From: Caballeronia sordidicola
Lineage (GTDB): Bacteria; Pseudomonadota; Gammaproteobacteria; Burkholderiales; Burkholderiaceae
NCBI RefSeq assembly: GCF_000729995.1
Contig: NZ_JNFG01000022.1
Location: 1 to 64,000 of the forward strand
Direction of reading: 5' to 3'
DNA: 64,000 bases
A program made the position numbers and the translations under genes. The notes beneath the pieces are model-generated. The model worked only from the letters and a program-made list of their open reading frames with translations. It was not told the origin of the DNA and did no database searches. Position 1 is the first letter of the stretch; every line of letters starts with the position of its first letter. This document shows positions 1 to 64,000 of this stretch, one piece after another.

Positions 1-104
1 GATCGAAACGTGATCAAATCGGCCGCATCGCTCGCCGTCCCCGGGTGAAAATCGGCGGCGCTCACACATATGCATTCGATGTCAGTCGCTCACCACCCCA
101 ATTT

Positions 105-743
105 CTATCTGCCGCGCAGACTCCTAGCGGCTTTTTCCATGCCCTTGCGCAACGCGCGCCTGCGCTCCGGAGTGACGGCAGTCTCGAGCATCCGGTCGAA
201 AGTAATGCGCTCGTACCAAAGCTCCAGGGCGCTGTATTGTGCGTACTCCTGCATGCGCGCCTGGTACTGCGTCACCAGGGATTGGACCAGACTCTCGCCT
301 GTCAGGCGGCTTAAGCGCATGTGCCGCGCGGCCACCATGAAGCTTGCGGCCAGCCGCTTGATATCCCATTCCCACGGGCCGAGCGCGACTTCATCGAAAT
401 CGTTAAGGTCGAACACGAGCTGGCGTTCCGGCGTCGCGAATCCGCCAAAGTTCATCAGATGCGCGTCGCCGCAGATGGGCATCACCAGGCCCGTGTTCGA
501 TATCTTGCCAAGGTCGTTAGCCTGCAGGATCGCGCTTCCCCTGAAGAACGTAAAAGGCGACGCCATCATTCGCCCGTATCTGAGCGGAATCAGCCGTGCT
601 ACCCGGCCCTTGCTGTTTTGCTCGAGCAACTCGATCGGGTCGCGGTCGATCGTTCCAATCCGGGCGTGCGCGGAACGGGCCATGCGCTCGCGGTACGCTT
701 TGCCCGCGGCCATACGCGACGCCGTCTTGTTTTCAGTCGCCAT
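105..743 (-). pseudogene. truncated DUF2252 family protein
   Basis: The 212-residue product matches the N-terminal half of DUF2252 proteins: the stretch with PICGDAHLMNFGGF, then FDLNDFDEVALGPWEWDIKRL, which in this kinase-like fold resembles the ATP- and metal-binding region. Family members are usually above 400 residues, as is the other copy in this window (56965-58197, 410 residues). Here the frame ends in TAG soon after the helix containing ALRKGMEKAARS. None of the three frames in the remaining 104 bases to the window edge continues the family. The C-terminal half is therefore missing through deletion or rearrangement. The start at 743 fits the family's N-terminus. It could still be expressed as a short protein, but I treat it as a remnant. 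The role of DUF2252 is unknown. Confidence 0.7.
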
Positions 744-829
744 CTACGCTCCTTTATGTGTCGCACCGGATACGCAACGTCTGGCGCGAGCGGCCGGTCC
801 GCATCACGACTTCTGTTCCTTTCGGCTGC

Positions 830-1471
830 TTACTTTATTGGAGCGCCGTTGCGTGTCACCAGTACGGCAGTCGCTTCAATAAATTCGGCGTGTACGCTGT
901 CGCCGGCCTTTATTCCCTTTAGCGAAACGTCGGGTCCTGCCTGCAGCGTTTCGGTTTTATTCGGGCCACGAATCGTGATGGTCCGCTTCGCATGATCGAC
1001 CTTCTGAACCGTCGCCAGCACTCGCACCCGACGTGCGGTCGCCGTCGCTCCGCCAGATGCGGGGATGGTCGCGGTCTCGTCGACCCGCTCGCGAATACCG
1101 TTCGAGGCCACTTTGGTGGCGCGGATCAGCACGGCGTTCTCGTACTTGATATGGACGATATCGCCGATCTGCAACTTGCCGACGTCACCGACTTCCGGAT
1201 TCACGGCAATATCGACGATTCTTCCGCTTTTCCCCTGCAACGCGACGCTATTCGATGCAGTGTCGATGCCGACCACACGTGCCTGGACTTCCGCGGTGGC
1301 GGCGCCCCCCACTCCGCCCGGCGCGGCGCCCCCCACTCCGCCCGGCGCGGCGCCCGAGGCTGCATCTTGTGAAAACGCCGGCGCGGTAAACAGGGCGGCA
1401 ACAACCATTGCCGCCTTGAGTGTGTTGATGCTGAAAATCCGCGACGGGTGTTGGCGAGTCTTGCGAGTCAT
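830..1471 (-). CDS. exported protein with GGVGGAAP repeats
   Basis: The 213-residue product begins with a basic stretch and a hydrophobic segment ending in APAFSQ, a likely Sec signal peptide cleaved near residue 34. A low-complexity linker built from two identical GGAAPGGV-type units follows. The mature part (about residues 60-213) consists of two similar beta-rich repeats, VVGIDTASNSVALQGKSG and VQKVDHAKRTITIRGPN, each followed by a segment with GDxVH and E-rich strands. This suggests an internally duplicated small beta-barrel or OB-like periplasmic protein. I do not recognise a named family. It is transcribed in the same direction as the truncated DUF2252 gene, about 86 bases upstream of it. 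Confidence 0.75.
   Translation of the reverse strand: MTRKTRQHPSRIFSINTLKAAMVVAALFTAPAFSQDAASGAAPGGVGGAAPGGVGGAATAEVQARVVGIDTASNSVALQGKSGRIVDIAVNPEVGDVGKLQIGDIVHIKYENAVLIRATKVASNGIRERVDETATIPASGGATATARRVRVLATVQKVDHAKRTITIRGPNKTETLQAGPDVSLKGIKAGDSVHAEFIEATAVLVTRNGAPIK
1301..1348. repeat. 24-bp perfect tandem repeat, two copies
   Basis: Two identical adjacent 24-bp units (1301-1324 and 1325-1348) lie inside the exported-protein gene. Each encodes eight residues of the Gly/Ala/Pro linker. The unit length keeps the frame, so gain or loss of copies would lengthen or shorten the linker without breaking the protein. Confidence 0.9.
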
Positions 1472-1546
1472 TAGGGAATCCTCTGGTTTGTTGCGATGGT
1501 GATGGATGCGGATGATGGCGAGCCGCCGGAGTGATGAATCCTAGGG

Positions 1547-1951
1547 TTACCTACGCGACTTGGAAAGCAAGTGGCCCAGTCCAAGATTGGTTGCTATCTG
1601 CCAGATGTACACGCGGGAGTAACGGACGCCGTATCTCGACTCAATCAGCGCCCGCAGCCGCGCGTTGGTCCACGCCTCGCTGTCAAAGCCATGATCCCTG
1701 GCCGAGCCCTGAAGCGCCGCGGCTATCCACTCAAGGGCTCGCTGATCCAGTACGGAAGAACGTCCGCCCACGCCTAACTGTTTCAATGCCTCCAGGCCGC
1801 CGGCGTCGATCAGCGCCTTGTAGCGTCTCACCGTCGCCATCGACAAATGAAGCTGCTCGGCAACGTCATCCACCGACGCACCGTCGAGCAGCATCTGTCC
1901 CGCCGTCATTCGGCGTACGACGCTGGGAAGGTTCTCGGGCTGAGAGAGCAT
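1547..1951 (-). CDS. stand-alone helix-turn-helix protein (IS630-like N-domain)
   Basis: The 134-residue product has a helix-turn-helix at about residues 12-52 (GASVDDVAEQLHLSMATVRRYKAL). A second, winged-helix-like part follows at about 75-130, with WTNARLRALIESRYGVRYSRVYIWQI. This is the two-HTH arrangement seen at the N-terminus of IS630-type transposases and in stand-alone winged-helix proteins. No DDE catalytic domain follows, and the frame stops cleanly. No inverted repeats typical of an insertion sequence were noticed around it. It may be a domesticated DNA-binding regulator or a transposase remnant. An AAGGA sequence about 11 bases upstream supports the ATG at 1951. Confidence 0.7.
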   Translation of the reverse strand: MLSQPENLPSVVRRMTAGQMLLDGASVDDVAEQLHLSMATVRRYKALIDAGGLEALKQLGVGGRSSVLDQRALEWIAAALQGSARDHGFDSEAWTNARLRALIESRYGVRYSRVYIWQIATNLGLGHLLSKSRR

Positions 1952-2677
1952 CTGTGCACTCGTCCTTGTGTCATCAGGAATGCACGGCAGTCGGTCGCCG
2001 TTCGTTTTTCAGGTCCGGCTTGCCAGGGGCGGCCGAATTTCTGCTTTGCAACACTTAGGCACTCCGTTTCAATTTCTGGAAATATGTGGGTGTCCGGAAT
2101 CATCCCAAAGTGAATAATTATTAAGTCAGTTAATTGCACTGTTCCCGAAGCGAGTGAAATAGAGCCTCCGAAGCTGATTTCTTAACCAATATCCGTTTTC
2201 TCGGGATTTGGGGTCCATTGAATGTAAAATTTCCTGCTTGCAATTTAGTCAAATTTTGTCTAAGGGCCCTCTCGATCAAGACAATAGTTACTAACGTTTG
2301 CTAACATTATTTTGAAACATACCGCTTGATTGAGTTGCCATTCGCCAGTTACAAAATAATATTGGCAAACGCTAAAACGTTTGCTAGCATCCGTAACAAA
2401 TGTAATCCTGCTTACGCACCGCGCAAGGCAGAACCGCACGGGACAAACGTGCCCTGTTATGTCTCTGAGAGGACTAACGTATGGCTTTTTCTCGTTCCAC
2501 GCAGTCCATTTAACTCATATCGTCCTTCCGCCCATATCGCGGAAAACCGATTTATAGAATCATCGAAAACCCTTTGCCCGTGAGCCGGGAAGGGTCGCGC
2601 CCGTGTGCCCGGAAAGCGTTATTCAATTAACGCCAAAGGGATCTCTGCGCCTTGTGAAATTAACATTGAGAAAATTA
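1952..2677. other. AT-rich intergenic region
   Basis: This 0.7 kb stretch is visibly richer in A+T than the rest of the window, for example around 2100-2400. I found no convincing coding frame in it; the few open frames lack family features and good ribosome sites. It separates the HTH gene (minus) from the outer-membrane barrel gene (plus), so it should hold promoters for both. It contains the repeated GTTTGCTA motifs listed separately. Confidence 0.6.
2293..2390. promoter_or_regulatory. repeated AACGTTTGCTARCAT motif and inverted repeat
   Basis: The 15-mer at 2293-2307 (AACGTTTGCTAACAT) recurs at 2376-2390 with one change (AACGTTTGCTAGCAT), 83 bases apart start to start. The second copy is also the right arm of an inverted repeat, GCAAACG at 2365-2371 and CGTTTGC at 2378-2384, with a 6-base spacer. 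The arrangement, upstream of the barrel gene at 2678 and inside the AT-rich gap, suits a binding site for a dimeric regulator. The regulator is unknown. The neighbouring HTH protein is one candidate, by proximity only. Confidence 0.4.
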
Positions 2678-3478
2678 ATGAAGCATCGGCGGCTGTTCGT
2701 TCGAATATCGCTCTCAGGCTTGTTTATTACGGCCTGGACGAATCTGGCGTTCGCGCAAAGCGCCGCGGATGAGGCCAATAAAAGCAATAATCCGCTGAAT
2801 CTGGCCGCTTCATTCAATATTCAAAATTACTACACGCCCAGCGTATTTGGCGCGAGTTCGCACACTAATGATCTATTGCTGCGCCCAACCATTCCAATCG
2901 GGCCGAACGCTCTAATAGGCGTGCCGCAGATCTTCCGCGCAACCGTGCCAGTCAGTACCCGTCCCGATCCCAGTGGCGGATACAACACGGGATTGGGCGA
3001 TATCAACCTTTTCGATATCTTCCTGCTCTCTCAGGAGGGCATGCAGATTGGCGTCGGACCGCTGATCACCATGCCGAGCGCTACCGACCCGAGCCTGGGG
3101 ACAGGGAAGTGGCAAGCCGGTCTTGCAGCAGTCGCGGTCAGTGCGACGAAGGAGCGGCTGTTGGGCGCGCTGGTCCAGTGGCAACACTCGTTTGCCGGGC
3201 AGGATAACCGCCCGGCCGTGCAGACGCTGACTGCCCAGCCTTTCGGCATCTTCAACTTGCCCGGGGGATGGTATGTGCGCTCGACCGGCACCTGGACCTT
3301 CGACCTGCAGCAAGGAAGCTATTACATCCCTGTCGGGCTGGGCGGCGGCAAGGCGTGGAAGAGCGGATCAACCATCTACAACGCGTATATAGAGCCGCAG
3401 TATTCGGTGGCTCATTCCGGGCGGGGTGTTCCGCAATTCACTATTTTTGCAGGTTTGAACATGACTTTCGGCAGATGA
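2678..3478 (+). CDS. putative outer-membrane beta-barrel protein
   Basis: From ATG 2678 the protein starts MKHRRLFVRISLSGLFITAW and has a signal peptide cleaved after AFA (about residue 26). An upstream GTG at 2603 is in frame but would put 25 residues before the signal, so 2678 is preferred. The mature protein of about 240 residues has alternating beta-strand patterns, many aromatic and glycine residues, and an ending LNMTFGR. This is typical of a barrel closed by a terminal strand. It resembles Proteobacterial proteins often labelled 'neuromedin U' or transporter-like, whose function is unknown. Codon use looks less GC-biased at the 5' end than in neighbours, in line with the AT-rich upstream region. 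Confidence 0.75.
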   Translation: MKHRRLFVRISLSGLFITAWTNLAFAQSAADEANKSNNPLNLAASFNIQNYYTPSVFGASSHTNDLLLRPTIPIGPNALIGVPQIFRATVPVSTRPDPSGGYNTGLGDINLFDIFLLSQEGMQIGVGPLITMPSATDPSLGTGKWQAGLAAVAVSATKERLLGALVQWQHSFAGQDNRPAVQTLTAQPFGIFNLPGGWYVRSTGTWTFDLQQGSYYIPVGLGGGKAWKSGSTIYNAYIEPQYSVAHSGRGVPQFTIFAGLNMTFGR

Positions 3479-3616
3479 CGGACGGCGTTTCCATGAAACG
3501 TCGGTGTTGAATGGAACGTGGCAACTTGTGAAACCAGAGAAAGCCGGAGCAGGTTGACATCGAATCGAGTGGGCTTAGTGCGAAGGTAAGTTTTGCTAAT
3601 TGATATTGAGGTTGGT

Positions 3617-4069
3617 ATGAAAGCAATTTTCTTGACGGCGGCACTCGCCATGACAGGCGGCGCTGCGTTTGCGGCCAAGCCCGCGGTGTATCCGGCGCAT
3701 GGACAAAGCCCGAGCAAGCAATCGCAGGACGATGGCGCCTGCTACGCCTGGGCCAAGCAAAACACGGGCATCGATCCGGCGGTCGTCGCGGGCACTCCGC
3801 CACCGCCGCAGGGACCTACGGGCGCTCGAGTGGGCGGGGCGGCTCGTGGCGCTGCGGCTGGTGCGCTCATTGGCGACGTGAACCACAACGACCCGGGACA
3901 CGGTGCGGCGGTCGGCGCAACAGCCGGGGCAGTAGCGGGCGGCGTACGTAGCCGTCGGCAGCACGCCGCCCAGGCACAGAACGCACAAGCGAACCAGCAA
4001 GCCGAGATGAACACGTATTGGCGTGCCTACGGCGCATGCATGCAAGGGCGTGGTTACACCGTCCAGTAG
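3617..4069 (+). CDS. glycine-zipper exported protein (YMGG-like)
   Basis: Starting at ATG 3617 (preceded by TTGAGGTTGGT), the 150-residue product has a signal peptide, MKAIFLTAALAMTGGAAFAA. A central glycine zipper at about residues 68-112 reads GGAARGAAAGALIG and GHGAAVGATAGAVAGG. A C-terminal helix with NTYWRAYGACMQGRGYTV ends the protein. This is the layout of YmgG/YMGG-like glycine-zipper envelope proteins, which tend to be periplasmic or membrane-associated; their biochemical role is not settled. A cysteine pair (CYAW and GACMQ) may form a disulphide. It leads an apparent four-gene operon running to 6469. An in-frame TTG at 3593 is less likely. Confidence 0.8.
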   Translation: MKAIFLTAALAMTGGAAFAAKPAVYPAHGQSPSKQSQDDGACYAWAKQNTGIDPAVVAGTPPPPQGPTGARVGGAARGAAAGALIGDVNHNDPGHGAAVGATAGAVAGGVRSRRQHAAQAQNAQANQQAEMNTYWRAYGACMQGRGYTVQ

Positions 4070-4103
4070 TTGATTGCGAAAACCATTTAGCGAAGGAGCA
4101 AGG

Positions 4104-5078
4104 ATGGACACGTACAACAAGCGGGCTGGTGCGCGCAAAAGCTGGCAACGGGAGCTGACCGCGTTCGCGTTCGCCACTGTTGTGCTTGGCATCCCAACTG
4201 CCGGCCGCGCGACTGAAAGCGGTCTCGGCCGCCCGCTAACAGGCATGCAGATCGCGCCTTACATGGGCATTGTGCCGCCCACGTCCGACTGGATCTTTTC
4301 TGTTTCGACGATCTATTACGAAGGATCGCTCGGGAAAACCAAGTCGATTCCAATCGCGGGGACGGTGTCTGCCGGCCTCAACTATCACATCGAGTACACC
4401 ATCCTGAACGCCGTGAAGACGTGGGGCATCACCGCTGGTGGATGGAATTTCGCGTCGTCGTTTGGCGTGCCGTTTCAATACACGTCGATCTCGTCGTTCA
4501 ACGGCCGGCTGCCCAACGACAGCGGCACCCAGTTCACCGACATCTTCTTCACGCCTGTGGTGGCCGGCTATCACCTGACGAAGACTGACCATATTGCCTT
4601 GAGCGTCCAGATGTACGCGCCCACCGGGGCTTATAACGTGAACCGCCTGGCAAACCCGGGTCTGAACACGTGGACGTTTATACCGACCGTTGCGTACACG
4701 AAACTCCTGCCCGAGCACAACATCGAGCTGTCAGCGAACTACGGCGTCGAGTTCTATACGGCCAACAACGAGACGCACTATCACAACGCGCCGCTCAGCG
4801 TGCTCGACCTGCTTGCACTCAAACGCTTTACCGGAGGATGGGGTGTTGGTGTGGTCGGTGGCTGGATTCAGCAGCTCGGCCAAGACACCGGCGGCCTTGC
4901 CGAGGTGACCGGCGGTACCGCCGGCCACTCTCTCGGGATCGGCCCGATGGCAACCTGGTCAGGGAAGCTGAGCAGCACACCTGTGTCGGCATCGTTGCGA
5001 TGGGTCAATGAATTTGCAGCGCGTGACCGCCCGAAGGGGAATGCGGTCGAACTTTCAATCAGCGCCACTTTTCAATAA
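4104..5078 (+). CDS. SphA / MetA-pathway phenol-type outer-membrane protein
   Basis: The 324-residue product from ATG 4104 has a good AAGGAGCAAGG ribosome site. A basic N-terminus and hydrophobic signal end near GRATES. The mature barrel has features of the phenol-degradation meta-pathway porin family (SphA-like): SGLGRPLTGMQIAPYMGIVPP near the start, repeated strands such as FTDIFFTPVVAGYHL and VSVQMYAPTGAYN-type segments, and a final strand VELSISATFQ. Such proteins are proposed to admit aromatic or hydrophobic substrates across the outer membrane. No catabolic genes lie next to it, so the substrate is unknown. It lies 34 bases after the glycine-zipper gene and 9 bases before the DUF2092 gene. 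Confidence 0.8.
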   Translation: MDTYNKRAGARKSWQRELTAFAFATVVLGIPTAGRATESGLGRPLTGMQIAPYMGIVPPTSDWIFSVSTIYYEGSLGKTKSIPIAGTVSAGLNYHIEYTILNAVKTWGITAGGWNFASSFGVPFQYTSISSFNGRLPNDSGTQFTDIFFTPVVAGYHLTKTDHIALSVQMYAPTGAYNVNRLANPGLNTWTFIPTVAYTKLLPEHNIELSANYGVEFYTANNETHYHNAPLSVLDLLALKRFTGGWGVGVVGGWIQQLGQDTGGLAEVTGGTAGHSLGIGPMATWSGKLSSTPVSASLRWVNEFAARDRPKGNAVELSISATFQ

Positions 5079-5087
5079 GGGGGCGAC

Positions 5088-5906
5088 GTGCAACGACACT
5101 ATCACCGACCAATACGCGGTGTGCTTATCGCGTTGGGCATCACCGCGGTCAATGCATTCGCGCAAACAAGCCCCGTGCCCGCGAGCGCTGCGGGGGGCAC
5201 ACCAGCGGCAGCCGTGCAACCCGAGCGCCAGAAGCAGGCTATCGATGCGTTGTCGTCCATGGGACGCTATCTGCGCTCACTGAGCCGCTTCGAAGTGAGC
5301 ACGACCTCTGCTACCGATGCCGTTCTCGACAGCGGACAAACCGTCTCGTTTCTTCACGAAACAGATCTGAAGGTGGAGCGGCCGAATCGCATGCGCGCGG
5401 ACATCGCCGGAAACCGTGGTTCGAAGGGGCTGATCTACGACGGCAGGACATTCACCATCTTCAATACGGCGGAAGGTTACTACTCAAAGAACCCCGCGCC
5501 CGACACGATCGATCTGCTGGTCCGGGAGTTATCGACGACATACAACATCGATACCCCCCTTGCGGATTTGTTTTACTGGGGCAACGGCAAGGTAGATGAC
5601 GTCACATTGACGTCCGCGCTTTTCATCGGACTGGAGCGAGTGGACACGCGCTGGTGCAATCACTACGCGTATCAGCAGAAGGGCGCCGACTGGGAGCTCT
5701 GGATCCAGAGCGGAACACGTCAGTTGCCGTGTCGCATGGAGATTATCGATACAACCCAGGACGCTCGTCCACGACACGTCGTGACCTATCACTGGACACT
5801 CAATCCGGATTTTTCCGCGTCGACCTTTACTTTCCGGCCTGCGGCGAATGCGAAAGCTATCGAGCTGAAGCCTGCTACGCGTACGCCGTACGAGGAGAGC
5901 GAATGA
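5088..5906 (+). CDS. DUF2092 family exported protein
   Basis: The 272-residue product starts at GTG 5088 after AAGGGGGCGAC and has a signal peptide ending AFAQ. The mature part matches DUF2092 proteins, which share a LolA/LolB-like lipoprotein-carrier fold: IDALSSMGRYLRSLSRFEV, then RPNRMRADIAGNRGSKGLIYDG, then a C-terminal FRPAANAKAI strand. LolA-like folds bind a lipid or hydrophobic ligand in a half-barrel, so periplasmic transport of a hydrophobic compound is a reasonable inference. The role is unproven. Its TGA overlaps the ATG of the next gene, and it sits between the phenol-porin-like gene and the His/Asp-repeat gene in one operon. Confidence 0.8.
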   Translation: MQRHYHRPIRGVLIALGITAVNAFAQTSPVPASAAGGTPAAAVQPERQKQAIDALSSMGRYLRSLSRFEVSTTSATDAVLDSGQTVSFLHETDLKVERPNRMRADIAGNRGSKGLIYDGRTFTIFNTAEGYYSKNPAPDTIDLLVRELSTTYNIDTPLADLFYWGNGKVDDVTLTSALFIGLERVDTRWCNHYAYQQKGADWELWIQSGTRQLPCRMEIIDTTQDARPRHVVTYHWTLNPDFSASTFTFRPAANAKAIELKPATRTPYEESE

Positions 5907-6469
5907 TGTCACGCACAAAACAACTTGCGGCTGCTGGTATTGCCGGTGTCTTTCTTGCGACGTCGTTGAGTGTCCACGCGTTCGGTTTCCGCGGCGGCGC
6001 GCGCACGAGTATTCACGCGCCACCAGGAGGCGGTTTTCATGGCGGTGGTGGTGGCGGTGGCAGCAACGGCGGTGGTGGCAGCAACGGCGGCGGCGATCAC
6101 AACGGCGGTGGTAACAACAGCGGAGGCGGTCACAACGGTGGCGGTGGGGACGACCACCACGACGACGGTCACCATGACGACGGTCACCACGACGACGGTC
6201 ACCATGACGACGGTCACCACGATGATGATGATCACCACCACGATGATCACTACCACGATGACGGCTGGTATGCGAACCCGGTAGCAGTCGGCGTCGCAGT
6301 TGGCGTTACGACGGCGGTAGTGGTTGGCGCGACGGTTGCATCGTTGCCGCCGAGTTGCTCGAGCATCGTCGTGAATGGCATTGCTTACCAGCATTGCGGG
6401 CCGAACTGGTATCAGCCGCAATACGTTGGAACTCAGGTGCAGTACATCGTTGTCACGGCGCCCAGATGA
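5903..6469 (+). CDS. exported Gly-rich, His/Asp-repeat protein
   Basis: The 188-residue product starts at ATG 5903, overlapping the DUF2092 stop codon; a second ATG follows at once. After a signal peptide ending SVHA come a long glycine/asparagine-rich stretch and a block of HHDDG repeats (about residues 83-120). A hydrophobic segment (VAVGVAVGVTTAVVVGATVA) and a C-terminal SSIVVNGIAYQHCGPNWYQPQ segment follow. The last part is like DUF6515-type small envelope proteins. The His/Asp repeats could bind divalent metal, which is inference. It is the last gene of the 3617-6469 operon and is followed by a strong hairpin. Confidence 0.75.
   Translation: MMSRTKQLAAAGIAGVFLATSLSVHAFGFRGGARTSIHAPPGGGFHGGGGGGGSNGGGGSNGGGDHNGGGNNSGGGHNGGGGDDHHDDGHHDDGHHDDGHHDDGHHDDDDHHHDDHYHDDGWYANPVAVGVAVGVTTAVVVGATVASLPPSCSSIVVNGIAYQHCGPNWYQPQYVGTQVQYIVVTAPR
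6155..6214. repeat. 30-bp perfect tandem repeat coding HHDDGHHDDG
   Basis: Units 6155-6184 and 6185-6214 are identical 30-mers inside the preceding gene. Each holds two 15-bp half-units that differ by one base (CAC or CAT). A degenerate His/Asp run follows to about 6260. Copy number can vary in frame. Confidence 0.9.
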
Positions 6470-6479
6470 GGCGCATCGA

Positions 6480-6521
6480 TAGCCCAGCCGGCACGTTCGG
6501 TAATCGACGCCGGCCGGGCTA
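6480..6521 (+). terminator. hairpin after the porin operon
   Basis: TAGCCC-A-GCCGGC (6480-6492) pairs with GCCGGC-C-GGGCTA (6509-6521) across a 16-base loop. It lies 11 bases after the stop codon of the last operon gene. There is no long T tract, only AATTT a few bases on, so termination efficiency is uncertain. Confidence 0.55.
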
Positions 6522-6898
6522 GCCAATTTCAGCGCAGACATTTTGGGCGGAGGGAACGGTCATTCCTGATCATGCGCACTACGAATGTTTTCACGGTTCG
6601 CACGCTGGTCAGTTCGATCAAGCTCAATCGCAGGACGCTTGCGCGACGGGTGCTTTTCGAGTTGGCGATATTGGCAATAGCCGGGGGCATGTCGCCACAA
6701 ACACGCGATTCAACCTGATCGCCCCTGATAGCTCGTTGAATTTCTCCGCAGCAAAAGCGGGTCGAAACAAGATGGCGTGATCGCGGACCAAGAGACGCGC
6801 GTCGATTTCTTACCTCAATCGCACGGGCCTGACCGGAACGAAGTTTTTGTTTAGGCCGATAGTGCGTGACGATAAATGTTGTTCAACCGGAGACTCGT
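6522..6898. other. intergenic region without recognised genes
   Basis: About 380 bases between the operon hairpin and the next gene. I see no convincing frame or RNA here. The promoter for the gene at 6899 should lie in its right part. Confidence 0.5.
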
Positions 6899-7297
6899 AT
6901 GGACCCGAATCCGTTGCCCCTTGTCATCCGAGCACTTGAACGGGCCGCGCTGCAAAGTACGGTATTACCGTACAAACGTTTCCATGTCCTGTTTGAGCGC
7001 ACGGTTCCGCTGACCCGGCGATATGAGGTACTCGATGCCGCTCTGCGGGAACTCAACGATGGGTCTGATATCGACTATGGTGTGCTGCTTGCATGCGACA
7101 ACGGCCTGCCCGGGCCGGATTTTTTCCGGCGCTATCAGAAGTATCGGTGGGACAAGTACGTCGCCGCGATGGGCGACCCCCGGTTCAAAAGCGCGACCTT
7201 GAAAGGCAAGCGCGAACTGGTTGCCGCCGAGCGTGCGAACGTCCATTTGCATGCATTGCGCGCGCGTCATCAGGAGCGTGACCGGGAGTGTGCATGA
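6899..7297 (+). CDS. conserved hypothetical cytoplasmic protein
   Basis: A 132-residue protein read from ATG 6899, which has GGAGA eight bases upstream; a GTG at 6866 in the same frame is less likely. It has no signal peptide or membrane segment. It is rich in Arg, Leu and Ala. Recognisable patches are LPYKRFHVLFER, GSDIDYGVLLACDNGLPGP and RRYQKYRWDKYVAAMGDPRFK. The last resembles nothing I can name. It is a single gene between two longer spacers. I assign no function. Confidence 0.6.
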   Translation: MDPNPLPLVIRALERAALQSTVLPYKRFHVLFERTVPLTRRYEVLDAALRELNDGSDIDYGVLLACDNGLPGPDFFRRYQKYRWDKYVAAMGDPRFKSATLKGKRELVAAERANVHLHALRARHQERDRECA

Positions 7298-7532
7298 CCG
7301 GCATCCATTCGATGCATTCGTGAGGAAGCCGATTACCTCTCCCGCGGTCATCTCACCCGGCATGTCGTATTGAAGTATTGGCGCGCGTAACTGGAATCCT
7401 GCCGAGAGCGAATGTGAGCGGGCTAGCACAGTAGTTCTCGCGGCCGGGCGAGCGCAAGTGCGCCGCCCCGGCTGACACCTGCATGCGGAGATGTTCAGGG
7501 TCCGCGCCATTACGGGAGCCCTTGCAGTCACG

Positions 7533-10115
7533 CTAACCACGTGCACCGACAAACCAACGGTAGTACGGATTGCTTCCATCGTCGCGCATGACTCGGCGGA
7601 TATTCGCCTGCCACGCATCGCGATCGCCGCGATAAGCGGCCAGCCCCGCATCGTAGAAAGCTTGCAACGTGCCGCGTTCAGTTTGCATGGCTTCGAGGAA
7701 CGCGTTATCTGCTCCATGTAGCGGCGGCTCGCTGCGCAAGGCCAGCAACTGAGCTAACACCTTGGGAAAGTCGGCACTGCGTACCCATGCAGCGTATTCA
7801 ATTCCTGGTCGGTTGTCGGTCACCGGTTGCGCATCGGCGGCGTAGTACTCGAGGCCGGCGCGATCCGTTATCCATGTGGCGAGCAGCGCGGCGGGAGAGG
7901 CAATTCCCACCTCGCGGAGCGCCGCAGCAACGCCCGGTTGCGCGAAGCGTTTGCTAATGCGCGGCACGTCGAGCTCGATCGGTTCCATTGAACCCACCAG
8001 CATCATTTCGTGTAGTTCGGTGGTCCACATCGTCGCGTAGGGAAACACTTGCGCGAAGCTCTTGATCAACGCACGCGTGTCTTCCTCGTTTTGCGTGGGC
8101 AGGGGCAGCCATTGTGCGACGAGGCCGCCCGCTTGCAGACGCGACGCTGCCAGCCGATAAAAATCCGACGAGTATAAGTTGACGACACCCGCGGCCGAAG
8201 GCGGCGGCGGCTCCAGCGTGATCAGGTCGTACCGCTGCGGATTGCGCAGTAGTTCGCGTCGCCCGTCGTGCAACCGGATCTCCATGCGCGGGTCTGTGCT
8301 CACGCCATAGTTGCCCTTGAATTGCGGTACCGCACGCACGACAGCCGGAAGCAATTCGGCAACAACGCGGTGTTCGAGACCGGGATAAGGCAACAACGCC
8401 CCGCCCGTGATACCGGTCCCCAAGCCGATCACCAGTGCCGAGCGCGGCGTGTCGCGATGAATGATCAGCGGCAGCATGGCTTGCAAGCGCATGTAGCGCA
8501 GCGATGTCATGGCATCGCCGGAATTGGAAACGCCTTGAATGTACAGGCGTTCAAAGCGATTCTCGCCGGACCTTTGCGCAACGACTGCAACGGTTCCCCC
8601 TTCGCTTTCCGCATAAAAGGTCAGGTCGCCGCCGCGGGCTTTGGTGAGCATCGTGGCGAGCCGGTCGGATGGCGTGAACACTGCGGCGCATAGCGCACAT
8701 GCGGCTAAGGCAAGCACGCTCCCGCGCGCGAATATTCGGGTGCCAAAACCGCGAAAGACCGCGATCAGTCCCACTACGCTCGCCGCGAGGGCCAGTGCCG
8801 CAAGCGCATGAACCATGCCTAGCTTTGGCACCAGGACGAAGCCGGCGAGCATCGTGCCCGCTATGCCGCCCGCTGTGTTCATCGCGATGACGACGCCGAC
8901 GTCGCGTCCTACGCGGCTGCTGTTCACGCCAAGGCGCATTGCGAAAGGGAACGCGGCACCCAGCAACAGAGTCGGAACGAAGACGATGCACAGACCTGCA
9001 AGCGCGAAGCGCACGCACATGGCGGCGAACATGTTTCCCGTTGCAGCGAAGACCGCGCTGGCTATCTGTGCCTGCCCTTGTAACAACCAGTCGCCGAGTA
9101 AGGCAATCTCCAGCAGGGCAACAAGACCGGCCGCCGCTATCAGCAGCGCGAACGCTCCCCACGGATCACGTGCACGGTCGACATGACGCGACACCAGGGC
9201 GCTCCCAAGCACGAGACCGCACAAGTAGGTGGCCAGCACGATCGAGAAGGCGAAGCTGCGGGTACTGATGAACTGGACGATGGCTTGTGACCACACGACC
9301 TCGTAGCCCAGCGCGATGCCGCCGGCCAGCGCATACAGCACGAGGGCAAGGCGGGCGCGACCCGCAGTTGCTGAAGGAGGAGAGGCTGCAACCAGAACAG
9401 GCGCATGCACGCGGCGCCCGAGAACCAGCGCGACCAACGCAGCAGCGACATTCAGCGCAGCGGCGGCGAGGGCACTGCCCAACACGCCGAGCGCGGGTAT
9501 CAGGACAAATGGGACGACCAACGTGCCAGCGATCGCGCCGGCGGTGTTGGCCGCATACAACCGACCGCCAGCACGGCCGATATGCATGGCTTTAGGCGCC
9601 ACTGCGCGCATCAGGACCGGCAGCGTACCGCCCATCAGGACGGCGGGAATGCCGACAAGCGCAAAGGGCAGGAGCCAGGCCAGCGGGCCAACATTATCTT
9701 GCAGCGCCGCGAACGGCTGGGCTGAGTGAGCGAGGCCGAACGTTGCGCCAACGGCCAATATCGACACGCCGATTTCCAGGCTTGCATAGACACGCAGCGG
9801 ATATTGCTGGCGATCGGCGAGCCGGCCGAACACCCATCCGCCCAACGCGAGACCCGCAAAAAAGGCGCTGACGCCGGTGGTCACTGCCAGTACCTCGGCA
9901 CCGACAACGAGTGTAAGTTGCTTGATCCACAAGACCTGATAGATCAGCGATGCCGCGCCGGATGCAAACAGAAGGAGTGCGGCCCAAGCGGTGTGAAAAC
10001 CCGGGACATCGGGTGCGACCGGTTGAGTGCGCGCACGTGTCGCGATCTCACGTTGCGTGCGTTCGCGTTTGTCGCGATGCATCGCTTTGGCACGGGTAGC
10101 GAGCGTCTGGGTCAT
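7533..10115 (-). CDS. fused MFS-type membrane / spermidine synthase-like protein
   Basis: The roughly 860-residue product has two parts. About residues 40-460 hold a dozen or so hydrophobic segments of the 'fused MFS/spermidine synthase' type, for example AGRLYAANTAGAIAGTL and the later GRDVGVVIAMNTAGGIAGTM. About 490-780 hold a Rossmann methyltransferase-like domain with ALVIGLGTGITGGALL, DGRRELLRNPQRYDLITLEPP and VNLYSSDFYRL, as in polyamine synthases. These fusions occur widely in bacteria; whether they make polyamines is unclear. A frame continues upstream to ATG 10172, but a terminator-like hairpin lies there, so I place the start at 10115. It follows the sulfatase gene on the same strand. 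Confidence 0.8.
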   Translation of the reverse strand: MTQTLATRAKAMHRDKRERTQREIATRARTQPVAPDVPGFHTAWAALLLFASGAASLIYQVLWIKQLTLVVGAEVLAVTTGVSAFFAGLALGGWVFGRLADRQQYPLRVYASLEIGVSILAVGATFGLAHSAQPFAALQDNVGPLAWLLPFALVGIPAVLMGGTLPVLMRAVAPKAMHIGRAGGRLYAANTAGAIAGTLVVPFVLIPALGVLGSALAAAALNVAAALVALVLGRRVHAPVLVAASPPSATAGRARLALVLYALAGGIALGYEVVWSQAIVQFISTRSFAFSIVLATYLCGLVLGSALVSRHVDRARDPWGAFALLIAAAGLVALLEIALLGDWLLQGQAQIASAVFAATGNMFAAMCVRFALAGLCIVFVPTLLLGAAFPFAMRLGVNSSRVGRDVGVVIAMNTAGGIAGTMLAGFVLVPKLGMVHALAALALAASVVGLIAVFRGFGTRIFARGSVLALAACALCAAVFTPSDRLATMLTKARGGDLTFYAESEGGTVAVVAQRSGENRFERLYIQGVSNSGDAMTSLRYMRLQAMLPLIIHRDTPRSALVIGLGTGITGGALLPYPGLEHRVVAELLPAVVRAVPQFKGNYGVSTDPRMEIRLHDGRRELLRNPQRYDLITLEPPPPSAAGVVNLYSSDFYRLAASRLQAGGLVAQWLPLPTQNEEDTRALIKSFAQVFPYATMWTTELHEMMLVGSMEPIELDVPRISKRFAQPGVAAALREVGIASPAALLATWITDRAGLEYYAADAQPVTDNRPGIEYAAWVRSADFPKVLAQLLALRSEPPLHGADNAFLEAMQTERGTLQAFYDAGLAAYRGDRDAWQANIRRVMRDDGSNPYYRWFVGARG

Positions 10116-10134
10116 TGGCTTATTCACAAAAGAA

Positions 10135-10170
10135 GCCGCGTCCTCCGGTTGTCGAACCGAAGGACGCGGC
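10135..10170 (-). terminator. strong hairpin between sulfatase and MFS/SpeE-like genes
   Basis: GCCGCGTCCT (10135-10144) pairs with AGGACGCGGC (10161-10170), and inside it CGGTT pairs with AACCG around a GTCG loop. Read on the minus strand, the stem is followed by TTCTTTTGTG. It begins 12 bases after the sulfatase stop codon, so it looks like the rho-independent terminator of the FGE-HAD-sulfatase unit. Confidence 0.75.
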
Positions 10171-10181
10171 ATGGTGACGGC

Positions 10182-11873
10182 TTACTCCAGACCGCGCTTC
10201 TTGAACGACTCGTCGATCTTTTTGTCCACTTGCCGGCGGACTGCATCGACACTAAAACTCGCTGGTCTCTGACTTGGCGGATAAGCGACGAAGGTCTGAA
10301 GGAACGTCGATGCCTTCAATGTCGCGATGCCAGTCAGGTAAGCGTTCTTCACCAACCAGTCGTTGTATTGATCCGACGTGACGTCCGCTCGCTCGTAAGG
10401 GTCCATGCGCAGGTTGAAAATCTTCGGTAAGCGCAGGCACGTGAACGGGTTCTGCCAGATATTCAGGTTGCCCGGTGCGCGTTGCTCGCAGAAGACCGCC
10501 TTCCAGGCCATGCCGTCCTGGTCCCATCGCATCGCAACCAGCTGCCCGTCGTCATCGAAGTAATAAAACTCCGTGCGTGCACTCTTGGGCGCCTTGCCCG
10601 TCAGATACGGGAGCTGGTTGTAGCCGTCGAGGTGATCCTTGAAGCTCGCGCCGCCCGCTTTCGGTGACCACCCCTTGAGCAGCCGGTCCTTCACGCCGCT
10701 GTCACCCGCTGCAGCGAGCAGCGTCGGGAACCAGTCAAGCCCGGAGAACAGCTCATTCGACACCTCGCCCGGCTTGATCACGCCTGGCCAGCGCACCATG
10801 GCCGGGACTCGGAACGCACCCTCCCAGTTGGAGTCCTTCTCGCTGCGGAACGGCGTCATGGCTGCGTCGGGCCAGGAGAACATGTTCGGCCCATTGTCGG
10901 TCGTATAGATCACGATGGTGTTCTTCTCGATCTTCAGGTCATCGAGCAGCTTGAGCAACTTGCCGACGTCCTGATCGTGCTCCCACATCCCGTCCGCGTA
11001 TTCATTTCCGGGCATGCCGCTCTTGCCTTTGAACTCGGGCCTCACGTGCGTGAACACATGCATGCGCGTGAAGTTCATCCAGACGAAGAATGGGGTGCCG
11101 GCCTTGGCTTGCTTGGTGATGAAGTCGGCTGCCTTCGCGCCAGTTTCATCGTCGATGGTTTCCATCCGCTTCTCGTTAAGCGGGCCGGTATCTTCCACCT
11201 TGCCGTCAGCCGTGCTGTGAATCACGCCGCGTGGCGAAAAGTTCTTCACATACGGGTCATTCTTGTCTTGCGGCCAATACGGACGATCGGGCTCTTCCTC
11301 AGCATTCAGGTGATAGAGGTTGCCGTAGAACTCGTCGAAACCGTGATTGGTCGGCAGGTATTCGTTCTTGTCGCCAAGGTGATTCTTGCCGAACTGACCG
11401 GTTGCATAACCAAGGGGCTTGAGCGCCTGCGCAATGGTCATGTCACCTTTTTGCAGACCGACCGGCGCACCGGGCGCACCGACCTTGGATAGCCCCGTGC
11501 GCAGCGGCACCTGGCCGGTGATGAACGACGAACGTCCGGCAGTACAGCTATTCTCCGCGTAGTAGTCCGTGAACATCATCCCTTCTGCCGCAATCCGGTC
11601 GATGTTCGGCGTCTTGTAACCCATCAGACCGTGCGTGTAAGCACTGACATTCGACTGGCCGATATCGTCGCCGAAAATCACAAGGATGTTCGGCTTGGTG
11701 CTACTTTGATTAGCGGGTTTGGCCGCACTCGTTGCTGCGGGCGTAGCCGGTTTGACCGCACCCTGCGTTTGAGCCGGGGCATTGGTCGGCGGGATGACCA
11801 AAGCGCAAATCACAGCGAGGGCTATAAGCGAGGCCCCCGCTGCATAGCGCCCTTTCTTGAACAAAGGTCTCAT
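10182..11873 (-). CDS. arylsulfatase (formylglycine-dependent, exported)
   Basis: A 563-residue sulfatase that hydrolyses sulfate esters (substrate not determined). An N-terminal membrane/signal segment (residues 11-35) points to export. Metal-binding Asp69-Asp70 lie in ILVIFGDDIGQSN. The maturation site is Cys110 in CTAGRSSFITG, which fits the C-x-P/A-x-R core oxidised to formylglycine. Further catalytic patches are GKNHLGD and TTDNGPNMFSW. The C-terminal domain ends with a basic helix. It has a good ribosome site (GGAGCAACACG before ATG 11873). It is third in a unit after the formylglycine-generating enzyme and the HAD lipoprotein, and is very likely activated by the encoded maturase. It resembles the large arylsulfatases common in soil Proteobacteria. 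Confidence 0.92.
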   Translation of the reverse strand: MRPLFKKGRYAAGASLIALAVICALVIPPTNAPAQTQGAVKPATPAATSAAKPANQSSTKPNILVIFGDDIGQSNVSAYTHGLMGYKTPNIDRIAAEGMMFTDYYAENSCTAGRSSFITGQVPLRTGLSKVGAPGAPVGLQKGDMTIAQALKPLGYATGQFGKNHLGDKNEYLPTNHGFDEFYGNLYHLNAEEEPDRPYWPQDKNDPYVKNFSPRGVIHSTADGKVEDTGPLNEKRMETIDDETGAKAADFITKQAKAGTPFFVWMNFTRMHVFTHVRPEFKGKSGMPGNEYADGMWEHDQDVGKLLKLLDDLKIEKNTIVIYTTDNGPNMFSWPDAAMTPFRSEKDSNWEGAFRVPAMVRWPGVIKPGEVSNELFSGLDWFPTLLAAAGDSGVKDRLLKGWSPKAGGASFKDHLDGYNQLPYLTGKAPKSARTEFYYFDDDGQLVAMRWDQDGMAWKAVFCEQRAPGNLNIWQNPFTCLRLPKIFNLRMDPYERADVTSDQYNDWLVKNAYLTGIATLKASTFLQTFVAYPPSQRPASFSVDAVRRQVDKKIDESFKKRGLE

Positions 11874-11996
11874 CGTGTTGCTCCAATGACGTTGATTCCA
11901 GTCTCCGTGCCACTCTGTCCGGGCAGCGCGGATTGGCTTGCTCGACTTGCAGGTAGATTGCGAATCGATATTTCTCTAGCGCCGCTTATTTGCCGC

Positions 11997-13052
11997 TCAG
12001 GGCTTCGATCCGGGATAGATCGTCTGCCAGTCATCCTTCATGCTCACTACGGTCCATCCTTGCGTTACGGCTTCGTCCCAGGCTTTGTCCAGCTTGCCTA
12101 TCTTCGATTGACGGTCGTATGCGAACTCACGCACCGCGTCGTCGTGATGGACCAGCAGCGCGAGATGCGGGCCATTGCCTGAGGCTGTGTACTGCAGCAT
12201 CTGCAAATCACCGTCTGAATTGCCGAACGCGAGAATCGGCTTGCGGCCGATGTTTCGATAGATGCCCACAGGCTTGCCCGCACCGTCATCGACGAAATCG
12301 ATCTTCGGCAAGCGCGTGAGCGTCGGCTGACCATTGCGCAGTTCGTACCGGACGACCTGGCTAGAACCGATCACCTGCTCGGGCGGAATACCGTAGATCT
12401 TCTCGGCCCACGGACGCATGAATTCGATCGTGCCTCCTGAAACGATGAACGTCTTGAACCCGTTCGCGCGCAGATAAGCGAGCAGTTCCAGTTGCGGCTG
12501 ATAGACAAGCTCGGTGTACGGCCGTTTGAATTTGGGGTGTTGTGCGGTCGCCAGCCAGTCACGGATGGTCTTGTCGTATTCGTCGACGGTCATGCCGCTG
12601 TTCGCGACAGCCAGCAGTCGCAGCAATTCTTTTTCGTGGCTGGCGAGCTCCGGATAGTCGTGAGCAACCAGCGCCTTGAACGCGGGGTTGCTCTTCCATT
12701 CAGGATGGTTTGGCGCTGCAGCCTTGACTTGATCGAGCATGAAGAGGAACTGGAAATACAGGGGCTGCTCGCTCCACAACGTGCCGTCGTTGTCGAACAC
12801 GGCAATACGCTCGGCGGGTGCGACGAAGCTCGGCGATCCCTCGCGGGTGACATCGCCGACGAACTTTGTGATCGTCTGCTTCGCTGCTCCATCACGCCAG
12901 GAGGGCAAGGCGTTCGCCGTGCCTGACGTCATCGGCTGCGCGGCACTCGTGCTTCCCGCGCCGGCACAACCGGCGAACGACAGGGCGACCAACGCGCTGC
13001 CCAGGAGAGCGGAGACGCGACGTAACCACTCTCGTCGGCGGTGAAACTGCAT
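11997..13052 (-). CDS. HAD-fold phosphatase-like lipoprotein
   Basis: The 351-residue product from ATG 13052 has AAGGAG six bases upstream. It begins with twin basic residues and a hydrophobic stretch ending in FAGC, so Cys29 is a likely lipidation site. The HAD motif I is VFDNDGTLW with nucleophile Asp87 and acid/base Asp89. FIVSGGT is motif II. AFGNSDGDLQML is motif IV, with the acidic metal ligands. The fold is that of class B/SerB-like phosphatases. The substrate is unknown; its place between a sulfatase maturase and a sulfatase suggests periplasmic work on phosphorylated or sulfated esters. A longer frame to 13139 would bury the lipobox and is rejected. Confidence 0.85.
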   Translation of the reverse strand: MQFHRRREWLRRVSALLGSALVALSFAGCAGAGSTSAAQPMTSGTANALPSWRDGAAKQTITKFVGDVTREGSPSFVAPAERIAVFDNDGTLWSEQPLYFQFLFMLDQVKAAAPNHPEWKSNPAFKALVAHDYPELASHEKELLRLLAVANSGMTVDEYDKTIRDWLATAQHPKFKRPYTELVYQPQLELLAYLRANGFKTFIVSGGTIEFMRPWAEKIYGIPPEQVIGSSQVVRYELRNGQPTLTRLPKIDFVDDGAGKPVGIYRNIGRKPILAFGNSDGDLQMLQYTASGNGPHLALLVHHDDAVREFAYDRQSKIGKLDKAWDEAVTQGWTVVSMKDDWQTIYPGSKP

Positions 13053-13110
13053 CAGGACTCCTTGTATGTAACGCCATTCAATGATCAAAACGGGTGAGCG
13101 GAATGCAGGC

Positions 13111-14361
13111 TTATTTGACCGGCACGTCGGCGCGTGCAAGTTGCTGCCGCTGCCGTGTGTCTGCCCATGTGCTCTCGTCCATCACGAGCCTGAAGCCGAG
13201 ATGCGACATGCTGTTATAGGGATCGGTACCGCGCCGCGCGCTTGGCCGGTAGCTCAGGCAATAGGTCTCGTTGCAGAGAAATGAGCCGCCGCGTGTCACC
13301 CGCTTGGGCGCCTCCACGGGTACGCCCGCGCTTGCATCCGCCGGGTCCCAAGAGTCCGCCGGGCCCGCGGGGTTGTCGATGACGCCTCCGGTGGAAGCCT
13401 CGCGTCTGAACTGATCCGCTCGATACCAGTCGGCGACCCACTGCCACGCGTTGCCCGTCATATCCGATAGCCCGTAACCGTTGGCCGGGAACGTTCCGAC
13501 CGGGCTGGTGCCGAGCGCCCCGCCGGCTTTCGGGTTCACCACTGGAAACGACTGGGGCTGCTGGCCTTGCCAGACGTTGGCCATCTGCTTGCCATTCGGC
13601 GCGAACTGGTTACCCCATGCGTAGGTGGCTTGATCGAGGCCGCCTCGTGCCGCAAATTCCCATTCCGCTTCGGTCGGCAGCCGCTTGCCGGCCCACTTTG
13701 CGTACGCCTGCGCATCTTCATACGAGACCTGCACAACAGGGTGGTCGTCCTTGCCGGCTATGTCGCTGTCCGGACCGGTGGGATGACGCCAGTCCGCTCC
13801 GGGTACATAACGCCACCAGCGGGAATAGTCTTCCAGCGGGACCGGTTGCGTCGTGCCCACGAAAACCATGGCGCCTGCCACCATCGCGCTGTCGGGCGGT
13901 TGTGGCGTGCCGGGCGGAAGCTGGACTTTCAGCGACTCCCAGTCCGGCTTCTTCTCCGCTGTCGTGACGTACCCGGTGGCTGCCACGAACTTGGCGAATT
14001 CCGCGTTGGTGACGTGGTGACGATCCATCCAGAAGCCGTGCACACGGACCTTGTGCGCCGGACGCTCATTCGCCTGCGCCTGCTTTGAGTCGCTTCCCAT
14101 TTCAAACTGTCCGGCCGGTATCCAGGCCATGGCGAGCGGACCCCGCGTGCCGTCGCCGTAGACGATCTGCTGATGCGGCGTGGCACGTGAAGTGACCGCC
14201 CAGCTCACCGCCGCACCGACAGCAGCCGGCAGGATCACCAGCAGCGCGCCCCAAAGCAGCAACTTGCGATAAGGCTTCGCACCAGTTTTAGATCCGGTGG
14301 ACGCGCTGGCGCTCGCTGGGACTTCATCCGCTTTGCGGGACATACGCTTTTGTACGCTCAT
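13111..14361 (-). CDS. formylglycine-generating enzyme (SUMF1/FGE family), membrane anchored
   Basis: The 416-residue product converts the sulfatase active-site cysteine to formylglycine. It has an N-terminal membrane anchor at about residues 33-57. The FGE-sulfatase domain follows at about 75-400: IPAGQFEMGS, KRLPTEAEWEFAARGG, NGYGLSDMTGNAWQWVADWY and RGGSFLCNETYC. The two cysteines of the copper-binding active site are present at 363 and 368 with the correct spacing of four residues. This makes it a probable true FGE rather than one of the many catalytically unrelated SUMF1 relatives. It is the first gene of the unit ending at the 10135 hairpin, 58 bases before the HAD gene, and is divergent from the MoxR operon. 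The anchor suggests action on the periplasmic side or at export. Confidence 0.9.
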   Translation of the reverse strand: MSVQKRMSRKADEVPASASASTGSKTGAKPYRKLLLWGALLVILPAAVGAAVSWAVTSRATPHQQIVYGDGTRGPLAMAWIPAGQFEMGSDSKQAQANERPAHKVRVHGFWMDRHHVTNAEFAKFVAATGYVTTAEKKPDWESLKVQLPPGTPQPPDSAMVAGAMVFVGTTQPVPLEDYSRWWRYVPGADWRHPTGPDSDIAGKDDHPVVQVSYEDAQAYAKWAGKRLPTEAEWEFAARGGLDQATYAWGNQFAPNGKQMANVWQGQQPQSFPVVNPKAGGALGTSPVGTFPANGYGLSDMTGNAWQWVADWYRADQFRREASTGGVIDNPAGPADSWDPADASAGVPVEAPKRVTRGGSFLCNETYCLSYRPSARRGTDPYNSMSHLGFRLVMDESTWADTRQRQQLARADVPVK

Positions 14362-14825
14362 GGCCTGTTACCTCACGCCGATCAGGGCGCCGTGCATGGA
14401 TTCCCGGCATATTCATTTCCCGCTGCGCGAGACAAAATAAGTATGACTAAACATTACCGCGATAAGCAGGCAATTCAATCTGTTGCTATTCCAGTGAGCC
14501 AGTGGATAGTGTCCCAAGCCTCGCCGATAACCCGGCATATTCGAATGAACGCGATGCAAACAGCTACCCCGCGGCGCGTTTTTTCACGCGCACATGGACC
14601 GTCCATTGCGTCTTACAGTGTGTAAATTAGTCTTCGTTAGTTGCCACCAATCTCATATTTGTTTAAAGCAGGCAACAACTTTTATACGACTTGCTCATGA
14701 TTTTTTAAGAGGTACTGAATCTTTGACGAACGGCGTGGCGTGCTTTAACGTCTGCGCGAAGGTCTCAGTGAAATAGCGTTAGTGCCCGGGTATCCAATAA
14801 TGAAACGATTAACGGATCGATAGCC
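14362..14825. other. divergent promoter region between FGE and MoxR genes
   Basis: 464 bases separating the two oppositely oriented units. No convincing coding frame. It must hold the promoters for both directions. Its middle part (about 14630-14720) is AT-rich. No named operator was recognised. Confidence 0.5.
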
Positions 14826-15785
14826 ATGCGCGAAACTATCCTGCGCTTCGAAGCCAGCGTGGATGAAGCAATAGTCGGGCAGGAGGCCGTCGTCCGGCAG
14901 GTGCTGATCGCGCTTCTGGCGGACGGTCATGTGCTGCTCGAAAGCCTGCCGGGGCTGGCCAAGACACGCACCGTCAAAGCCATTGCGACGCGGCTGGCGG
15001 CAACCATGAGCCGAATCCAGTTCACGCCTGACCTGCTGCCTTCCGACATCACGGGTGCAGAGACGCTGCTCCAATCGGGAACGGAACGAACGCTGACATT
15101 TCAGCCGGGCCCCATTTTCGGCAACCTGATTCTCGCGGACGAGATCAATCGCGCACCCGCCAAGGTTCAGTCAGCTTTGCTCGAAGCAATGGAAGAGCGC
15201 CAGATTTCCGTCGCCGGAAAAAAGCACAAGATGCCGGATTTGTTCCTGGTGATGGCCACGCAAAATCCGATCGAACAGGAAGGGACGTATCCATTGCCCG
15301 AAGCGCAAATGGACCGGTTTCTTTTCAAGGTCCTGATCACCTACCCGTCGCCGGAAAGCGAGCGCGAAATGTTGCGACTGCTAAGACGTGAAAGCAACGA
15401 TGCGCCCCAAGTAACCGATGCCCTTTCCCAGGATGTCATTTTTGCGGTGCGTCAGGCTGTGCGGCAGATCGTGGTGGCGCCTGCTATCGACGAATACATC
15501 GTCTCGCTGGTCAATGCAACGCGGCACGGCGGCGAACTCGACGCGGACCTCGGCAAGTGGATCGAGATTGGTGCGAGTCCGCGTGGCGCGATCGGGCTTG
15601 ACCGTGCAAGCCGCGTGCAGGCGTGGCTACAGGACCGCAGTTTCGTGACGCCCGACGACGTGCGAGCGGTTATCCATCCCGTGCTTCGGCATCGGCTGAT
15701 ACTTTCATACGATGCCAACGCGGACAACATCAGCGCGGACCAGGTGATCGACCGCCTGATAGAGAAAGTTGCCGTGCCGGCTTAG
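14826..15785 (+). CDS. MoxR family AAA+ ATPase
   Basis: The 319-residue product has Walker A GLAKTRT (Lys46, Thr47) and Walker B LILADEINRAP (Asp105, Glu106). Sensor 1 lies in MATQNPIEQEGTYPLPEAQMDRF and a C-terminal lid follows at about 210-310. This is the signature of MoxR ATPases, which act as chaperones or remodellers with von Willebrand A proteins encoded beside them. It heads an operon of six genes, all on this strand and mostly overlapping. Partners here are DUF58, DUF4381, two VWA proteins and a BatD-like protein. The remodelled target is not known. Confidence 0.92.
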   Translation: MRETILRFEASVDEAIVGQEAVVRQVLIALLADGHVLLESLPGLAKTRTVKAIATRLAATMSRIQFTPDLLPSDITGAETLLQSGTERTLTFQPGPIFGNLILADEINRAPAKVQSALLEAMEERQISVAGKKHKMPDLFLVMATQNPIEQEGTYPLPEAQMDRFLFKVLITYPSPESEREMLRLLRRESNDAPQVTDALSQDVIFAVRQAVRQIVVAPAIDEYIVSLVNATRHGGELDADLGKWIEIGASPRGAIGLDRASRVQAWLQDRSFVTPDDVRAVIHPVLRHRLILSYDANADNISADQVIDRLIEKVAVPA

Positions 15786-15820
15786 CGACTTAGCGACTTA
15801 GCGGCTTAGCGGCTTAGCGC
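15781..15820. repeat. 8-bp tandem repeat CTTAGCGR, five copies
   Basis: Five consecutive 8-mers (CTTAGCGA twice, CTTAGCGG twice, CTTAGCGC once) span the MoxR stop codon and the spacer before the DUF58 gene. Slippage would change the spacing between the two genes but not the MoxR protein, because the stop lies in the first unit. Confidence 0.9.
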
Positions 15821-15864
15821 GCGAATGGCGCTCATGCACGCGCTCAACGCCAAGAGGACGATCA

Positions 15865-16827
15865 ATGGTCGTGGCATCCGAAGCTGCTATTGGCCGCGTG
15901 TATGTCGACGCGGCGCATCTCGCGAAGCTCGAATTTCGTGCGCGCGGGTTGAGCTTCGTCGCGCCTGCGCCGGTATCCAGCATCTTGTCGGGCAACCATG
16001 CGTCGCGCTTGCGCGGCCGTGGCCTTAACTTCGAAGAGATTCGTGGCTACCTTCCCGGCGACGATATCCGTCACATCGACTGGAAGGTTTCCTTGCGCCT
16101 CGGCAAGCCGCAGATTCGTGCTTACACGGAAGAGCGCGACCGGCCGCTTCTTGTGGTTGTCGATCAACGCATGAGCATGTTTTTCGGGTCGAGCCGTGCG
16201 TTCAAGTCGGTGGTGGCGGCGGAGGCAGCGGCGCTCGCGGTATGGATGGGATTCGCCGCGGGCGATCGCGTGGGCGGCGTGATCTTCGATGACGACCACG
16301 TCGTCCGAGTAAAGCCATTGCGCAGCCGCAGCCGGATCAAGGTGTTGTTCGGTGCGCTGGCGGGGATGAACAGAGCGTTACATGCCGAGAGCGAATCCAG
16401 AACGAACTACGGCCAGATCGACACCGCGCTTCAAGGCGTGCTTCAGCTCGCAGGACACGACTACCTTATCTGTATCGTCAGCGATTTTGCGGGCGCGAGC
16501 GAACGCACTCGCAAGCTGTTGCGCCAGCTATCGAAGCACAACGACGTCATTGCGGCAATGGTCTTCGATCCGCTCTGGCAGCGCATGCCCGAGCATCGTG
16601 CGCTGGTGGTCAGCGAAGGCCGTCTTCAGGTGGAACTGCGCATTGAGCAGGAGAAGGTGCGGGTGCCACTTTCGAGCATGTTCAAAGGCCGCACCGCAGA
16701 AGTGGCCGACCTGTTGCGATCGAGCGGTGTGCCGTTGATGGCGTTATCGACGGATGAACCCACAGTGGATCAGGTTCGACGTCTGTTCGGTGAGCGCGTC
16801 AGGCCGACCACCGGCAGCGGCCTATGA
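15865..16827 (+). CDS. DUF58 domain protein
   Basis: The 320-residue product carries the DUF58 core: RGRGLNFEEIRGYLPGDDIRHIDWKVSLRLGKPQIRAYTEE, where the DDIR..DW..S pattern is diagnostic. A VWA-like C-terminal part follows, with LLVVVDQRMSMFFGS; the metal-binding DxSxS pattern is only partly kept. There is no signal peptide or membrane segment, so it is cytoplasmic. DUF58 proteins accompany MoxR ATPases. The ATG at 15865 follows an AAGAGGACG ribosome site. Its stop overlaps the next start (ATGA). Confidence 0.88.
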   Translation: MVVASEAAIGRVYVDAAHLAKLEFRARGLSFVAPAPVSSILSGNHASRLRGRGLNFEEIRGYLPGDDIRHIDWKVSLRLGKPQIRAYTEERDRPLLVVVDQRMSMFFGSSRAFKSVVAAEAAALAVWMGFAAGDRVGGVIFDDDHVVRVKPLRSRSRIKVLFGALAGMNRALHAESESRTNYGQIDTALQGVLQLAGHDYLICIVSDFAGASERTRKLLRQLSKHNDVIAAMVFDPLWQRMPEHRALVVSEGRLQVELRIEQEKVRVPLSSMFKGRTAEVADLLRSSGVPLMALSTDEPTVDQVRRLFGERVRPTTGSGL

Positions 16828-17339
16828 TCACCTCGCTTACACCCGCCGATACACCGTCGGCGCTCAAGCCGCTGCAGGAGTTGCCGCTGCCCGAGCCGGT
16901 GTCGTGGGCGCCGCAAACCATCGGCTGGGCGGCGGTTGCGGTCTTGCTGTTCGTGGCGGTGGTCTGGGCCGGCTGGATCGGTTGGCGTCGATATAAAAGG
17001 GAGCGTTACCGGCGAGTGGCACTGGCGGAGTTGGTGGAAATCGAGGTGGCCTTGAACGATGCGCAATGTCGAAAGGCGGCGCTTGCCGCTATCCCGTCGC
17101 TCATCAAACGCACCTCGCTTGCTGCCGCTCCGCGCGAACGCGTCGCGGCGCTGTCCGGCGATGAATGGCTTGCGTTTCTCAAGCGCACACGAGGACGATT
17201 CGATGAACGCAGCGGCGCGCTCCTGACGCTCGTGAGCTACGCGCCCGCTGAACAAATCGCCTCGATAACACCGCTCGAAGTCGAGACCCTGGTGAGCGTC
17301 ACGCGCGACTGGATCCAGCGCCATCATGTGGAAATTTGA
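16824..17339 (+). CDS. DUF4381 family membrane protein
   Basis: A 171-residue protein with a short proline-rich N-terminus and one membrane segment at about residues 35-53 (WAAVAVLLFVAVVWAGWIG). The basic, helical cytoplasmic tail contains LAELVEIEVAL and ALSGDEWLAFLKRT. This layout and its position between DUF58 and VWA genes identify DUF4381. It probably anchors or links the MoxR/VWA assembly at the inner membrane. It overlaps DUF58 by four bases and the following VWA gene by 14 bases, so translation is likely coupled. Confidence 0.85.
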   Translation: MITSLTPADTPSALKPLQELPLPEPVSWAPQTIGWAAVAVLLFVAVVWAGWIGWRRYKRERYRRVALAELVEIEVALNDAQCRKAALAAIPSLIKRTSLAAAPRERVAALSGDEWLAFLKRTRGRFDERSGALLTLVSYAPAEQIASITPLEVETLVSVTRDWIQRHHVEI

Positions 17340-18363
17340 CTTCCCGTGGATGTTTTTGCTGCTGCCCTTGCCCGCCTTCGTGTGGTGGCTGGTGCCTGCA
17401 TGGCGCGCAACGACCTCGGCGATCCGCATGCCGTTTTTCCACGAAATGGCGCAAGCGGCGGGCGAGCAGCCGGCGCCCGGCGGCGTCCGTTTGCGCCGCA
17501 ACGTACTGCAGCGTTTGATGATGCCGGTGCTGTGGATCTTGCTCGTGACCGCCTCTGCAAAACCTGTGTTCGTCGAGCCACCTGTCACTCGCGACGAACC
17601 GGCTCGCGACCTCATGCTGGCGATCGACCTGTCTCAATCGATGAGCACGCGTGACTTCGTGAATCCGAAAACCGGCGAGCGCATGGATCGGCTGACTGCG
17701 GTCAAACAGGTGGTCAGGCACTTCGTGGCGAAGCGCAAAGGGGACCGAATTGGGGTGGTGGTGTTTGGCGAGGCGGCATATCCGCAAGCGCCTCTGACGC
17801 TGGATCACGACAGCGTGCTTTTGCTGCTGAACCAGATGCAGATCGGCATGGCCGGTCCGCGTACGGCGATAGGCGATGCCATCGGCCTGACCGTGAAGCT
17901 GATGGAGAATTCGCCGGCTCAGGAGAAGGTGTTGATACTGTTGACCGATGGCAATGACACGGCCAGCGCCATCCCACCCGATCGTGCCGCAGACATCGCG
18001 AAGAACAACAAGCTGGTGATTCACACGGTCGGTATCGGCGACCCGAGTGCAACGGGTGAAGACAAGGTCGACCTGGACGCGTTGCAGCACATCTCCGATA
18101 TAACGGGCGGGCGCTCGTTCCATGCGTTGGGCAACCCGCAGGAACTCGCAGATGTTTACACGACGCTCGACAAGATGACGCCCGAGAAAGTGAAGCGCGA
18201 AATCTATCGTCCGCAACGTGATTTTTTCTGGATACCGCTTGCCATTGCGCTGTCGATCCTGACGCTGTATCACTGCCTTGCGTTGCTAATCGCCGTGCTT
18301 CGTGCACCGCGAAAACAAGAGTCAAAGTCCATGGAGATCCAGGGAGTGGGCCATGGAAATTGA
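17326..18363 (+). CDS. VWA domain membrane protein (BatA-like)
   Basis: The 345-residue product has a hydrophobic N-terminal segment (about 7-25), a second at about 63-78, a von Willebrand A domain at about 93-285, and a C-terminal membrane segment at about 303-328. The MIDAS is intact: DLSQS (Asp101, Ser103, Ser105), then the Thr in GPRTAIGDAIGL, then LLTDGND. It therefore should bind a divalent metal and a partner. This is the BatA layout of aerotolerance-type operons. It overlaps the genes on both sides. Confidence 0.88.
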   Translation: MWKFDFPWMFLLLPLPAFVWWLVPAWRATTSAIRMPFFHEMAQAAGEQPAPGGVRLRRNVLQRLMMPVLWILLVTASAKPVFVEPPVTRDEPARDLMLAIDLSQSMSTRDFVNPKTGERMDRLTAVKQVVRHFVAKRKGDRIGVVVFGEAAYPQAPLTLDHDSVLLLLNQMQIGMAGPRTAIGDAIGLTVKLMENSPAQEKVLILLTDGNDTASAIPPDRAADIAKNNKLVIHTVGIGDPSATGEDKVDLDALQHISDITGGRSFHALGNPQELADVYTTLDKMTPEKVKREIYRPQRDFFWIPLAIALSILTLYHCLALLIAVLRAPRKQESKSMEIQGVGHGN

Positions 18364-19942
18364 CCTGACCGCATTTCATTTTCTGCGGCCTCACTGGTTA
18401 TGGTTGCTCGTCCCGGCTGTGCTGTTGCCCGTATTCTGGTTTCGGCGCAATAGTGTGCGGGCTCGCTGGCGCAACATCATCGACCCTTTGCTGCTCGAAC
18501 ATCTGATAGTCGGCGATACCGCACGACGGCGCATTCAACCGGTCCATACGCTGGCACTTCTTATCGGCATCGGAGCGATTGCTGTTGCCGGACCAACCTG
18601 GCAGCAGGAACGCCCGCCGTTCAATCAGGACAAGGCGCCGCTTGTGATTGTCCTTGAACTCGCCCATTCGATGGACGCCACCGATGTCGCGCCTACGCGT
18701 CTCGAGCGTGCCAAACAAAAGGTGCTGGATCTGGCGGCCGCGCGCAAGGGGGCGCGAACCGGGCTCGTGGTGTTTGCTTCAACGGGGCATCTCGTCGTGC
18801 CGCCAACCGAGGACGCGGCCATGCTTCAGTTGTACTTGCCGGCACTGGCGCCATCGCTGATGCCGCATGACGGCAAGAATGCGAACGCAGGCCTCGACAT
18901 TGCCGAGCAGCTGTTGGAGAAAGACCCGGTGGCCGGGACCATCGTTTTTATCAGCGACGGGTTCGACCAGAACCAGACGGATGCATTCGTACAGAAGGCA
19001 AAACAATCTCATCATCAACTGCTGTGGCTTGCTGTTGGCACGGAGAACGGTGGCGCCATTCTCGGCCCGAACGGAACCATCGCGATGGATGCAGAGGGCC
19101 ATCCGCTGATGGGTACGTTCGACGCCGATGGCATACGCAAAGTAGCGCATGACGCTGGCATTCCGCTTGCCAGCGTGCGCGCAGACGACGATGACGTCGC
19201 GTGGGTTCAACGTCGTGCGCAAAATTGGCTGGCTGAGGTGGATGAATCGAAACGCGCGCCTCGCTGGAAGGAGACGGGCTACTGGCTGGTGATGCTGTTG
19301 CTGATGCTCGCGCTCTGGGGTTTCCGCAAGGGCTGGACCGTGAAATGGCTGCCTGTCGTGTTGATCTCGCTGGTCGCAAGCGCGACGCCTCGCGAGGCGC
19401 AAGCGGCTTCATGGAACTGGGTGGATCTGTTTGCCACACACGATCAGCAAGGTCGCTGGGAGTTCGAACGCGGTGACTTCAACGCAGCGGCGCAACGTTT
19501 CGATGACCCGCTTTGGAAAGGCCGCTCGTTGTATCTCGCGGGCAACTACGCAGGTGCGCTGGAAGCGTTCTCGCGGCTAAAGACTGCTCAGGCTTATTTC
19601 TACATGGGCAACACGCTGGCGCATCTTGAAGACTACCCGTCGGCTATCAAGGCATTCGACAATGCACTAGCGCTTCAACCCGGATTGCGCGCAGCAGCGA
19701 TCAACCGGGATCTGATGAAGAAACTCATCGCGCAGCCTAAGCAGGAACCTCAAAAGGACGAAGAGGATGAAGAGTCGGACGAGGTGAAAATAGAAAAAAA
19801 GAAGGGTAAGGTGGAACAGAGCACGATCATTATGGAGCCTTCCGAGGACGTATGGATGCGCAACCTGAGCACATCGCCGGCTGCATTCTTACATCGACGA
19901 TTCGAGCAGGAGTCGGACGAAAATAGTGCGGGTGCGCCATGA
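18353..19942 (+). CDS. VWA-TPR membrane protein (BatB/BatC-like)
   Basis: Read from ATG 18353 (ribosome site AGGGAGTGGGCC), the 529-residue product has membrane segments near 14-30 and 64-80, and a VWA domain at about 95-285. A further membrane region lies at about 305-350, and TPR-like repeats at about 390-470 (GRSLYLAGNYAGALEAFSRL, FYMGNTLAHLEDYPSAIKAF). A charged Glu/Lys tail ends it. The MIDAS position reads ELAHS (102-106) instead of DxSxS, so metal binding there is doubtful. It combines the BatB and BatC roles in one chain. Confidence 0.85.
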   Translation: MEIDLTAFHFLRPHWLWLLVPAVLLPVFWFRRNSVRARWRNIIDPLLLEHLIVGDTARRRIQPVHTLALLIGIGAIAVAGPTWQQERPPFNQDKAPLVIVLELAHSMDATDVAPTRLERAKQKVLDLAAARKGARTGLVVFASTGHLVVPPTEDAAMLQLYLPALAPSLMPHDGKNANAGLDIAEQLLEKDPVAGTIVFISDGFDQNQTDAFVQKAKQSHHQLLWLAVGTENGGAILGPNGTIAMDAEGHPLMGTFDADGIRKVAHDAGIPLASVRADDDDVAWVQRRAQNWLAEVDESKRAPRWKETGYWLVMLLLMLALWGFRKGWTVKWLPVVLISLVASATPREAQAASWNWVDLFATHDQQGRWEFERGDFNAAAQRFDDPLWKGRSLYLAGNYAGALEAFSRLKTAQAYFYMGNTLAHLEDYPSAIKAFDNALALQPGLRAAAINRDLMKKLIAQPKQEPQKDEEDEESDEVKIEKKKGKVEQSTIIMEPSEDVWMRNLSTSPAAFLHRRFEQESDENSAGAP

Positions 19943-21273
19943 AAATATTCGCGTTCGTTCTTTTGATCTTCATGTGGCTGATGTCAGGCTCAGCCTTGGC
20001 GCAAGGTGCACCGCAGCTATTGGTGCGCGCGCATATCGAGCCGTCTGGGACGGTCGTGGCGGGAACCGAAGTCAAACTCATTGTGGATTGCCTGACGACA
20101 ACGTGGTTCACCGAGGCGCCGAACTGGCCGCTATATACGGTGCCGAATGCAATCGTCAATCTGCCGGACGAGCAAGCCGAGAATCTGCATGAAGTCATTA
20201 ACGGCGTGAGTTGGTACGGCGTGAGCAGGGCGTATCGGGTCGTCCCTCAGACAGCCGGAGCGTTCGAGATCCCTTCGTTTGCAATTACGATGTACCCGGG
20301 CGGAACGAATTCCTCGGCTACCTTAACGACACCGGCGCTAAGACTCGTTGCTACGGTTCCCGCCGGAGCGGAAGGCATGAGCGTTTTCTTTCCGACGCAA
20401 AAGCTCAGCGCAAAGCAGACGATCGAGCCGTCGCCCAATGATCTTAAAGTGGGCGGCGCGCTGACTCGCACCATTACTCAAACGGCAGCGGGAACCGAGT
20501 CGATGTTGATTCCCCCCGTTAACTTCGGCGATGTTGACGGGCTTAAGCGCTACCCAAAACCGTCCGGGACAAAGAACATCATGCAGGATCGGGCGGGATT
20601 GGTCGCGGGCGAACGCACGGACACCGTGACTTACGTGATCAACCGCAGCGGGAGATTCAAACTTCCGCCGGTGACCATTGAATGGTGGAACACGGCGACA
20701 CAAAGACGAGAAAAAATCGTGGTGTCGGCCGTGAGTTTTTCGGCGGCGACTGCCAAGGAAAAGCCGCTCTTTGATATTCCTCTCGATGCATTGTCTAAAG
20801 GCGGTGCACATCGGATCATTGTTATCGACCGGTCACGAGCGCTGATTGCTGTCCTGAGTTTGGCTTTCCTGTTAGCAATGATCTGGGCCTATCCCAGGCT
20901 GGCGTCTCGCTGCAAGCAGGCTAAGCGCGTTTGGGTCTCTGCACGGAACCGCTACGCCGAAGGAGAAGCGCCGGCGTGGCGGGTTTTCCATGCCGCTGCG
21001 CGCAACGGGCCTTTGCCGCGTGTTATTCCGGCGCTGTATCGCTGGATGGACAAGAGCCCCGATTTCAAGCATCCGGCACGAATAGACGGCCTCGATTCTT
21101 CCGCCGACCCTGAGCTTAGGGAGTTAGCAGACACAGTCGCGACACATTACTCGGATAGCCCCGACGCTAACCTCGACTGGAACAAAGTGGAACGAGCGCT
21201 GCGCAGGGCGGCCACGCGTGCGCGTAAAAAGCGCAATACGCAGTCACCGCTTCCGCCGCTTAACCAGTATTAA
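19939..21273 (+). CDS. BatD-like exported/membrane protein
   Basis: The 444-residue product has a signal peptide ending SALA. Two or more beta-sandwich domains follow (about 25-280), with LLVRAHIEPSGTVVAGTEVKLIVD and later RTITQTAAGTESMLIPP. A membrane segment lies at about 293-315, then a basic cytoplasmic helical tail. This matches BatD-type proteins (oxygen-tolerance family), which hold the periplasmic arm of MoxR/VWA systems. It is the last gene of the operon, overlapping the previous stop by four bases. Confidence 0.85.
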   Translation: MKIFAFVLLIFMWLMSGSALAQGAPQLLVRAHIEPSGTVVAGTEVKLIVDCLTTTWFTEAPNWPLYTVPNAIVNLPDEQAENLHEVINGVSWYGVSRAYRVVPQTAGAFEIPSFAITMYPGGTNSSATLTTPALRLVATVPAGAEGMSVFFPTQKLSAKQTIEPSPNDLKVGGALTRTITQTAAGTESMLIPPVNFGDVDGLKRYPKPSGTKNIMQDRAGLVAGERTDTVTYVINRSGRFKLPPVTIEWWNTATQRREKIVVSAVSFSAATAKEKPLFDIPLDALSKGGAHRIIVIDRSRALIAVLSLAFLLAMIWAYPRLASRCKQAKRVWVSARNRYAEGEAPAWRVFHAAARNGPLPRVIPALYRWMDKSPDFKHPARIDGLDSSADPELRELADTVATHYSDSPDANLDWNKVERALRRAATRARKKRNTQSPLPPLNQY

Positions 21274-21370
21274 AGTTTTGCGCTTAACGTGGCTGTGGTT
21301 CGCTAAGCTAAGAATAACCCCTTAACTTAGGGCTTTATCTGCAATCGAGCGCTGAGCTATACTTGCCGTC

Positions 21371-21736
21371 GTGAAAATCCTGCGTACCTTGTTCGTCTTG
21401 TGGCTTTGCGCGATGCTGCCCTTAACGGGGCTGGCAGCTAGCGGTTCGGCCGGACAATGTCCGATGCAGTCCATGACCCACGACTCGGGCAGCATGATGT
21501 CCGCGGCCATGCCCGACTGCGAATCGATGGCAACGCTAGCCGGTCAGGACAGCAAGTCGAAAGACACGCCATGCAAGATGACCGTGCAGTGTCAGATCGG
21601 CTGCATGAGCATTCCCGTGTCGGCTCCGGCCATTGTCCGCAGTGCCGGCGCTTATCGGCCGATGTTCTTTCACTATACCCAGTCGCTGTTTGTCCGCGAG
21701 CCTGACGGCCTGTGGAAACCTCCTCGCGCGCTCTAA
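21371..21736 (+). CDS. small exported Met/Cys-rich protein of the copper operon
   Basis: The 121-residue product starts at GTG 21371 and has a signal peptide MKILRTLFVLWLCAMLPLTG. The mature part is rich in Met and Cys: CPMQSMTHDSGSMMSAAMPDC, then CKMTVQCQIGCMS. These are typical soft-metal ligands. It lies 93 bases before the outer-membrane factor of a Cu/Ag efflux operon. Similar small proteins precede cus/czc-type operons and are thought to bind metal in the periplasm or assist resistance. The exact family is not recognised. Confidence 0.7.
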   Translation: MKILRTLFVLWLCAMLPLTGLAASGSAGQCPMQSMTHDSGSMMSAAMPDCESMATLAGQDSKSKDTPCKMTVQCQIGCMSIPVSAPAIVRSAGAYRPMFFHYTQSLFVREPDGLWKPPRAL

Positions 21737-21829
21737 CTCCCTTCGTCACCAGTTCGCCGCTTTAGCGGCGAGGTCGTCCTGCATCCAGGACGTGATTCCC
21801 TATGGGATTCGACCGTTTGGGGTTGAGAA

Positions 21830-23125
21830 ATGCATTCATCTATTACCGCGCCGGTATTCCGGCGTGGATGCGCGCGTGCGCCCGCGCTAGCCTTATTTTT
21901 ATTCCTTCTTAGCGGCGGCGCAGCGGTTAAGGCGCAGGAAAGCGCCTTGACGCTGGACGCTGCGCTGTTATCGGCGACTGATCGTTCAGCCTCCATGCAG
22001 GCGGCGCAATCGTCCGTTCGCGCAAGCTCGCAGGCCGCTGTTCGAGCCGGCCAGTTACCCGACCCAACGCTCAAAGCTGGCGTGGATAACCTGCCCATCA
22101 ACGGGTCGCAGCGATTCACCATCGGCCAGGATTTCATGACGATGCGGCGCATCGGCATCGAACAGGAATGGGTGTCGCCGGAAAAGCGCCGTCTGCGCAC
22201 TGAGCTGGCTAATCAGGAAGTCGACCGCGAACGTTCGGGTTATCTCGCTCAGCTAGTCAACGTGCGCGAGCAGACGGCAACCGCGTGGCTCAACGCGGCA
22301 TACGCGAAAAAAGCGCTCTCGCTGCAGCAGGAGCTGGCGGATCACATGGCGCACGAGCTATCGGCGACGCAAGCGTCTTATCGCGGCGCCAAAGCCAGTG
22401 CTACCGATGTGACCCAGGCGCAGCTCATGCTCGCGCAGACCCGGGACCAGTTGCTCAAGGCGCAGCAATCGCTTCAGACGGCGCTCATTGGCTTGTCTCG
22501 ATGGACGGCCGCACCCGTCCCCGATGTCTCCGGCGAGCCGCCTGCGCCGGAGTCGGTGGTTGCATCGCTGCCGCCTGAAGAGCTTCAGCGTGTCGAGCCT
22601 GCGCTGATCAATGCGTCGTCGGAGATAGGGGTCGCTGACGCCGACACTGCCGTCGCCCATAGCAATCGCAGCCCGAACTGGACCTGGGAGGTCGCGTACC
22701 AGCAACGGGGTGGCCAGTACTCGAACATGGTGTCGGTCGGCGTCAGCATTCCCATCCCGCTGAACAGGAGGGATCGGCAAGATCGCGATACCGCCGAGAA
22801 GGCCGAGTTGGGCACGAAGGCGCGCTTGATGTACGAAGACGCGCAGCGTCAAGTCGATGCCGATATCCGCAACCTCTCGTCCACGCTCGCCAGTGGGCGC
22901 GAGCGTATCGCCAACCTGAACGCATCGCTGTTGCCTGCAGCAGACCAGCGCTTGCAGCTATCGACAGCGGCTTATAGAGCCGGCATCGGGTCGCTAGCCG
23001 ATACCTTCGCTGCCCGGCGCGCCGTGCTCGACGCACGCCTGCAAGTGCTCGATCTCCAGCGCGACGTATCGCTCACCTGGGCTCAACTCGAGTACCAGGT
23101 CGTGCCGCCTTCCATGACCTACTGA
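21830..23125 (+). CDS. cusC: TolC-type outer-membrane factor of Cu/Ag efflux (CusC-like)
   Basis: The 431-residue product has a signal peptide ending near VKAQES. It then shows two outer-membrane-efflux repeats of long coiled helices, for example LDAALLSATDRSASMQAAQSS and the later LNASLLPAADQRLQLSTAAYRAGIGSLAD. This is the TolC/CusC family, which forms the outer-membrane channel of tripartite RND pumps. The adaptor gene follows after 13 bases and the pump after that. There is no obvious lipobox, unlike E. coli CusC. Confidence 0.88.
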   Translation: MHSSITAPVFRRGCARAPALALFLFLLSGGAAVKAQESALTLDAALLSATDRSASMQAAQSSVRASSQAAVRAGQLPDPTLKAGVDNLPINGSQRFTIGQDFMTMRRIGIEQEWVSPEKRRLRTELANQEVDRERSGYLAQLVNVREQTATAWLNAAYAKKALSLQQELADHMAHELSATQASYRGAKASATDVTQAQLMLAQTRDQLLKAQQSLQTALIGLSRWTAAPVPDVSGEPPAPESVVASLPPEELQRVEPALINASSEIGVADADTAVAHSNRSPNWTWEVAYQQRGGQYSNMVSVGVSIPIPLNRRDRQDRDTAEKAELGTKARLMYEDAQRQVDADIRNLSSTLASGRERIANLNASLLPAADQRLQLSTAAYRAGIGSLADTFAARRAVLDARLQVLDLQRDVSLTWAQLEYQVVPPSMTY

Positions 23126-23138
23126 CAGTGAGAACACG

Positions 23139-24623
23139 ATGAACAAGAAACTTATGACGCTCGCTGTCATTGCGGCAGTGGCGTTGCTTGCCTCGGGGTA
23201 TGTGGCCGGAACATGGCATGCCAATACAACGTTGACCACAACGGCAACCTCGTCAGCCAGTGAAAAAGAGCCCGGCCGCAAAGTGCTCTATTGGCACGAT
23301 CCCATGATGCCGAACCAGCACTTCGATAAACCCGGCAAGTCGCCCTTCATGAACATGCAACTGGAACCCGTATTCGCGGATGAGGGCGCGTCGAGCGGCG
23401 TGAAGATCGACCCGGGTCTTCAGCAGAACCTCGGCATTAGATACGCCACTGCACGTCGAGTCGATGTAGCGTCCGGCTTCGAGGCCGTCGGTACAACGCA
23501 GTTCGATGAGTCGCTGGCCGATGTGGTTCAGTCGCGCGTGACGGGTTACATCGACCGCTTGTATGCGAATGCGCCGATGCAACGTGTGTCCAAAGGCGCT
23601 CCGATTGCGTCGCTGTTTGTACCGGACTGGCTGGCGCCTCAAGAGGAATACCTGGCGCTCAAGCGAAGCGGCATGGACGACGCCATGCTCGCGGCATCGC
23701 GCGAACGCATGCGCGCTTTGTCGATACCGGATGCGGTCGTGGCCAACCTTGATCGCACTGGCCGTGTGCAGACGCACGTCACGTTGCCAGCGCCGGCGGC
23801 CGGCGTGGTCACTGAACTGAATGTCCGCGATGGCGCGATGGTCGCGCCCGGCCAGACGCTCGCCAAGGTCGCGGGCTTGAGCACGTTATGGCTCGTGATC
23901 GATGTGCCCGAAGCGCTGGCGTTGCAAGTCAAGGCAGGCATGAGCGTCGATGCCGTGTTTGCAGGAGATACCACGCAGCATTTCACCGGACACATTCGCG
24001 AAGTCCTGCCGGGGATCAGTACCGGCAGCCGTACCTTGCAAGCGCGCCTTGCCATCGATAACAAGGATCTAGCGCTCACTCCCGGCATGCTCATGCGCGC
24101 GCGTATAGGCGGGGCGACGACGGCGTCGAGGCTGGTCGTACCGTCCGAGGCGGTGATCACGACCGGCAAGCGCTCGATCGTGATTGTGAAGCAAGCAGAT
24201 GGCCGCCTTCAGCCCGTTAGCGTGACGACCGGCAACGACTCGGGAAGCGATACCGAAGTGCTGAGCGGTTTAAGCGAAGGGGAACAGGTGGTCGCGTCGG
24301 GTCAGTTCCTGATCGATTCTGAAGCGAGTCTCAAGTCTGTCCTTCCAAGGCTTGAGGCTGCTGGCTCGGCGAGCAATACGGCTGCTGCGGCTCAGACCTA
24401 CCAGACGACGGGCAAGGTCGAAGCGGTGACCAGCCACGACATCACCTTCTCACATCAGCCTGTGCCGGCCTTAGGCTGGGGCGCGATGACCATGGCATTC
24501 AACAAGCCTTCCGCAACCGCATTCCCCGACGTAAAAACCGGCGAAACAGTGCACTTCGCGTTCAAGCAATCCGACGATGGATACGAACTGACGAAGGTCG
24601 AACCAATGGGAGGTGGTAAATGA
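23139..24623 (+). CDS. cusB: RND periplasmic adaptor with fused CusF domain (CusB-like)
   Basis: The 494-residue product has an N-terminal membrane/signal segment (about 5-25). A heavy-metal-binding domain follows at about 49-80 ([23 protein letters not shown]). The adaptor core holds the barrel-sandwich and beta-barrel parts ([25 protein letters not shown]). A C-terminal CusF-like domain occupies about 412-490, with [17 protein letters not shown]. The His, Trp and two Met ligands of CusF are all kept in that tail. It links CusA to CusC in the periplasm and passes Cu(I) or Ag(I) to the pump. Its TGA overlaps the cusA ATG. Confidence 0.92.
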
Positions 24624-27600
24624 TCGCGCGACTCATTCGCTGGTCTATCCAGAACCGTTTCCTGGTCCTGCTTGCGACCGTCCTGATCACGGGCTGGGGT
24701 GTTTATTCGCTGACTCAAACACCGCTCGATGCGCTTCCCGATCTATCGGATACGCAGGTCATCATCAAGGCATCGTATCCAGGCAAAGCGCCGCAGGTGG
24801 TTGAAGATCAGGTGACGTATCCGTTGACGACAACGCTTCTCGGCGTGCCGGGCGCGAAAACGATTCGCGCCTACTCCTCGTTCGGCGATGCATTTGTCTA
24901 CGTCCTCTTCGACGACAAGACCGATCAATATTGGGCACGTTCACGCGTGCTCGAATACCTGAATCAGGTGCAGAGCAGGCTGCCTCAGGGCGCAAGCGTT
25001 TCCCTCGGACCCGATGCAACCGGCGTTGGCTGGGTCTATGAATATGCGCTCGTCGATCGCACCGGCAAGCACGATCTTGGTCAGCTTCGTGCGCTGAACG
25101 ACTGGTTCCTCAAGTTCGAACTGAAGGCCGTTCCCGATGTGTCGGAGGTAGCGTCTATCGGAGGAATGGTGCGGCAGTATCAGGTCGTGCTCGATCCGGA
25201 CAAGCTTCGCGCCTATGGCATTACGCAAACGACCGTGACGGATGCACTGAAGAAGGCGAACCAGGAGTCGGGCGGGTCTGTGGTCGAGCTGGCGGAGTCC
25301 GACTACATGGTGCGGTCGTCGGGGTATCTGCATTCACTCGATGACTTCCGTAACGTCGTCTTGCGCACCAACGACGCAGGGACACCCGTGTTGCTCGGCG
25401 ACGTTGCACGCATCCAGATCGGACCCGAAATGCGGCGCGGCATTGCCGAGCTGAACGGTGAGGGCGAGGTCGCCGGCGGCGTGATCGTGATGCGCTCCGG
25501 CAAGAATGCGCTCACGACCATCGAGGCCGTGAAAGCGAAACTCGATACGCTGAAGAAGTCGCTGCCGCCCGGTGTCGAGATCGTCACGACCTACGACAGA
25601 TCGAAGCTGATCGAACGCGCTGTGAGCAATCTGCGAGACAAACTGATTGAGGAGTTTGTCATCGTCGGCCTGGTCTGTGCGCTGTTTTTGTTCCATCTGC
25701 GAAGCGCTTTTGTCGCCATCCTGTCGTTGCCGCTGGGTGTGCTCGCAGCATTTATTGTGATGCGCTATCAGGGTGTCAACGCGAACCTGATGTCGCTCGG
25801 CGGCATTGCGATTGCGATCGGCGCAATGATCGACGCCGCTATTGTGATGATCGAAAACGCACACAAGCATCTGGAAGCTTTTGACCACGTGCATCCGGAT
25901 CAACCGATCACCGCATCCCAGCGGTGGGAACTCATCGCGACATCGGCGGCAGAGGTCGGGCCGGCGCTGTTCTTCTCGCTGCTTATCATCACGATGTCGT
26001 TCATCCCCGTGTTCTCGCTTGAGGGCCAGGAGGGGAAGTTGTTCTCACCGCTGGCGTTCACCAAGAGCTACACGATCGCAGCGGCTGCGCTGTTGTCCGT
26101 CACGCTGGTGCCGGTGCTGATGGGCTATTTCATCAGGGGCCGCATTCCGAACGAGAACGCCAATCCGATCAACCGCGTGCTGATCCGTTTGTATCGGCCA
26201 TTGCTTGAAGCAACGCTGCGCCGGCCGTGGGCTGCAATTGGCATTGCGGTCATTGCGCTTGTGCTTACGTTGATTCCATTGTCGCGACTAGGCGGCGAAT
26301 TTTTGCCGCCGCTTGATGAAGGCGATCTTCTCTACATGCCGACCGCGCTGCCCGGTATCTCGGCGGAGAAAGCGTCGGAGCTATTGCAGCAGACCGACCG
26401 GCTGATCAAGACGGTGCCTGAAGTCGCGACTGTATTCGGCAAATCCGGGAGAGCTGATACGGCGACCGACCCCGCACCGCTGGAGATGTTCGAGACCACC
26501 ATCCAGTTCAAGCCGCGCAGTCAGTGGCGGCCCGGCATGACGCCGGAGAAGCTGGTCGATGAACTGGACCGGAGGGTGAAGGTGCCGGGCTTGTCGAACG
26601 TGTGGGTGCCACCGATACGCAACCGTCTTGACATGCTGTCGACCGGCATCAAGACCCCGGTGGGCGTGAAGATTTCGGGCGGCGACCTTGGCGTGATCGA
26701 CTCCATAGCAACGCAAGTGGAAGCCGTGGTCAAGACAGTCCCGGGTGTCTCTTCCGCGCTCGCGGAGCGCTTGAATGGTGGGCGTTATATCGATGTCGAT
26801 ATCGATCGCCTGAAAGCTGCGAGGTACGGACTCGCTATTGCGGATATCCAGTCAGTTGTTTCATCGGCGGTGGGCGGGGAGAACGTGGGCGAAGTCATTG
26901 ATGGGCGTCAGCGCTTTCCCATCAATGTCCGGTATCCGCGCGACGTTCGCGACTCGCTCGAGAATCTGCGGCGCCTGCCGGTTGTCACGGAGCGGGGCGC
27001 GCAGATCATGCTCGGCGATGTCGCTGCGCTGAAGATCGCCGATGGACCTCCGATGATTCGCAGCGAGAACGCGCGGCTTGCGGGCTATGTGTACGCCGAT
27101 ATCCGCGACACGGACCTGCAGTCGGCGGTGACAGCAATGCAGCGGGTCGTCACGGAGAAAGTGGTTCTTCCAGCGGGTTATTCGATCGCGTGGTCAGGTC
27201 AGTTCGAGTATCTGGAACGTGCATCGGCGACGCTGCGTACCGTGATCCCCGTCACGCTCGTGATCATCTTCGTGCTGCTGTTCCTGACCTTTAATTCGGC
27301 CGCTGATGCGTTGCTGCTGATGTCGACGGTTCCGTTCGCTCTGGTCGGCGGGTTCTGGCTGATATGGGCGCTGGGTCACGCGGTGTCGGTGGCAACCGCG
27401 GTTGGATTCATCGCATTGGCTGGTGTGGCGGCGGAGTTCGGCGTGGTGATGTTGTTGTATCTGAAACGCGCGCTTGAGCATCGGCTTGACGCCGGGGCTG
27501 TACTAACCGAGGCGCTGCTCTTCGACGCCATCCGCGAAGGCGCCGTACTGCGCGTGCGGCCGAAAGCAATGACCGTAGCCGTGGTCCTGGCGGGTCTCAT

Positions 27601-27850
27601 CCCGATCATGCTCGGCCACGGCGCGGGGTCGGAGGTGATGCAGCGCATTGCGGCTCCGATGGTCGGCGGCATGGTCACCGCGCCGCTCTTGTCCATGTTC
27701 GTTATCCCCGCTGCGTGGTTGTTGCTCAAGCGTCGCCAAGTGCGGCGCGCAGTGCAAGCGCGTAGCGAATTCGATGGTCCTCCCGGCACGCACGTGCCTT
27801 CGCATGTTCCTTCGCATGTTCGTTCTATTCACACTGGAGAAATGAAATGA
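24620..27850 (+). CDS. cusA: Cu(I)/Ag(I) efflux RND pump (CusA-like)
   Basis: A 1076-residue heavy-metal RND protein. The three methionines that bind Cu(I)/Ag(I) in E. coli CusA (573, 623, 672) fall at exactly the same numbers here: LLYMPT, PLEMFE and LDMLSTG. The proton-relay Asp405 ([17 protein letters not shown]) is also at the same number. These match monovalent-metal rather than divalent (CzcA) pumps. It sits in the inner membrane and takes metal from the periplasm or cytoplasm. The C-terminus carries a short repeated Pro-Ser-His-Val tail. It overlaps cusB and the downstream cusF by four bases each. Confidence 0.95.
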
Positions 27851-28209
27851 CTAAACTGACTTGTATCGCGCTTGCAATGGGTGCCGCGCTCTCTGTATTC
27901 GCTGTTCAGCAATCCGCAGCCGCCGACGATATGGCCGGAATGAAGATGAGTCCCGGCGCAATGAGTCCGGCGGCGGCATCGTCGAAATCGGTTTTGACCG
28001 ACGCAGAAATCAGGAAGATCGATCCAGCGTCCGGCATGGTGACGCTCAAACACGGTGCGCTGGAAAACGTCGGTATGCCGCCGATGACCATGGCGTTCAA
28101 AGCCCGGGATGCCGCGATGCTCAAGCAGGCTCACGAAGGAGACAAAGTGAAAGTGCGCGTTGAGAACGTGGGCGGCACGATGACTATCGTGACAATGCAA
28201 AAACAATAA
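27847..28209 (+). CDS. cusF: periplasmic copper-binding protein (CusF-like)
   Basis: The 120-residue product has a signal peptide ending SAAA. A Met-rich linker ([15 protein letters not shown]) precedes the CusF small barrel. Ligands His69, Met80 and Met82 are in place ([16 protein letters not shown]). The Trp that caps the metal in E. coli CusF is replaced by Met77. CusF delivers Cu(I)/Ag(I) to the pump. It is the last gene of the cus operon, and its ATG overlaps the cusA stop. Confidence 0.88.
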
Positions 28210-28245
28210 GCTGAGTACGTTGCCGCGCGCAATCGGTTCTCGCCG

Positions 28246-28267
28246 GCCGCAAGCGCGCGGTTGCGGC
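28246..28267 (+). terminator. hairpin after cus operon
   Basis: GCCGCAA (28246-28252) pairs with TTGCGGC (28261-28267) around an 8-base GC loop, 36 bases after the cusF stop. The downstream TTGTGATGTTG is only weakly T-rich, so this is a moderate candidate. Confidence 0.4.
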
Positions 28268-28450
28268 TTGTGATGTTGTCGGCAGGCTGCGCTGGTTAAG
28301 CGCGGCCTGTCGATCACAACTGGCAAAATGACACAAAGATCTGACGGTTTTGCACGTGCACAAAATCCCGGTGGCGCGGCCTCACCGCGCGAGGACAGAG
28401 TTCCAAAATCTTCTTTAGAATCGTAGTTAAACCCAGAGTCAGGAACATCC

Positions 28451-29512
28451 ATGTCTGTACGCTACAACGCTGCGTTCACGGCGCTTCTCGCGGCGGCGCT
28501 CTTTGGTGCGACGACCCCGCTTGCCAAGACCCTTCTTGGCACGATGTCGCCGTTCATGGTCGCAGGCTTGTTCTATTTAGGCAGCGGCGTTGGCCTCGCC
28601 TTAGCGATCGGCTTCCAGCGCGTCAGGCAGTCCAAAAATGAGCGCGCCAACGAAAGCCGGATTCAATTCGCCGAAGTGCCCTGGTTGCTCGGCGCAATTG
28701 CCGCCGGCGGTATTGCGGGCCCGGTGCTGCTGATGTTCGGCCTGAGCACCACGCCAGCCGCGACGAGTTCGCTATTGCTGAATCTCGAAGGTGTATTCAC
28801 GGCAGTGATCGCGTGGGTCGTGTTTCGTGAGAATGTGGATGCGCAGATTTTTCTCGGCATGGTGGCAATAGTCGCCGGCGGCGTGGCGCTCTCATGGCAG
28901 CCGGGCGCGGCCGGTGTATCCGCCGGCGCGCTGCTGGTCGCCGCCGCGTGTGCGTGCTGGGCGATCGATAACAACCTCACGCGCAAGGTATCGACGAATG
29001 ACGCCATGGTCATTGCCTGCCTGAAGGGGTTGATCGCCGGATCGGTGAATCTGTGCATTGCCCTTGTGCTCGGCGCGCATCTTCCCGGGTTGGTGAAGAC
29101 GGGGGCGGCCATGCTCACCGGTCTGGCCGGATACGGCGTCAGTCTGGTTTTATTTGTTGTTGCGTTGCGCAACCTCGGCACTGCGCGCACCGGTGCGTAC
29201 TTTTCAGTCGCGCCGTTATTCGGCGTGACACTCTCGCTGATACTGTGGCCGGATATACCCGGCCCGCTGTTTTGGGTGGCCGCCGCGTTGATGGTGCTCG
29301 GCGTGTGGCTGCATATTCGCGAGCGTCACGAGCATGCGCATACGCACGTGTTGATGGACCACAATCACCGGCATCGCCACGACGAACATCATCAACATAC
29401 GCACGACTTCAAATGGGATGGGGAGGAGCCGCACACCCATCCGCATCACCATATGCCGATGACGCACACCCATGGACATTTCCCGGATATTCATCATCGA
29501 CACATTCATTGA
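28451..29512 (+). CDS. DMT/EamA transporter with His-rich C-terminal tail
   Basis: The 353-residue product has ten predicted membrane segments in two EamA halves (about 5-140 and 150-285), for example LLGAIAAGGIAGPVLLMFGLS and LFVVALRNLGTARTGAYFSVAPL. The last 64 residues contain 24 histidines (HEHAHTHVLMDHNHRHRHDE and onward). Such a tail suggests binding of nickel, cobalt, zinc or copper at the cytoplasmic or periplasmic face. The substrate is unknown. It follows the cus operon by 240 bases on the same strand and may have its own promoter. Confidence 0.85.
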   Translation: MSVRYNAAFTALLAAALFGATTPLAKTLLGTMSPFMVAGLFYLGSGVGLALAIGFQRVRQSKNERANESRIQFAEVPWLLGAIAAGGIAGPVLLMFGLSTTPAATSSLLLNLEGVFTAVIAWVVFRENVDAQIFLGMVAIVAGGVALSWQPGAAGVSAGALLVAAACACWAIDNNLTRKVSTNDAMVIACLKGLIAGSVNLCIALVLGAHLPGLVKTGAAMLTGLAGYGVSLVLFVVALRNLGTARTGAYFSVAPLFGVTLSLILWPDIPGPLFWVAAALMVLGVWLHIRERHEHAHTHVLMDHNHRHRHDEHHQHTHDFKWDGEEPHTHPHHHMPMTHTHGHFPDIHHRHIH

Positions 29513-29619
29513 GCGGCGCATTTCGTCGATTAGGCATGCGTTGCATCCAGCGTCGCGCCAGCGCCGTATATAGCCTTGACGCGGCGCAATCCAGCACTCG
29601 CGGCTATTGGAGAAACACC

Positions 29620-29904
29620 ATGAACAAGGCAATGCGGAAAGCGATGTTGGTGGGCGTGTCGGTGGCGTTCCTGTGCGGTTCGGCGGCGGCATCTGCACAG
29701 GGCGGCGGCAACGGGAACGGTGGCTCAGGCGGCGGCAATGCGCATAGCGCTGCGACGGCTGGCATGACGCACTGGGGTGATCCGGTTTCCGGGCCAACAA
29801 GTCCTATCCCGGGCAATATGCAAAACCCGGGGATGGGGAACAGTGCCGACATGGGCGCGATGTCGTCCAACGGCTCCAAGGTGGCTGCAAAGAACGTGCA
29901 GTAG
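29620..29904 (+). CDS. small exported Gly/Asn-rich protein
   Basis: The 94-residue product starts at ATG 29620 with GGAGAAACACC upstream. A signal peptide ends ASAQ. The mature part is glycine-rich at first (GGGNGNGGSGGGN), then has a Met/Pro/Asn-rich end (NMQNPGMGNSADMGAM). It has no recognised domain. It belongs to the class of small low-complexity envelope proteins common in Burkholderiaceae. The Met content would fit metal contact near the cus operon, but this is speculation. Confidence 0.65.
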   Translation: MNKAMRKAMLVGVSVAFLCGSAAASAQGGGNGNGGSGGGNAHSAATAGMTHWGDPVSGPTSPIPGNMQNPGMGNSADMGAMSSNGSKVAAKNVQ

Positions 29905-30221
29905 GGCAATGTCATGCCAGCGAGCGCCGGACGCCGGGATTAGTCCCCGGTTGTCCTCGGCGTGAGGTCGTCGCTGCTCGCCTTACTGCATCGGTATCGC
30001 GATTCAGGACCGGGCGGTGTTGCCTCTGTTTGCATCGATGGCGTTGACCCGATGCAGGACGCTGCGAAAATTTTCAAGGGATGTCAGCATTTCCTGCGCG
30101 CAGATGTAGCCGACCATACGTCCTGGCGCCACGCGCTTCACGCTGTAATTCAGAGACACAATTGCGCTTGGAACTAAGCAAGGTTATTCGGCTCCTACTT
30201 AAGAAGCTTGGAGACAATCGC
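29905..30221. other. intergenic region, no gene seen
   Basis: 317 bases between two small exported-protein genes. Short frames here have no family traits. The right end holds the GGAGACAATCGC ribosome site of the next gene. Confidence 0.5.
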
Positions 30222-30572
30222 ATGCTTAAACCAATTGCATTATTCGCACTTGTTGCGTGTCTGGGCGGCTGTGTCGTCGCGCCGGGTTACGGTTATGGGT
30301 ACGACGGATACGGATACGGCGATCCCTACGCAACCAATTATTCGGGGCCTTACTACTCGGGCTATCCGGCTGTCTACGGCGGTGGCATCTACGTCGGTGG
30401 CGGCGGTGGTTGGTACGGCGGCCACTACTACAACCATGGCTGGAACCACGGGTACGGCGGCTTCCACGGTGGCGGCCATGGCGGCGGCTGGGGGCACGGT
30501 GGTGGTGGCGGACAGTGGCAGGGCGGTGGTGGTGGGCATAGCGGCGGCGGACACGGTGGTGGCCGCGGCTAG
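30222..30572 (+). CDS. small Gly/Tyr/His-rich lipoprotein
   Basis: The 116-residue product from ATG 30222 has lipobox LGGC at about residue 16 (MLKPIALFALVACLGGCVVA), so it is a likely lipoprotein. The mature part is low complexity: Tyr/Gly repeats (GYGYGYDGYGYG), then Gly/His/Trp (HGGGWGHGGGGG). No catalytic features. Similar glycine-rich lipoproteins are widespread in Burkholderia; the function is unknown. Confidence 0.7.
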   Translation: MLKPIALFALVACLGGCVVAPGYGYGYDGYGYGDPYATNYSGPYYSGYPAVYGGGIYVGGGGGWYGGHYYNHGWNHGYGGFHGGGHGGGWGHGGGGGQWQGGGGGHSGGGHGGGRG

Positions 30573-30913
30573 GGCCTCACGTCTTAGCTAGCCTGATCAG
30601 ATAGCGCCTTAAGCATCGGATTCGCCGGATCGTTTGTCAGTAACCGAACGTCCGGCGAAGTTGCGTGATGACGCCAAGTGCAGGTGCCAAAGTGCGATGA
30701 GCCGAGCGAACGATACACGGAGAGTTATGTACTGCGGACTCCGGTAAAGCTTTTCTGCTGATCGCGTGAGTCCGGTCAAATTTCCCAGCTCTTGTTCGAC
30801 TTGTTCCAAGTTGTCGCGCCTGCGAGAAAGTGGCCGCAGATCAATTCAAATTCACTTTACGCCCAAGCTTAGCGAGCCCCTCAGTCACCAATGAGGGGCG
30901 CTATGGCTTGTCG
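30573..30913. other. convergent intergenic region
   Basis: 341 bases between the lipoprotein gene (plus) and the H-NS gene (minus), which point toward each other. No gene is evident. The hairpin at 30876-30899 is listed separately. Confidence 0.5.
30876..30899 (-). terminator. hairpin downstream of H-NS-like gene
   Basis: GCCCCTCA (30876-30883) pairs with TGAGGGGC (30892-30899) around an 8-base loop, 15 bases past the stop of the H-NS-like gene. No T tract follows on the minus strand, so it may act only as a 3' stabiliser. Confidence 0.45.
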
Positions 30914-31597
30914 TTAAATCGCAGACGTAAGCGCTACGGCCGATGCGGAATCCTGATTAGCCGCAGGCGTCGTCGTGCCAGCGACGGTTGCGGATTTCTT
31001 CGCAGCGGAAGTCTTCTTAACGTAGGCGCGTTTCACGGGTGCTTTCTTGGCGGCTGCTTTCTCCGCAGGGACATTCGCCGCGGTCGCGCTCTTGGCCGAC
31101 GCTTTCTTGGCAGTAGCTTTCTTTGCCGGCGCCTTCGCGCTTAGCGTTTTGACGGTCGCTTTTTTCGCCGTCACCTTCTTCGCTGCCTTCTTGCTTGCAG
31201 GTCTTGTCGCGCTTGTTGCAACGGCATGGCTCTCGCTGTGACCATCGATCAGGAATTTCGTCCGGTCCTTGACGTCTTTGATCCAAAGCGGCGGTCGAGC
31301 CCAGCCACTCCACGTGTCACCGGTCTTGGGATTGCGATACTTGGCGGGCAGCTTTGGCTTTGCCGCTGCTTTTGCTTTTGCCTTTGCTTTGACGCCAGGC
31401 TTGGATGTTTTGCCTGCAGGCCGGCCGCGCGGCTTCTTCGTGGATGAATGCGCGTCAATATCAGCGGTGCTCAGTCCATGCGTTTCCATCAGCTTGCGGA
31501 TGTCGTCGAGTACCGATTGCGCGCGCTTAGCGATCATTGCTTCTGCTTGCGCCTGCAGCTTTTTCAGCTTGGCTTGAATCTGTTCCAGAGTCGGCAT
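30914..31597 (-). CDS. H-NS family protein with histone-H1-like tail
   Basis: Read from ATG 31597 (ribosome site AAGGAAACC), the 227-residue product has three parts. Residues 1-50 are a coiled-coil oligomerisation region (PTLEQIQAKLKKLQAQAEAM). A basic linker follows, then the H-NS DNA-binding core near residues 85-110 (KYRNPKTGDTWSGWARPPLW). About 110 residues of Lys/Ala/Thr repeats (KKATAKKASAKSATAA) complete it, like bacterial histone-H1 relatives. H-NS proteins compact DNA and silence AT-rich acquired genes. The long tail should add nonspecific DNA binding. A frame extends to 31771, but the family start is at 31597. Confidence 0.9.
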   Translation of the reverse strand: MPTLEQIQAKLKKLQAQAEAMIAKRAQSVLDDIRKLMETHGLSTADIDAHSSTKKPRGRPAGKTSKPGVKAKAKAKAAAKPKLPAKYRNPKTGDTWSGWARPPLWIKDVKDRTKFLIDGHSESHAVATSATRPASKKAAKKVTAKKATVKTLSAKAPAKKATAKKASAKSATAANVPAEKAAAKKAPVKRAYVKKTSAAKKSATVAGTTTPAANQDSASAVALTSAI

Positions 31598-32102
31598 TAT
31601 GGTTTCCTTAAGAGTGATTGCCCGCACTATGCCATGTGCTTTGTGATTTCGGAAGCGGGTAATAGAGCTGGGTAATAAAGGTACGCATCTCTTAATACAG
31701 TTTGTTTCAATCTCTGACAAAAAGACCAACCTTTTGAGCCTTGCACGATGAACGCCAGGGGTTAGATTCATCCGCTTGCGGCGAGTTAAAGTTGGAAGAA
31801 GCCCGGGGCTTTGCGGCTCTCCACTGCGTTATTCAGCCGCACGATTCCGGCATCGGTCAGGCACGGAAGTAAATGCACAGGATATCGATACAAGTTTGTG
31901 AAACGCTCGGACTACGACTTAGCGGATAGGGAGGGGAGAACGCCCGGCTCCCATGATTGCGCGAGGGACGAGCCGAACGTGCTGAGAGATATCGAGGAGC
32001 CTTGATCGGAGAGGTATCGAGCAACGACATGGATCTTTACGACCGGCAAGCCGTTAACGATGCGTCTTGCACGAGCGTCTTGGGGACGCTCGCTGGCGAT
32101 CT
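31598..32102. other. intergenic region upstream of H-NS-like gene
   Basis: 505 bases. Open frames here overlap each other and show no family traits. It should contain the H-NS gene promoter (somewhat AT-rich at 31650-31740). I see no RNA gene. Confidence 0.5.
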
Positions 32103-32306
32103 CTAATACCGATGAGGCGGCGGCCGATGCCGCGGCGGCGGCCGATGATGGTGGTGTCTCGGCGGTGGCAACGGACGGCAGCGCCGCACGTAATGACCAT
32201 GGACCCAGACGCGCCGGCATTCCTGCCGGGGCCGGGCTTCAGCCGCCGTGGGTACGGCGGCGCTCGCTGCGGCGGTCAACAACACGACCGCGAGAAATCT
32301 TCGCAT
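32103..32306 (-). CDS. small exported Arg/His/Pro-rich protein
   Basis: A 67-residue product with signal peptide MRRFLAVVLLTAAASAA ending at AEA. The short basic mature region contains CRRVWVHGHYVRRC and a PPPRHHHHRPPPRHRPPPHR tail. Two cysteines ten or so residues apart could form a disulphide. The ribosome site GGAGCACGT supports the ATG at 32306. Similar tiny 'HHHH' proteins occur in Burkholderia; the function is unknown. Confidence 0.65.
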   Translation of the reverse strand: MRRFLAVVLLTAAASAAVPTAAEARPRQECRRVWVHGHYVRRCRPLPPPRHHHHRPPPRHRPPPHRY

Positions 32307-32373
32307 ACGTGCTCCATAAAAACACGAACAGAAACATGACTCGCCGATGCACTATCCGGCGATAGAAAACCAG

Positions 32374-32391
32374 CTCGGGATTTCACCCGAG
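32374..32391 (-). terminator. short hairpin after DUF2934 gene
   Basis: CTCGGG (32374-32379) pairs with CCCGAG (32386-32391) around ATTTCA, about 39 bases past the stop of the DUF2934 gene on the minus strand. The stem is short and there is no clear T tract. Confidence 0.35.
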
Positions 32392-32429
32392 ACCCGTTTC
32401 CCCAAGCGAAAAAACTCGGCTTCTCTGGG

Positions 32430-32915
32430 CTACTTCTTGGCGTTCTTCGAAACCTTTGCTGCGGCTTTGACCGCTGGTTTCTTAGTCGGTTTCTCCGCAG
32501 CCTCAGCGATTGCTTTAGGCTTGGCCGCGGTCTTGGTTTTTTTCGGCGCTATGCCGGTGTCTGTCGTCTTGGGTTTGGCTTCGGTCTTAGTCGCCGTCTT
32601 GCGCGCAACCTTTGCGTCGGTCTTCGCGTCAGCCTTGGAGGACTTGGCCTTCGGTGCCTTGACGCTGCCTTCATCTGCAGGCGTTGCTTTAGACTTCGCC
32701 TTGACCGTTTTCTTTGGCGGTTGCTTGGCGAACTCGTCCGCATCGTTTGCTTCATGGGGCGGGATGACAGTGGCAAGCTTTTGTTCTAGCAAGACGCGCG
32801 CTTTCTCCCAATACTCCGCAGACCGTCCTTCGGGACGGCCATCCGCTTCCCATAGATGGTATGCCTCAATCCGAAGCTTTTCTTCCAAAGATTTGTTGTG
32901 CATTCCATTAACCAT
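32430..32915 (-). CDS. DUF2934 protein with Lys/Ala-rich tail
   Basis: The 161-residue product has a DUF2934 helix pair at about 10-45 (KLRIEAYHLWEADGRPEGRS, then YWEKARVLLEQ). A long Lys/Ala/Thr-rich disordered tail follows (KTKTAAKPKAIAEAAEKPTK). The tail resembles that of the H-NS-like protein encoded 0.8 kb away on the same strand, so nucleic-acid binding is likely. ATG 32915 or 32903 could be the start. The role of DUF2934 is unknown. Confidence 0.8.
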   Translation of the reverse strand: MVNGMHNKSLEEKLRIEAYHLWEADGRPEGRSAEYWEKARVLLEQKLATVIPPHEANDADEFAKQPPKKTVKAKSKATPADEGSVKAPKAKSSKADAKTDAKVARKTATKTEAKPKTTDTGIAPKKTKTAAKPKAIAEAAEKPTKKPAVKAAAKVSKNAKK

Positions 32916-33085
32916 TTCGGGTATTCAAGCGTTCATGTTACAGGAGCGTCGCTCCGCTTGTGAACGGGCGGCGGCCGAGTTGAGCCCGTTGGTCAAGGGC
33001 GCAGCGCGTGCTTAGATCTTGCCACGCTATAAAAATGTCTTTTTTCCCGTGCTAGCATGTCTCGCGGATAGTTTGAGGGTTTGCT

Positions 33086-33709
33086 ATGACAACCTTGTAT
33101 GACACATTGTCCGTCCCCGAAAATGCGACGGCCGAAGAGATAAAGCGGGCTTACCGGAAGGCGGTCATGCGGTGGCATCCGGATCGCAATGTCGGTCAGG
33201 AGCATGCTGCACGCGCCGCATTTCTCGACGTTCGAAATGCTTACGCAATTTTGTCCGATCCTGCGCAAAGGCAGGTCTACGACTCCGTTTTTGCTGAAGA
33301 AATGAATCGGCAGGAAGCAGAGCGGCGGCGTGAGGAACGGGAGCAGGCTGAACGCGAGGCAGCGATGCGCGCCGCGCAAGAAGCGGAATACGCTGCCCGA
33401 GTCGCGCTCGCTATGCGCTTCGCGATGCAGGGCTATAACCGCGATGTCGTCCGCGGCGTGCTGCTAGCCCACGATTGCGGCGACGACCTTGCGTGCCGTA
33501 TCGCCGATAGCGCCCTTGCGCTGCATGCGTCCAGACAAGCCGAGACCGAGGCCGAGCCTGAATCTCCAAAACCAGAAGAGGCCGCTCTCGACACGCACGA
33601 CGCCCACGATACGCACGCCAAGCAGCAAGAAGAGAACCCGGCATCCGCGGATCGCGTGCGTTCGTTTTCCGATATCTGGATGCCGTTCTGGAATGTGCTG
33701 CGCTCGTGA
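33086..33709 (+). CDS. J-domain (DnaJ-like) protein
   Basis: The 207-residue product has an N-terminal J domain at about 3-68: TLYDTLSVPENATAEEIKRA, then MRWHPDRNVG with the HPD motif that stimulates Hsp70 ATPase, then YAILSDPAQRQVYDS. A charged Glu/Arg helix (about 72-110) and an acidic, Ala/Pro tail follow. It lacks the Gly/Phe and zinc regions of DnaJ, so it is a specialised co-chaperone or a J-domain scaffold. A GAGGG site precedes the ATG. It stands alone. Confidence 0.88.
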   Translation: MTTLYDTLSVPENATAEEIKRAYRKAVMRWHPDRNVGQEHAARAAFLDVRNAYAILSDPAQRQVYDSVFAEEMNRQEAERRREEREQAEREAAMRAAQEAEYAARVALAMRFAMQGYNRDVVRGVLLAHDCGDDLACRIADSALALHASRQAETEAEPESPKPEEAALDTHDAHDTHAKQQEENPASADRVRSFSDIWMPFWNVLRS

Positions 33710-34075
33710 TCGCTTGCGCGCGGCGGGTCGCAGTCTTGCTACAGAGTCTGAATCAGAGCCCCCAAGGCCCCCAAAATTCACCGCAAGCTTTAGCGATGCC
33801 GTGTTGATATACATCCGGTCAGCTCATGGCTCGGTTGTGCGTTTTCACGCGGCCGGACGCTGGGCAGCCAGGTCTCGGGGCGCGATCGTCCCTATGTCGC
33901 CCGCCTGTGTCGAAGGAGCCAGACGAGCGGGAGCGCCCTAATAACAGCGTTGCAGGAACATACTGGCCGTTCAATCCAGCACCATGCCTGCCATACAGCG
34001 AGTTTCAGCGCACCCTCGCCTCGCCAGAACAGATTTAAAATCTGTAGAAAGGAAAGAACGGTCCGGAGACGCTCG
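33710..34075. other. intergenic region, no gene seen
   Basis: 366 bases between the J-domain gene and the DedA/PAP2 gene. Frames present are shadows without ribosome sites. The right end has the CGGAGACGCTCG site of the next gene. Confidence 0.5.
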
Positions 34076-36085
34076 ATGGAGCATGCCTACTTCAAGTTGC
34101 TGCATTTGCTGTCGGGGCATCCTGCATGGGCTCTCACGGTCGTATTGCTTGCAGCATTTTTTGAATCCATTGCGTTTATCGGCACGTTTGTTCCGGGCAG
34201 CACCGCCATGTTCGTGGCCGGTGCGCTGGTCGGAACCGGTTCGCTCAACCTCGGCTGGGTGTTTGCCTGCGCCCTCGTGGGGGCCGTGGCAGGCGATGCC
34301 GCAAGCTACTGGTTCGGCTGCAGCCACAAGGACACCATCGCGAAGTTGTGGCCTTTTCGCACGCACCCCGGCATGTTGAAAGCGGGGCAGCGCTACTTCG
34401 AGGCGCACGGTGCAAAAAGCGTGATCTTCGCGCGCTTCATTGCTCCGCTACGCGCGGTCGTACCTGTCGTGGCCGGCATGATGGGGATGCGGCCCGTGCG
34501 ATTCCTGGTCATTAACATCATCTCGGCGCTCGTCTGGGCGCCCGTGCATATTCTTCCAGGCGTTGTCTTCGGGGCATCAATCGAACTGGCAGGCGCCGTG
34601 TCTTTCCGGCTCGTCGCGGTGCTCGCCATCCTGGTTGCCGGAACCTGGCTGACGTTCAGGCTGACGAGCCTCCTGGTGTCGCACGCCCGGGCGTGGACCG
34701 ACTCCTCGCGTCGCAGCCTGCTGCTCTGGGCACGTCACCACCACGGCCGGATCGGCCGGGTAGTGCTCGGCATCCTGGACCCCAAGCATCAGGCGGCAGC
34801 GCTGATCGCCGTGATCTCCGTGCTGCTGCTGGCTTCGGCCACCGTGTTCTTTTCCACGCTCCACGGCGTCTCGCACGGCGACCCGCTGGTTCAAGTCGAT
34901 GTATCGGTTTATCGCTTCCTGCAATCGTTCCGATCCTCGTGGGGCGACGCACTCCTGGCCGTGCTCGGCACGCTGGGCAGCGTGTCGACGCTCGCCGCGC
35001 TAACGGTGCTGGTCGTCGTATGGATGGTGTTTGAACGCCGCTGGCGCACGGTCTCGTATTGGCTGACCGCCGTCGTGTTTTCCCAGCTATTGATCCTGGC
35101 AATCCAGATCACGATCCAGCGTCCGCTGCCGGGCGCGGTAGCGTCCAGCTTGCGCGCGTTCCCGAGCAATCACGTCGCAGCCAGCGTGGTGATCTACGGC
35201 TTCCTCTCGTTCTTGCTGGCGCGCCGGGTGGGGCCGGTGGCGAGGGTATTCGTCGCGATGGCAACCATCGCCATCCTGGTGTCGATCGCTTTCTCGGGAC
35301 TTTATTTCGGCCACTTCACTTTCTCCGATGCGATCGGCGGCGCCGCACTTGCCGCCACCTGGGTGTTTCTTGTTGCGCTGACCGCCGTCTGGCGATACCC
35401 CGCGAAACCGCGTATCCGCGTCATGATGCCGATCACCGTCCTGGCGGTTGTTTGCGTGAGTGTCGTGTTGCAGTTCAGGACGAGCCTTGACGCGATGGCG
35501 GTCGAACCCACCCCGGCGCTTACTGTCGTGTCGCCGATGCAATGGACGGACACCGTATGGCGGACCTTTTCTTGCTACCGGTCAAGCATGGACGGAGACC
35601 GGCTTGAACCCATCACCATTCAATGGACAGCAACGGCAGGAGAGATCAGAGCTCAACTGGAGCGTCGGGGGTGGACAGAAGGTACGCGTTTATCGGCGCA
35701 TAGCATCCTGTCTCTCGTTTCTCCGGACGTGGCGGCTACGGCGCTTCCCGTGTTGCCGAGGTTGAACAATGGCGAACCATCGGTGCTGGTATTTACGCGT
35801 GCTCACGTGACCCCGGAAGAGCGCGATGTCTTGCGGTTCTGGCCCACGCAGTACGCGGTGGCTCAGCGCGGTGGGCAGCCGCCCACACCGATCTGGCTCG
35901 GCTCGCTTGTCCACGAACGCTTGTTGCGGCCGACATGGCCATTCAATGTGTTGCGTCCGGACAGGCGACTCGATTCGATGATCGCAGCCCACGGCGAGGC
36001 ATCGCCGTGGCGGGGTTTGGAGGTGGCGAGAAGTGCGGGCTGCGGGGGTATTCCGGTGACGCTGGTGGCGTCCGGTGAGCAATGA
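34076..36085 (+). CDS. DedA - PAP2-like - LssY C-terminal fusion membrane protein
   Basis: Read from ATG 34076, the 669-residue product has a DedA/SNARE-associated domain at about 15-185 (FVPGSTAMFVAGALVG, then RFIAPLRAVVPVVAGMMGM). A PAP2-like membrane region lies at about 235-455, and an LssY C-terminal-type domain at about 490-640 (TIQWTATAGEIRAQLERRGW). DedA proteins are lipid scramblase or flippase-like and PAP2 domains dephosphorylate lipids, so a membrane-lipid role is likely. The PAP2 motifs are weak: PSNH (363-366) is kept in place of PSGH, but the third motif reads SGLYFGHFTFSD instead of SRx5Hx3D and motif one lacks its lysine. Upstream in-frame codons lack a ribosome site. Confidence 0.85.
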   Translation: MEHAYFKLLHLLSGHPAWALTVVLLAAFFESIAFIGTFVPGSTAMFVAGALVGTGSLNLGWVFACALVGAVAGDAASYWFGCSHKDTIAKLWPFRTHPGMLKAGQRYFEAHGAKSVIFARFIAPLRAVVPVVAGMMGMRPVRFLVINIISALVWAPVHILPGVVFGASIELAGAVSFRLVAVLAILVAGTWLTFRLTSLLVSHARAWTDSSRRSLLLWARHHHGRIGRVVLGILDPKHQAAALIAVISVLLLASATVFFSTLHGVSHGDPLVQVDVSVYRFLQSFRSSWGDALLAVLGTLGSVSTLAALTVLVVVWMVFERRWRTVSYWLTAVVFSQLLILAIQITIQRPLPGAVASSLRAFPSNHVAASVVIYGFLSFLLARRVGPVARVFVAMATIAILVSIAFSGLYFGHFTFSDAIGGAALAATWVFLVALTAVWRYPAKPRIRVMMPITVLAVVCVSVVLQFRTSLDAMAVEPTPALTVVSPMQWTDTVWRTFSCYRSSMDGDRLEPITIQWTATAGEIRAQLERRGWTEGTRLSAHSILSLVSPDVAATALPVLPRLNNGEPSVLVFTRAHVTPEERDVLRFWPTQYAVAQRGGQPPTPIWLGSLVHERLLRPTWPFNVLRPDRRLDSMIAAHGEASPWRGLEVARSAGCGGIPVTLVASGEQ

Positions 36086-36221
36086 GTCATCAAGTGGTCA
36101 CCAGGCAGTCAACGAGCGGTGAAATGATGTCGATCCTGCACTCATGAAGCGATGAGCTTTAAAGGCACTAGCAAACGCCACGCGGGGCCACGCAATACCG
36201 AATGCTTCTGGAGGCGAGTAC

Positions 36222-37196
36222 TTGATACAGATTCCACCCTCGGCCATTGAGAACTGGGGAAGCGCGGCGGTCTTCGCCAATGTGCTGGCCACGCGGCTGG
36301 GTGTGCCGCTGCCCGCTATCCCCGTGCTCGTCTTCGCCGGCTCCGCGATTGCCGGGGGGAACCTGGTTTTTTCTCACGTGCTGTGTGCGGCGGTAGTCGC
36401 TGCGTTACTAGGCGACGGTGTGTGGTTTTCCGCGGGTCGCATCTATGGCCGGCGCCTGACCGATTCCCTTGGGCGTATGTCGTTATCGCTCGATGCAAGC
36501 ATGCGCACCACGCGCGCCTTGTTCGAACGGTTTGGCGTGGGGATCGTGGCGGTGGCGAAGTTTGTTCCGGGCCTGGCGCTCATTACGCCGCCGCTGATGG
36601 GCACCACGGCCATTGCGCCGGCCATGTTCGTTGTGTGGGACACGGTGGGTACGGTGGCCTGGGCCTCTTTCTGGCTGCTCGGCGGAGCGTTGTTCGAGCG
36701 GCAACTCGGGATGCTGCTGAGCGTGCTCCGGCCCCACGGGGGATCGATTCTCGACGTGCTGTTTGCCGCCGCCGTTCTTTACCTGACGTATCGATACCTG
36801 CTGCGCTGGCGTCTCAGGAAGTGGCTGAGCCGCAGGGTCGTGACGCCCGAGCGGCTCGACCGGATGATGCGTTCCAGCACGCCGCCCTTGATTGTCGATG
36901 CGCGTCCGGCGTCGGTCCGGCGTGACGAGTCGTATCGAATCCCAGGGGCGTTTCTGCTAGACGTTGAATCGCTGGAGAGCATGGATGCGAACCTTTCGGC
37001 AAGCAACATTGTTGTGTACGGCATGTATGCGAGTGATGCGGCCGTCCGGAAGGTTCGCAAGCGGTTGCTTAAGAAAAACGTCGTAAATGCCCGCCTTTTG
37101 TACGGGGGGCTGGACGAGTGGGTGCGCCGTGGTTATGCGGTCGAACCGTTGCCGCCGGAGTTAAATCTCTTCACAGCATCGATGGCGCGGATTTAG
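36222..37196 (+). CDS. DedA family protein with rhodanese-like C-terminus
   Basis: The 324-residue product starts at TTG 36222 (CTGGAGGCGAGTAC upstream). It has a DedA membrane domain at about 15-195 (RFGVGIVAVAKFVPGLALIT) and a rhodanese-like cytoplasmic domain at about 220-315 (LIVDARPASVRRDESYRIPG). The position of the catalytic cysteine is Gly267 (IVVYGMYAS), so it should not transfer sulfur. Membrane-lipid handling with a sensory or protein-binding tail is inferred. It follows another DedA fusion by 136 bases on the same strand. Confidence 0.85.
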   Translation: MIQIPPSAIENWGSAAVFANVLATRLGVPLPAIPVLVFAGSAIAGGNLVFSHVLCAAVVAALLGDGVWFSAGRIYGRRLTDSLGRMSLSLDASMRTTRALFERFGVGIVAVAKFVPGLALITPPLMGTTAIAPAMFVVWDTVGTVAWASFWLLGGALFERQLGMLLSVLRPHGGSILDVLFAAAVLYLTYRYLLRWRLRKWLSRRVVTPERLDRMMRSSTPPLIVDARPASVRRDESYRIPGAFLLDVESLESMDANLSASNIVVYGMYASDAAVRKVRKRLLKKNVVNARLLYGGLDEWVRRGYAVEPLPPELNLFTASMARI

Positions 37197-37672
37197 AGCG
37201 CTACTCGCCTGGATCGGTCGGTGCACGTCCTCAAGTGCACATACGCACATTTGTATGCCTGCTTTAGTAGGGATGCGCGCCGCGAAATCTCGTGGCTAAA
37301 TGAGCCCAACGATTCGAACAAAGAAGTCCTAAGCTACCCGAAGCAATAAAACAAAAGGTGGTGCCGCAAACAAACGTTTGCGCGGCTGCTATGGGATTTC
37401 AAGGGATCTGACGGGGACAAGCTGACAATGAAGTTCAGCAAAAAAACCGGTGAAAACGCGACGGGGGATGGAATAACGGGGGCGTTCAACCGGTAAGTGA
37501 AAAGAAGCGGTAGTTCAAACGTAGCGAATTAAATAGTTAACGAGGGGAGAGGTGGCGTGCCGGCGGCTGGGCGTGGCGAGACGCCCGGTCGTCGGACTCG
37601 CTGCTTGGTTGTAGCTTACTTCTGGTTTAAGAAGAGCCCGCAGCCGAGGCGCTTGGTTTTATATCCGCTTAA
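37197..37672. other. convergent intergenic region with CAAACGTTTG palindrome
   Basis: 476 bases between two genes pointing at each other. No coding frame with support. CGCAAAC at 37365-37371 and GTTTGCG at 37376-37382 form an inverted repeat with a 4-base spacer, similar to the motif upstream of the barrel gene at 2365. Its place away from any start codon makes a regulatory role uncertain. Confidence 0.45.
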
Positions 37673-38062
37673 TCAGGCCAGTTGCTGTGCAAGCGATTTC
37701 GTCAGCGGGCTTTCTACATCGCCGGTATGTTTGGTCGTCACCGGCTCGATCAATACGATCCAGCATTCTTCTTCCGCCACCGGGTTGTGCAGGACGCCGC
37801 GAGGCACCACATGCATCGATCCTTCAGGCAAATGGATCGCCTGGCCTCCTTCATACTCAATCCGCAGGCTCCCGCGTACGACATAGAACAGTTCGTCTTC
37901 ACCCGCATGGCTGTGCCACACGAGTTCACCTCGAACCTTCGCGACTTTCACATATTGGTCATTGACCTGCGCTACGACCTTGGGCGACCAGTATTCTGTG
38001 ACGGCGTCGAACGCGGTCTTCAGATCGATGGCGCCGGTGGAAAAGGCCAAATTCATATTCAT
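37673..38062 (-). CDS. cupin-domain protein
   Basis: A 129-residue single-cupin protein. Motif 1 reads HSHAGEDELFYVVRGSLRIE, giving two His, one Glu and the Gly turn. Motif 2 includes PRGVLHNPVAEEE with the final His. Such small cupins bind a metal and often handle sugars or sugar acids. It lies 54 bases after the IclR gene on the same strand, and the divergent cluster handles a carbohydrate. That suggests an auxiliary isomerase, dioxygenase or sensor, but the activity is not shown. Confidence 0.8.
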   Translation of the reverse strand: MNMNLAFSTGAIDLKTAFDAVTEYWSPKVVAQVNDQYVKVAKVRGELVWHSHAGEDELFYVVRGSLRIEYEGGQAIHLPEGSMHVVPRGVLHNPVAEEECWIVLIEPVTTKHTGDVESPLTKSLAQQLA

Positions 38063-38116
38063 TTCTCCATTCAGTTAATCTCGAAGCAGCGACTTGGCAA
38101 AGCGGAGGGAGGTGCT

Positions 38117-38908
38117 TCAACCCGCACCCACACCCGGCTCCCAGTACACATTTAACCCCATTAACTCAGTTAGCGTTTGCGCTGCCGTTTTCATTCTTTC
38201 CCCCACTTCGTTCATGGCAGGCACCGGTGCCTGATCGATGCGTTCTATGAACGGCGTCGTCAGCGACGCAATGGCGTGTCCATTTCGTCCGAACACGGGA
38301 TAAGCGAGGTTCTTGACGCCCTTGACCTGGCGACTCGGCATGCGTGCATGTCCGCGTTCCTTGATCCGCGCCAGATCCGCGGCAAGCTGCTTTGCATCGA
38401 CGGGAAGTTCGCCGTCAACGGGGACATGCAGCTTGAGCATCCGCTTGCGTTCCAGTTCTTCCTGGAACGCCATCAGTACTTGTCCCGAAGCCGTATCGGT
38501 CATGCCGATCAGCGTACCCACCTTCAACGAAAAGCCCCAGCGCTCGGGGCTTTCCACGCCCGCGACAATCAGCACGCGGCCGTCCTGATACACACACAGG
38601 TGGAACGACTGACGGACGTCGTTGGCTAGTTGCGTCATCAGCGGCAGCGCGGTGGTCACCAGCGAGCGGACCGGCTGATGCCGATGCGCAAGCTGGAACA
38701 GCAACAACGACAACACATACCGGTCACCTATGGCGAGCAGATACCCGCGCGTCTCCAGCGTAACGACCATGCGAAAAATCTCCGCAGTCGTGCGCCCGAG
38801 TGTCTTTCCCAAGTCAGCCAGTGACAAGCCCTCCGGATGACTCGCCAGCAGTTCGATGATGTCCAGCCCCTTTTCGAGCGCCGGCGCTGAGTATCGCGTG
38901 TTGTCCAA
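38117..38908 (-). CDS. IclR family transcriptional regulator
   Basis: The 263-residue product has a winged helix-turn-helix at about 8-65 (LEKGLDIIELLASHPEGLSL). An IclR effector domain follows at about 80-250, with SVLIVAGVESPERWGFSLKV-type strands and GKNLAYPVFGRNG near the ligand pocket. IclR proteins respond to small carboxylates or sugars. It is divergent from the ABC importer/enolase operon starting at 39159 and probably controls both directions. Confidence 0.9.
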   Translation of the reverse strand: MDNTRYSAPALEKGLDIIELLASHPEGLSLADLGKTLGRTTAEIFRMVVTLETRGYLLAIGDRYVLSLLLFQLAHRHQPVRSLVTTALPLMTQLANDVRQSFHLCVYQDGRVLIVAGVESPERWGFSLKVGTLIGMTDTASGQVLMAFQEELERKRMLKLHVPVDGELPVDAKQLAADLARIKERGHARMPSRQVKGVKNLAYPVFGRNGHAIASLTTPFIERIDQAPVPAMNEVGERMKTAAQTLTELMGLNVYWEPGVGAG

Positions 38909-39071
38909 AATCTCTCCTTGCCCAAAGCCAGATGTCCGCCTTCAACCGGTCTCGACGCAATGAGATCCGGCAACGGCATGGCGTGATTGTAGACGCGCGG
39001 AACCCTTGTGTTTGTTGCCATCGTTGAAGGAAAACGAACTCAAATGGGCATCGGGAAAACACCAATGAAAA

Positions 39072-39083
39072 TTCATGTATGAA
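39072..39083. promoter_or_regulatory. candidate IclR operator palindrome
   Basis: TTCATGTATGAA is an inverted repeat (TTCAT-GT-ATGAA) in the 250-base gap between the IclR gene and the ABC operon, 76 bases before the operon's first ATG. The size and AT-richness suit an IclR-type site, but it rests on pattern only. Confidence 0.35.
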
Positions 39084-39158
39084 ATAGCGTTTTATCTTTA
39101 AAATGATTTGCATCGATGGAAAAGTGGTCCGCAAGATGCCGACATGGAGACAACGCTG

Positions 39159-40223
39159 ATGGCTGAAGTGGCATTCAAACAGGTGCAGAAGTCGTTCGGC
39201 GCCGTACAGGTGTTGAAGCAGATCGACCTGACAGTGGCTGATGGCGAGTTCCTCGTGCTCGTGGGACCGAGCGGCTGCGGCAAGTCGACATTACTGCGTG
39301 CGCTGGCAGGACTGGAGGGCGTGACGCATGGACGGATCCTGATCGACGGTCGCGTGGTCAACGACTTGCCGCCGAAGGACAGGGACATCGCGATGGTGTT
39401 CCAGAACTACGCGCTGTATCCGCACATGAGCGTGTTGGAGAACCTCACATTCGCGCTGAAATTGCGCGATCTGAAGCCCGATGAAATCGCGGCGCGTGCA
39501 AATCAGGCGGCGACCATTCTTGGCCTTCAGGATTTGCTCGGCCGCTATCCGCGCCACTTGTCCGGCGGTCAGCGTCAACGTGTGGCCATGGGCCGCGCGA
39601 TCGTGCGTGACCCGAAGGTGTTCCTCTTCGACGAACCGTTGTCCAACCTCGACGCGAAGCTACGCGTTCAAATGCGCGCGGAAATCAAGGCGCTGCATCA
39701 GCGCTTGCGCGCAACCACGGTCTATGTGACGCACGATCAGATTGAAGCAATGACGATGGCGGACCGCATTGTCGTGCTGAATGGCGGCGTGATCGAGCAG
39801 ATTGGCGCGCCGCTCGAACTTTACGATGACCCCGACAACCTGTTCGTCGCGAGTTTTATCGGCTCGCCTTCCATGAATCTTTTTAGCGGCCGCTACGAGT
39901 TGCAAAACGATGGCGCGCGGGTACGTATTGGCGATTTTTCGATACAAGTGCCGGTGGTTAACGCTAAAGACGGCCAAGAGGTAACGGTCGGTGTGCGGCC
40001 CGAGCATCTTGTGGTGGCGCAGACCGGCGGTATTCCATTCAACGTCGATGTAGTCGAACCGACCGGCGCATCCACCGAATTGTTTGGCACGGTTGCAGGA
40101 CAGCGTTGTTGCGTCATCGTAAATGGACGTTTGTCACTGCGCCCGGAGCAGGGCATCCGGCTCGATGCCGAGCTGTACAACACCCGCGTTTTCGACACCA
40201 ACACCAGCCGCCGGCTGCGCTAG
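39159..40223 (+). CDS. carbohydrate ABC transporter ATPase (MalK/UgpC type)
   Basis: The 354-residue product has Walker A GPSGCGKST, Q-loop VFQNYALYPHMSV, signature LSGGQRQR, Walker B VFLFDEPLSNLD and the switch His in YVTHDQ. A C-terminal TOBE/OB domain at about 240-350 (GVRPEHLVV) marks the carbohydrate CUT1 subfamily. ATG 39159 has GGAGA in range; ATG 39144 is also possible. It is the first gene of an operon running to 44968. Confidence 0.92.
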   Translation: MAEVAFKQVQKSFGAVQVLKQIDLTVADGEFLVLVGPSGCGKSTLLRALAGLEGVTHGRILIDGRVVNDLPPKDRDIAMVFQNYALYPHMSVLENLTFALKLRDLKPDEIAARANQAATILGLQDLLGRYPRHLSGGQRQRVAMGRAIVRDPKVFLFDEPLSNLDAKLRVQMRAEIKALHQRLRATTVYVTHDQIEAMTMADRIVVLNGGVIEQIGAPLELYDDPDNLFVASFIGSPSMNLFSGRYELQNDGARVRIGDFSIQVPVVNAKDGQEVTVGVRPEHLVVAQTGGIPFNVDVVEPTGASTELFGTVAGQRCCVIVNGRLSLRPEQGIRLDAELYNTRVFDTNTSRRLR

Positions 40224-40291
40224 AAAGCTGGAAAAAACCACACGCAAGCCGTATCGCCCGACGTCACGGCACATAACAAAGGAGATGAATC

Positions 40292-41626
40292 ATGGTTAGG
40301 GATTCGATGAAAACCGGCCTCAAGATCGCGGTGTCGGTACTGGCTTTAGCGGGTCTGGTCGCCACGACCGCGGCACGCGCCGACAACGAATACGCAGGCT
40401 ATACATTGCGCGTCAAGCTGATCGGCGGCGTGCAATACGAAGCGCTCTACACGCGCATTCCGCTATGGGAAAAACAGACCGGCGCGAAGGTCGAGATCGT
40501 CTCGCGCAAGAGTCACTTTGAGCTGGATCGTGAGTTGAAGCAGGACATTGCTTCGCAGCATATCGACTATTGCGTGTCGTCGAATCATACGAATTTTTCT
40601 GCGCAATACCCCATCTTCCGCGACCTCAAGGGTTTGTTCCCCGCAAGCTATCTCGCAGCGTTCGCGCCTGCTTTGCTAAAGCAGTCCGAGGTCAAGGGCC
40701 AGCTTGTCCAGATCCCGCGATCAACAGACATAGAAGCGCTCTATTACAACAAGACCGCTTACGCCGATCCGGCGAATCGTGATGCGTACAAGAAGAAGTT
40801 CAACGAGGACCTCACCCCTCCGAAGACCTTCGCCGAGTTCACGCAACAGGCGACGTTCTTTACGAAGGCGCCGAATTTCTACGGGACGCAATTCCCGGGC
40901 AAGGACGAAGCACTCACGGGCACGTTCTACTCGCTGCTGGTGGCGAACGGCGGCCAGTTACTCGATGCAAAGATGCAACCCAAGTTCAATTCGCCGGTGG
41001 GTGTGAAGACGCTCGACTGGTTCGTCAATCTATACAAGGCGGGCGTGGTGCCGAAGGGCGTGCCGAGCTACGTCTGGGACGATCTTGGCAACAACTTCGC
41101 GTCGGGCAAGGTTGCGCTCGATCTCGACTGGCCGGGTTTTGCGTCGTTCTATAACGACCCGAAAACGTCGAAACTTGCCGGCAATGTGGGTGTGGTTCGT
41201 GCGCCGCTGGGCGCTGCCAACAAGCGGCCGGGTTGGTCGGGTTCGCATAGCTTCTCGATCACGAAGGTATGTGCACGGCCGGAAGTGGCGGCGAGTTTCA
41301 TCCAGTTCCTGACGAGCAAGGATTCGCAAATGGTCGAAGCGCGCCTCGGTTCAATTCCTTCGCGTATCGACGCGCAGCAGGCCATCGTGCAGGAGTTCAA
41401 GACGAAGGACGATCACTTCATGGCGGACGCTGTCGCGACCTTCAGTCAGGCCGCTAAGGAAGACTCGTTCACTCCGCCGCGCGTCGCGCAATGGAATGAA
41501 ATTTCCAATGCACTGTGGCCGGAATTGCAGAAGGCGATCATCGGCGACGAGACCTCGCAGCAGGCCCTCGATAACGCGGCGAAGAAGGTCGCGGACATCA
41601 TGCAGGACGCGGCGGATAACCAGTAA
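40292..41626 (+). CDS. sugar ABC transporter substrate-binding protein
   Basis: The 444-residue product, family 1 extracellular solute-binding type, starts at ATG 40292 after AAAGGAG. A signal peptide ends near TAARA. Typical patches are LWEKQTGAKVEIVSRKSHFE, IPRSTDIEALYYNKTAY and PGWSGSHSFSI. The internal repeat of two lobes is of normal length. It captures the sugar in the periplasm for the two permeases downstream. The substrate cannot be read from sequence, though the catabolic genes point to a sugar or aldonate. Confidence 0.88.
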   Translation: MVRDSMKTGLKIAVSVLALAGLVATTAARADNEYAGYTLRVKLIGGVQYEALYTRIPLWEKQTGAKVEIVSRKSHFELDRELKQDIASQHIDYCVSSNHTNFSAQYPIFRDLKGLFPASYLAAFAPALLKQSEVKGQLVQIPRSTDIEALYYNKTAYADPANRDAYKKKFNEDLTPPKTFAEFTQQATFFTKAPNFYGTQFPGKDEALTGTFYSLLVANGGQLLDAKMQPKFNSPVGVKTLDWFVNLYKAGVVPKGVPSYVWDDLGNNFASGKVALDLDWPGFASFYNDPKTSKLAGNVGVVRAPLGAANKRPGWSGSHSFSITKVCARPEVAASFIQFLTSKDSQMVEARLGSIPSRIDAQQAIVQEFKTKDDHFMADAVATFSQAAKEDSFTPPRVAQWNEISNALWPELQKAIIGDETSQQALDNAAKKVADIMQDAADNQ

Positions 41627-41638
41627 CCAGCGATCAAC

Positions 41639-42580
41639 ATGCAATCCAACACGCCTTACTCGATCGGCGGCGAGCCTGTTCTCGCCACACCGCGCAGACG
41701 GATACCGCTGCCGATCAAGCTGCTGATGCCTGCCTTCCTGGCGGTCGGGATCGTGGTGATCCTGCCGCTGTTGTTCTCGTTTTATACGAGCTTCACGGCG
41801 TATCGCCTGACCGACCCCGATACGCTTTCGCACTGGATTGGCTGGCGTAACTACGAACGCGCGTTTGCAAATGGCGACTTCTGGGCCGCGTTCGGCCGCA
41901 CGATTTTGTTCCTTACCATTGCGCTGAATCTCGAACTGTTGCTGGGTCTTGGCGTGGCGCTGCTGCTCAATCAGGTAACGAAAGGCCAGCGCGCATTACG
42001 CACGGTGATGATGTTCCCGATGATGTTCTCGCCCGTGCTCGTCGGCTTCCAGTTCAAGTTCATGCTCAACGACAGCACGGGCATTGTGAACAACCTGATG
42101 CAGACGTTGTTCGGCGCGAAGTCGGCGTTCCCGTTTCTCGTCAATGCCAACTCCGCGCTGGCGTCGCTGATCGCGGCCGAGGTGTGGAATTCGACGCCCA
42201 TCTTCGCCGTGATCCTGATGGCCGGGTTGATGGCGTTGCCGAAGGATCCGATAGAAGCATCGAAGGTGGATGGCTGCAGCTCATGGCAGACATTTCGTTA
42301 CGTGACGCTGCCGTACCTGATGCCGTTCATCTATATCTCCATGACGATCCGTTCACTCGATGTGGGCCGAGCCTACGACATCGTACGCATCATGACGAAC
42401 GGCGGTCCGGGTGGACGCACGGAATTGCTCTGGACGATGGTCGGACGCATTGCCTACGACGATTCGCGCATGGGTTATGCGAACGCGATTGCGTATGTAT
42501 CGGTGCTGGTGTCCATCCTCTTCACGCTGTACTTTTTTCGCAAGTTAAGCGGCGCGCGCAAACACATGGGACCTGCCTGA
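41639..42580 (+). CDS. sugar ABC transporter permease (MalF type)
   Basis: The 313-residue product has six membrane segments and the EAA loop EASKVDGCSSWQTFRYVTLPYLMP that contacts the ATPase. The short N-terminal cytoplasmic stretch PRRRIPLPIKLL is usual for CUT1 permeases. It starts 13 bases after the binding-protein gene. Confidence 0.9.
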   Translation: MQSNTPYSIGGEPVLATPRRRIPLPIKLLMPAFLAVGIVVILPLLFSFYTSFTAYRLTDPDTLSHWIGWRNYERAFANGDFWAAFGRTILFLTIALNLELLLGLGVALLLNQVTKGQRALRTVMMFPMMFSPVLVGFQFKFMLNDSTGIVNNLMQTLFGAKSAFPFLVNANSALASLIAAEVWNSTPIFAVILMAGLMALPKDPIEASKVDGCSSWQTFRYVTLPYLMPFIYISMTIRSLDVGRAYDIVRIMTNGGPGGRTELLWTMVGRIAYDDSRMGYANAIAYVSVLVSILFTLYFFRKLSGARKHMGPA

Positions 42581-42584
42581 CATC

Positions 42585-43445
42585 ATGAGCGATACGGCAT
42601 TCAAGGGCGCATTCGTGCGCAAGTCGGCGGTTTGGTTCGGTGTGTTCATCGTGATGGCGATCATCTGCTTGCCGGGGCTTTGGGTCGTGCTCAACGCGTT
42701 CCGTTCGAACGTGGCGATTTTGTCGAATCAATCGCCGCTGGTCGGTTCAAGCTACACGCTCGATAACTTCAAGAGCATGTTCGGCTACGGGCAAATGGCG
42801 TCGCTGCCCATCAGCCAGTACTTCGTGAATTCGTTGATCATCTCTTGTGTGAGCACGGTCGCCGCGCTGGCAGTCGGCGTGCTTGGCGGCTATGCGTTCG
42901 CGCGTTTCGAGTTCAGGCATAAGCAGGTCATGTTCGTCGCGCTGATGCTCACGCGTGCGATTCCGGGTATTGCGTTGTCGTTGCCTATTTTCATGCTGTG
43001 GGCATGGACGGGTCTGCTCGATACGCGCATTGGCGTGATCCTCGTTTATCTCGCGATGAACGTACCGTTCACCGTATGGCTCATCGATGGTTTCTTTCGC
43101 GAGGTACCGATCGAGTTGTCGCAGGCCGCGCAGATCGATGGATGTAACCGCTGGCAGGCGTTCTGGCGCATCGAGTTGCCGCTCGCAAAAAGCGGGATAG
43201 CATCGGCGGGGATCTTTGCGTTTCTCACGAGCTGGAATGAATTCGCACTCGCCACGCAACTGTGCCGAAGCCCCGATACAAAGACGCTGCCCGTCGGGCT
43301 GATGGACTTCACCGCGCAGTTTTCGGTCGACTGGGCAGGCATGTGCGCGATGGCCGTGATCATCATCATTCCGGCGATCGTGCTGACGTTCATCGTGCAG
43401 AAACATCTGATCGCGGGCTTGACGCTCGGCGGCGTGAAAGGCTGA
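42585..43445 (+). CDS. sugar ABC transporter permease (MalG type)
   Basis: The 286-residue product has six membrane segments and the EAA-type loop SQAAQIDGCNRWQAFWRIELPLAKSG. It is the second half of the CUT1 permease pair and follows the first permease by four bases. A moderate gap of 35 bases with an AGAGGGAAC ribosome site leads to the enolase gene. Confidence 0.9.
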   Translation: MSDTAFKGAFVRKSAVWFGVFIVMAIICLPGLWVVLNAFRSNVAILSNQSPLVGSSYTLDNFKSMFGYGQMASLPISQYFVNSLIISCVSTVAALAVGVLGGYAFARFEFRHKQVMFVALMLTRAIPGIALSLPIFMLWAWTGLLDTRIGVILVYLAMNVPFTVWLIDGFFREVPIELSQAAQIDGCNRWQAFWRIELPLAKSGIASAGIFAFLTSWNEFALATQLCRSPDTKTLPVGLMDFTAQFSVDWAGMCAMAVIIIIPAIVLTFIVQKHLIAGLTLGGVKG

Positions 43446-43480
43446 ACACCGGCTGAACAAGCTTTAGAGGGAACTAAAAA

Positions 43481-44599
43481 ATGACAACTATCGATACCGT
43501 CGACATCCGCCAGGTCGACCTTCAACCCAAGGTCAAACGCACGGATGCGATCCAGTCGTTCGTGGTGCAGGAGACCGTGCTGGTGACCCTCCGTTGCAGC
43601 GACGGCAGCGTAGGCACGGGTTATACGTACACCATCGGCACGGGCGGTTCTTCGATCGTCGCGTTGCTGCACGATCACTTGGCGCCGTTGCTGATTGGAC
43701 GCGATCCCGCCGAGTATGAAGCCATCTGGCGTGACCTCTTTTTTCATACGCACGCAACGGCGGTGGGAGCGATCACGAGCCTGGCGCTCGCTGCAATCGA
43801 TACCGCTCTTTGGGACCGCAACACGCGCGTGGCGAACCTGCCGTTGTGGGTCGCGGCGGGCGGATCGAAGCCGCGCACGCGCACGTATTCCACTGAAGGC
43901 GGGTGGTTGCATTTGTCGGAGGCAGAGCTCGTCGATCAAACCTTGCAGGCGCGCGATGCCGGTTTTCACGGCGCGAAGATCAAGGTCGGCCGGCCGCATC
44001 TGGCTGAAGATACGCGACGGCTTACCGCTGTACGCGACGCCATGGGCGATGACTTCGAGATCATGGTCGATGCCAACCAGGGCTTCACATTATCCGAAGC
44101 CATCCGCCGCGCGCATGCGTTTGAACCGTTGCGACTTGCTTGGCTGGAAGAGCCGATGCCCGCTGAAAATATCGCGGCGCATCAGCGGCTTTGCGCGGCG
44201 AGTTCGGTGCCGATCGCAGTGGGGGAATCGATGTATCACCCAGCGCAATTCGCCGAGTATCTGAAGGCGGATGCCTGCTCGATCGTTCAAGCCGATGTCG
44301 CGCGTGTAGGCGGAATCACGCCGTGGTTGAAAGTGGCGCATCTGGCTGAAACCATGAACGTATCCATCTGTCCGCACTTCCTGATGGAATTGCACGTGAG
44401 TTTGTGCGCGGCCGTGCCGAACGCGACGTGGCTCGAATACATTCCCCAGCTCGACGCGCTGACCGGCAAGCAGGTTCAGATCGAGCAGGGTTATGCGGTT
44501 GCGCCGATGGAACCGGGGATTGGTATCGACTGGGATTGGGATGCGATCCAGGCGACGCAGCGCACGCATGTTTGCGTCGACGCCCGCGCGGCGGCTTAA
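43481..44599 (+). CDS. mandelate racemase/muconate lactonizing-type enolase
   Basis: A 372-residue enolase-superfamily enzyme that abstracts a proton next to a carboxylate. The N-terminal capping domain is followed by the barrel with catalytic KIK (Lys166, Lys168). Metal ligands are Asp197 (VDANQG), Glu223 (WLEEP) and Glu249 (GES), and there is a His299 (CPHF). This is the mandelate-racemase subgroup, most members of which dehydrate sugar acids. With a sugar importer and a mutarotase beside it, dehydration of an aldonate such as L-fuconate or L-rhamnonate is likely. The exact acid cannot be named. Confidence 0.88.
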   Translation: MTTIDTVDIRQVDLQPKVKRTDAIQSFVVQETVLVTLRCSDGSVGTGYTYTIGTGGSSIVALLHDHLAPLLIGRDPAEYEAIWRDLFFHTHATAVGAITSLALAAIDTALWDRNTRVANLPLWVAAGGSKPRTRTYSTEGGWLHLSEAELVDQTLQARDAGFHGAKIKVGRPHLAEDTRRLTAVRDAMGDDFEIMVDANQGFTLSEAIRRAHAFEPLRLAWLEEPMPAENIAAHQRLCAASSVPIAVGESMYHPAQFAEYLKADACSIVQADVARVGGITPWLKVAHLAETMNVSICPHFLMELHVSLCAAVPNATWLEYIPQLDALTGKQVQIEQGYAVAPMEPGIGIDWDWDAIQATQRTHVCVDARAAA

Positions 44600-44602
44600 G
44601 CC

Positions 44603-44968
44603 ATGAGCACGAACGTCATGCGCCATTGCTTGTCACTCGATCTGCGCGATGACCCTGACGTCATCGCGCAATATGACCGGTATCACGAGGCGGTCTGGCC
44701 TGAAGTGCTGGATGCGCTGCGAGCGTCAGGCATCATCGATATGACGATTTGGCGGCGCGATACACGCTTGGTGATGTTGATTGAGACTGAGCCTGACTTT
44801 AGCTTTGACAAACTCGTGGCAGGCGCTGATGTTCATCCGCGCGTGACCGAGTGGAATGCGTTGATGGCTAGCTTTCAATGTCCGCTGCCGGGTGCAACGA
44901 GCGCTGAGTGGCAACCGATGAAACTTGCGTTCAATATGCAGGCGCAGATGAAGGGCCACGAACGCTAA
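44603..44968 (+). CDS. L-rhamnose/L-fucose mutarotase family protein (RhaM-like)
   Basis: The 121-residue product matches the RhaM family: LSLDLRDDPDVIAQYDRYHEAVWPEVLDALRASGI, with the His in the YH(D/E)xxWPE pattern, and VMLIETEPDF. It interconverts sugar anomers, with L-fucose or L-rhamnose as usual substrates. It begins three bases after the enolase stop codon and is the last gene of the operon. It supports a 6-deoxyhexose-type substrate for the cluster. Confidence 0.88.
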   Translation: MSTNVMRHCLSLDLRDDPDVIAQYDRYHEAVWPEVLDALRASGIIDMTIWRRDTRLVMLIETEPDFSFDKLVAGADVHPRVTEWNALMASFQCPLPGATSAEWQPMKLAFNMQAQMKGHER

Positions 44969-44986
44969 GCGCTCAAACCCGCTCGA

Positions 44987-45085
44987 TCAGACAAGACGCA
45001 CGATCACGGAAAAGAGCCACACCGCAATGCCGACGCCACCGACCAGGCAGACGGCCACCGCGCACAAACGCCAAAGGGTCTTCAT
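44987..45085 (-). CDS. possible 32-residue membrane peptide
   Basis: ATG at 45085 opens a frame coding MKTLWRLCAVAVCLVGGVGI and a further 12 residues, ending TGA at 44987. It is one hydrophobic helix with positively charged ends. A weak AGG lies about 9 bases upstream. It sits just past the terminator hairpin at 45104-45123. Small single-helix proteins of this shape are common, but the evidence is thin. Confidence 0.35.
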   Translation of the reverse strand: MKTLWRLCAVAVCLVGGVGIAVWLFSVIVRLV

Positions 45086-45103
45086 TGGTCGTACCTAAAA
45101 AAG

Positions 45104-45123
45104 AAGGCCGCAAAAGCGGCCTT
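45104..45123 (-). terminator. hairpin with T tract (minus strand)
   Basis: AAGGCCGC and GCGGCCTT form an 8-bp stem around AAAA. Read on the minus strand it is followed by CTTTTTTAGG, a good T tract. It could end transcription from the DUF4148 gene or a longer transcript from the right. Confidence 0.65.
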
Positions 45124-45249
45124 GAAGAGGGGGTACTACAGGGGGATCAATGAGACGGATCGTAAAGCGCGAGACTTAAGAGAACATTAAGCCGCGGTGA
45201 GCGAATCCTGATCATCCTGTCGAACGCCTTTCTCGCAATTTAAAAATGC

Positions 45250-45283
45250 CGATACCGGATGAGCTTACGCTCATCCGGTATCG
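45250..45283 (-). terminator. 15-bp perfect stem-loop downstream of DUF4148 gene
   Basis: CGATACCGGATGAGC and GCTCATCCGGTATCG pair perfectly around TTAC. On the minus strand the stem is followed by GCATTTTTAAATT. It lies 73 bases past the stop codon of the DUF4148 gene (45356) and is probably its terminator. Confidence 0.75.
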
Positions 45284-45355
45284 CCATTTCGAGCTTCGTC
45301 GGCCTGACGACAAGAGCGGATGTTGACCGATCGCTCCCGTCAGTTGGCCGTGGAA

Positions 45356-45631
45356 TTAGTTATGCGAGTACAGCGAGCGTTCGTTGCTCAGGCTAACGCG
45401 GCTGCCCGATTGTGATTGCGTGTCTTGCACGCCACCGTAGGACGTTGCGTTCGCGTTGGCTTGGGCTTGTTCAGCGGCAACCGTTTGAACGCTTTGGCCG
45501 CGTTGCGATGCCGGTGCACCGACGCTCGGGTTATACGACGGTGCCGGGCCGTAGCCGCTGCTGGCGAAAGCGGGGGCAGCCAAAGCTGCCGAAGCGGTGA
45601 CCAACAATGCGGCGATAAGATTCTTGTTCAT
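45356..45631 (-). CDS. DUF4148 exported protein
   Basis: A 91-residue small periplasmic protein with signal peptide MNKNLIAALLVTASAALAAPA. A short Ser/Gly/Gln-rich mature segment (SVQTVAAEQAQANANATSYG) matches the DUF4148 family typical of Burkholderiaceae. The role is unknown; such proteins are often abundant and stress-responsive. It has its own terminator and stands alone between two operons. Confidence 0.8.
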   Translation of the reverse strand: MNKNLIAALLVTASAALAAPAFASSGYGPAPSYNPSVGAPASQRGQSVQTVAAEQAQANANATSYGGVQDTQSQSGSRVSLSNERSLYSHN

Positions 45632-45811
45632 GATGTGCTCCGATTTGCATGAGTTGTAAGGGGCGTAGCGGCTTGCTTTTTCTGCTCACTGCGTCGATGA
45701 AATGCAGTGTATACCCTTACTATCGATTTATTGTGTCGATAGGATGCAATTGACTTTTCGGATTCTGCCAATAATGAGATGAAGATGCGCGCGCCTTCCC
45801 GGGGATGCGAG

Positions 45812-46675
45812 CTAGTCGTGAAGCGTCTCGATAATCGCCGCCGTGATCCCCGTGCGCCCGTACGAAGCCCGCTCAACCATTCCGACAGTCCGCAGGATTG
45901 CCGGCTGCGCAATCGAAATTAGCCGTAGCGACGGGTCCGTCTGCCATCCGGCCCTATGCAATTGCGGCAACACGGTCACGCCTACGTTTTTCCTCACCAG
46001 CGCCACAATCGTCTCGATGGAATTTAGCTCCAGATACTCGGTTACCTCCAGTCCGAGCGTCGTCAGCGCCTGATCGACAACCACGCCGGTTCGCACGCGC
46101 CGGTCGAAACGTAAAAATCCATGCGATGCCAGGATCCGGCGCGGGTCGGTATCGGTGATCTCGCGGCTCACGATCAGCATCAGCGGCTCGGTGTAGAGCG
46201 GCGTCCATTTGAGGGTGTCTGGCAAGGCCTGGTCGGGGCGGGCTACCACCGCCGCAATATCCACCTCTCCCTGCTCCACCATGACCGTCAACTCGTCCGA
46301 ACGAGCAGACAGCAACCTCACATCCAGTCCGGGATGCGCTGTTTTCAGTCGCGCAACCCCCAACGACAGCGCTTGAATCACCGATACCACCGCGCCAATC
46401 GCCACGGGCCCCTGCATGGAGCCAGCCGGCGTAGCCTCCAGTTCATCAAGCAGATCCAGTATCTGCTCCACCTTCGGCCGAATCTCGTGCCCCTGCCGGC
46501 TCAGCGAAATCTGCCTTGCGCTGCGATCGAACAATTGCCGCCCCAGCGCTTGCTCCAGTCCGCGCATCTGCAAGCTGACCGCGGCCTGGGTGAGCGCGAC
46601 CCTATCTGCCGCGGCGGCGAACGAGCCCGTCCGCGCGACCGCCCGGAACGTCTTCAGCATTCGAATAGTCGGCAT
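45812..46675 (-). CDS. LysR family transcriptional regulator
   Basis: The 287-residue product has an N-terminal winged HTH (MLKTFRAVARTGSFAAAADRVALTQAAVSLQMRGLEQ) and a co-inducer-binding domain at about 90-285. It is transcribed away from the peptide-type ABC operon starting at 46859, with 183 bases between them, so it is its likely regulator. The effector may be glutathione or a gamma-glutamyl compound, by association only. Confidence 0.9.
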   Translation of the reverse strand: MPTIRMLKTFRAVARTGSFAAAADRVALTQAAVSLQMRGLEQALGRQLFDRSARQISLSRQGHEIRPKVEQILDLLDELEATPAGSMQGPVAIGAVVSVIQALSLGVARLKTAHPGLDVRLLSARSDELTVMVEQGEVDIAAVVARPDQALPDTLKWTPLYTEPLMLIVSREITDTDPRRILASHGFLRFDRRVRTGVVVDQALTTLGLEVTEYLELNSIETIVALVRKNVGVTVLPQLHRAGWQTDPSLRLISIAQPAILRTVGMVERASYGRTGITAAIIETLHD

Positions 46676-46858
46676 GGCTAATTCAAGAAAAAGTTAAGTG
46701 TCAAAAAGAAAGTTTAATATTTCCTGATGCAATTGGGCCGACATAATTACTTCATGAAAGTTTTGGGGCGACGTGCGACAGGCGACGTCCGGCTGCCTTG
46801 TCGCTCACACCGGCCCATAGGCTCCGGTTAGCCGTCTGTATTCCCCCGCAGCGGAGTA

Positions 46859-47934
<1,076 letters not shown>

Positions 47935-47938
<4 letters not shown>

Positions 47939-49038
47939 ACCCGAACGCTCCCATTATTGAAGCGCAGGACCTGACCAAGCACTTCGGCGGGAACCGCAAC
48001 CTCTTCACGCGCACGCCCACCGTCTACGCGGTGAACGGTGTCTCGTTCTCCGTGCAGAAGGGCGAGACGTTTGCGATTGTCGGGGAATCGGGTTGCGGCA
48101 AGTCGACGCTGGGACGCCTGCTGCTGCGTCTTATCGATAGCACCGAAGGCCGCGTGATTTACGAAGGCAAGGACATCACGCATCTTGGCACCGAGCCCAT
48201 GCGTCGCCTGCGCCGCGAGATGCAGATCATCTTTCAGGACCCGTTTGCGTCGCTGAATCCGGGCATGACGGTGGGGCAGATCATTGGCGAGCCGATCGCG
48301 CTGCATGGTCTCGCGAAAGGGACTGCACTCCAGCATCGTGTAGCCGATTTGCTGCGCACGGTCGGGCTGCAACCCGGTTACGCCGAACGTTATCCGCATG
48401 AGTTTTCGGGCGGGCAACGGCAACGTATTGGCATCGCGCGGGCGTTGGCGGGCGAGCCCAAGCTGATAGTCGGCGATGAACCCGTCTCCGCGCTCGATGT
48501 CTCCGTGCAAGCCCAGGTGATCAACCTGCTCGAGTCGCTGAAGCAGGAGCTTGGCCTGACGCTGATCATGATCGCGCATGACCTCGCGGTGATCCGCCAT
48601 ATGAGCGATCGCGTAGCGGTGATGTACCTCGGTGAGATCGTGGAAATGGCGGATGTGAACGTGTTGTTCGACCAGCCGCTTCATCCCTATACGCAGGCGT
48701 TGCTGCAAGCGATTCCGGCAAGCAGTCCGCGTCAGCGTCGCAGCAAATCTTCGTTGACAGGCGATCTGCCGAGCCCGACCGCACCGCCTTCAGGATGCCG
48801 TTTTCATCCACGATGCCCGCATGCAAAAGCGCGCTGCGCCGACGAACAACCGGTCAGCGAAACGCTTGAGGGCGGTCACCGGGTCGCGTGTCATTTCTGG
48901 CGCGAGATACAGAACGCGGGCGGCGGTGCGCCGCTCGTTTCCATCGTCAGCCCGAAGCTTACCGAGCGGCTGGCGGTGTATCGGCAACGTCAGGCACTGG
49001 TCGACGGCGCTATCAAAGAACAATCGAACAAACAGTAA
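47935..49038 (+). CDS. peptide/glutathione-type ABC ATPase, second subunit (DppF-like)
   Basis: The 367-residue product has Walker [10 protein letters not shown], signature FSGGQRQR and Walker [13 protein letters not shown]. The oligopeptide C-terminal motif [15 protein letters not shown] carries cysteines that may hold an iron-sulfur or zinc site in related proteins. With the previous gene it forms the ATPase pair of the importer. It starts inside the previous stop codon (ATGA). Confidence 0.9.
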
Positions 49039-49053
49039 AACGGGGAAGTCCAG

Positions 49054-50562
49054 ATGCGAAAGATTTTGTTGGCCGCGGCGCTCGCCGCTAGTGCAAGCAC
49101 CAGCGCCGTGATGGCTCAGTCGAACTCGACCATCCGGATTGGTTTGCAGGACGACATTGGCACGCTCGACCCGGCGCGCAGCAGTCAGGTGGTCGATCGG
49201 ATCGTGTTCAGTTCGCTCTGCAATTCGCTCGTGGATATTGGCCCGGATCTGAAGATTGTGCCCATGCTAGCGACCTCATGGAGCATGAGCGCCGACAACA
49301 AGACGCTCACGTTCAAGCTGCGCCACGGCGTGAAATTCCACGACGACGAGCCGTTCAACGCCGCCGCCGTGAAAGCTAATCTCGACCGCGCGCGTTCCAT
49401 GCCCGCGAGCAATCGCAAGAGCGAACTGGCTTCCATCGATCACGTGGACGTAGTCGATGAATTTACCGTCGCGATCGTGTTGAAAGCGCCCGATGCCGCG
49501 CTGCTCGCCACGCTGACCGATCGCGCCGGCATGATGCTCGCACCGAAAACCCTGGCCGATGATTCCAGCGTCTCCACGCATCCGGTGTGCTCGGGTCCAT
49601 ACAAGTTCGTCGAGCGTGTGCAGAACGACCGCGTGGTGTTGGAGAAATTTGCGGGCTACTGGGACGCCGATAAATACCCGATCCAGAAAGTCATCTTCCA
49701 GCCAATTCCTGACAGCACCGTTCGTCTTGCGAACCTGCGCTCGGGTTCGCTCGACATGCTGGAACGTCTCGCGCCTTCCGACGTTGCATCGGTAAAAAGC
49801 GACAAGAACCTCAACTTCATTTCGATGAGCGGCCTGGGCTTCTACGACCTCACGTTCAACGTATCGAACGGTTCGCGTGCGCCGAAGGCCTTCAAGGATA
49901 AACGCGTGCGTCAGGCGTTCGAACTGGCCATTGACCGCGATGCGATTAACCAGGTGATCGGCGGCGGGATTTTCTCGCCCATCGGCCAGGCGATACCTTC
50001 TAACAGCCCGTACTTCGATGCATCGATCAAGACGACCAAACGCGATATCCCGAAGGCTAAAGCGTTGCTGAAGGCGGCGGGTTTCGAGCAGCTTAATGTG
50101 GAACTGACCTTTGGTAACAACACGGTATCGAACCAGATGGCGCAGATGCTGCAAGCCATGCTTTCCGAAGCCGGCATCAACCTGAAGCTGCGTCCGACCG
50201 ATTACGCCGCTGCGCTGAATGCATCGACTAAAGGCGACTTCGAATTGCTGTATCTCGGCTGGTCGGGACGCACGGACCCGGATGGCAACCTGCATCAGTT
50301 CGTGACCTGCAAGGGCAACCTGAACTACGGACGTTATTGCAATCCCGATGTGGACAAGCTGCTCGACGATGCCCGCGTGAAAGCGACGGTCGCCGAGCGC
50401 AAGCCGATCTACGACGCCGCGCAAAAGATCCTCGCCGATGAAGACCCTATTGTGTATCTCTACGCACAGCCGTGGCCTTACGCGTTGTCGAAGAAAGTGC
50501 AGGGCTTCACGCCCTACCCGGACGGGTTGATCCGCCTGCGTGGCGTGAGCATCAAGGGGTAA
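49054..50562 (+). CDS. peptide/glutathione-type substrate-binding protein (family 5)
   Basis: The 502-residue product has a signal peptide ending AVMAQ. The family-5 solute-binding fold shows IRIGLQDDIGTLDPARSSQV, LTFKLRHGVKFHDDEPFNA and GWSGRTDPDGNLHQFVTCKG. Family-5 proteins bind peptides, glutathione or opines. The GGT gene downstream points to glutathione or other gamma-glutamyl peptides, as in the GsiB group. It starts 15 bases after the ATPase gene. Confidence 0.9.
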   Translation: MRKILLAAALAASASTSAVMAQSNSTIRIGLQDDIGTLDPARSSQVVDRIVFSSLCNSLVDIGPDLKIVPMLATSWSMSADNKTLTFKLRHGVKFHDDEPFNAAAVKANLDRARSMPASNRKSELASIDHVDVVDEFTVAIVLKAPDAALLATLTDRAGMMLAPKTLADDSSVSTHPVCSGPYKFVERVQNDRVVLEKFAGYWDADKYPIQKVIFQPIPDSTVRLANLRSGSLDMLERLAPSDVASVKSDKNLNFISMSGLGFYDLTFNVSNGSRAPKAFKDKRVRQAFELAIDRDAINQVIGGGIFSPIGQAIPSNSPYFDASIKTTKRDIPKAKALLKAAGFEQLNVELTFGNNTVSNQMAQMLQAMLSEAGINLKLRPTDYAAALNASTKGDFELLYLGWSGRTDPDGNLHQFVTCKGNLNYGRYCNPDVDKLLDDARVKATVAERKPIYDAAQKILADEDPIVYLYAQPWPYALSKKVQGFTPYPDGLIRLRGVSIKG

Positions 50563-50569
50563 TCCGTTC

Positions 50570-51514
50570 ATGCTGCGAATCATCGCCAACCGCGCGCTTG
50601 TAGCGATCCCGACACTCATCCTCGTGTCGATGATGATCTTCGGTCTGCAAAAAATGCTACCCGGCGATCCGGTCTTGGCGATGGCCGGCGAAGACCAGAA
50701 CCCGCAGGTCATCGCTACATTGCGGCTGAAGTATCACCTCGATGAACCCGTGCCCGTGCAATACGCGCTGTGGGTAAAGGACATTCTTCATGGCGATCTG
50801 GGCGCGTCGCTGAGAACCGATGTGCCGGTGACCAAACTCATCGCGCAGAAGTTGCCGGTGACGTTGCAACTGGCCGTGATGGCGATGATCTTTGCGATCG
50901 GCATCGGCATGCCGCTCGGGGTTTTATCGGCGGCGAACAAGGGGAAAGCGCTTGATTACGGCGCTAATGTTCTCGCGCTGACCGGCATGTCAATACCGAA
51001 CTTCTGGCTCGGGATCATCCTGATTTTTCTTGTATCGGTGAAATGGCAGTTGTTGCCTTCGTCCGGATACGTGTCGCCGACCGAGGACTTCTGGTTGAGC
51101 ATCAAGACCATGCTGATGCCCGCGTTTGTGTTGGGCGCGGCGCTCGGTGCGCAGTTGATGCGGCATACGCGTAGCGCGATGCTAAGCGTTCTGCGCAGCG
51201 ACTACATTCGGACGGCGCGCGCTAAAGGGTTGTTACGCGGCACGGTGGTGGTCAAGCACGGCTTTCACAATGCACTGATTCCGATCGTTACTGTGCTCGC
51301 GCTGCTGTTCGGCGAGCTGCTTGCCGGCGCTGTGTTAACGGAGCAAGTGTTCACCATTCCGGGCTTCGGCAAGCTGGTCGTCGACGCGGTTTTCAATCGC
51401 GACTACGCCGTCGTTCAAGGCGTCGTGCTGGTCACGGCGGTAGGATTTATCGTGGTGAATCTGTTCGCCGATGTCTTATACGTCCTGCTGAATCCGCGGC
51501 TGAGGAAAAGCTGA
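50570..51514 (+). CDS. peptide-type ABC permease (DppB/GsiC-like)
   Basis: The 314-residue product has six membrane segments, the usual N-terminal helix (RALVAIPTLILVSMMIFGLQ) and the coupling segment RTARAKGLLRGTVVVKHGFHNALIPIV. It starts seven bases after the binding-protein gene. Its TGA shares one base with the ATG of the next permease. Confidence 0.9.
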   Translation: MLRIIANRALVAIPTLILVSMMIFGLQKMLPGDPVLAMAGEDQNPQVIATLRLKYHLDEPVPVQYALWVKDILHGDLGASLRTDVPVTKLIAQKLPVTLQLAVMAMIFAIGIGMPLGVLSAANKGKALDYGANVLALTGMSIPNFWLGIILIFLVSVKWQLLPSSGYVSPTEDFWLSIKTMLMPAFVLGAALGAQLMRHTRSAMLSVLRSDYIRTARAKGLLRGTVVVKHGFHNALIPIVTVLALLFGELLAGAVLTEQVFTIPGFGKLVVDAVFNRDYAVVQGVVLVTAVGFIVVNLFADVLYVLLNPRLRKS

Positions 51515-52386
51515 TGGCGACTATTGTGGAAGTGGAAACAGCCGCTCTGCCGCGCAAACGCAATCGCGCGTTAGGTCGCTTTATGCGCAATCGTGCGGCC
51601 GTGGCTGGCGCGGTAATAGTGCTGCTGGTGATTCTTGTGGCTATCTTCGCACCGTGGCTTTCGCCCTACGATCCGATTCAGGCGAGCTTCATGACAGTGC
51701 GGCATGCGCCATCGGCTAGTCACTGGTTCGGAACCGATGAACTCGGTCGCGACGTCTTCACGCGCTTGCTCTGGGGCGCCCGCGCTTCGTTGCTGGCGGG
51801 TGTGGTGTCGGTGGGGATTGCGGTGGTCATTGGCGTGCCGCTGGGGCTATTGGCAGGCTACTTCGGCAAGCTGGTCGATGGCGTGATCTCGCGCTTCACC
51901 GATGCCTTGCTCTCCATCCCGTTCCTGATCCTCGCGATTGCACTTGCTGCGTTCCTCGGACCGAGCCTCACCAACGCGATGATCGCTATCGGTGTCTCGG
52001 CCATGCCGCGCTTCGTGCGCCTGACTCGTGGTCAGGCGATCAGCGTCAAAGCCGAGGATTATGTGGAAGGTGCGCGCGCGATCGGGCTCGGCCATTTCCG
52101 TATCATCGTCCGCTATATTTTCCCCAATGTGCTGCCGCCCATCATCGTGCAGGCGAGCCTCACGGTCGCCATGGCGATAATCGCCGAAGCCAGCCTGTCG
52201 TTCCTCGGCCTCGGGCAATTGCCGCCGGCGCCATCGTGGGGATCGATGCTGAACACCGCGAAGGACTTCGTCAGCCAGGCGCCATGGATGTCGATCTTCC
52301 CGGGCATCGCGATCTTCCTGGCCGTGCTCGGCTTCAACCTGCTCGGCGATGGACTGCGCGACGCGCTCGATCCGCGCGAGCTTTGA
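51514..52386 (+). CDS. peptide-type ABC permease (DppC/GsiD-like)
   Basis: The 290-residue product has an N-terminal cytoplasmic stretch, then membrane segments. SHWFGTDELGRDVFTRLLWGAR and VEGARAIGLGHFRIIVRYIFPN are both diagnostic of the DppC group. It completes the importer and precedes the gamma-glutamyltransferase gene by 44 bases. Confidence 0.9.
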   Translation: MATIVEVETAALPRKRNRALGRFMRNRAAVAGAVIVLLVILVAIFAPWLSPYDPIQASFMTVRHAPSASHWFGTDELGRDVFTRLLWGARASLLAGVVSVGIAVVIGVPLGLLAGYFGKLVDGVISRFTDALLSIPFLILAIALAAFLGPSLTNAMIAIGVSAMPRFVRLTRGQAISVKAEDYVEGARAIGLGHFRIIVRYIFPNVLPPIIVQASLTVAMAIIAEASLSFLGLGQLPPAPSWGSMLNTAKDFVSQAPWMSIFPGIAIFLAVLGFNLLGDGLRDALDPREL

Positions 52387-52430
52387 CGTGTGCCCCAACA
52401 ACTTTCATCAATCAAAGAGACGAGTTTTCC

Positions 52431-54068
52431 ATGACCCGCTTCAACTGGCAGAACCCCTATCCCACACCGCGCTTGCCCGTGTTCGCGCGCAATATTGTTT
52501 CGACGTCGCATCCCCTCGCCGCGCAAGCCGGCTTGCGGATGTTATGGAAGGGCGGTAACGCCGTCGATGCGGCTATCGCGGCCGCGGCAGCCATCACGCT
52601 GGTCGAGCCCGTGTCGTGCGGACTTGGCGGTGATGCGTTCGCGCTCGTCTGGGACGGCGCCAAGCTGCATGGCTTGAACGCATCGGGCGTGTCACCGGCC
52701 GCGTGGAACGTCGATTACTTCAAGAACAAATACGGTGAGCAAAACGGCCTGGCGAACCAGCCGAAGCGGGGCTGGGACGCGGTCACCGTGCCCGGCGTGA
52801 TCGCGGGATGGGAAGCGTTGCACGCAAAGTTCGGTTCGCTGCCATTCGGCGACCTGATGGAGCCAGCCATTGAAATTGCCGAGCGCGGTCATGCAGTGGC
52901 GAGCATCGTTGCATACAAATGGGTGGCGGCTATCCCCGAGTTAAAAGACCAGCCCGGTTTCGCCGATACCTTCATGCCGCGCGGCCGCGCGCCCGAGATC
53001 AGCGAGTTGATGCGTTATCCCGGTCACGCGAAGACATTGCGCGCGCTTGCCGAACACGGACCGCGCGCGTACTACGAAGGCGAGATCGCCGAGAAGATCG
53101 CGGCGTTTGCAAAGCAGGGCGGCGGCGCGATGACCGCTGCCGATCTGCGTAACTACAAGGCCGACTGGGTCGAGCCGATCTCGAAGGATTATCGCGGGCA
53201 TACAGTCCATGAGATTCCGCCGAACGGGCAGGGCATTGCTGCGTTGATCGCGCTCGGCATTCTCGATAAATTCGATGTGAAGTCGCTGAGCGTCGACAAA
53301 ATCGAGTCACAGCATTTGCAGATCGAAGCCATGAAGCTCGCTTTCGCCGATGTCTATCAGTACGTCGCCGATCCGCGTTCCATGGACGTCACGCCCGAGC
53401 AGATGCTCGACGACGCGTATCTCACCGAGCGCGCCAAGCTCATCGATCCGAACAAAGCGAAGCACTTCGACTTCGGCATGCCGCCGGCGGGCGGGACCAT
53501 CTATATGTCGGTGGCTGACGAGCGCGGCATGATGGTGAGTTTCATCCAGTCGAACTACATGGGTTTTGGCTCAGGCGTGGTCGTGCCCGATTCGGGTATC
53601 GCGATGCAGAACCGCGGTTTTGGTTTCTCGATGGACCCGAAATCAGCGAACGTGGTGGAAGGCGGCAAGCGTCCGTTCCACACGATTATCCCGGCGTTCC
53701 TGACGCAGAATGTGAACGGCACGCAGGAAGCAGTGATGAGCTTTGGCGTGATGGGCGGCGACATGCAGCCGCAAGGCCATCTGCAATCCATCGTGCGGAT
53801 GCTTGATTACGGACAACAACCGCAAGCCGCTTGCGATGCGCCGCGCTGGAAGGTGAATCGTGACTTCACCATCGATGTCGAATCTACGCTTGATCGTGAA
53901 ACGGTAAAGGCGCTTCAGGCGATGGGCCACACGATCAAGTCCGTCGACGATCCGTATATGGACTTCGGCTCAGGCCAGTACATCTGGAAACTGGACCGCA
54001 ACGATCCCGAGCGTGGGTATGTGGCGGCAAGCGATAGTCGCCGTGATGGGCTGGCCGCGGGGTTTTAA
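52431..54068 (+). CDS. ggt: gamma-glutamyltransferase family protein
   Basis: The 545-residue product begins at ATG 52431. GGT enzymes cleave gamma-glutamyl bonds of glutathione and related compounds and mature by self-cleavage before a Thr. Patches include GLRMLWKGGNAVDAAIAAAA, VSCGLGGDAFALVWDG, and the cleavage/catalytic region PPAGGTIYMSVADERG with Thr356. GFGSGVVVPDSGIAMQNRG and MGGDMQPQGHLQ follow. No signal peptide is seen, so it is probably cytoplasmic, unlike E. coli Ggt, and resembles the YwrD-type group. It ends the ABC operon. Its last 26 codons are repeated at 56383-56463. Confidence 0.9.
   Translation: MTRFNWQNPYPTPRLPVFARNIVSTSHPLAAQAGLRMLWKGGNAVDAAIAAAAAITLVEPVSCGLGGDAFALVWDGAKLHGLNASGVSPAAWNVDYFKNKYGEQNGLANQPKRGWDAVTVPGVIAGWEALHAKFGSLPFGDLMEPAIEIAERGHAVASIVAYKWVAAIPELKDQPGFADTFMPRGRAPEISELMRYPGHAKTLRALAEHGPRAYYEGEIAEKIAAFAKQGGGAMTAADLRNYKADWVEPISKDYRGHTVHEIPPNGQGIAALIALGILDKFDVKSLSVDKIESQHLQIEAMKLAFADVYQYVADPRSMDVTPEQMLDDAYLTERAKLIDPNKAKHFDFGMPPAGGTIYMSVADERGMMVSFIQSNYMGFGSGVVVPDSGIAMQNRGFGFSMDPKSANVVEGGKRPFHTIIPAFLTQNVNGTQEAVMSFGVMGGDMQPQGHLQSIVRMLDYGQQPQAACDAPRWKVNRDFTIDVESTLDRETVKALQAMGHTIKSVDDPYMDFGSGQYIWKLDRNDPERGYVAASDSRRDGLAAGF
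53988..54068 (+). repeat. left copy of 81-bp ggt 3'-end duplication
   Basis: The last 26 codons and stop of ggt match 56383-56463 at 74 of 81 bases. All seven differences are at third codon positions (including the stop, TAA against TAG), and the encoded residues are identical. Confidence 0.9.
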
Positions 54069-54167
54069 GTTTTGTCTCGGCAGTATCGGCTCGTCGTGTC
54101 TGCACTTGGCCACGCAACCAGAAACCAAGCCAAGTGCGCGGCAAGAGAATAACTTTTCATTTGGCAG

Positions 54168-54366
54168 TCAGCCGAACACAGGCGGTCCAAGGTCCAGCGT
54201 GATCATGTACCGCTCGTCGTTCGGACGGTTCCCGTTGAACGCACCGGCGAATGTCGAGAACGACTTCAAACTTGTTGTCGGCTCTGCAATAGGTCATCGG
54301 ATCTGTCACGGATTTGAGTTTGGATGGCGGGTGTATCCCTGATGGGTGGATTTTCAGCTGTCAGGG
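54168..54366 (-). pseudogene. eroded copy of the 54491-55120 gene (3' part)
   Basis: Read on the minus strand with frame changes, this region gives TAENPPIRDTP, then TDPMTYCRADNKFEVVLDIRR, then NDERYMITLDLGPP before a stop at 54168. The intact neighbour has TADHPPITDTS, DPQTFWQAGDKYQVSLDVRR and NDERYLITLQLSGPP in the same order. At least one frameshift lies between the second and third blocks. It is a decayed paralogue of the last third of that gene. Confidence 0.75.
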
Positions 54367-54480
54367 TGGAGCGCCCACGCGAACTGGCTTGCTCGCATTA
54401 GCGAGGCTAAACAGCGACGGCCGCTCGGAAGTACGGGCGAATCACGTCTGCAACCAGTCAAGTTTGCTCGAGCGAGCAGG
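54367..54480 (-). pseudogene. eroded fragment of the 55117-56130 gene
   Basis: On the minus strand this reads LASLMRASQFAWALH, matching TTLMRANQFAWALN of the intact gene, with weaker similarity before it and stops in frame. It joins directly to the preceding fragment, so an internal deletion fused pieces of a second copy of the two-gene pair. Confidence 0.7.
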
Positions 54481-54490
54481 CGGCGCTGCG

Positions 54491-55120
54491 TCAACCACCG
54501 TTTTGCTCCGTCATTAAAGGTGGCCCACTTAGCTGTAACGTGATTAGGTATCGCTCGTCATTAGCCGGATTCGCGTGTTTGAAGCGACGAACATCGAGAG
54601 AGACCTGATATTTGTCGCCAGCCTGCCAGAAAGTCTGTGGATCGGCCCCGGCGCGTATCTCTGCGCGCATGGTTGACGTATCCGTTATAGGCGGGTGGTC
54701 AGCAGTCAGAACCGGTCGCCAGTGTGCGCGCCGGAGTTGGTCTTGCAAAGCGACTGCCGTCGCTATAGCTTCGTCAAGCGGCAGTGTCTCAACTTGGGGT
54801 GATAGCGTTAGCTGCGTGACGTTGCCGTCTTGATCGGCGTATAGGCTTAAGAGTTTTGCAGCCGGTGTCACAAACCCGTATTGCGGGTCACTGAACAGAA
54901 GGACGGCTGGGCGCCGGACATAGAGGTTAATCCTGTTGTCACCGGTAAGTAACGGCAGCGTCGATCGGGATTGCTGACGTATCTGCGAATAAGATTCGCC
55001 AATCGTCAACACCACTTCGTCGGCCGGCTTCGCTTTCACATAGATTTCCCACACAAGAGCAAATCCAAGGAGCAGACCGGCAACTTGCCAGCGCCATTTC
55101 TTAGTTCGAGCTTCGGTCAT
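54491..55120 (-). CDS. unrecognised membrane-anchored protein
   Basis: The 209-residue product has one N-terminal membrane helix at about 12-28 (WQVAGLLLGFALVWEIYV) and an extracytoplasmic or cytoplasmic globular part rich in beta strands. Patches are VVLTIGESYSQIRQQSRSTL, INLYVRRPAVLLFSDPQYGF and DKYQVSLDVRRFKHANPAND. I do not recognise the family. Its start overlaps the stop of the upstream gene by four bases, so the two are translated together and are probably partners. A decayed second copy lies at once downstream. Confidence 0.7.
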   Translation of the reverse strand: MTEARTKKWRWQVAGLLLGFALVWEIYVKAKPADEVVLTIGESYSQIRQQSRSTLPLLTGDNRINLYVRRPAVLLFSDPQYGFVTPAAKLLSLYADQDGNVTQLTLSPQVETLPLDEAIATAVALQDQLRRAHWRPVLTADHPPITDTSTMRAEIRAGADPQTFWQAGDKYQVSLDVRRFKHANPANDERYLITLQLSGPPLMTEQNGG

Positions 55121-56130
55121 CGTCCACCACCTCCAGCAAGCAAGAACAGAGAGTTCTCGACGGAATGGCGTTCGATTGGATGGTGCAACAATTCGTTAAA
55201 CCGGTTTGCTGCGCGCAGGACAAACGCCATTCGTTGATCAGGATCGGCAAGATTCGCTAGGGGCTCCTTGCTGAATATCTCGTATTTCGCGTTGGCACCC
55301 GTGACCGTGCATTGATTGGCGAGCGTCAACTGGATTTCCCGCGCCGATCCGGTTGGGATGTTTAGCGCCCACGCGAACTGATTTGCTCGCATTAACGTGG
55401 TAAAACCTGGATCGTTGTACATAGCAGGTTGCAGGATATTGAGTTGTTCGTGGCGAGCCAGTTGCGCGACTCCCTCAGTAAGATTGCCGGAATCAATTGC
55501 ACTGAACCCGCGTCGGATCTCATCCTTTACTGTACCGAACGGAACCCGATCAGCTATTGGCCACACGACCGCCCCACTCAATAGCGCTCGCTCCGGTAGA
55601 CAGCGCTCAAACCTCTGCAACCCAAATTCCTTATAAAACATGTGCAGCGGCCATATATCGAGAAACAACGCGACGTTACCCTTCGCCAGCATCTCATAGA
55701 CCTTTCGTGCGCCTTCGCCGGACGCCTGATCGGGCACCGGCATACGCGGCGAGGCATAAGGCGACAGGCGTTCAAGCGGCGAACTGGTTTTGTCCCATTG
55801 CTGGTAGGCATCCCGCTGTCGGTTGGACTTATCGATCATCTCTGCGGCGTTGAGCAGGCCGCAGCCAACCTGTTTGGATGCAAATGCAGCAAGCCCGGCC
55901 CATTGGAACCGATGATCGTCCAGCCACAATTGCGCATAAGCAGCATTGATGCGCCGGTTTCGCACGATCGGATCGTCGACGGATACGATAGCCTCAGCCT
56001 TCTTCTGGTAGACGCGCCAGCAATTGAAGCAGTCTTGCTTGTCGTCTTCTGCCCGTTTCTTCGCGGCCGCCTCTTCTTCTTTCCAGTTCGGGTAACAAAT
56101 TGGACACCTGTGGTCATCGCACTTTTTCAT
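55117..56130 (-). CDS. unrecognised Cys-cluster protein
   Basis: The 337-residue product has an N-terminal Cys/His cluster (CDDHRCPICYPNWKEEE, then DCFNCW), which suggests zinc binding. A long helical region follows with patches RRINAAYAQLWLDDHRFQWA and LLSGAVVWPIADRVPFGTVK, then HEQLNILQPAMYNDPGFTTL. There is no signal peptide or clear membrane helix. It faintly recalls DUF2515-like proteins that I associate with secretion-effector regions, but I cannot confirm this. It heads a two-gene unit with the membrane-anchored protein. Confidence 0.65.
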   Translation of the reverse strand: MKKCDDHRCPICYPNWKEEEAAAKKRAEDDKQDCFNCWRVYQKKAEAIVSVDDPIVRNRRINAAYAQLWLDDHRFQWAGLAAFASKQVGCGLLNAAEMIDKSNRQRDAYQQWDKTSSPLERLSPYASPRMPVPDQASGEGARKVYEMLAKGNVALFLDIWPLHMFYKEFGLQRFERCLPERALLSGAVVWPIADRVPFGTVKDEIRRGFSAIDSGNLTEGVAQLARHEQLNILQPAMYNDPGFTTLMRANQFAWALNIPTGSAREIQLTLANQCTVTGANAKYEIFSKEPLANLADPDQRMAFVLRAANRFNELLHHPIERHSVENSLFLLAGGGGR

Positions 56131-56382
56131 GCAACCTGCTTGTCGTGATTGATTTCGTTTTATCGCGCATCGTGATCATCGTTTGCGACGCGTGCCCACA
56201 TATACGCTCAGCCGCGAAGAACATTGAGCGGCCGCTCTCAGTGAGGGGCAAACCTAGCAGATTGCTGGACGTTCATGTTATTGGGATAGGCGTTGCTCTC
56301 TTCCGAGAGAAGGATCGGCCCGTTGCGGGCATCGCGGGGGCGAACTTCTATGGTTGATTGGTCCCGCCGCTGTTCTGTCTCT
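56131..56382. other. right flank of the accessory segment
   Basis: Noncoding by inspection. A plus-strand frame ending at 56357 (LLDVHVIGIGVALFREKDRP, then AGANFYG) reads like the C-terminus of a lost protein and lacks a good start. An ATG at 56350 opens a chance frame into the ggt 3'-end copy. Confidence 0.4.
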
Positions 56383-56463
56383 AAGCTGGACCGCAACGAT
56401 CCTGAGCGTGGCTATGTGGCGGCAAGCGATAGTCGCCGTGATGGACTGGCTGCGGGGTTCTAG
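56383..56463 (+). repeat. right copy of ggt 3'-end duplication (ggt remnant)
   Basis: Codes KLDRNDPERGYVAASDSRRD and six more residues to a TAG, identical in protein to the end of ggt at 53988-54068. Only synonymous third-position changes separate the two copies. Nothing upstream of the Lys codon matches ggt. Confidence 0.9.
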
Positions 56464-56580
56464 GAAAGAGATACGCTCGGTTACGTTTATCGCATTCCGG
56501 TAGCACCTGTATCAAACCGCTCTCCCTACACTCGGTTACGTAAACAACACGTTTGCACACCATGTGCACGGAGAGATGCA

Positions 56581-56871
56581 ATGAACAAGAAGATCCTGGG
56601 TGCGGTACTGGGCTTGAGCGCGCTGTTGGTATCGGCGGCAGCGTCCGCTCATGTGGATGTCGCCGTGGGGATCGGCGTACCGGGTTATTACGCGCCAGCG
56701 CCGGTGTATGTCGCACCGCCCCCGCCGGTTGTCGTGGGGTATGGATACGGCGGTTACGGCGGTTATCGCGACGAAGGATGGCGCGAACGCGAATGGCGTC
56801 GCCGCGAATGGCATCATGAACAATGGCGTGACCATCATGGGTACGGCGACCGCCGCGGTTACCGCGATTGA
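56581..56871 (+). CDS. small exported Tyr/Gly then Arg/His-rich protein
   Basis: The 96-residue product has a signal peptide MNKKILGAVLGLSALLVSAA ending ASAH. Its Pro/Tyr/Gly mid part (APAPVYVAPPPPVVVGYGYG) and charged WREREWRRREWHHEQW tail give low complexity. It has a GGAGAG site before ATG 56581. A family of such envelope proteins is common in Burkholderia; the function is unknown. A strong terminator follows. Confidence 0.7.
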   Translation: MNKKILGAVLGLSALLVSAAASAHVDVAVGIGVPGYYAPAPVYVAPPPPVVVGYGYGGYGGYRDEGWREREWRRREWHHEQWRDHHGYGDRRGYRD

Positions 56872-56900
56872 GCCTGGAAACGCCAGATATAGCGCACAAA

Positions 56901-56938
56901 GAAGGGCCGTTTCCAATTGACGTTGGAAACGGCCCTTC
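56901..56938. terminator. 16-bp perfect stem, bidirectional terminator
   Basis: GAAGGGCCGTTTCCAA (56901-56916) pairs with TTGGAAACGGCCCTTC (56923-56938) around TTGACG. It lies between the stops of converging genes (56871 plus, 56965 minus), so it probably serves both. Confidence 0.8.
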
Positions 56939-56964
56939 TCGTTAGTCGGTGAACGCAAGCTCAA

Positions 56965-58197
56965 TTATGAAGCCGAACCCAACGCATACCGCCTGCAATG
57001 TTCGAGATAACCCGCTTCGTGACTGCTCACCAATTCCACGATACTTTTCCACAGCCAAGACGGCGCATCGAGCGACTTCGACTTAGCGCGGCGTAACTCC
57101 GATAACCACGCGCGCCGCTGTGTTGCGTCCATCTGCCGGGCGTGCGCTTTGCCGACGACCATCGCCAGAAAGCTTGCCGCCTTCACCGCTTCATCCTGCG
57201 TCAATTGCTCGACCGTCAACTTCATGTCCTGCGGCAACAACTCGCGAATCACCACCGACCGGTCGTTCAAACGCGCCGAGCGCATCCGCTCTCCGAGCCA
57301 CGGCGTCAGATGCCGCGCGCCTTCCACGATCCGTTCGGCGTTATCGCGTGGCATGCGCTTCGTCACGTCCGCATCCGTGTAACGCGGCGCGGCTGCCTTC
57401 ACGCCTTCCTTGATATCGATCAGGCAAAGATCGTCGCCTTCTATCGCACCGCCGTCGATGTCCAGCAACACCGCATATCGCAACCGACCGAGCGAGCTGC
57501 AACCTTTCACCCAATAGGCGGCATCGATTACGGTGACGCTTTCTTCGTCGGCATTCTTGCGCAAAGTGGTAGCAATATCGGCAATCTCGCGCTGCTTGAA
57601 CAGCGCTTTGATTTCGGCGCGCTCGGTCTTGTCGAGTGGCCAGAAACGCTTGCCGAGGGGAATGCACGGTTCAATGTCTTCGATGCGTTCGATCGCCAGT
57701 TGCTGCCACGTGCGGCGCACCGCTTCCTTCATCATCACCCGTACCTCTTCGGGCTTCGTGTCCTTGACGGAGCGATGGCTGGAACGATCGAAGGCATGTT
57801 CGTAGCCTTGCGCTACGGCTTCCATCATGCGTGCTGTCGTGACGCCCGGCAGGTCGGAACCGCGTGCGGCCGTTGCCAGCGATAACCCCAGCCGGATGAT
57901 GTCGTGCGCCGGGTTGCCGATCACGGTCTGGTCGAGATCGCGGATCTGGATCTCCACGCGGCCGTCGGCGTTGGCAATGGGTCCCAGGTTGCCGGTATGG
58001 CAATCGCCGCAGATCCAGATGGCTGGGCCTTCCGGCAGCGAGTGCCCTTCGATGCCGTCGAGCCATTCATAGAACTTGGTCGTGCTGCCGCGCACGTAGG
58101 CGTGCGCGGATTCGGCCATTTTCATGTTGCGGCGCTCAAGTAGAAGCGCTTGACGATCATTGGGGTTGGGTAATTTGAATTTCTTTTTCTTTGGCAT
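56965..58197 (-). CDS. DUF2252 family protein
   Basis: A 410-residue full-length member. Family marks: WICGDCHTGNLGPIANADGR (kinase-like loop), QIRDLDQTVIGNPAHDIIRL, CSSLGRLRYAVLLDIDGG and LTVEQLTQDEAVKAASFLAMV. The fold relates to aminoglycoside-phosphotransferase-like kinases, but the substrate is unknown. It contains the C-terminal region that the copy at 105-743 lacks. The two differ enough in sequence to be separate subfamilies. Confidence 0.88.
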   Translation of the reverse strand: MPKKKKFKLPNPNDRQALLLERRNMKMAESAHAYVRGSTTKFYEWLDGIEGHSLPEGPAIWICGDCHTGNLGPIANADGRVEIQIRDLDQTVIGNPAHDIIRLGLSLATAARGSDLPGVTTARMMEAVAQGYEHAFDRSSHRSVKDTKPEEVRVMMKEAVRRTWQQLAIERIEDIEPCIPLGKRFWPLDKTERAEIKALFKQREIADIATTLRKNADEESVTVIDAAYWVKGCSSLGRLRYAVLLDIDGGAIEGDDLCLIDIKEGVKAAAPRYTDADVTKRMPRDNAERIVEGARHLTPWLGERMRSARLNDRSVVIRELLPQDMKLTVEQLTQDEAVKAASFLAMVVGKAHARQMDATQRRAWLSELRRAKSKSLDAPSWLWKSIVELVSSHEAGYLEHCRRYALGSAS

Positions 58198-58392
58198 GGG
58201 ATCGTCCTGTGGTGCTCAATTTGAGCAAGACGCATGCCGCTGTAATGTAATGAAAATGAAGGGTTTTTTGCCGACGCATGCTTGGCGCTGCTTTGATCGT
58301 GCTGCAAAGCGGTCGAGCGTTGTGAGCATCTGGTCAGGCGACCGGATTTTTGATCCGGTACGGTAACGGCCTGCACTTTCCAAGGAGACACA

Positions 58393-58785
58393 ATGACGCT
58401 GCCCACCTTTTCCATGGTCGATACCGCGCCCACGCCGGTCGGTCCTTTTTCTCACGCGGCTGAAGCGGATGGTTGGGTGTTCCTCACAGGACAAATGCCA
58501 ACCGATCCCGCCGATGACTCCCAGCCCTTGCCTGAAGGTGTGCAAGCGCAGACGCGTCGCGTGATGGATAACCTGATTCTTGTGCTGGAAGGGATTGGGT
58601 TGTCGCTGGATAACGTGGTCAGCGCGCGGATTTTCCTGACCGAATTCAAACGCGATTACGCCGCGATGAACGACGTTTATAAGAGCTACTTTCTGCCTAA
58701 GCCGTTGCCGGCGAGGACGTGTATCGGCGTGACAGGGTTGGCGCGCGATGCGCTTGTCGAGATCGATTTCATCGCCAGGCGATGA
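58393..58785 (+). CDS. RidA family protein
   Basis: The 130-residue product is of the Rid (YjgF/YER057c) family, with GPFSHAAEADGWVFLTGQMP, the catalytic-site Arg in PARTCIGVTGLA and EIDFIARR. RidA deaminates reactive enamine/imine intermediates. A CAAGGAGACACA ribosome site supports the ATG. It is the only plus-strand gene in this stretch and converges on the AlkB gene. Confidence 0.9.
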   Translation: MTLPTFSMVDTAPTPVGPFSHAAEADGWVFLTGQMPTDPADDSQPLPEGVQAQTRRVMDNLILVLEGIGLSLDNVVSARIFLTEFKRDYAAMNDVYKSYFLPKPLPARTCIGVTGLARDALVEIDFIARR

Positions 58786-58787
58786 GT

Positions 58788-59384
58788 TTATTTACGCGCC
58801 GATGAGTCCACGTATCGGAAGGTCAGGTTGATCCGTTCGCCGCGGGCTTCGGGTTCCTTCGGCACTCTATGCGCCCAGTCGAGTTGAGTGCGTCCTTGCA
58901 TGATGAGCAAGCTGCCATGCGTGAGTTGAAGCGTATGCGTTTGTCGCGTCTTCGTATGCCGGAAATCGAAGGTCCGCGTCGTGCCCAGACTCACCGACGC
59001 GATCACCGGTTGTGGCCCGAGTTCAGGCTCCTTGTCGGCATGCCAGCCCATGCTGTCCATGCCCGTGCGATAGCGGTTGATCAGCACGCTGTTGAAAGGA
59101 GTTTGGGATGCCGCTTCGGCTTGAGCCTTCAACGCCAGCACCGTCGGCGTCCACGGTTTCGGAATGTTGCGAATGCCGGAGTACACGTACTCCGCGCCGG
59201 GGTCTCCTTGCCACGCGGTCAAGCGCGGGAAGGGGATCTTGCCGGCGGGTGTGTTCATCGAGTCCTGCTGCCAGGTGATTTCATCGAGTAAAGCTGCCAG
59301 CGTATCCGACGCCGTCGGCTGGTCCAGCCAGTCCGGCAACCATACGATGTCAGGCTTGGGGATGTCGTCGAAGAGGTCGAACAT
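58788..59384 (-). CDS. alkB: AlkB-type alpha-ketoglutarate-dependent dioxygenase
   Basis: A 198-residue Fe(II)/2-oxoglutarate dioxygenase with ligands His115 and Asp117 (WHADKE) and His172 (WAHRVP), and Arg184 and Arg190 in the RINLTFR patch. NSVLINRYRTGMDSMGW matches the nucleotide-recognition region of the AlkB group. It repairs alkylated bases by oxidative demethylation or acts on related substrates. It stands alone and converges on the RidA gene, with two bases between stops. Confidence 0.9.
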   Translation of the reverse strand: MFDLFDDIPKPDIVWLPDWLDQPTASDTLAALLDEITWQQDSMNTPAGKIPFPRLTAWQGDPGAEYVYSGIRNIPKPWTPTVLALKAQAEAASQTPFNSVLINRYRTGMDSMGWHADKEPELGPQPVIASVSLGTTRTFDFRHTKTRQTHTLQLTHGSLLIMQGRTQLDWAHRVPKEPEARGERINLTFRYVDSSARK

Positions 59385-59475
59385 GGCGGTGGTTTCGCCT
59401 TCGGGCTGTCTGCTGGGTCGGTGTTAGTAACTTAGCAGATTCTCTTTCCGGTAACTTGCGCACTCATTTTTTATG

Positions 59476-59498
59476 AGCCGCCACGTTGCGCGGCGGCT
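59476..59498 (-). terminator. hairpin after the YjfF-like gene
   Basis: AGCCGCC (59476-59482) pairs with GGCGGCT (59492-59498), eight bases past the stop of the last gene of the sugar transporter operon. On the minus strand an A run rather than a T run follows, so it is weak as a rho-independent terminator. Confidence 0.4.
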
Positions 59499-59505
59499 TG
59501 CCATC

Positions 59506-60462
59506 TCAATGAGCCAGCTTCGTCACCGTCACCCGCTTCTTCAGTACGCGCGCTTGCAGCACGATCACCAGCAACAAGAACACGCCGCGTATCACCGATT
59601 GCCAATACGCCGACAGGCTGATAAAGCCCAGTCCATTCTCGAAGTTCAGCAGGTTGAACACCAAACCCAGCAGCGCGACGCCGGCAATCGTCATCGCGAT
59701 TGATCCTTGTCCGCCGGTCAATAACGTCCCGCCCAACACCACCGCCGATATCGCAAATAACTCCCAGCCAACGCCTTCGTTCGGCTGCCCAGCGCCGAAT
59801 TGAGCCGCCAGGATCGCACCCGCAATGCCGGCCAGCAAACCGCTCAACGCGTAGACCGCGACCAGCGTCCGGTCTACATTCAAGCCCATCAAACGTGAGG
59901 CTTCTTCACTACCGCCTATTGCGAGCGCATGTCGTCCGAAGCGTGTGCTTCTCAATGCTAGCCAGCCCAAAACAGCTGCCACAGCCGCCACGATTCCCGG
60001 AATAGGCAGACCGAATAAATCGCCTTGTCCAAAGTTGCCGAAACTGGAGGTGGGTGCAATCGATACGGCGTCGTTATGGCCCAGCAACAACGCCAGGCCA
60101 TGCGCCCCCAAGCTGGTTGCCAACGTCACGATAAACGGCAGGATCCGCATATGCGTGATGACGAGGCCATTCAACACGCCTATTGCGAGTCCCGCGCCTG
60201 CGCCCGCGAGCACTGCGACCAGACCGCCGTGCGGGCTCGCCAGCGCGGCCACCACGCTCGCCAGCGCCGCCACCGTTCCCACGGACAGGTCTATCCCACC
60301 CGTGATGATCACAAACGCCATGCCCACCGATATCAACGCGAACATCGAGTTGTATCGCCAGAAGGAGTTGATGTTGTAGGCCGATGCGAAGTGGTCGTAT
60401 CGAAGCACGCCGAGTACGAGTAACGCTGCTAGCGCCAACAGGATGGGAAGGTTCTTTTTCAT
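59506..60462 (-). CDS. yjfF: sugar ABC permease (YjfF-like)
   Basis: The 318-residue product is of the CUT2/ribose-type permease family, with about eight membrane segments, MFALISVGMAFVIITGGIDLSVG and RTLVAVYALSGLLAGIAGAILA. It is the second of two permeases. The YjfF assignment rests on the gene order YtfQ-YtfR-YtfT-YjfF, all on this strand. E. coli uses this set for galactofuranose, so the same or a related sugar is likely. It is 12 bases after the first permease gene. Confidence 0.82.
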   Translation of the reverse strand: MKKNLPILLALAALLVLGVLRYDHFASAYNINSFWRYNSMFALISVGMAFVIITGGIDLSVGTVAALASVVAALASPHGGLVAVLAGAGAGLAIGVLNGLVITHMRILPFIVTLATSLGAHGLALLLGHNDAVSIAPTSSFGNFGQGDLFGLPIPGIVAAVAAVLGWLALRSTRFGRHALAIGGSEEASRLMGLNVDRTLVAVYALSGLLAGIAGAILAAQFGAGQPNEGVGWELFAISAVVLGGTLLTGGQGSIAMTIAGVALLGLVFNLLNFENGLGFISLSAYWQSVIRGVFLLLVIVLQARVLKKRVTVTKLAH

Positions 60463-60474
60463 GTTGATATCTTC

Positions 60475-61461
60475 CTATCGATGGCGGCGCTGTACATACA
60501 CCGCGCCAATGATGATGCCGGCTTTGACCACGAGCGCGGCTGCATCGGGAATGCCGTGGGCGAGCAGTGTGTATCGAAGCAACTGGATGATCAGCGCGCC
60601 AATCAGCGTGCCCACTATGTAGGCTCTGCCGCCCGTCAACGCCGTGCCGCCCACCGCGACTGCGGCAATGGCATCGAGCTCTGAGCCCAGGCCGATCACG
60701 TTGGCGTCCGACGAGGAATTCACGGATATCGATATCAACCCCGCCAACCCGGCCAGCGCCGCGCACAACGTGTACGCAATCATCTTCACGCGTGCCGTCG
60801 GAATGCCGCTCAAGTACGCAGCTTGTTCGTTGCCGCCGGTGACAAGCAGATACTGCCCGAACAACGTCTTGCGCACGATCCACGCGAACAACACTACGAG
60901 CGCAAGCATCAGGAACACTTGCGCGGGCACGCCCGCTACGCGGCCCAGCGCGATCCACTGGAACGCGGGGTTATCGAACGCTTGCAGGCTGCCGTCGGTG
61001 AACACCTGCGCAATGCCACGCCCCGCGATGAACAGCACCAACGTCGCGACAATCGGTTGCACAGAGAGCCTTGTGACGAGGAAGCCGTTGAACACGCCGC
61101 AGAGGGAGGCGGCCAGTACGGGCAAGACAAAGGCCAATGCAATGCCGAACGGCCCGGCTACGTTCATGAAGATCATCGGCGCGAGCGAGCCGGCAATCGC
61201 CATTGAAGCGCCCACCGATAAATCGATACCTCCCGTCGCCACGACCAGCGTCATCCCGATGCCGACGATCACGATCGTCACTACCTGCGTCAGGTTGACG
61301 TTGAAGGTCTGCAGCGACCAGAAGTGCTGCGTGAAAAGCAGGTTGAAAACGATCATCGCGAGCAGCACGGCGATCTCGCGCTGAATCGTTATCCGATGTT
61401 TTTTCTTCTGCGCGGCTTGCACGATCGGCGCGGCCGTTGCCGGTTGAGTTTTCTGATTCAT
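60475..61461 (-). CDS. ytfT: sugar ABC permease (YtfT-like)
   Basis: The 328-residue product is a ribose/galactofuranose-type permease with GIGMTLVVATGGIDLSVGAS, RKTLFGQYLLVTGGNEQAAY and VAVGGTALTGGRAYIVG. It starts inside the stop of the ATPase gene (four-base overlap) and pairs with the YjfF-like permease. Confidence 0.82.
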   Translation of the reverse strand: MNQKTQPATAAPIVQAAQKKKHRITIQREIAVLLAMIVFNLLFTQHFWSLQTFNVNLTQVVTIVIVGIGMTLVVATGGIDLSVGASMAIAGSLAPMIFMNVAGPFGIALAFVLPVLAASLCGVFNGFLVTRLSVQPIVATLVLFIAGRGIAQVFTDGSLQAFDNPAFQWIALGRVAGVPAQVFLMLALVVLFAWIVRKTLFGQYLLVTGGNEQAAYLSGIPTARVKMIAYTLCAALAGLAGLISISVNSSSDANVIGLGSELDAIAAVAVGGTALTGGRAYIVGTLIGALIIQLLRYTLLAHGIPDAAALVVKAGIIIGAVYVQRRHR

Positions 61462-63032
61462 GACTTACCTTCTTTGGCATCGACCGCTTCCGCCAGCGCG
61501 GATTCTTCTCCCGATCCATACGCGATCGCATCCATGATCGACGCTTCGCTCATGCGGGCACCGTCGAGTTCGGCGACGGTCTTGCCATCGCGGATCACGA
61601 CTGCGCGATCGGCCACGGCAGTGAGTTCTTCCAGCTCGGACGCCGACAACAACACCGCCAGCCCCGAGTCGCGCAGTTCGCGGATGATCTTGGCAACATC
61701 CGCTTTAGCGCCGACGTCGATCCCCCTTGTGGGTTCGTCGAGCAGCAGCAAACTAGGATTCGTCGCCAACCAGCGCGCGAGCAAAACCTTCTGCTGATTG
61801 CCGCCCGATAGCTCCCGAATCGGCTGATCGGGTGAACGCAGCTTGATCCCCAGCGATTCGATAAACCGGTCCACGATCTCGCGTTGCTTCGCGACATCGA
61901 CTACGCCGCGTTTAGTCAGCGTCCGCAAGCACACGAGCGTGAGGTTGTCGCGCACGGACAGCTCAGGCACGATGCCTTCGGCCTTGCGGTCCTCGGTGAG
62001 ATACGCAATCCCGCGCGCAATGGCGTCTTGTGGCGACTTGAGTGTGACCTGCTTGCCATCGATGGAAAGCGACCCCCGCTCGGTCGAATCCGCGCCGAAC
62101 ATCAGCCGCATGGTTTCCGTGCGACCCGAGCCGAGCAACCCTGCGAGACCCACGGCCTCGCCCGCGTGGACATCGAGCGACACGTCCGATACCTTCGCGC
62201 CCGCGCCGAGGTTCGTCGCGCTGATCGCCGTCGCGCCGCGCTTGGCTAGGTTCGCTTCCTTGACCGCGCTGTCCTCATGCACCACGGCCGCAAGCGTGCG
62301 CCCAAGCATGGTGGTGACAAGCTGCAGCTTGTCGAGCGCGGCCATCGGGCTTTCCGCAACGGTCTGCCCGTCGCGCATGACCGTGACGCGATCGCACAGC
62401 GCGTACAACTCATCCAGCCGATGCGACACGAAAATCACCGCGCGGCCGTCGTCCCTCAAACGCCGCACCACGCTAAACAGCAACTCGACTTCGCGTTCAT
62501 CGAGCGAGGACGTGGACTCGTCCATGATGACCATCTTCGCGTCCGACGATACCGCTCGCGCCAACGCCACCATCTGCTGAATCGCGGTTGAAAACTCGCG
62601 CACGGGTTTGCTGACATCGATCTGCAAGCCGAACGAATCGAGCAATTCCTGCGCGCGCCGATGAATCGTCTTCCAGTCGATCAACCCGAACCGGCGCGGC
62701 TCGCGGCCGAGAAAAATGTTCTCGGCAATCGAGCGAAACGGGACGAGATTGATCTCCTGATAGATCGTGCTGATACCGGCTTCGCGCGCTTCTTTCGGGC
62801 TGCGGAAATCGGCTTCGCGGCCATCGAAGCGGATCGTGCCGGCCGCGCGCCGGTACGCGCCCGTCAGGATCTTGATGAGCGTCGATTTACCCGCGCCGTT
62901 CTGCCCGATCAGCGCGTGCACCTCTCCCGCCGACACCGACAGCCGCGCGTGCCGCAACGCGGCTACACCGCCAAAGCTGATGTCGATATCCTGCATTTCG
63001 AGCAGGGGTGATCCGGAATTCGGCGTGTTCAT
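61458..63032 (-). CDS. ytfR: sugar ABC ATPase, double-domain (YtfR-like)
   Basis: The 524-residue product has two ATPase domains in one chain, usual for CUT2 importers. The first has Walker A GQNGAGKSTL and signature-type REFSTAIQQ. The second (about 270-510) has GLLGSGRTET and LSGGNQQKV. The second Walker B is LLLLDEPTRGID. It couples ATP hydrolysis to both permeases. The four-gene set matches YtfQRT/YjfF. Confidence 0.85.
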   Translation of the reverse strand: MNTPNSGSPLLEMQDIDISFGGVAALRHARLSVSAGEVHALIGQNGAGKSTLIKILTGAYRRAAGTIRFDGREADFRSPKEAREAGISTIYQEINLVPFRSIAENIFLGREPRRFGLIDWKTIHRRAQELLDSFGLQIDVSKPVREFSTAIQQMVALARAVSSDAKMVIMDESTSSLDEREVELLFSVVRRLRDDGRAVIFVSHRLDELYALCDRVTVMRDGQTVAESPMAALDKLQLVTTMLGRTLAAVVHEDSAVKEANLAKRGATAISATNLGAGAKVSDVSLDVHAGEAVGLAGLLGSGRTETMRLMFGADSTERGSLSIDGKQVTLKSPQDAIARGIAYLTEDRKAEGIVPELSVRDNLTLVCLRTLTKRGVVDVAKQREIVDRFIESLGIKLRSPDQPIRELSGGNQQKVLLARWLATNPSLLLLDEPTRGIDVGAKADVAKIIRELRDSGLAVLLSASELEELTAVADRAVVIRDGKTVAELDGARMSEASIMDAIAYGSGEESALAEAVDAKEGKS

Positions 63033-63083
63033 CTAGTGCGTCTCCCTGGCGGCTGGTTTCGTTTCAGTCCGCCGGATACAAAA

Positions 63084-63120
63084 GAAGCGACGGCCCGCGA
63101 AAAACGGGGCGCGCCGCTTC
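63084..63120 (-). promoter_or_regulatory. hairpin between binding-protein and ATPase genes
   Basis: GAAGCG (63084-63089) and CGCTTC (63115-63120) form the base of an imperfect GC-rich stem in the 154-base gap between the YtfQ-like and YtfR-like genes. Such hairpins often stabilise the binding-protein mRNA or stop part of the transcripts, giving more binding protein than ATPase. Confidence 0.5.
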
Positions 63121-63186
63121 GAACACCTTCGTTGCTCAATAGCTCAAGCGTCGTACGTTCATGCAGCGTTCACTGAACGCGACCGC

Positions 63187-64000
63187 TCAATAGCCGTACT
63201 GCATGCTCTCTTTAACGTTGCTCTTATCGTAGAAGCGGTCGGAGACTTTCACCCACGGCGGGACCGTTTCGCCCTTCGCGAACTTCTGCGCCACATCGCA
63301 TGCGAGCGGGCCGAAGAACGGGCTCGACTGCACGCTCGCGCCGAGTTCGCCAGCAGCGATGGCGTCCATGCCGCCCTTCGTCCCGTCAATCGTCACAATG
63401 GTGATGTCCTTGCCCGGCTGCTTGCCTGCTGCCTTGATCGCGGCAATCGCGCCGAGTGCCATTTCGTCGTTGTGCGCGTAGACGGCGGTTACATCGGGAT
63501 GCGCCTGGAGCAGCGTTTCCATGACCTGACGTCCCTTGTCGCGCGCGAAGTCGCCGCTTTGCGACGCGATGATCTGCATGCCCGGATTCTTCGCGATCAC
63601 ATCGTCAAACCCTTTCTTGCGATCGTTCGCAGCGGACGCGCCCGTCGATCCTTCCAGTTCGATGATCTTGCCCTTGCCGCCAGTCGCCTTGACCAGCCAG
63701 TCGGCCGCGCGCTGCCCTTGGTTGATGAAGTCCGAGCCGATGAACGTGATGTAGTCCTGACCCGCTTTCGCCACCGATTGATCCACGTCCCGATCCACCA
63801 GGATCACCGGGATGCCCGCTTTCTTCGCCTGCAACACAATCGGCGCAAGCGGCTTTTCTTCACGCGGCGGGAACACGATCAGGTCGACGTGCTGCGCGAT
63901 CATGCTCTGGATATCGGCGACTTGTTTCGATGCCGAGCTGTTCGCGTCGGTCATCACCATCTGCCAGCCGCACTTCGCCGCGACGTCCTTGAAGCTCTTG
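63187..64000 (-). CDS. ytfQ: sugar-binding protein of YtfQ type (partial at window edge)
   Basis: The frame stays open to the right edge, so the N-terminus and signal peptide lie outside. The visible 270 residues match periplasmic sugar-binding proteins: LIVFPPREEKPLAPIVLQAK, RDVDQSVAKAGQDYITFIGS, SGDFARDKGRQVMETLLQAH and AHNDEMALGAIAAIK. The ending is KESMQYGY. The closest named type is YtfQ, the galactofuranose receptor. The ATPase and permeases follow after a 154-base gap with a hairpin. Confidence 0.82.
   Translation of the reverse strand, partial: KSFKDVAAKCGWQMVMTDANSSASKQVADIQSMIAQHVDLIVFPPREEKPLAPIVLQAKKAGIPVILVDRDVDQSVAKAGQDYITFIGSDFINQGQRAADWLVKATGGKGKIIELEGSTGASAANDRKKGFDDVIAKNPGMQIIASQSGDFARDKGRQVMETLLQAHPDVTAVYAHNDEMALGAIAAIKAAGKQPGKDITIVTIDGTKGGMDAIAAGELGASVQSSPFFGPLACDVAQKFAKGETVPPWVKVSDRFYDKSNVKESMQYGY

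Follow-up and report, generated by a model that had tools for sequence, protein, structure and literature searches.

Directly behind the gamma-glutamyltranspeptidase gene ggt of Caballeronia sordidicola lies an inserted cassette that is absent from the corresponding site of relatives, is bounded by two ggt 3' ends differing at synonymous positions only, has its closest counterparts in Paraburkholderia and belongs to a group of cassettes found at unrelated sites elsewhere. We lean towards the view that it came from a close relative already carrying the cassette beside ggt, through recombination that was anchored in ggt at one end of the incoming DNA, the other end being joined illegitimately. 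Unless a locus (L) is named, coordinates are those of the window, i.e., the whole 64,000-nucleotide stretch analysed (contig NZ_JNFG01000022.1, positions 1 to 64,000); the assemblies used are drafts, and G and L numbers are our handles for genomes and loci.

The final 81 bases of ggt are repeated 2,395 bases downstream (copies A and B; Table 1). Our alignment confirms what the first-pass annotation had reported from the letters of the window, namely two 81-base ggt ends with seven differences, each at a third codon position, that encode the same peptide. The differences include TAA versus TAG, and the peptide is KLDRNDPERGYVAASDSRRDGLAAGF*. Aligned locally, the cassette flanks score 130 against a best of 25 in 60 shuffles, and the similarity of the two copies is far above chance. 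It starts sharply at an AAA/AAG codon and breaks off at the stop codon. Copy A is the in-frame continuation of ggt. The sequence preceding copy B is not ggt and joins it abruptly at AAG, so copy B is a 26-codon fragment and no gene. Misassembly seems unlikely, since the joint 5' of copy B lies in sequence not common to ggt and an independent assembly, that of P. domus described below, has the same pattern.

Among 57 other Caballeronia genomes, 11 (G060, G058, G002, G020, G008, G067, G064, G019, G013, G059 and G057) have an exact empty site, in which a single ggt end continues directly into the flank that follows copy B in the window, and the ggt-side and downstream-flank matches overlap by 77-84 bases. 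These sites bear out the earlier proposal that an acquired segment brought a second ggt 3' end with it. The same segment was also sought beside ggt in these genomes: the insert is seen there in 0 of the 57, 5 of which gave no match whatever. A full second ggt end is absent from all of 53 other ggt loci, for one of which the downstream sequence extends over 2.3 kb only; the sole matches are two short ones of 22 and 24 bases. The search for second ggt ends extended over 398 genomes of the family, with the two best candidates scored per genome. Two apparent cases were rejected: in G272 the second match to the ggt end sits within the ggt body, and in G134 the match is a 34-base piece whose surroundings contain no ggt. 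Two ggt genes on separate contigs are present in G281 and probably in G057. The outermost stretch of the insert on each side has no match in the 57 other Caballeronia genomes, and the similarity between the two edges is at chance level (equalled in 25% of 500 shuffles in direct and 61% in inverted orientation).

Table 1. Features of the ggt region and its insert in the window.
Feature	Coordinates	Strand	Evidence or remarks
ggt, gamma-glutamyltranspeptidase, 545 aa, complete	52431..54068	+	PF01019, E 6.8e-157
Copy A: 3' end of working ggt, probably donor-derived	53988..54068	+	Alignment; affinity test
Insert left edge	54069..54170		Unmatched elsewhere in the 58 Caballeronia genomes
Decayed orphan module: second partner gene remnant and 13-residue piece of DUF2515 C-terminal half	54177..54404	-	Sequence comparison
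DUF2515 partner, 209 aa, immunity-like, N-terminal hydrophobic stretch	54491..55120	-	No Pfam match; homologous partner beside DUF2515 elsewhere
Predicted type VI effector (DUF2515 protein), 337 aa	55117..56130	-	PF10720, E 7.4e-71; PAAR fusions and VgrG neighbours in relatives
Region upstream of DUF2515 gene, common to four Paraburkholderia cassettes	56131..56288	-	DNA similarity to the four cassettes ends at 56288-56292
Insert right edge	56285..56382		Unmatched elsewhere in the 58 Caballeronia genomes
Copy B: displaced ggt 3' end, native-like	56383..56463	+	Alignment; affinity test; continues into native flank
Native downstream flank	56464..58197		Small protein gene 56581-56871 (+); DUF2252 gene 56965-58197 (-)

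The insert contains no recombinase, its two long genes (by open reading frames and Pfam) being those for the DUF2515 protein and its partner, which, from its N-terminal hydrophobic stretch, would be a small membrane-anchored protein. As in the window, the partner lies directly downstream of DUF2515 (within 400 bases) in 77 of 80 named DUF2515 loci, and 23 of the 80 have two or more partner copies. In two Pseudomonas loci DUF2515 is fused to a PAAR domain (L169, 5647-7101; L170, 5587-7059), and in L112 (5385-9197) and L114 it follows a VgrG gene recognised by Pfam; a neighbour gene in L113 clusters with these VgrG genes. Such fusions and adjacency suggest that DUF2515, a family of unknown function that we did not find mentioned by name in the literature searched, is a type VI effector domain. 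Because of this company, and because the partner follows so regularly, the insert is most likely a type VI effector/immunity cassette. The DUF2515 protein of the window has itself neither a PAAR domain nor a VgrG neighbour and probably depends on a type VI secretion system for its delivery; the three PF05591 matches above cut-off in the same genome are three TssB (VipA) genes. A structure model (helical, mean pLDDT 74.3) finds no counterpart in the PDB at an E-value of 0.001 or better, and a weak PADLOC match of the partner to Cas8b (E 0.021), the only PADLOC match, was set aside as chance.

Cassettes elsewhere vary in composition. Those of L103, L108 and L109 carry extra toxin C-terminal pieces together with a further partner, and such orphan partner copies and toxin tails within cassettes reflect the same habit of displacement as the ggt end. 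L151 (4765-9942, Curvibacter sp.) contains tandem DUF2515 modules, with a 66-base stretch from the toxin 5' end repeated after the last partner. The DUF2515 contig L175 (3,675 bases, Pseudomonas putida ASAD) has ends with a 222-base overlap (99%), which would fit a circle or a tandem amplification. In L049 (9539-10550, G052) a frame break interrupts the DUF2515 gene. Directly after the cassette closest to that of the window, in P. lacunae (L115, 7731-8713), come a phage-lysozyme-family gene and a gene for a small secreted-looking protein, possibly a second effector/immunity pair.

DUF2515 is present in 38 of the 398 genomes of the family. Among the best 80 of 188 relatives, the window's DUF2515 protein is 87% identical to that of P. 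lacunae, 85% to that of P. elongata and 65-68% to seven Caballeronia homologues; the closest cassette relatives in this set are in Paraburkholderia, and none stands beside ggt, which is absent from the flanks (up to 6 kb) of all 80 named loci. In 24 loci compared, the recurring families are DUF2515 (24), the partner (21) and alternative-frame reading frames over both, and no other neighbour family occurs in more than 5. The cassette has no match in plasmids or phages, and a donor with ggt followed directly by the cassette was found neither in the 57 relatives nor in the 80 named loci.

A second scar of the same kind, at another gene, is present in P. domus (L116), where a DUF2515 cassette stands between lplT and mutS and a 103-base copy of the lplT 3' end lies on its far side. 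The two lplT ends differ at four sites, all of them third positions, with the peptide unchanged; the sequence preceding the displaced end is unlike lplT and joins it abruptly, as before copy B. Empty lplT-mutS sites in G408, G309, G384 and G404 show the two matches overlapping by 103 bases. When the ggt end is aligned with the lplT end, the scores do not rise above those of shuffled sequence (equalled in 289 and 393 of 500 shuffles); the two target ends are unrelated and have no core in common.

We compared the flanks of cassettes in two scans, the first covering 600-base flanks of 73 cassettes and the second 104 stretches, 102 with a recognised cassette, in which several genomes appear twice and the loci are not independent. 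The second scan gave a match at E 1e-6 or better in 21 stretches. Among the alignments inspected (L116, L151, L158, L162, L169, L170 and the window), two, those of L116 and the window, show a clear duplication of a gene end. In L162 (5374-5478 and 9429-9532, Pseudomonas sp. NFACC02) two copies of a DUF3392 gene 3' end border a DUF2515 cassette; they are more diverged than those of ggt and lplT, with differing C-terminal residues rather than synonymous changes only. The 319-base repeat (94%) around the PAAR-DUF2515 cassette of L169 (4432-4750 and 7740-8057) covers the ends of a small gene and of a TauE gene together with an intergenic stretch, and may be another displaced junction. The flank repeat of L170 is a terminator, that of L151 lies within a toxin gene, the match in L175 is that of its overlapping contig ends, and the repeat of L173 looks like a terminator. 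The repeats of L140, L142, L149, L153, L165, L168, L176, L183 and L194 look like Pseudomonas palindromic repeats; a presumed REP pattern matches L158 and L166, two of 17 repeat sequences. Matches also occur in L150 and L190. Around seven other Caballeronia cassettes there are short imperfect matches only and no long flanking repeats, and a displaced gene end is absent from most cassettes scanned.

Because all 11 differences at the two loci are synonymous, each pair looks as if two ends, both seemingly evolved under coding constraint, had been brought together, in keeping with the impression of the first-pass annotation that the differences resemble those of two genuine gene ends. Eleven of 11 synonymous changes would have a probability of 0.005 if half had fallen on an unconstrained copy and 8e-5 if three quarters had; for the seven ggt differences alone, the values are 0.037 and 0.003. 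Local duplication of the ggt end at insertion, by template switching or a long target duplication and followed by drift, is thus very improbable, since a free copy should gain non-synonymous changes and copy A has an affinity unlike that of the gene body (see below), even though copies A and B agree at 54038 and 54044 in bases that all of eight relatives lack, and both lplT copies have a 3' stretch that is absent from the 12 relatives compared, as a local copy would lead one to expect.

Under the preferred reading of import anchored in ggt, the donor would have been a close relative with the cassette (DUF2515, partner and one decayed orphan module) behind its ggt. Homologous recombination of the incoming DNA inside ggt would have left the working gene ending in the donor tail, copy A, and the other end of this DNA would have joined, with no homology involved, a little inside the tail of the resident ggt, pushing that tail 2.3 kb downstream as copy B. 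The agreement of A and B at 54038 and 54044 against eight relatives means that such a donor must belong to a very close lineage. Weighing against this reading are that agreement, the absence of a donor from the 57 relatives and the 80 named loci, the small number of sites behind the affinity signal described next, and the lack of a displaced gene end at most of the cassettes scanned.

We asked which end is foreign by comparing 81-base stretches for their similarity to six near and six more distant relatives (D), the near set having been picked from the gene body and flanks, i.e., after the gene body had been viewed. Copy A has D = +4, closer by 4 bases to the distant set, a value reached by 0 of 493 overlapping in-frame ggt stretches (maximum 2), whereas the D = -2 of copy B is reached by 207 of the 493. 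With G067 as the sole near relative, 0 stretches reach the value of copy A and 123 that of copy B. When the near relatives serve as queries, their last 81 bases have D from -4 to -1, with a maximum of 3 elsewhere. The signal is carried by about four sites (53990, 54008 and 54068, plus 53975 just upstream), and on these few sites copy A looks imported and copy B native. The presumed crossover within ggt is not locatable from variable sites, though the affinity of copy A differs from that of the gene body. At lplT, three of the four nearest relatives tie and one favours the displaced copy, while of 20 other relatives 13 favour the attached copy, two tie, two favour the displaced copy and three are not comparable; this leans the same way as ggt and decides nothing.

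The first-pass annotation had pointed to an element or recombination event that brought its own ggt 3' end, as when an element targets a gene 3' end, and had suggested looking for an integrase in larger versions. An integrase targeting ggt is not supported, because the segment contains none, the related cassette in P. domus is bordered by an unrelated lplT end without a common core, and 0 of 53 other ggt loci have a full second end. A broader version of this idea is a CIME-like remnant, in which a site-specific recombinase, since lost or acting from elsewhere, restored ggt with an element-borne tail. It would account for the restored gene end, the displaced second end and the empty sites, and it predicts the observed affinities of A and B if the crossover lay at the repeat's 5' edge; nevertheless, the three points just listed bear against it too, as does the lack of a plasmid or phage match for the cassette, and we consider it unlikely. 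Somewhat more doubtful still is a course in which the cassette landed behind ggt without any duplication and DNA of an empty-site relative later replaced the right side, through recombination in the downstream flank and an illegitimate join at the cassette edge, making copy B the foreign one. This would require no donor with the cassette at ggt and is compatible with two constrained ends, but the anomalous end, on few sites, is copy A and not B.

How interbacterial weapons reach chromosomal sites remote from secretion clusters without integrases is poorly known. The novelty of import anchored in ggt lies in the anchoring in housekeeping genes and in the synonymous-only displaced tail, a scar of which we recognised no description in the literature searched. 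As a tentative and rather doubtful generalisation, DUF2515-type effector-immunity cassettes might form an integrase-less mobile class that settles behind housekeeping genes along with a donor copy of their tails; gene tails would then act as interchangeable landing handles, and synonymous-only displaced tails as a scar by which transfers could be counted genome-wide. Such a displaced tail names its anchor gene and, with population data, could reveal the donor copy, which makes one-sided recombination testable through genome scans.

Integrative elements and CIMEs inserted at gene 3' ends come with a recombinase and a site-specific core. The window resembles them in its accessory segment between two gene 3' ends and in the restoration of the gene, and differs from them in that no core or recombinase is found and the two target ends are unrelated. 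For Burkholderia, the available part of a pangenome study treats illegitimate recombination in general terms only (PMC4613141). At Pseudomonas aeruginosa vgrG loci, breakpoints fall at the vgrG 3' end and are less precise downstream, which was read as homology-facilitated illegitimate recombination; the window is similar in having its breakpoint at the 3' end of a neighbouring gene, whereas the P. aeruginosa events are swaps within known effector loci, with no displaced housekeeping end described in the accessible portion of that report (PMC11751169). The closest parallel is found in Vibrio cholerae, for which the portion of the report available describes type VI modules that arrive horizontally, proposes homology-facilitated illegitimate recombination anchored on one side, and places displaced old immunity genes and effector ends behind the new module (Kirchberger et al. 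2017, PMC5361080). The one-sided anchoring and displacement that we propose are the same; however, as far as that portion goes, the Vibrio anchor is a conserved upstream region in a type VI cluster and the displaced items are immunity genes and effector ends (PMC5361080), whereas in the window a housekeeping gene remote from type VI genes serves as the anchor and its 3' end is the displaced item.
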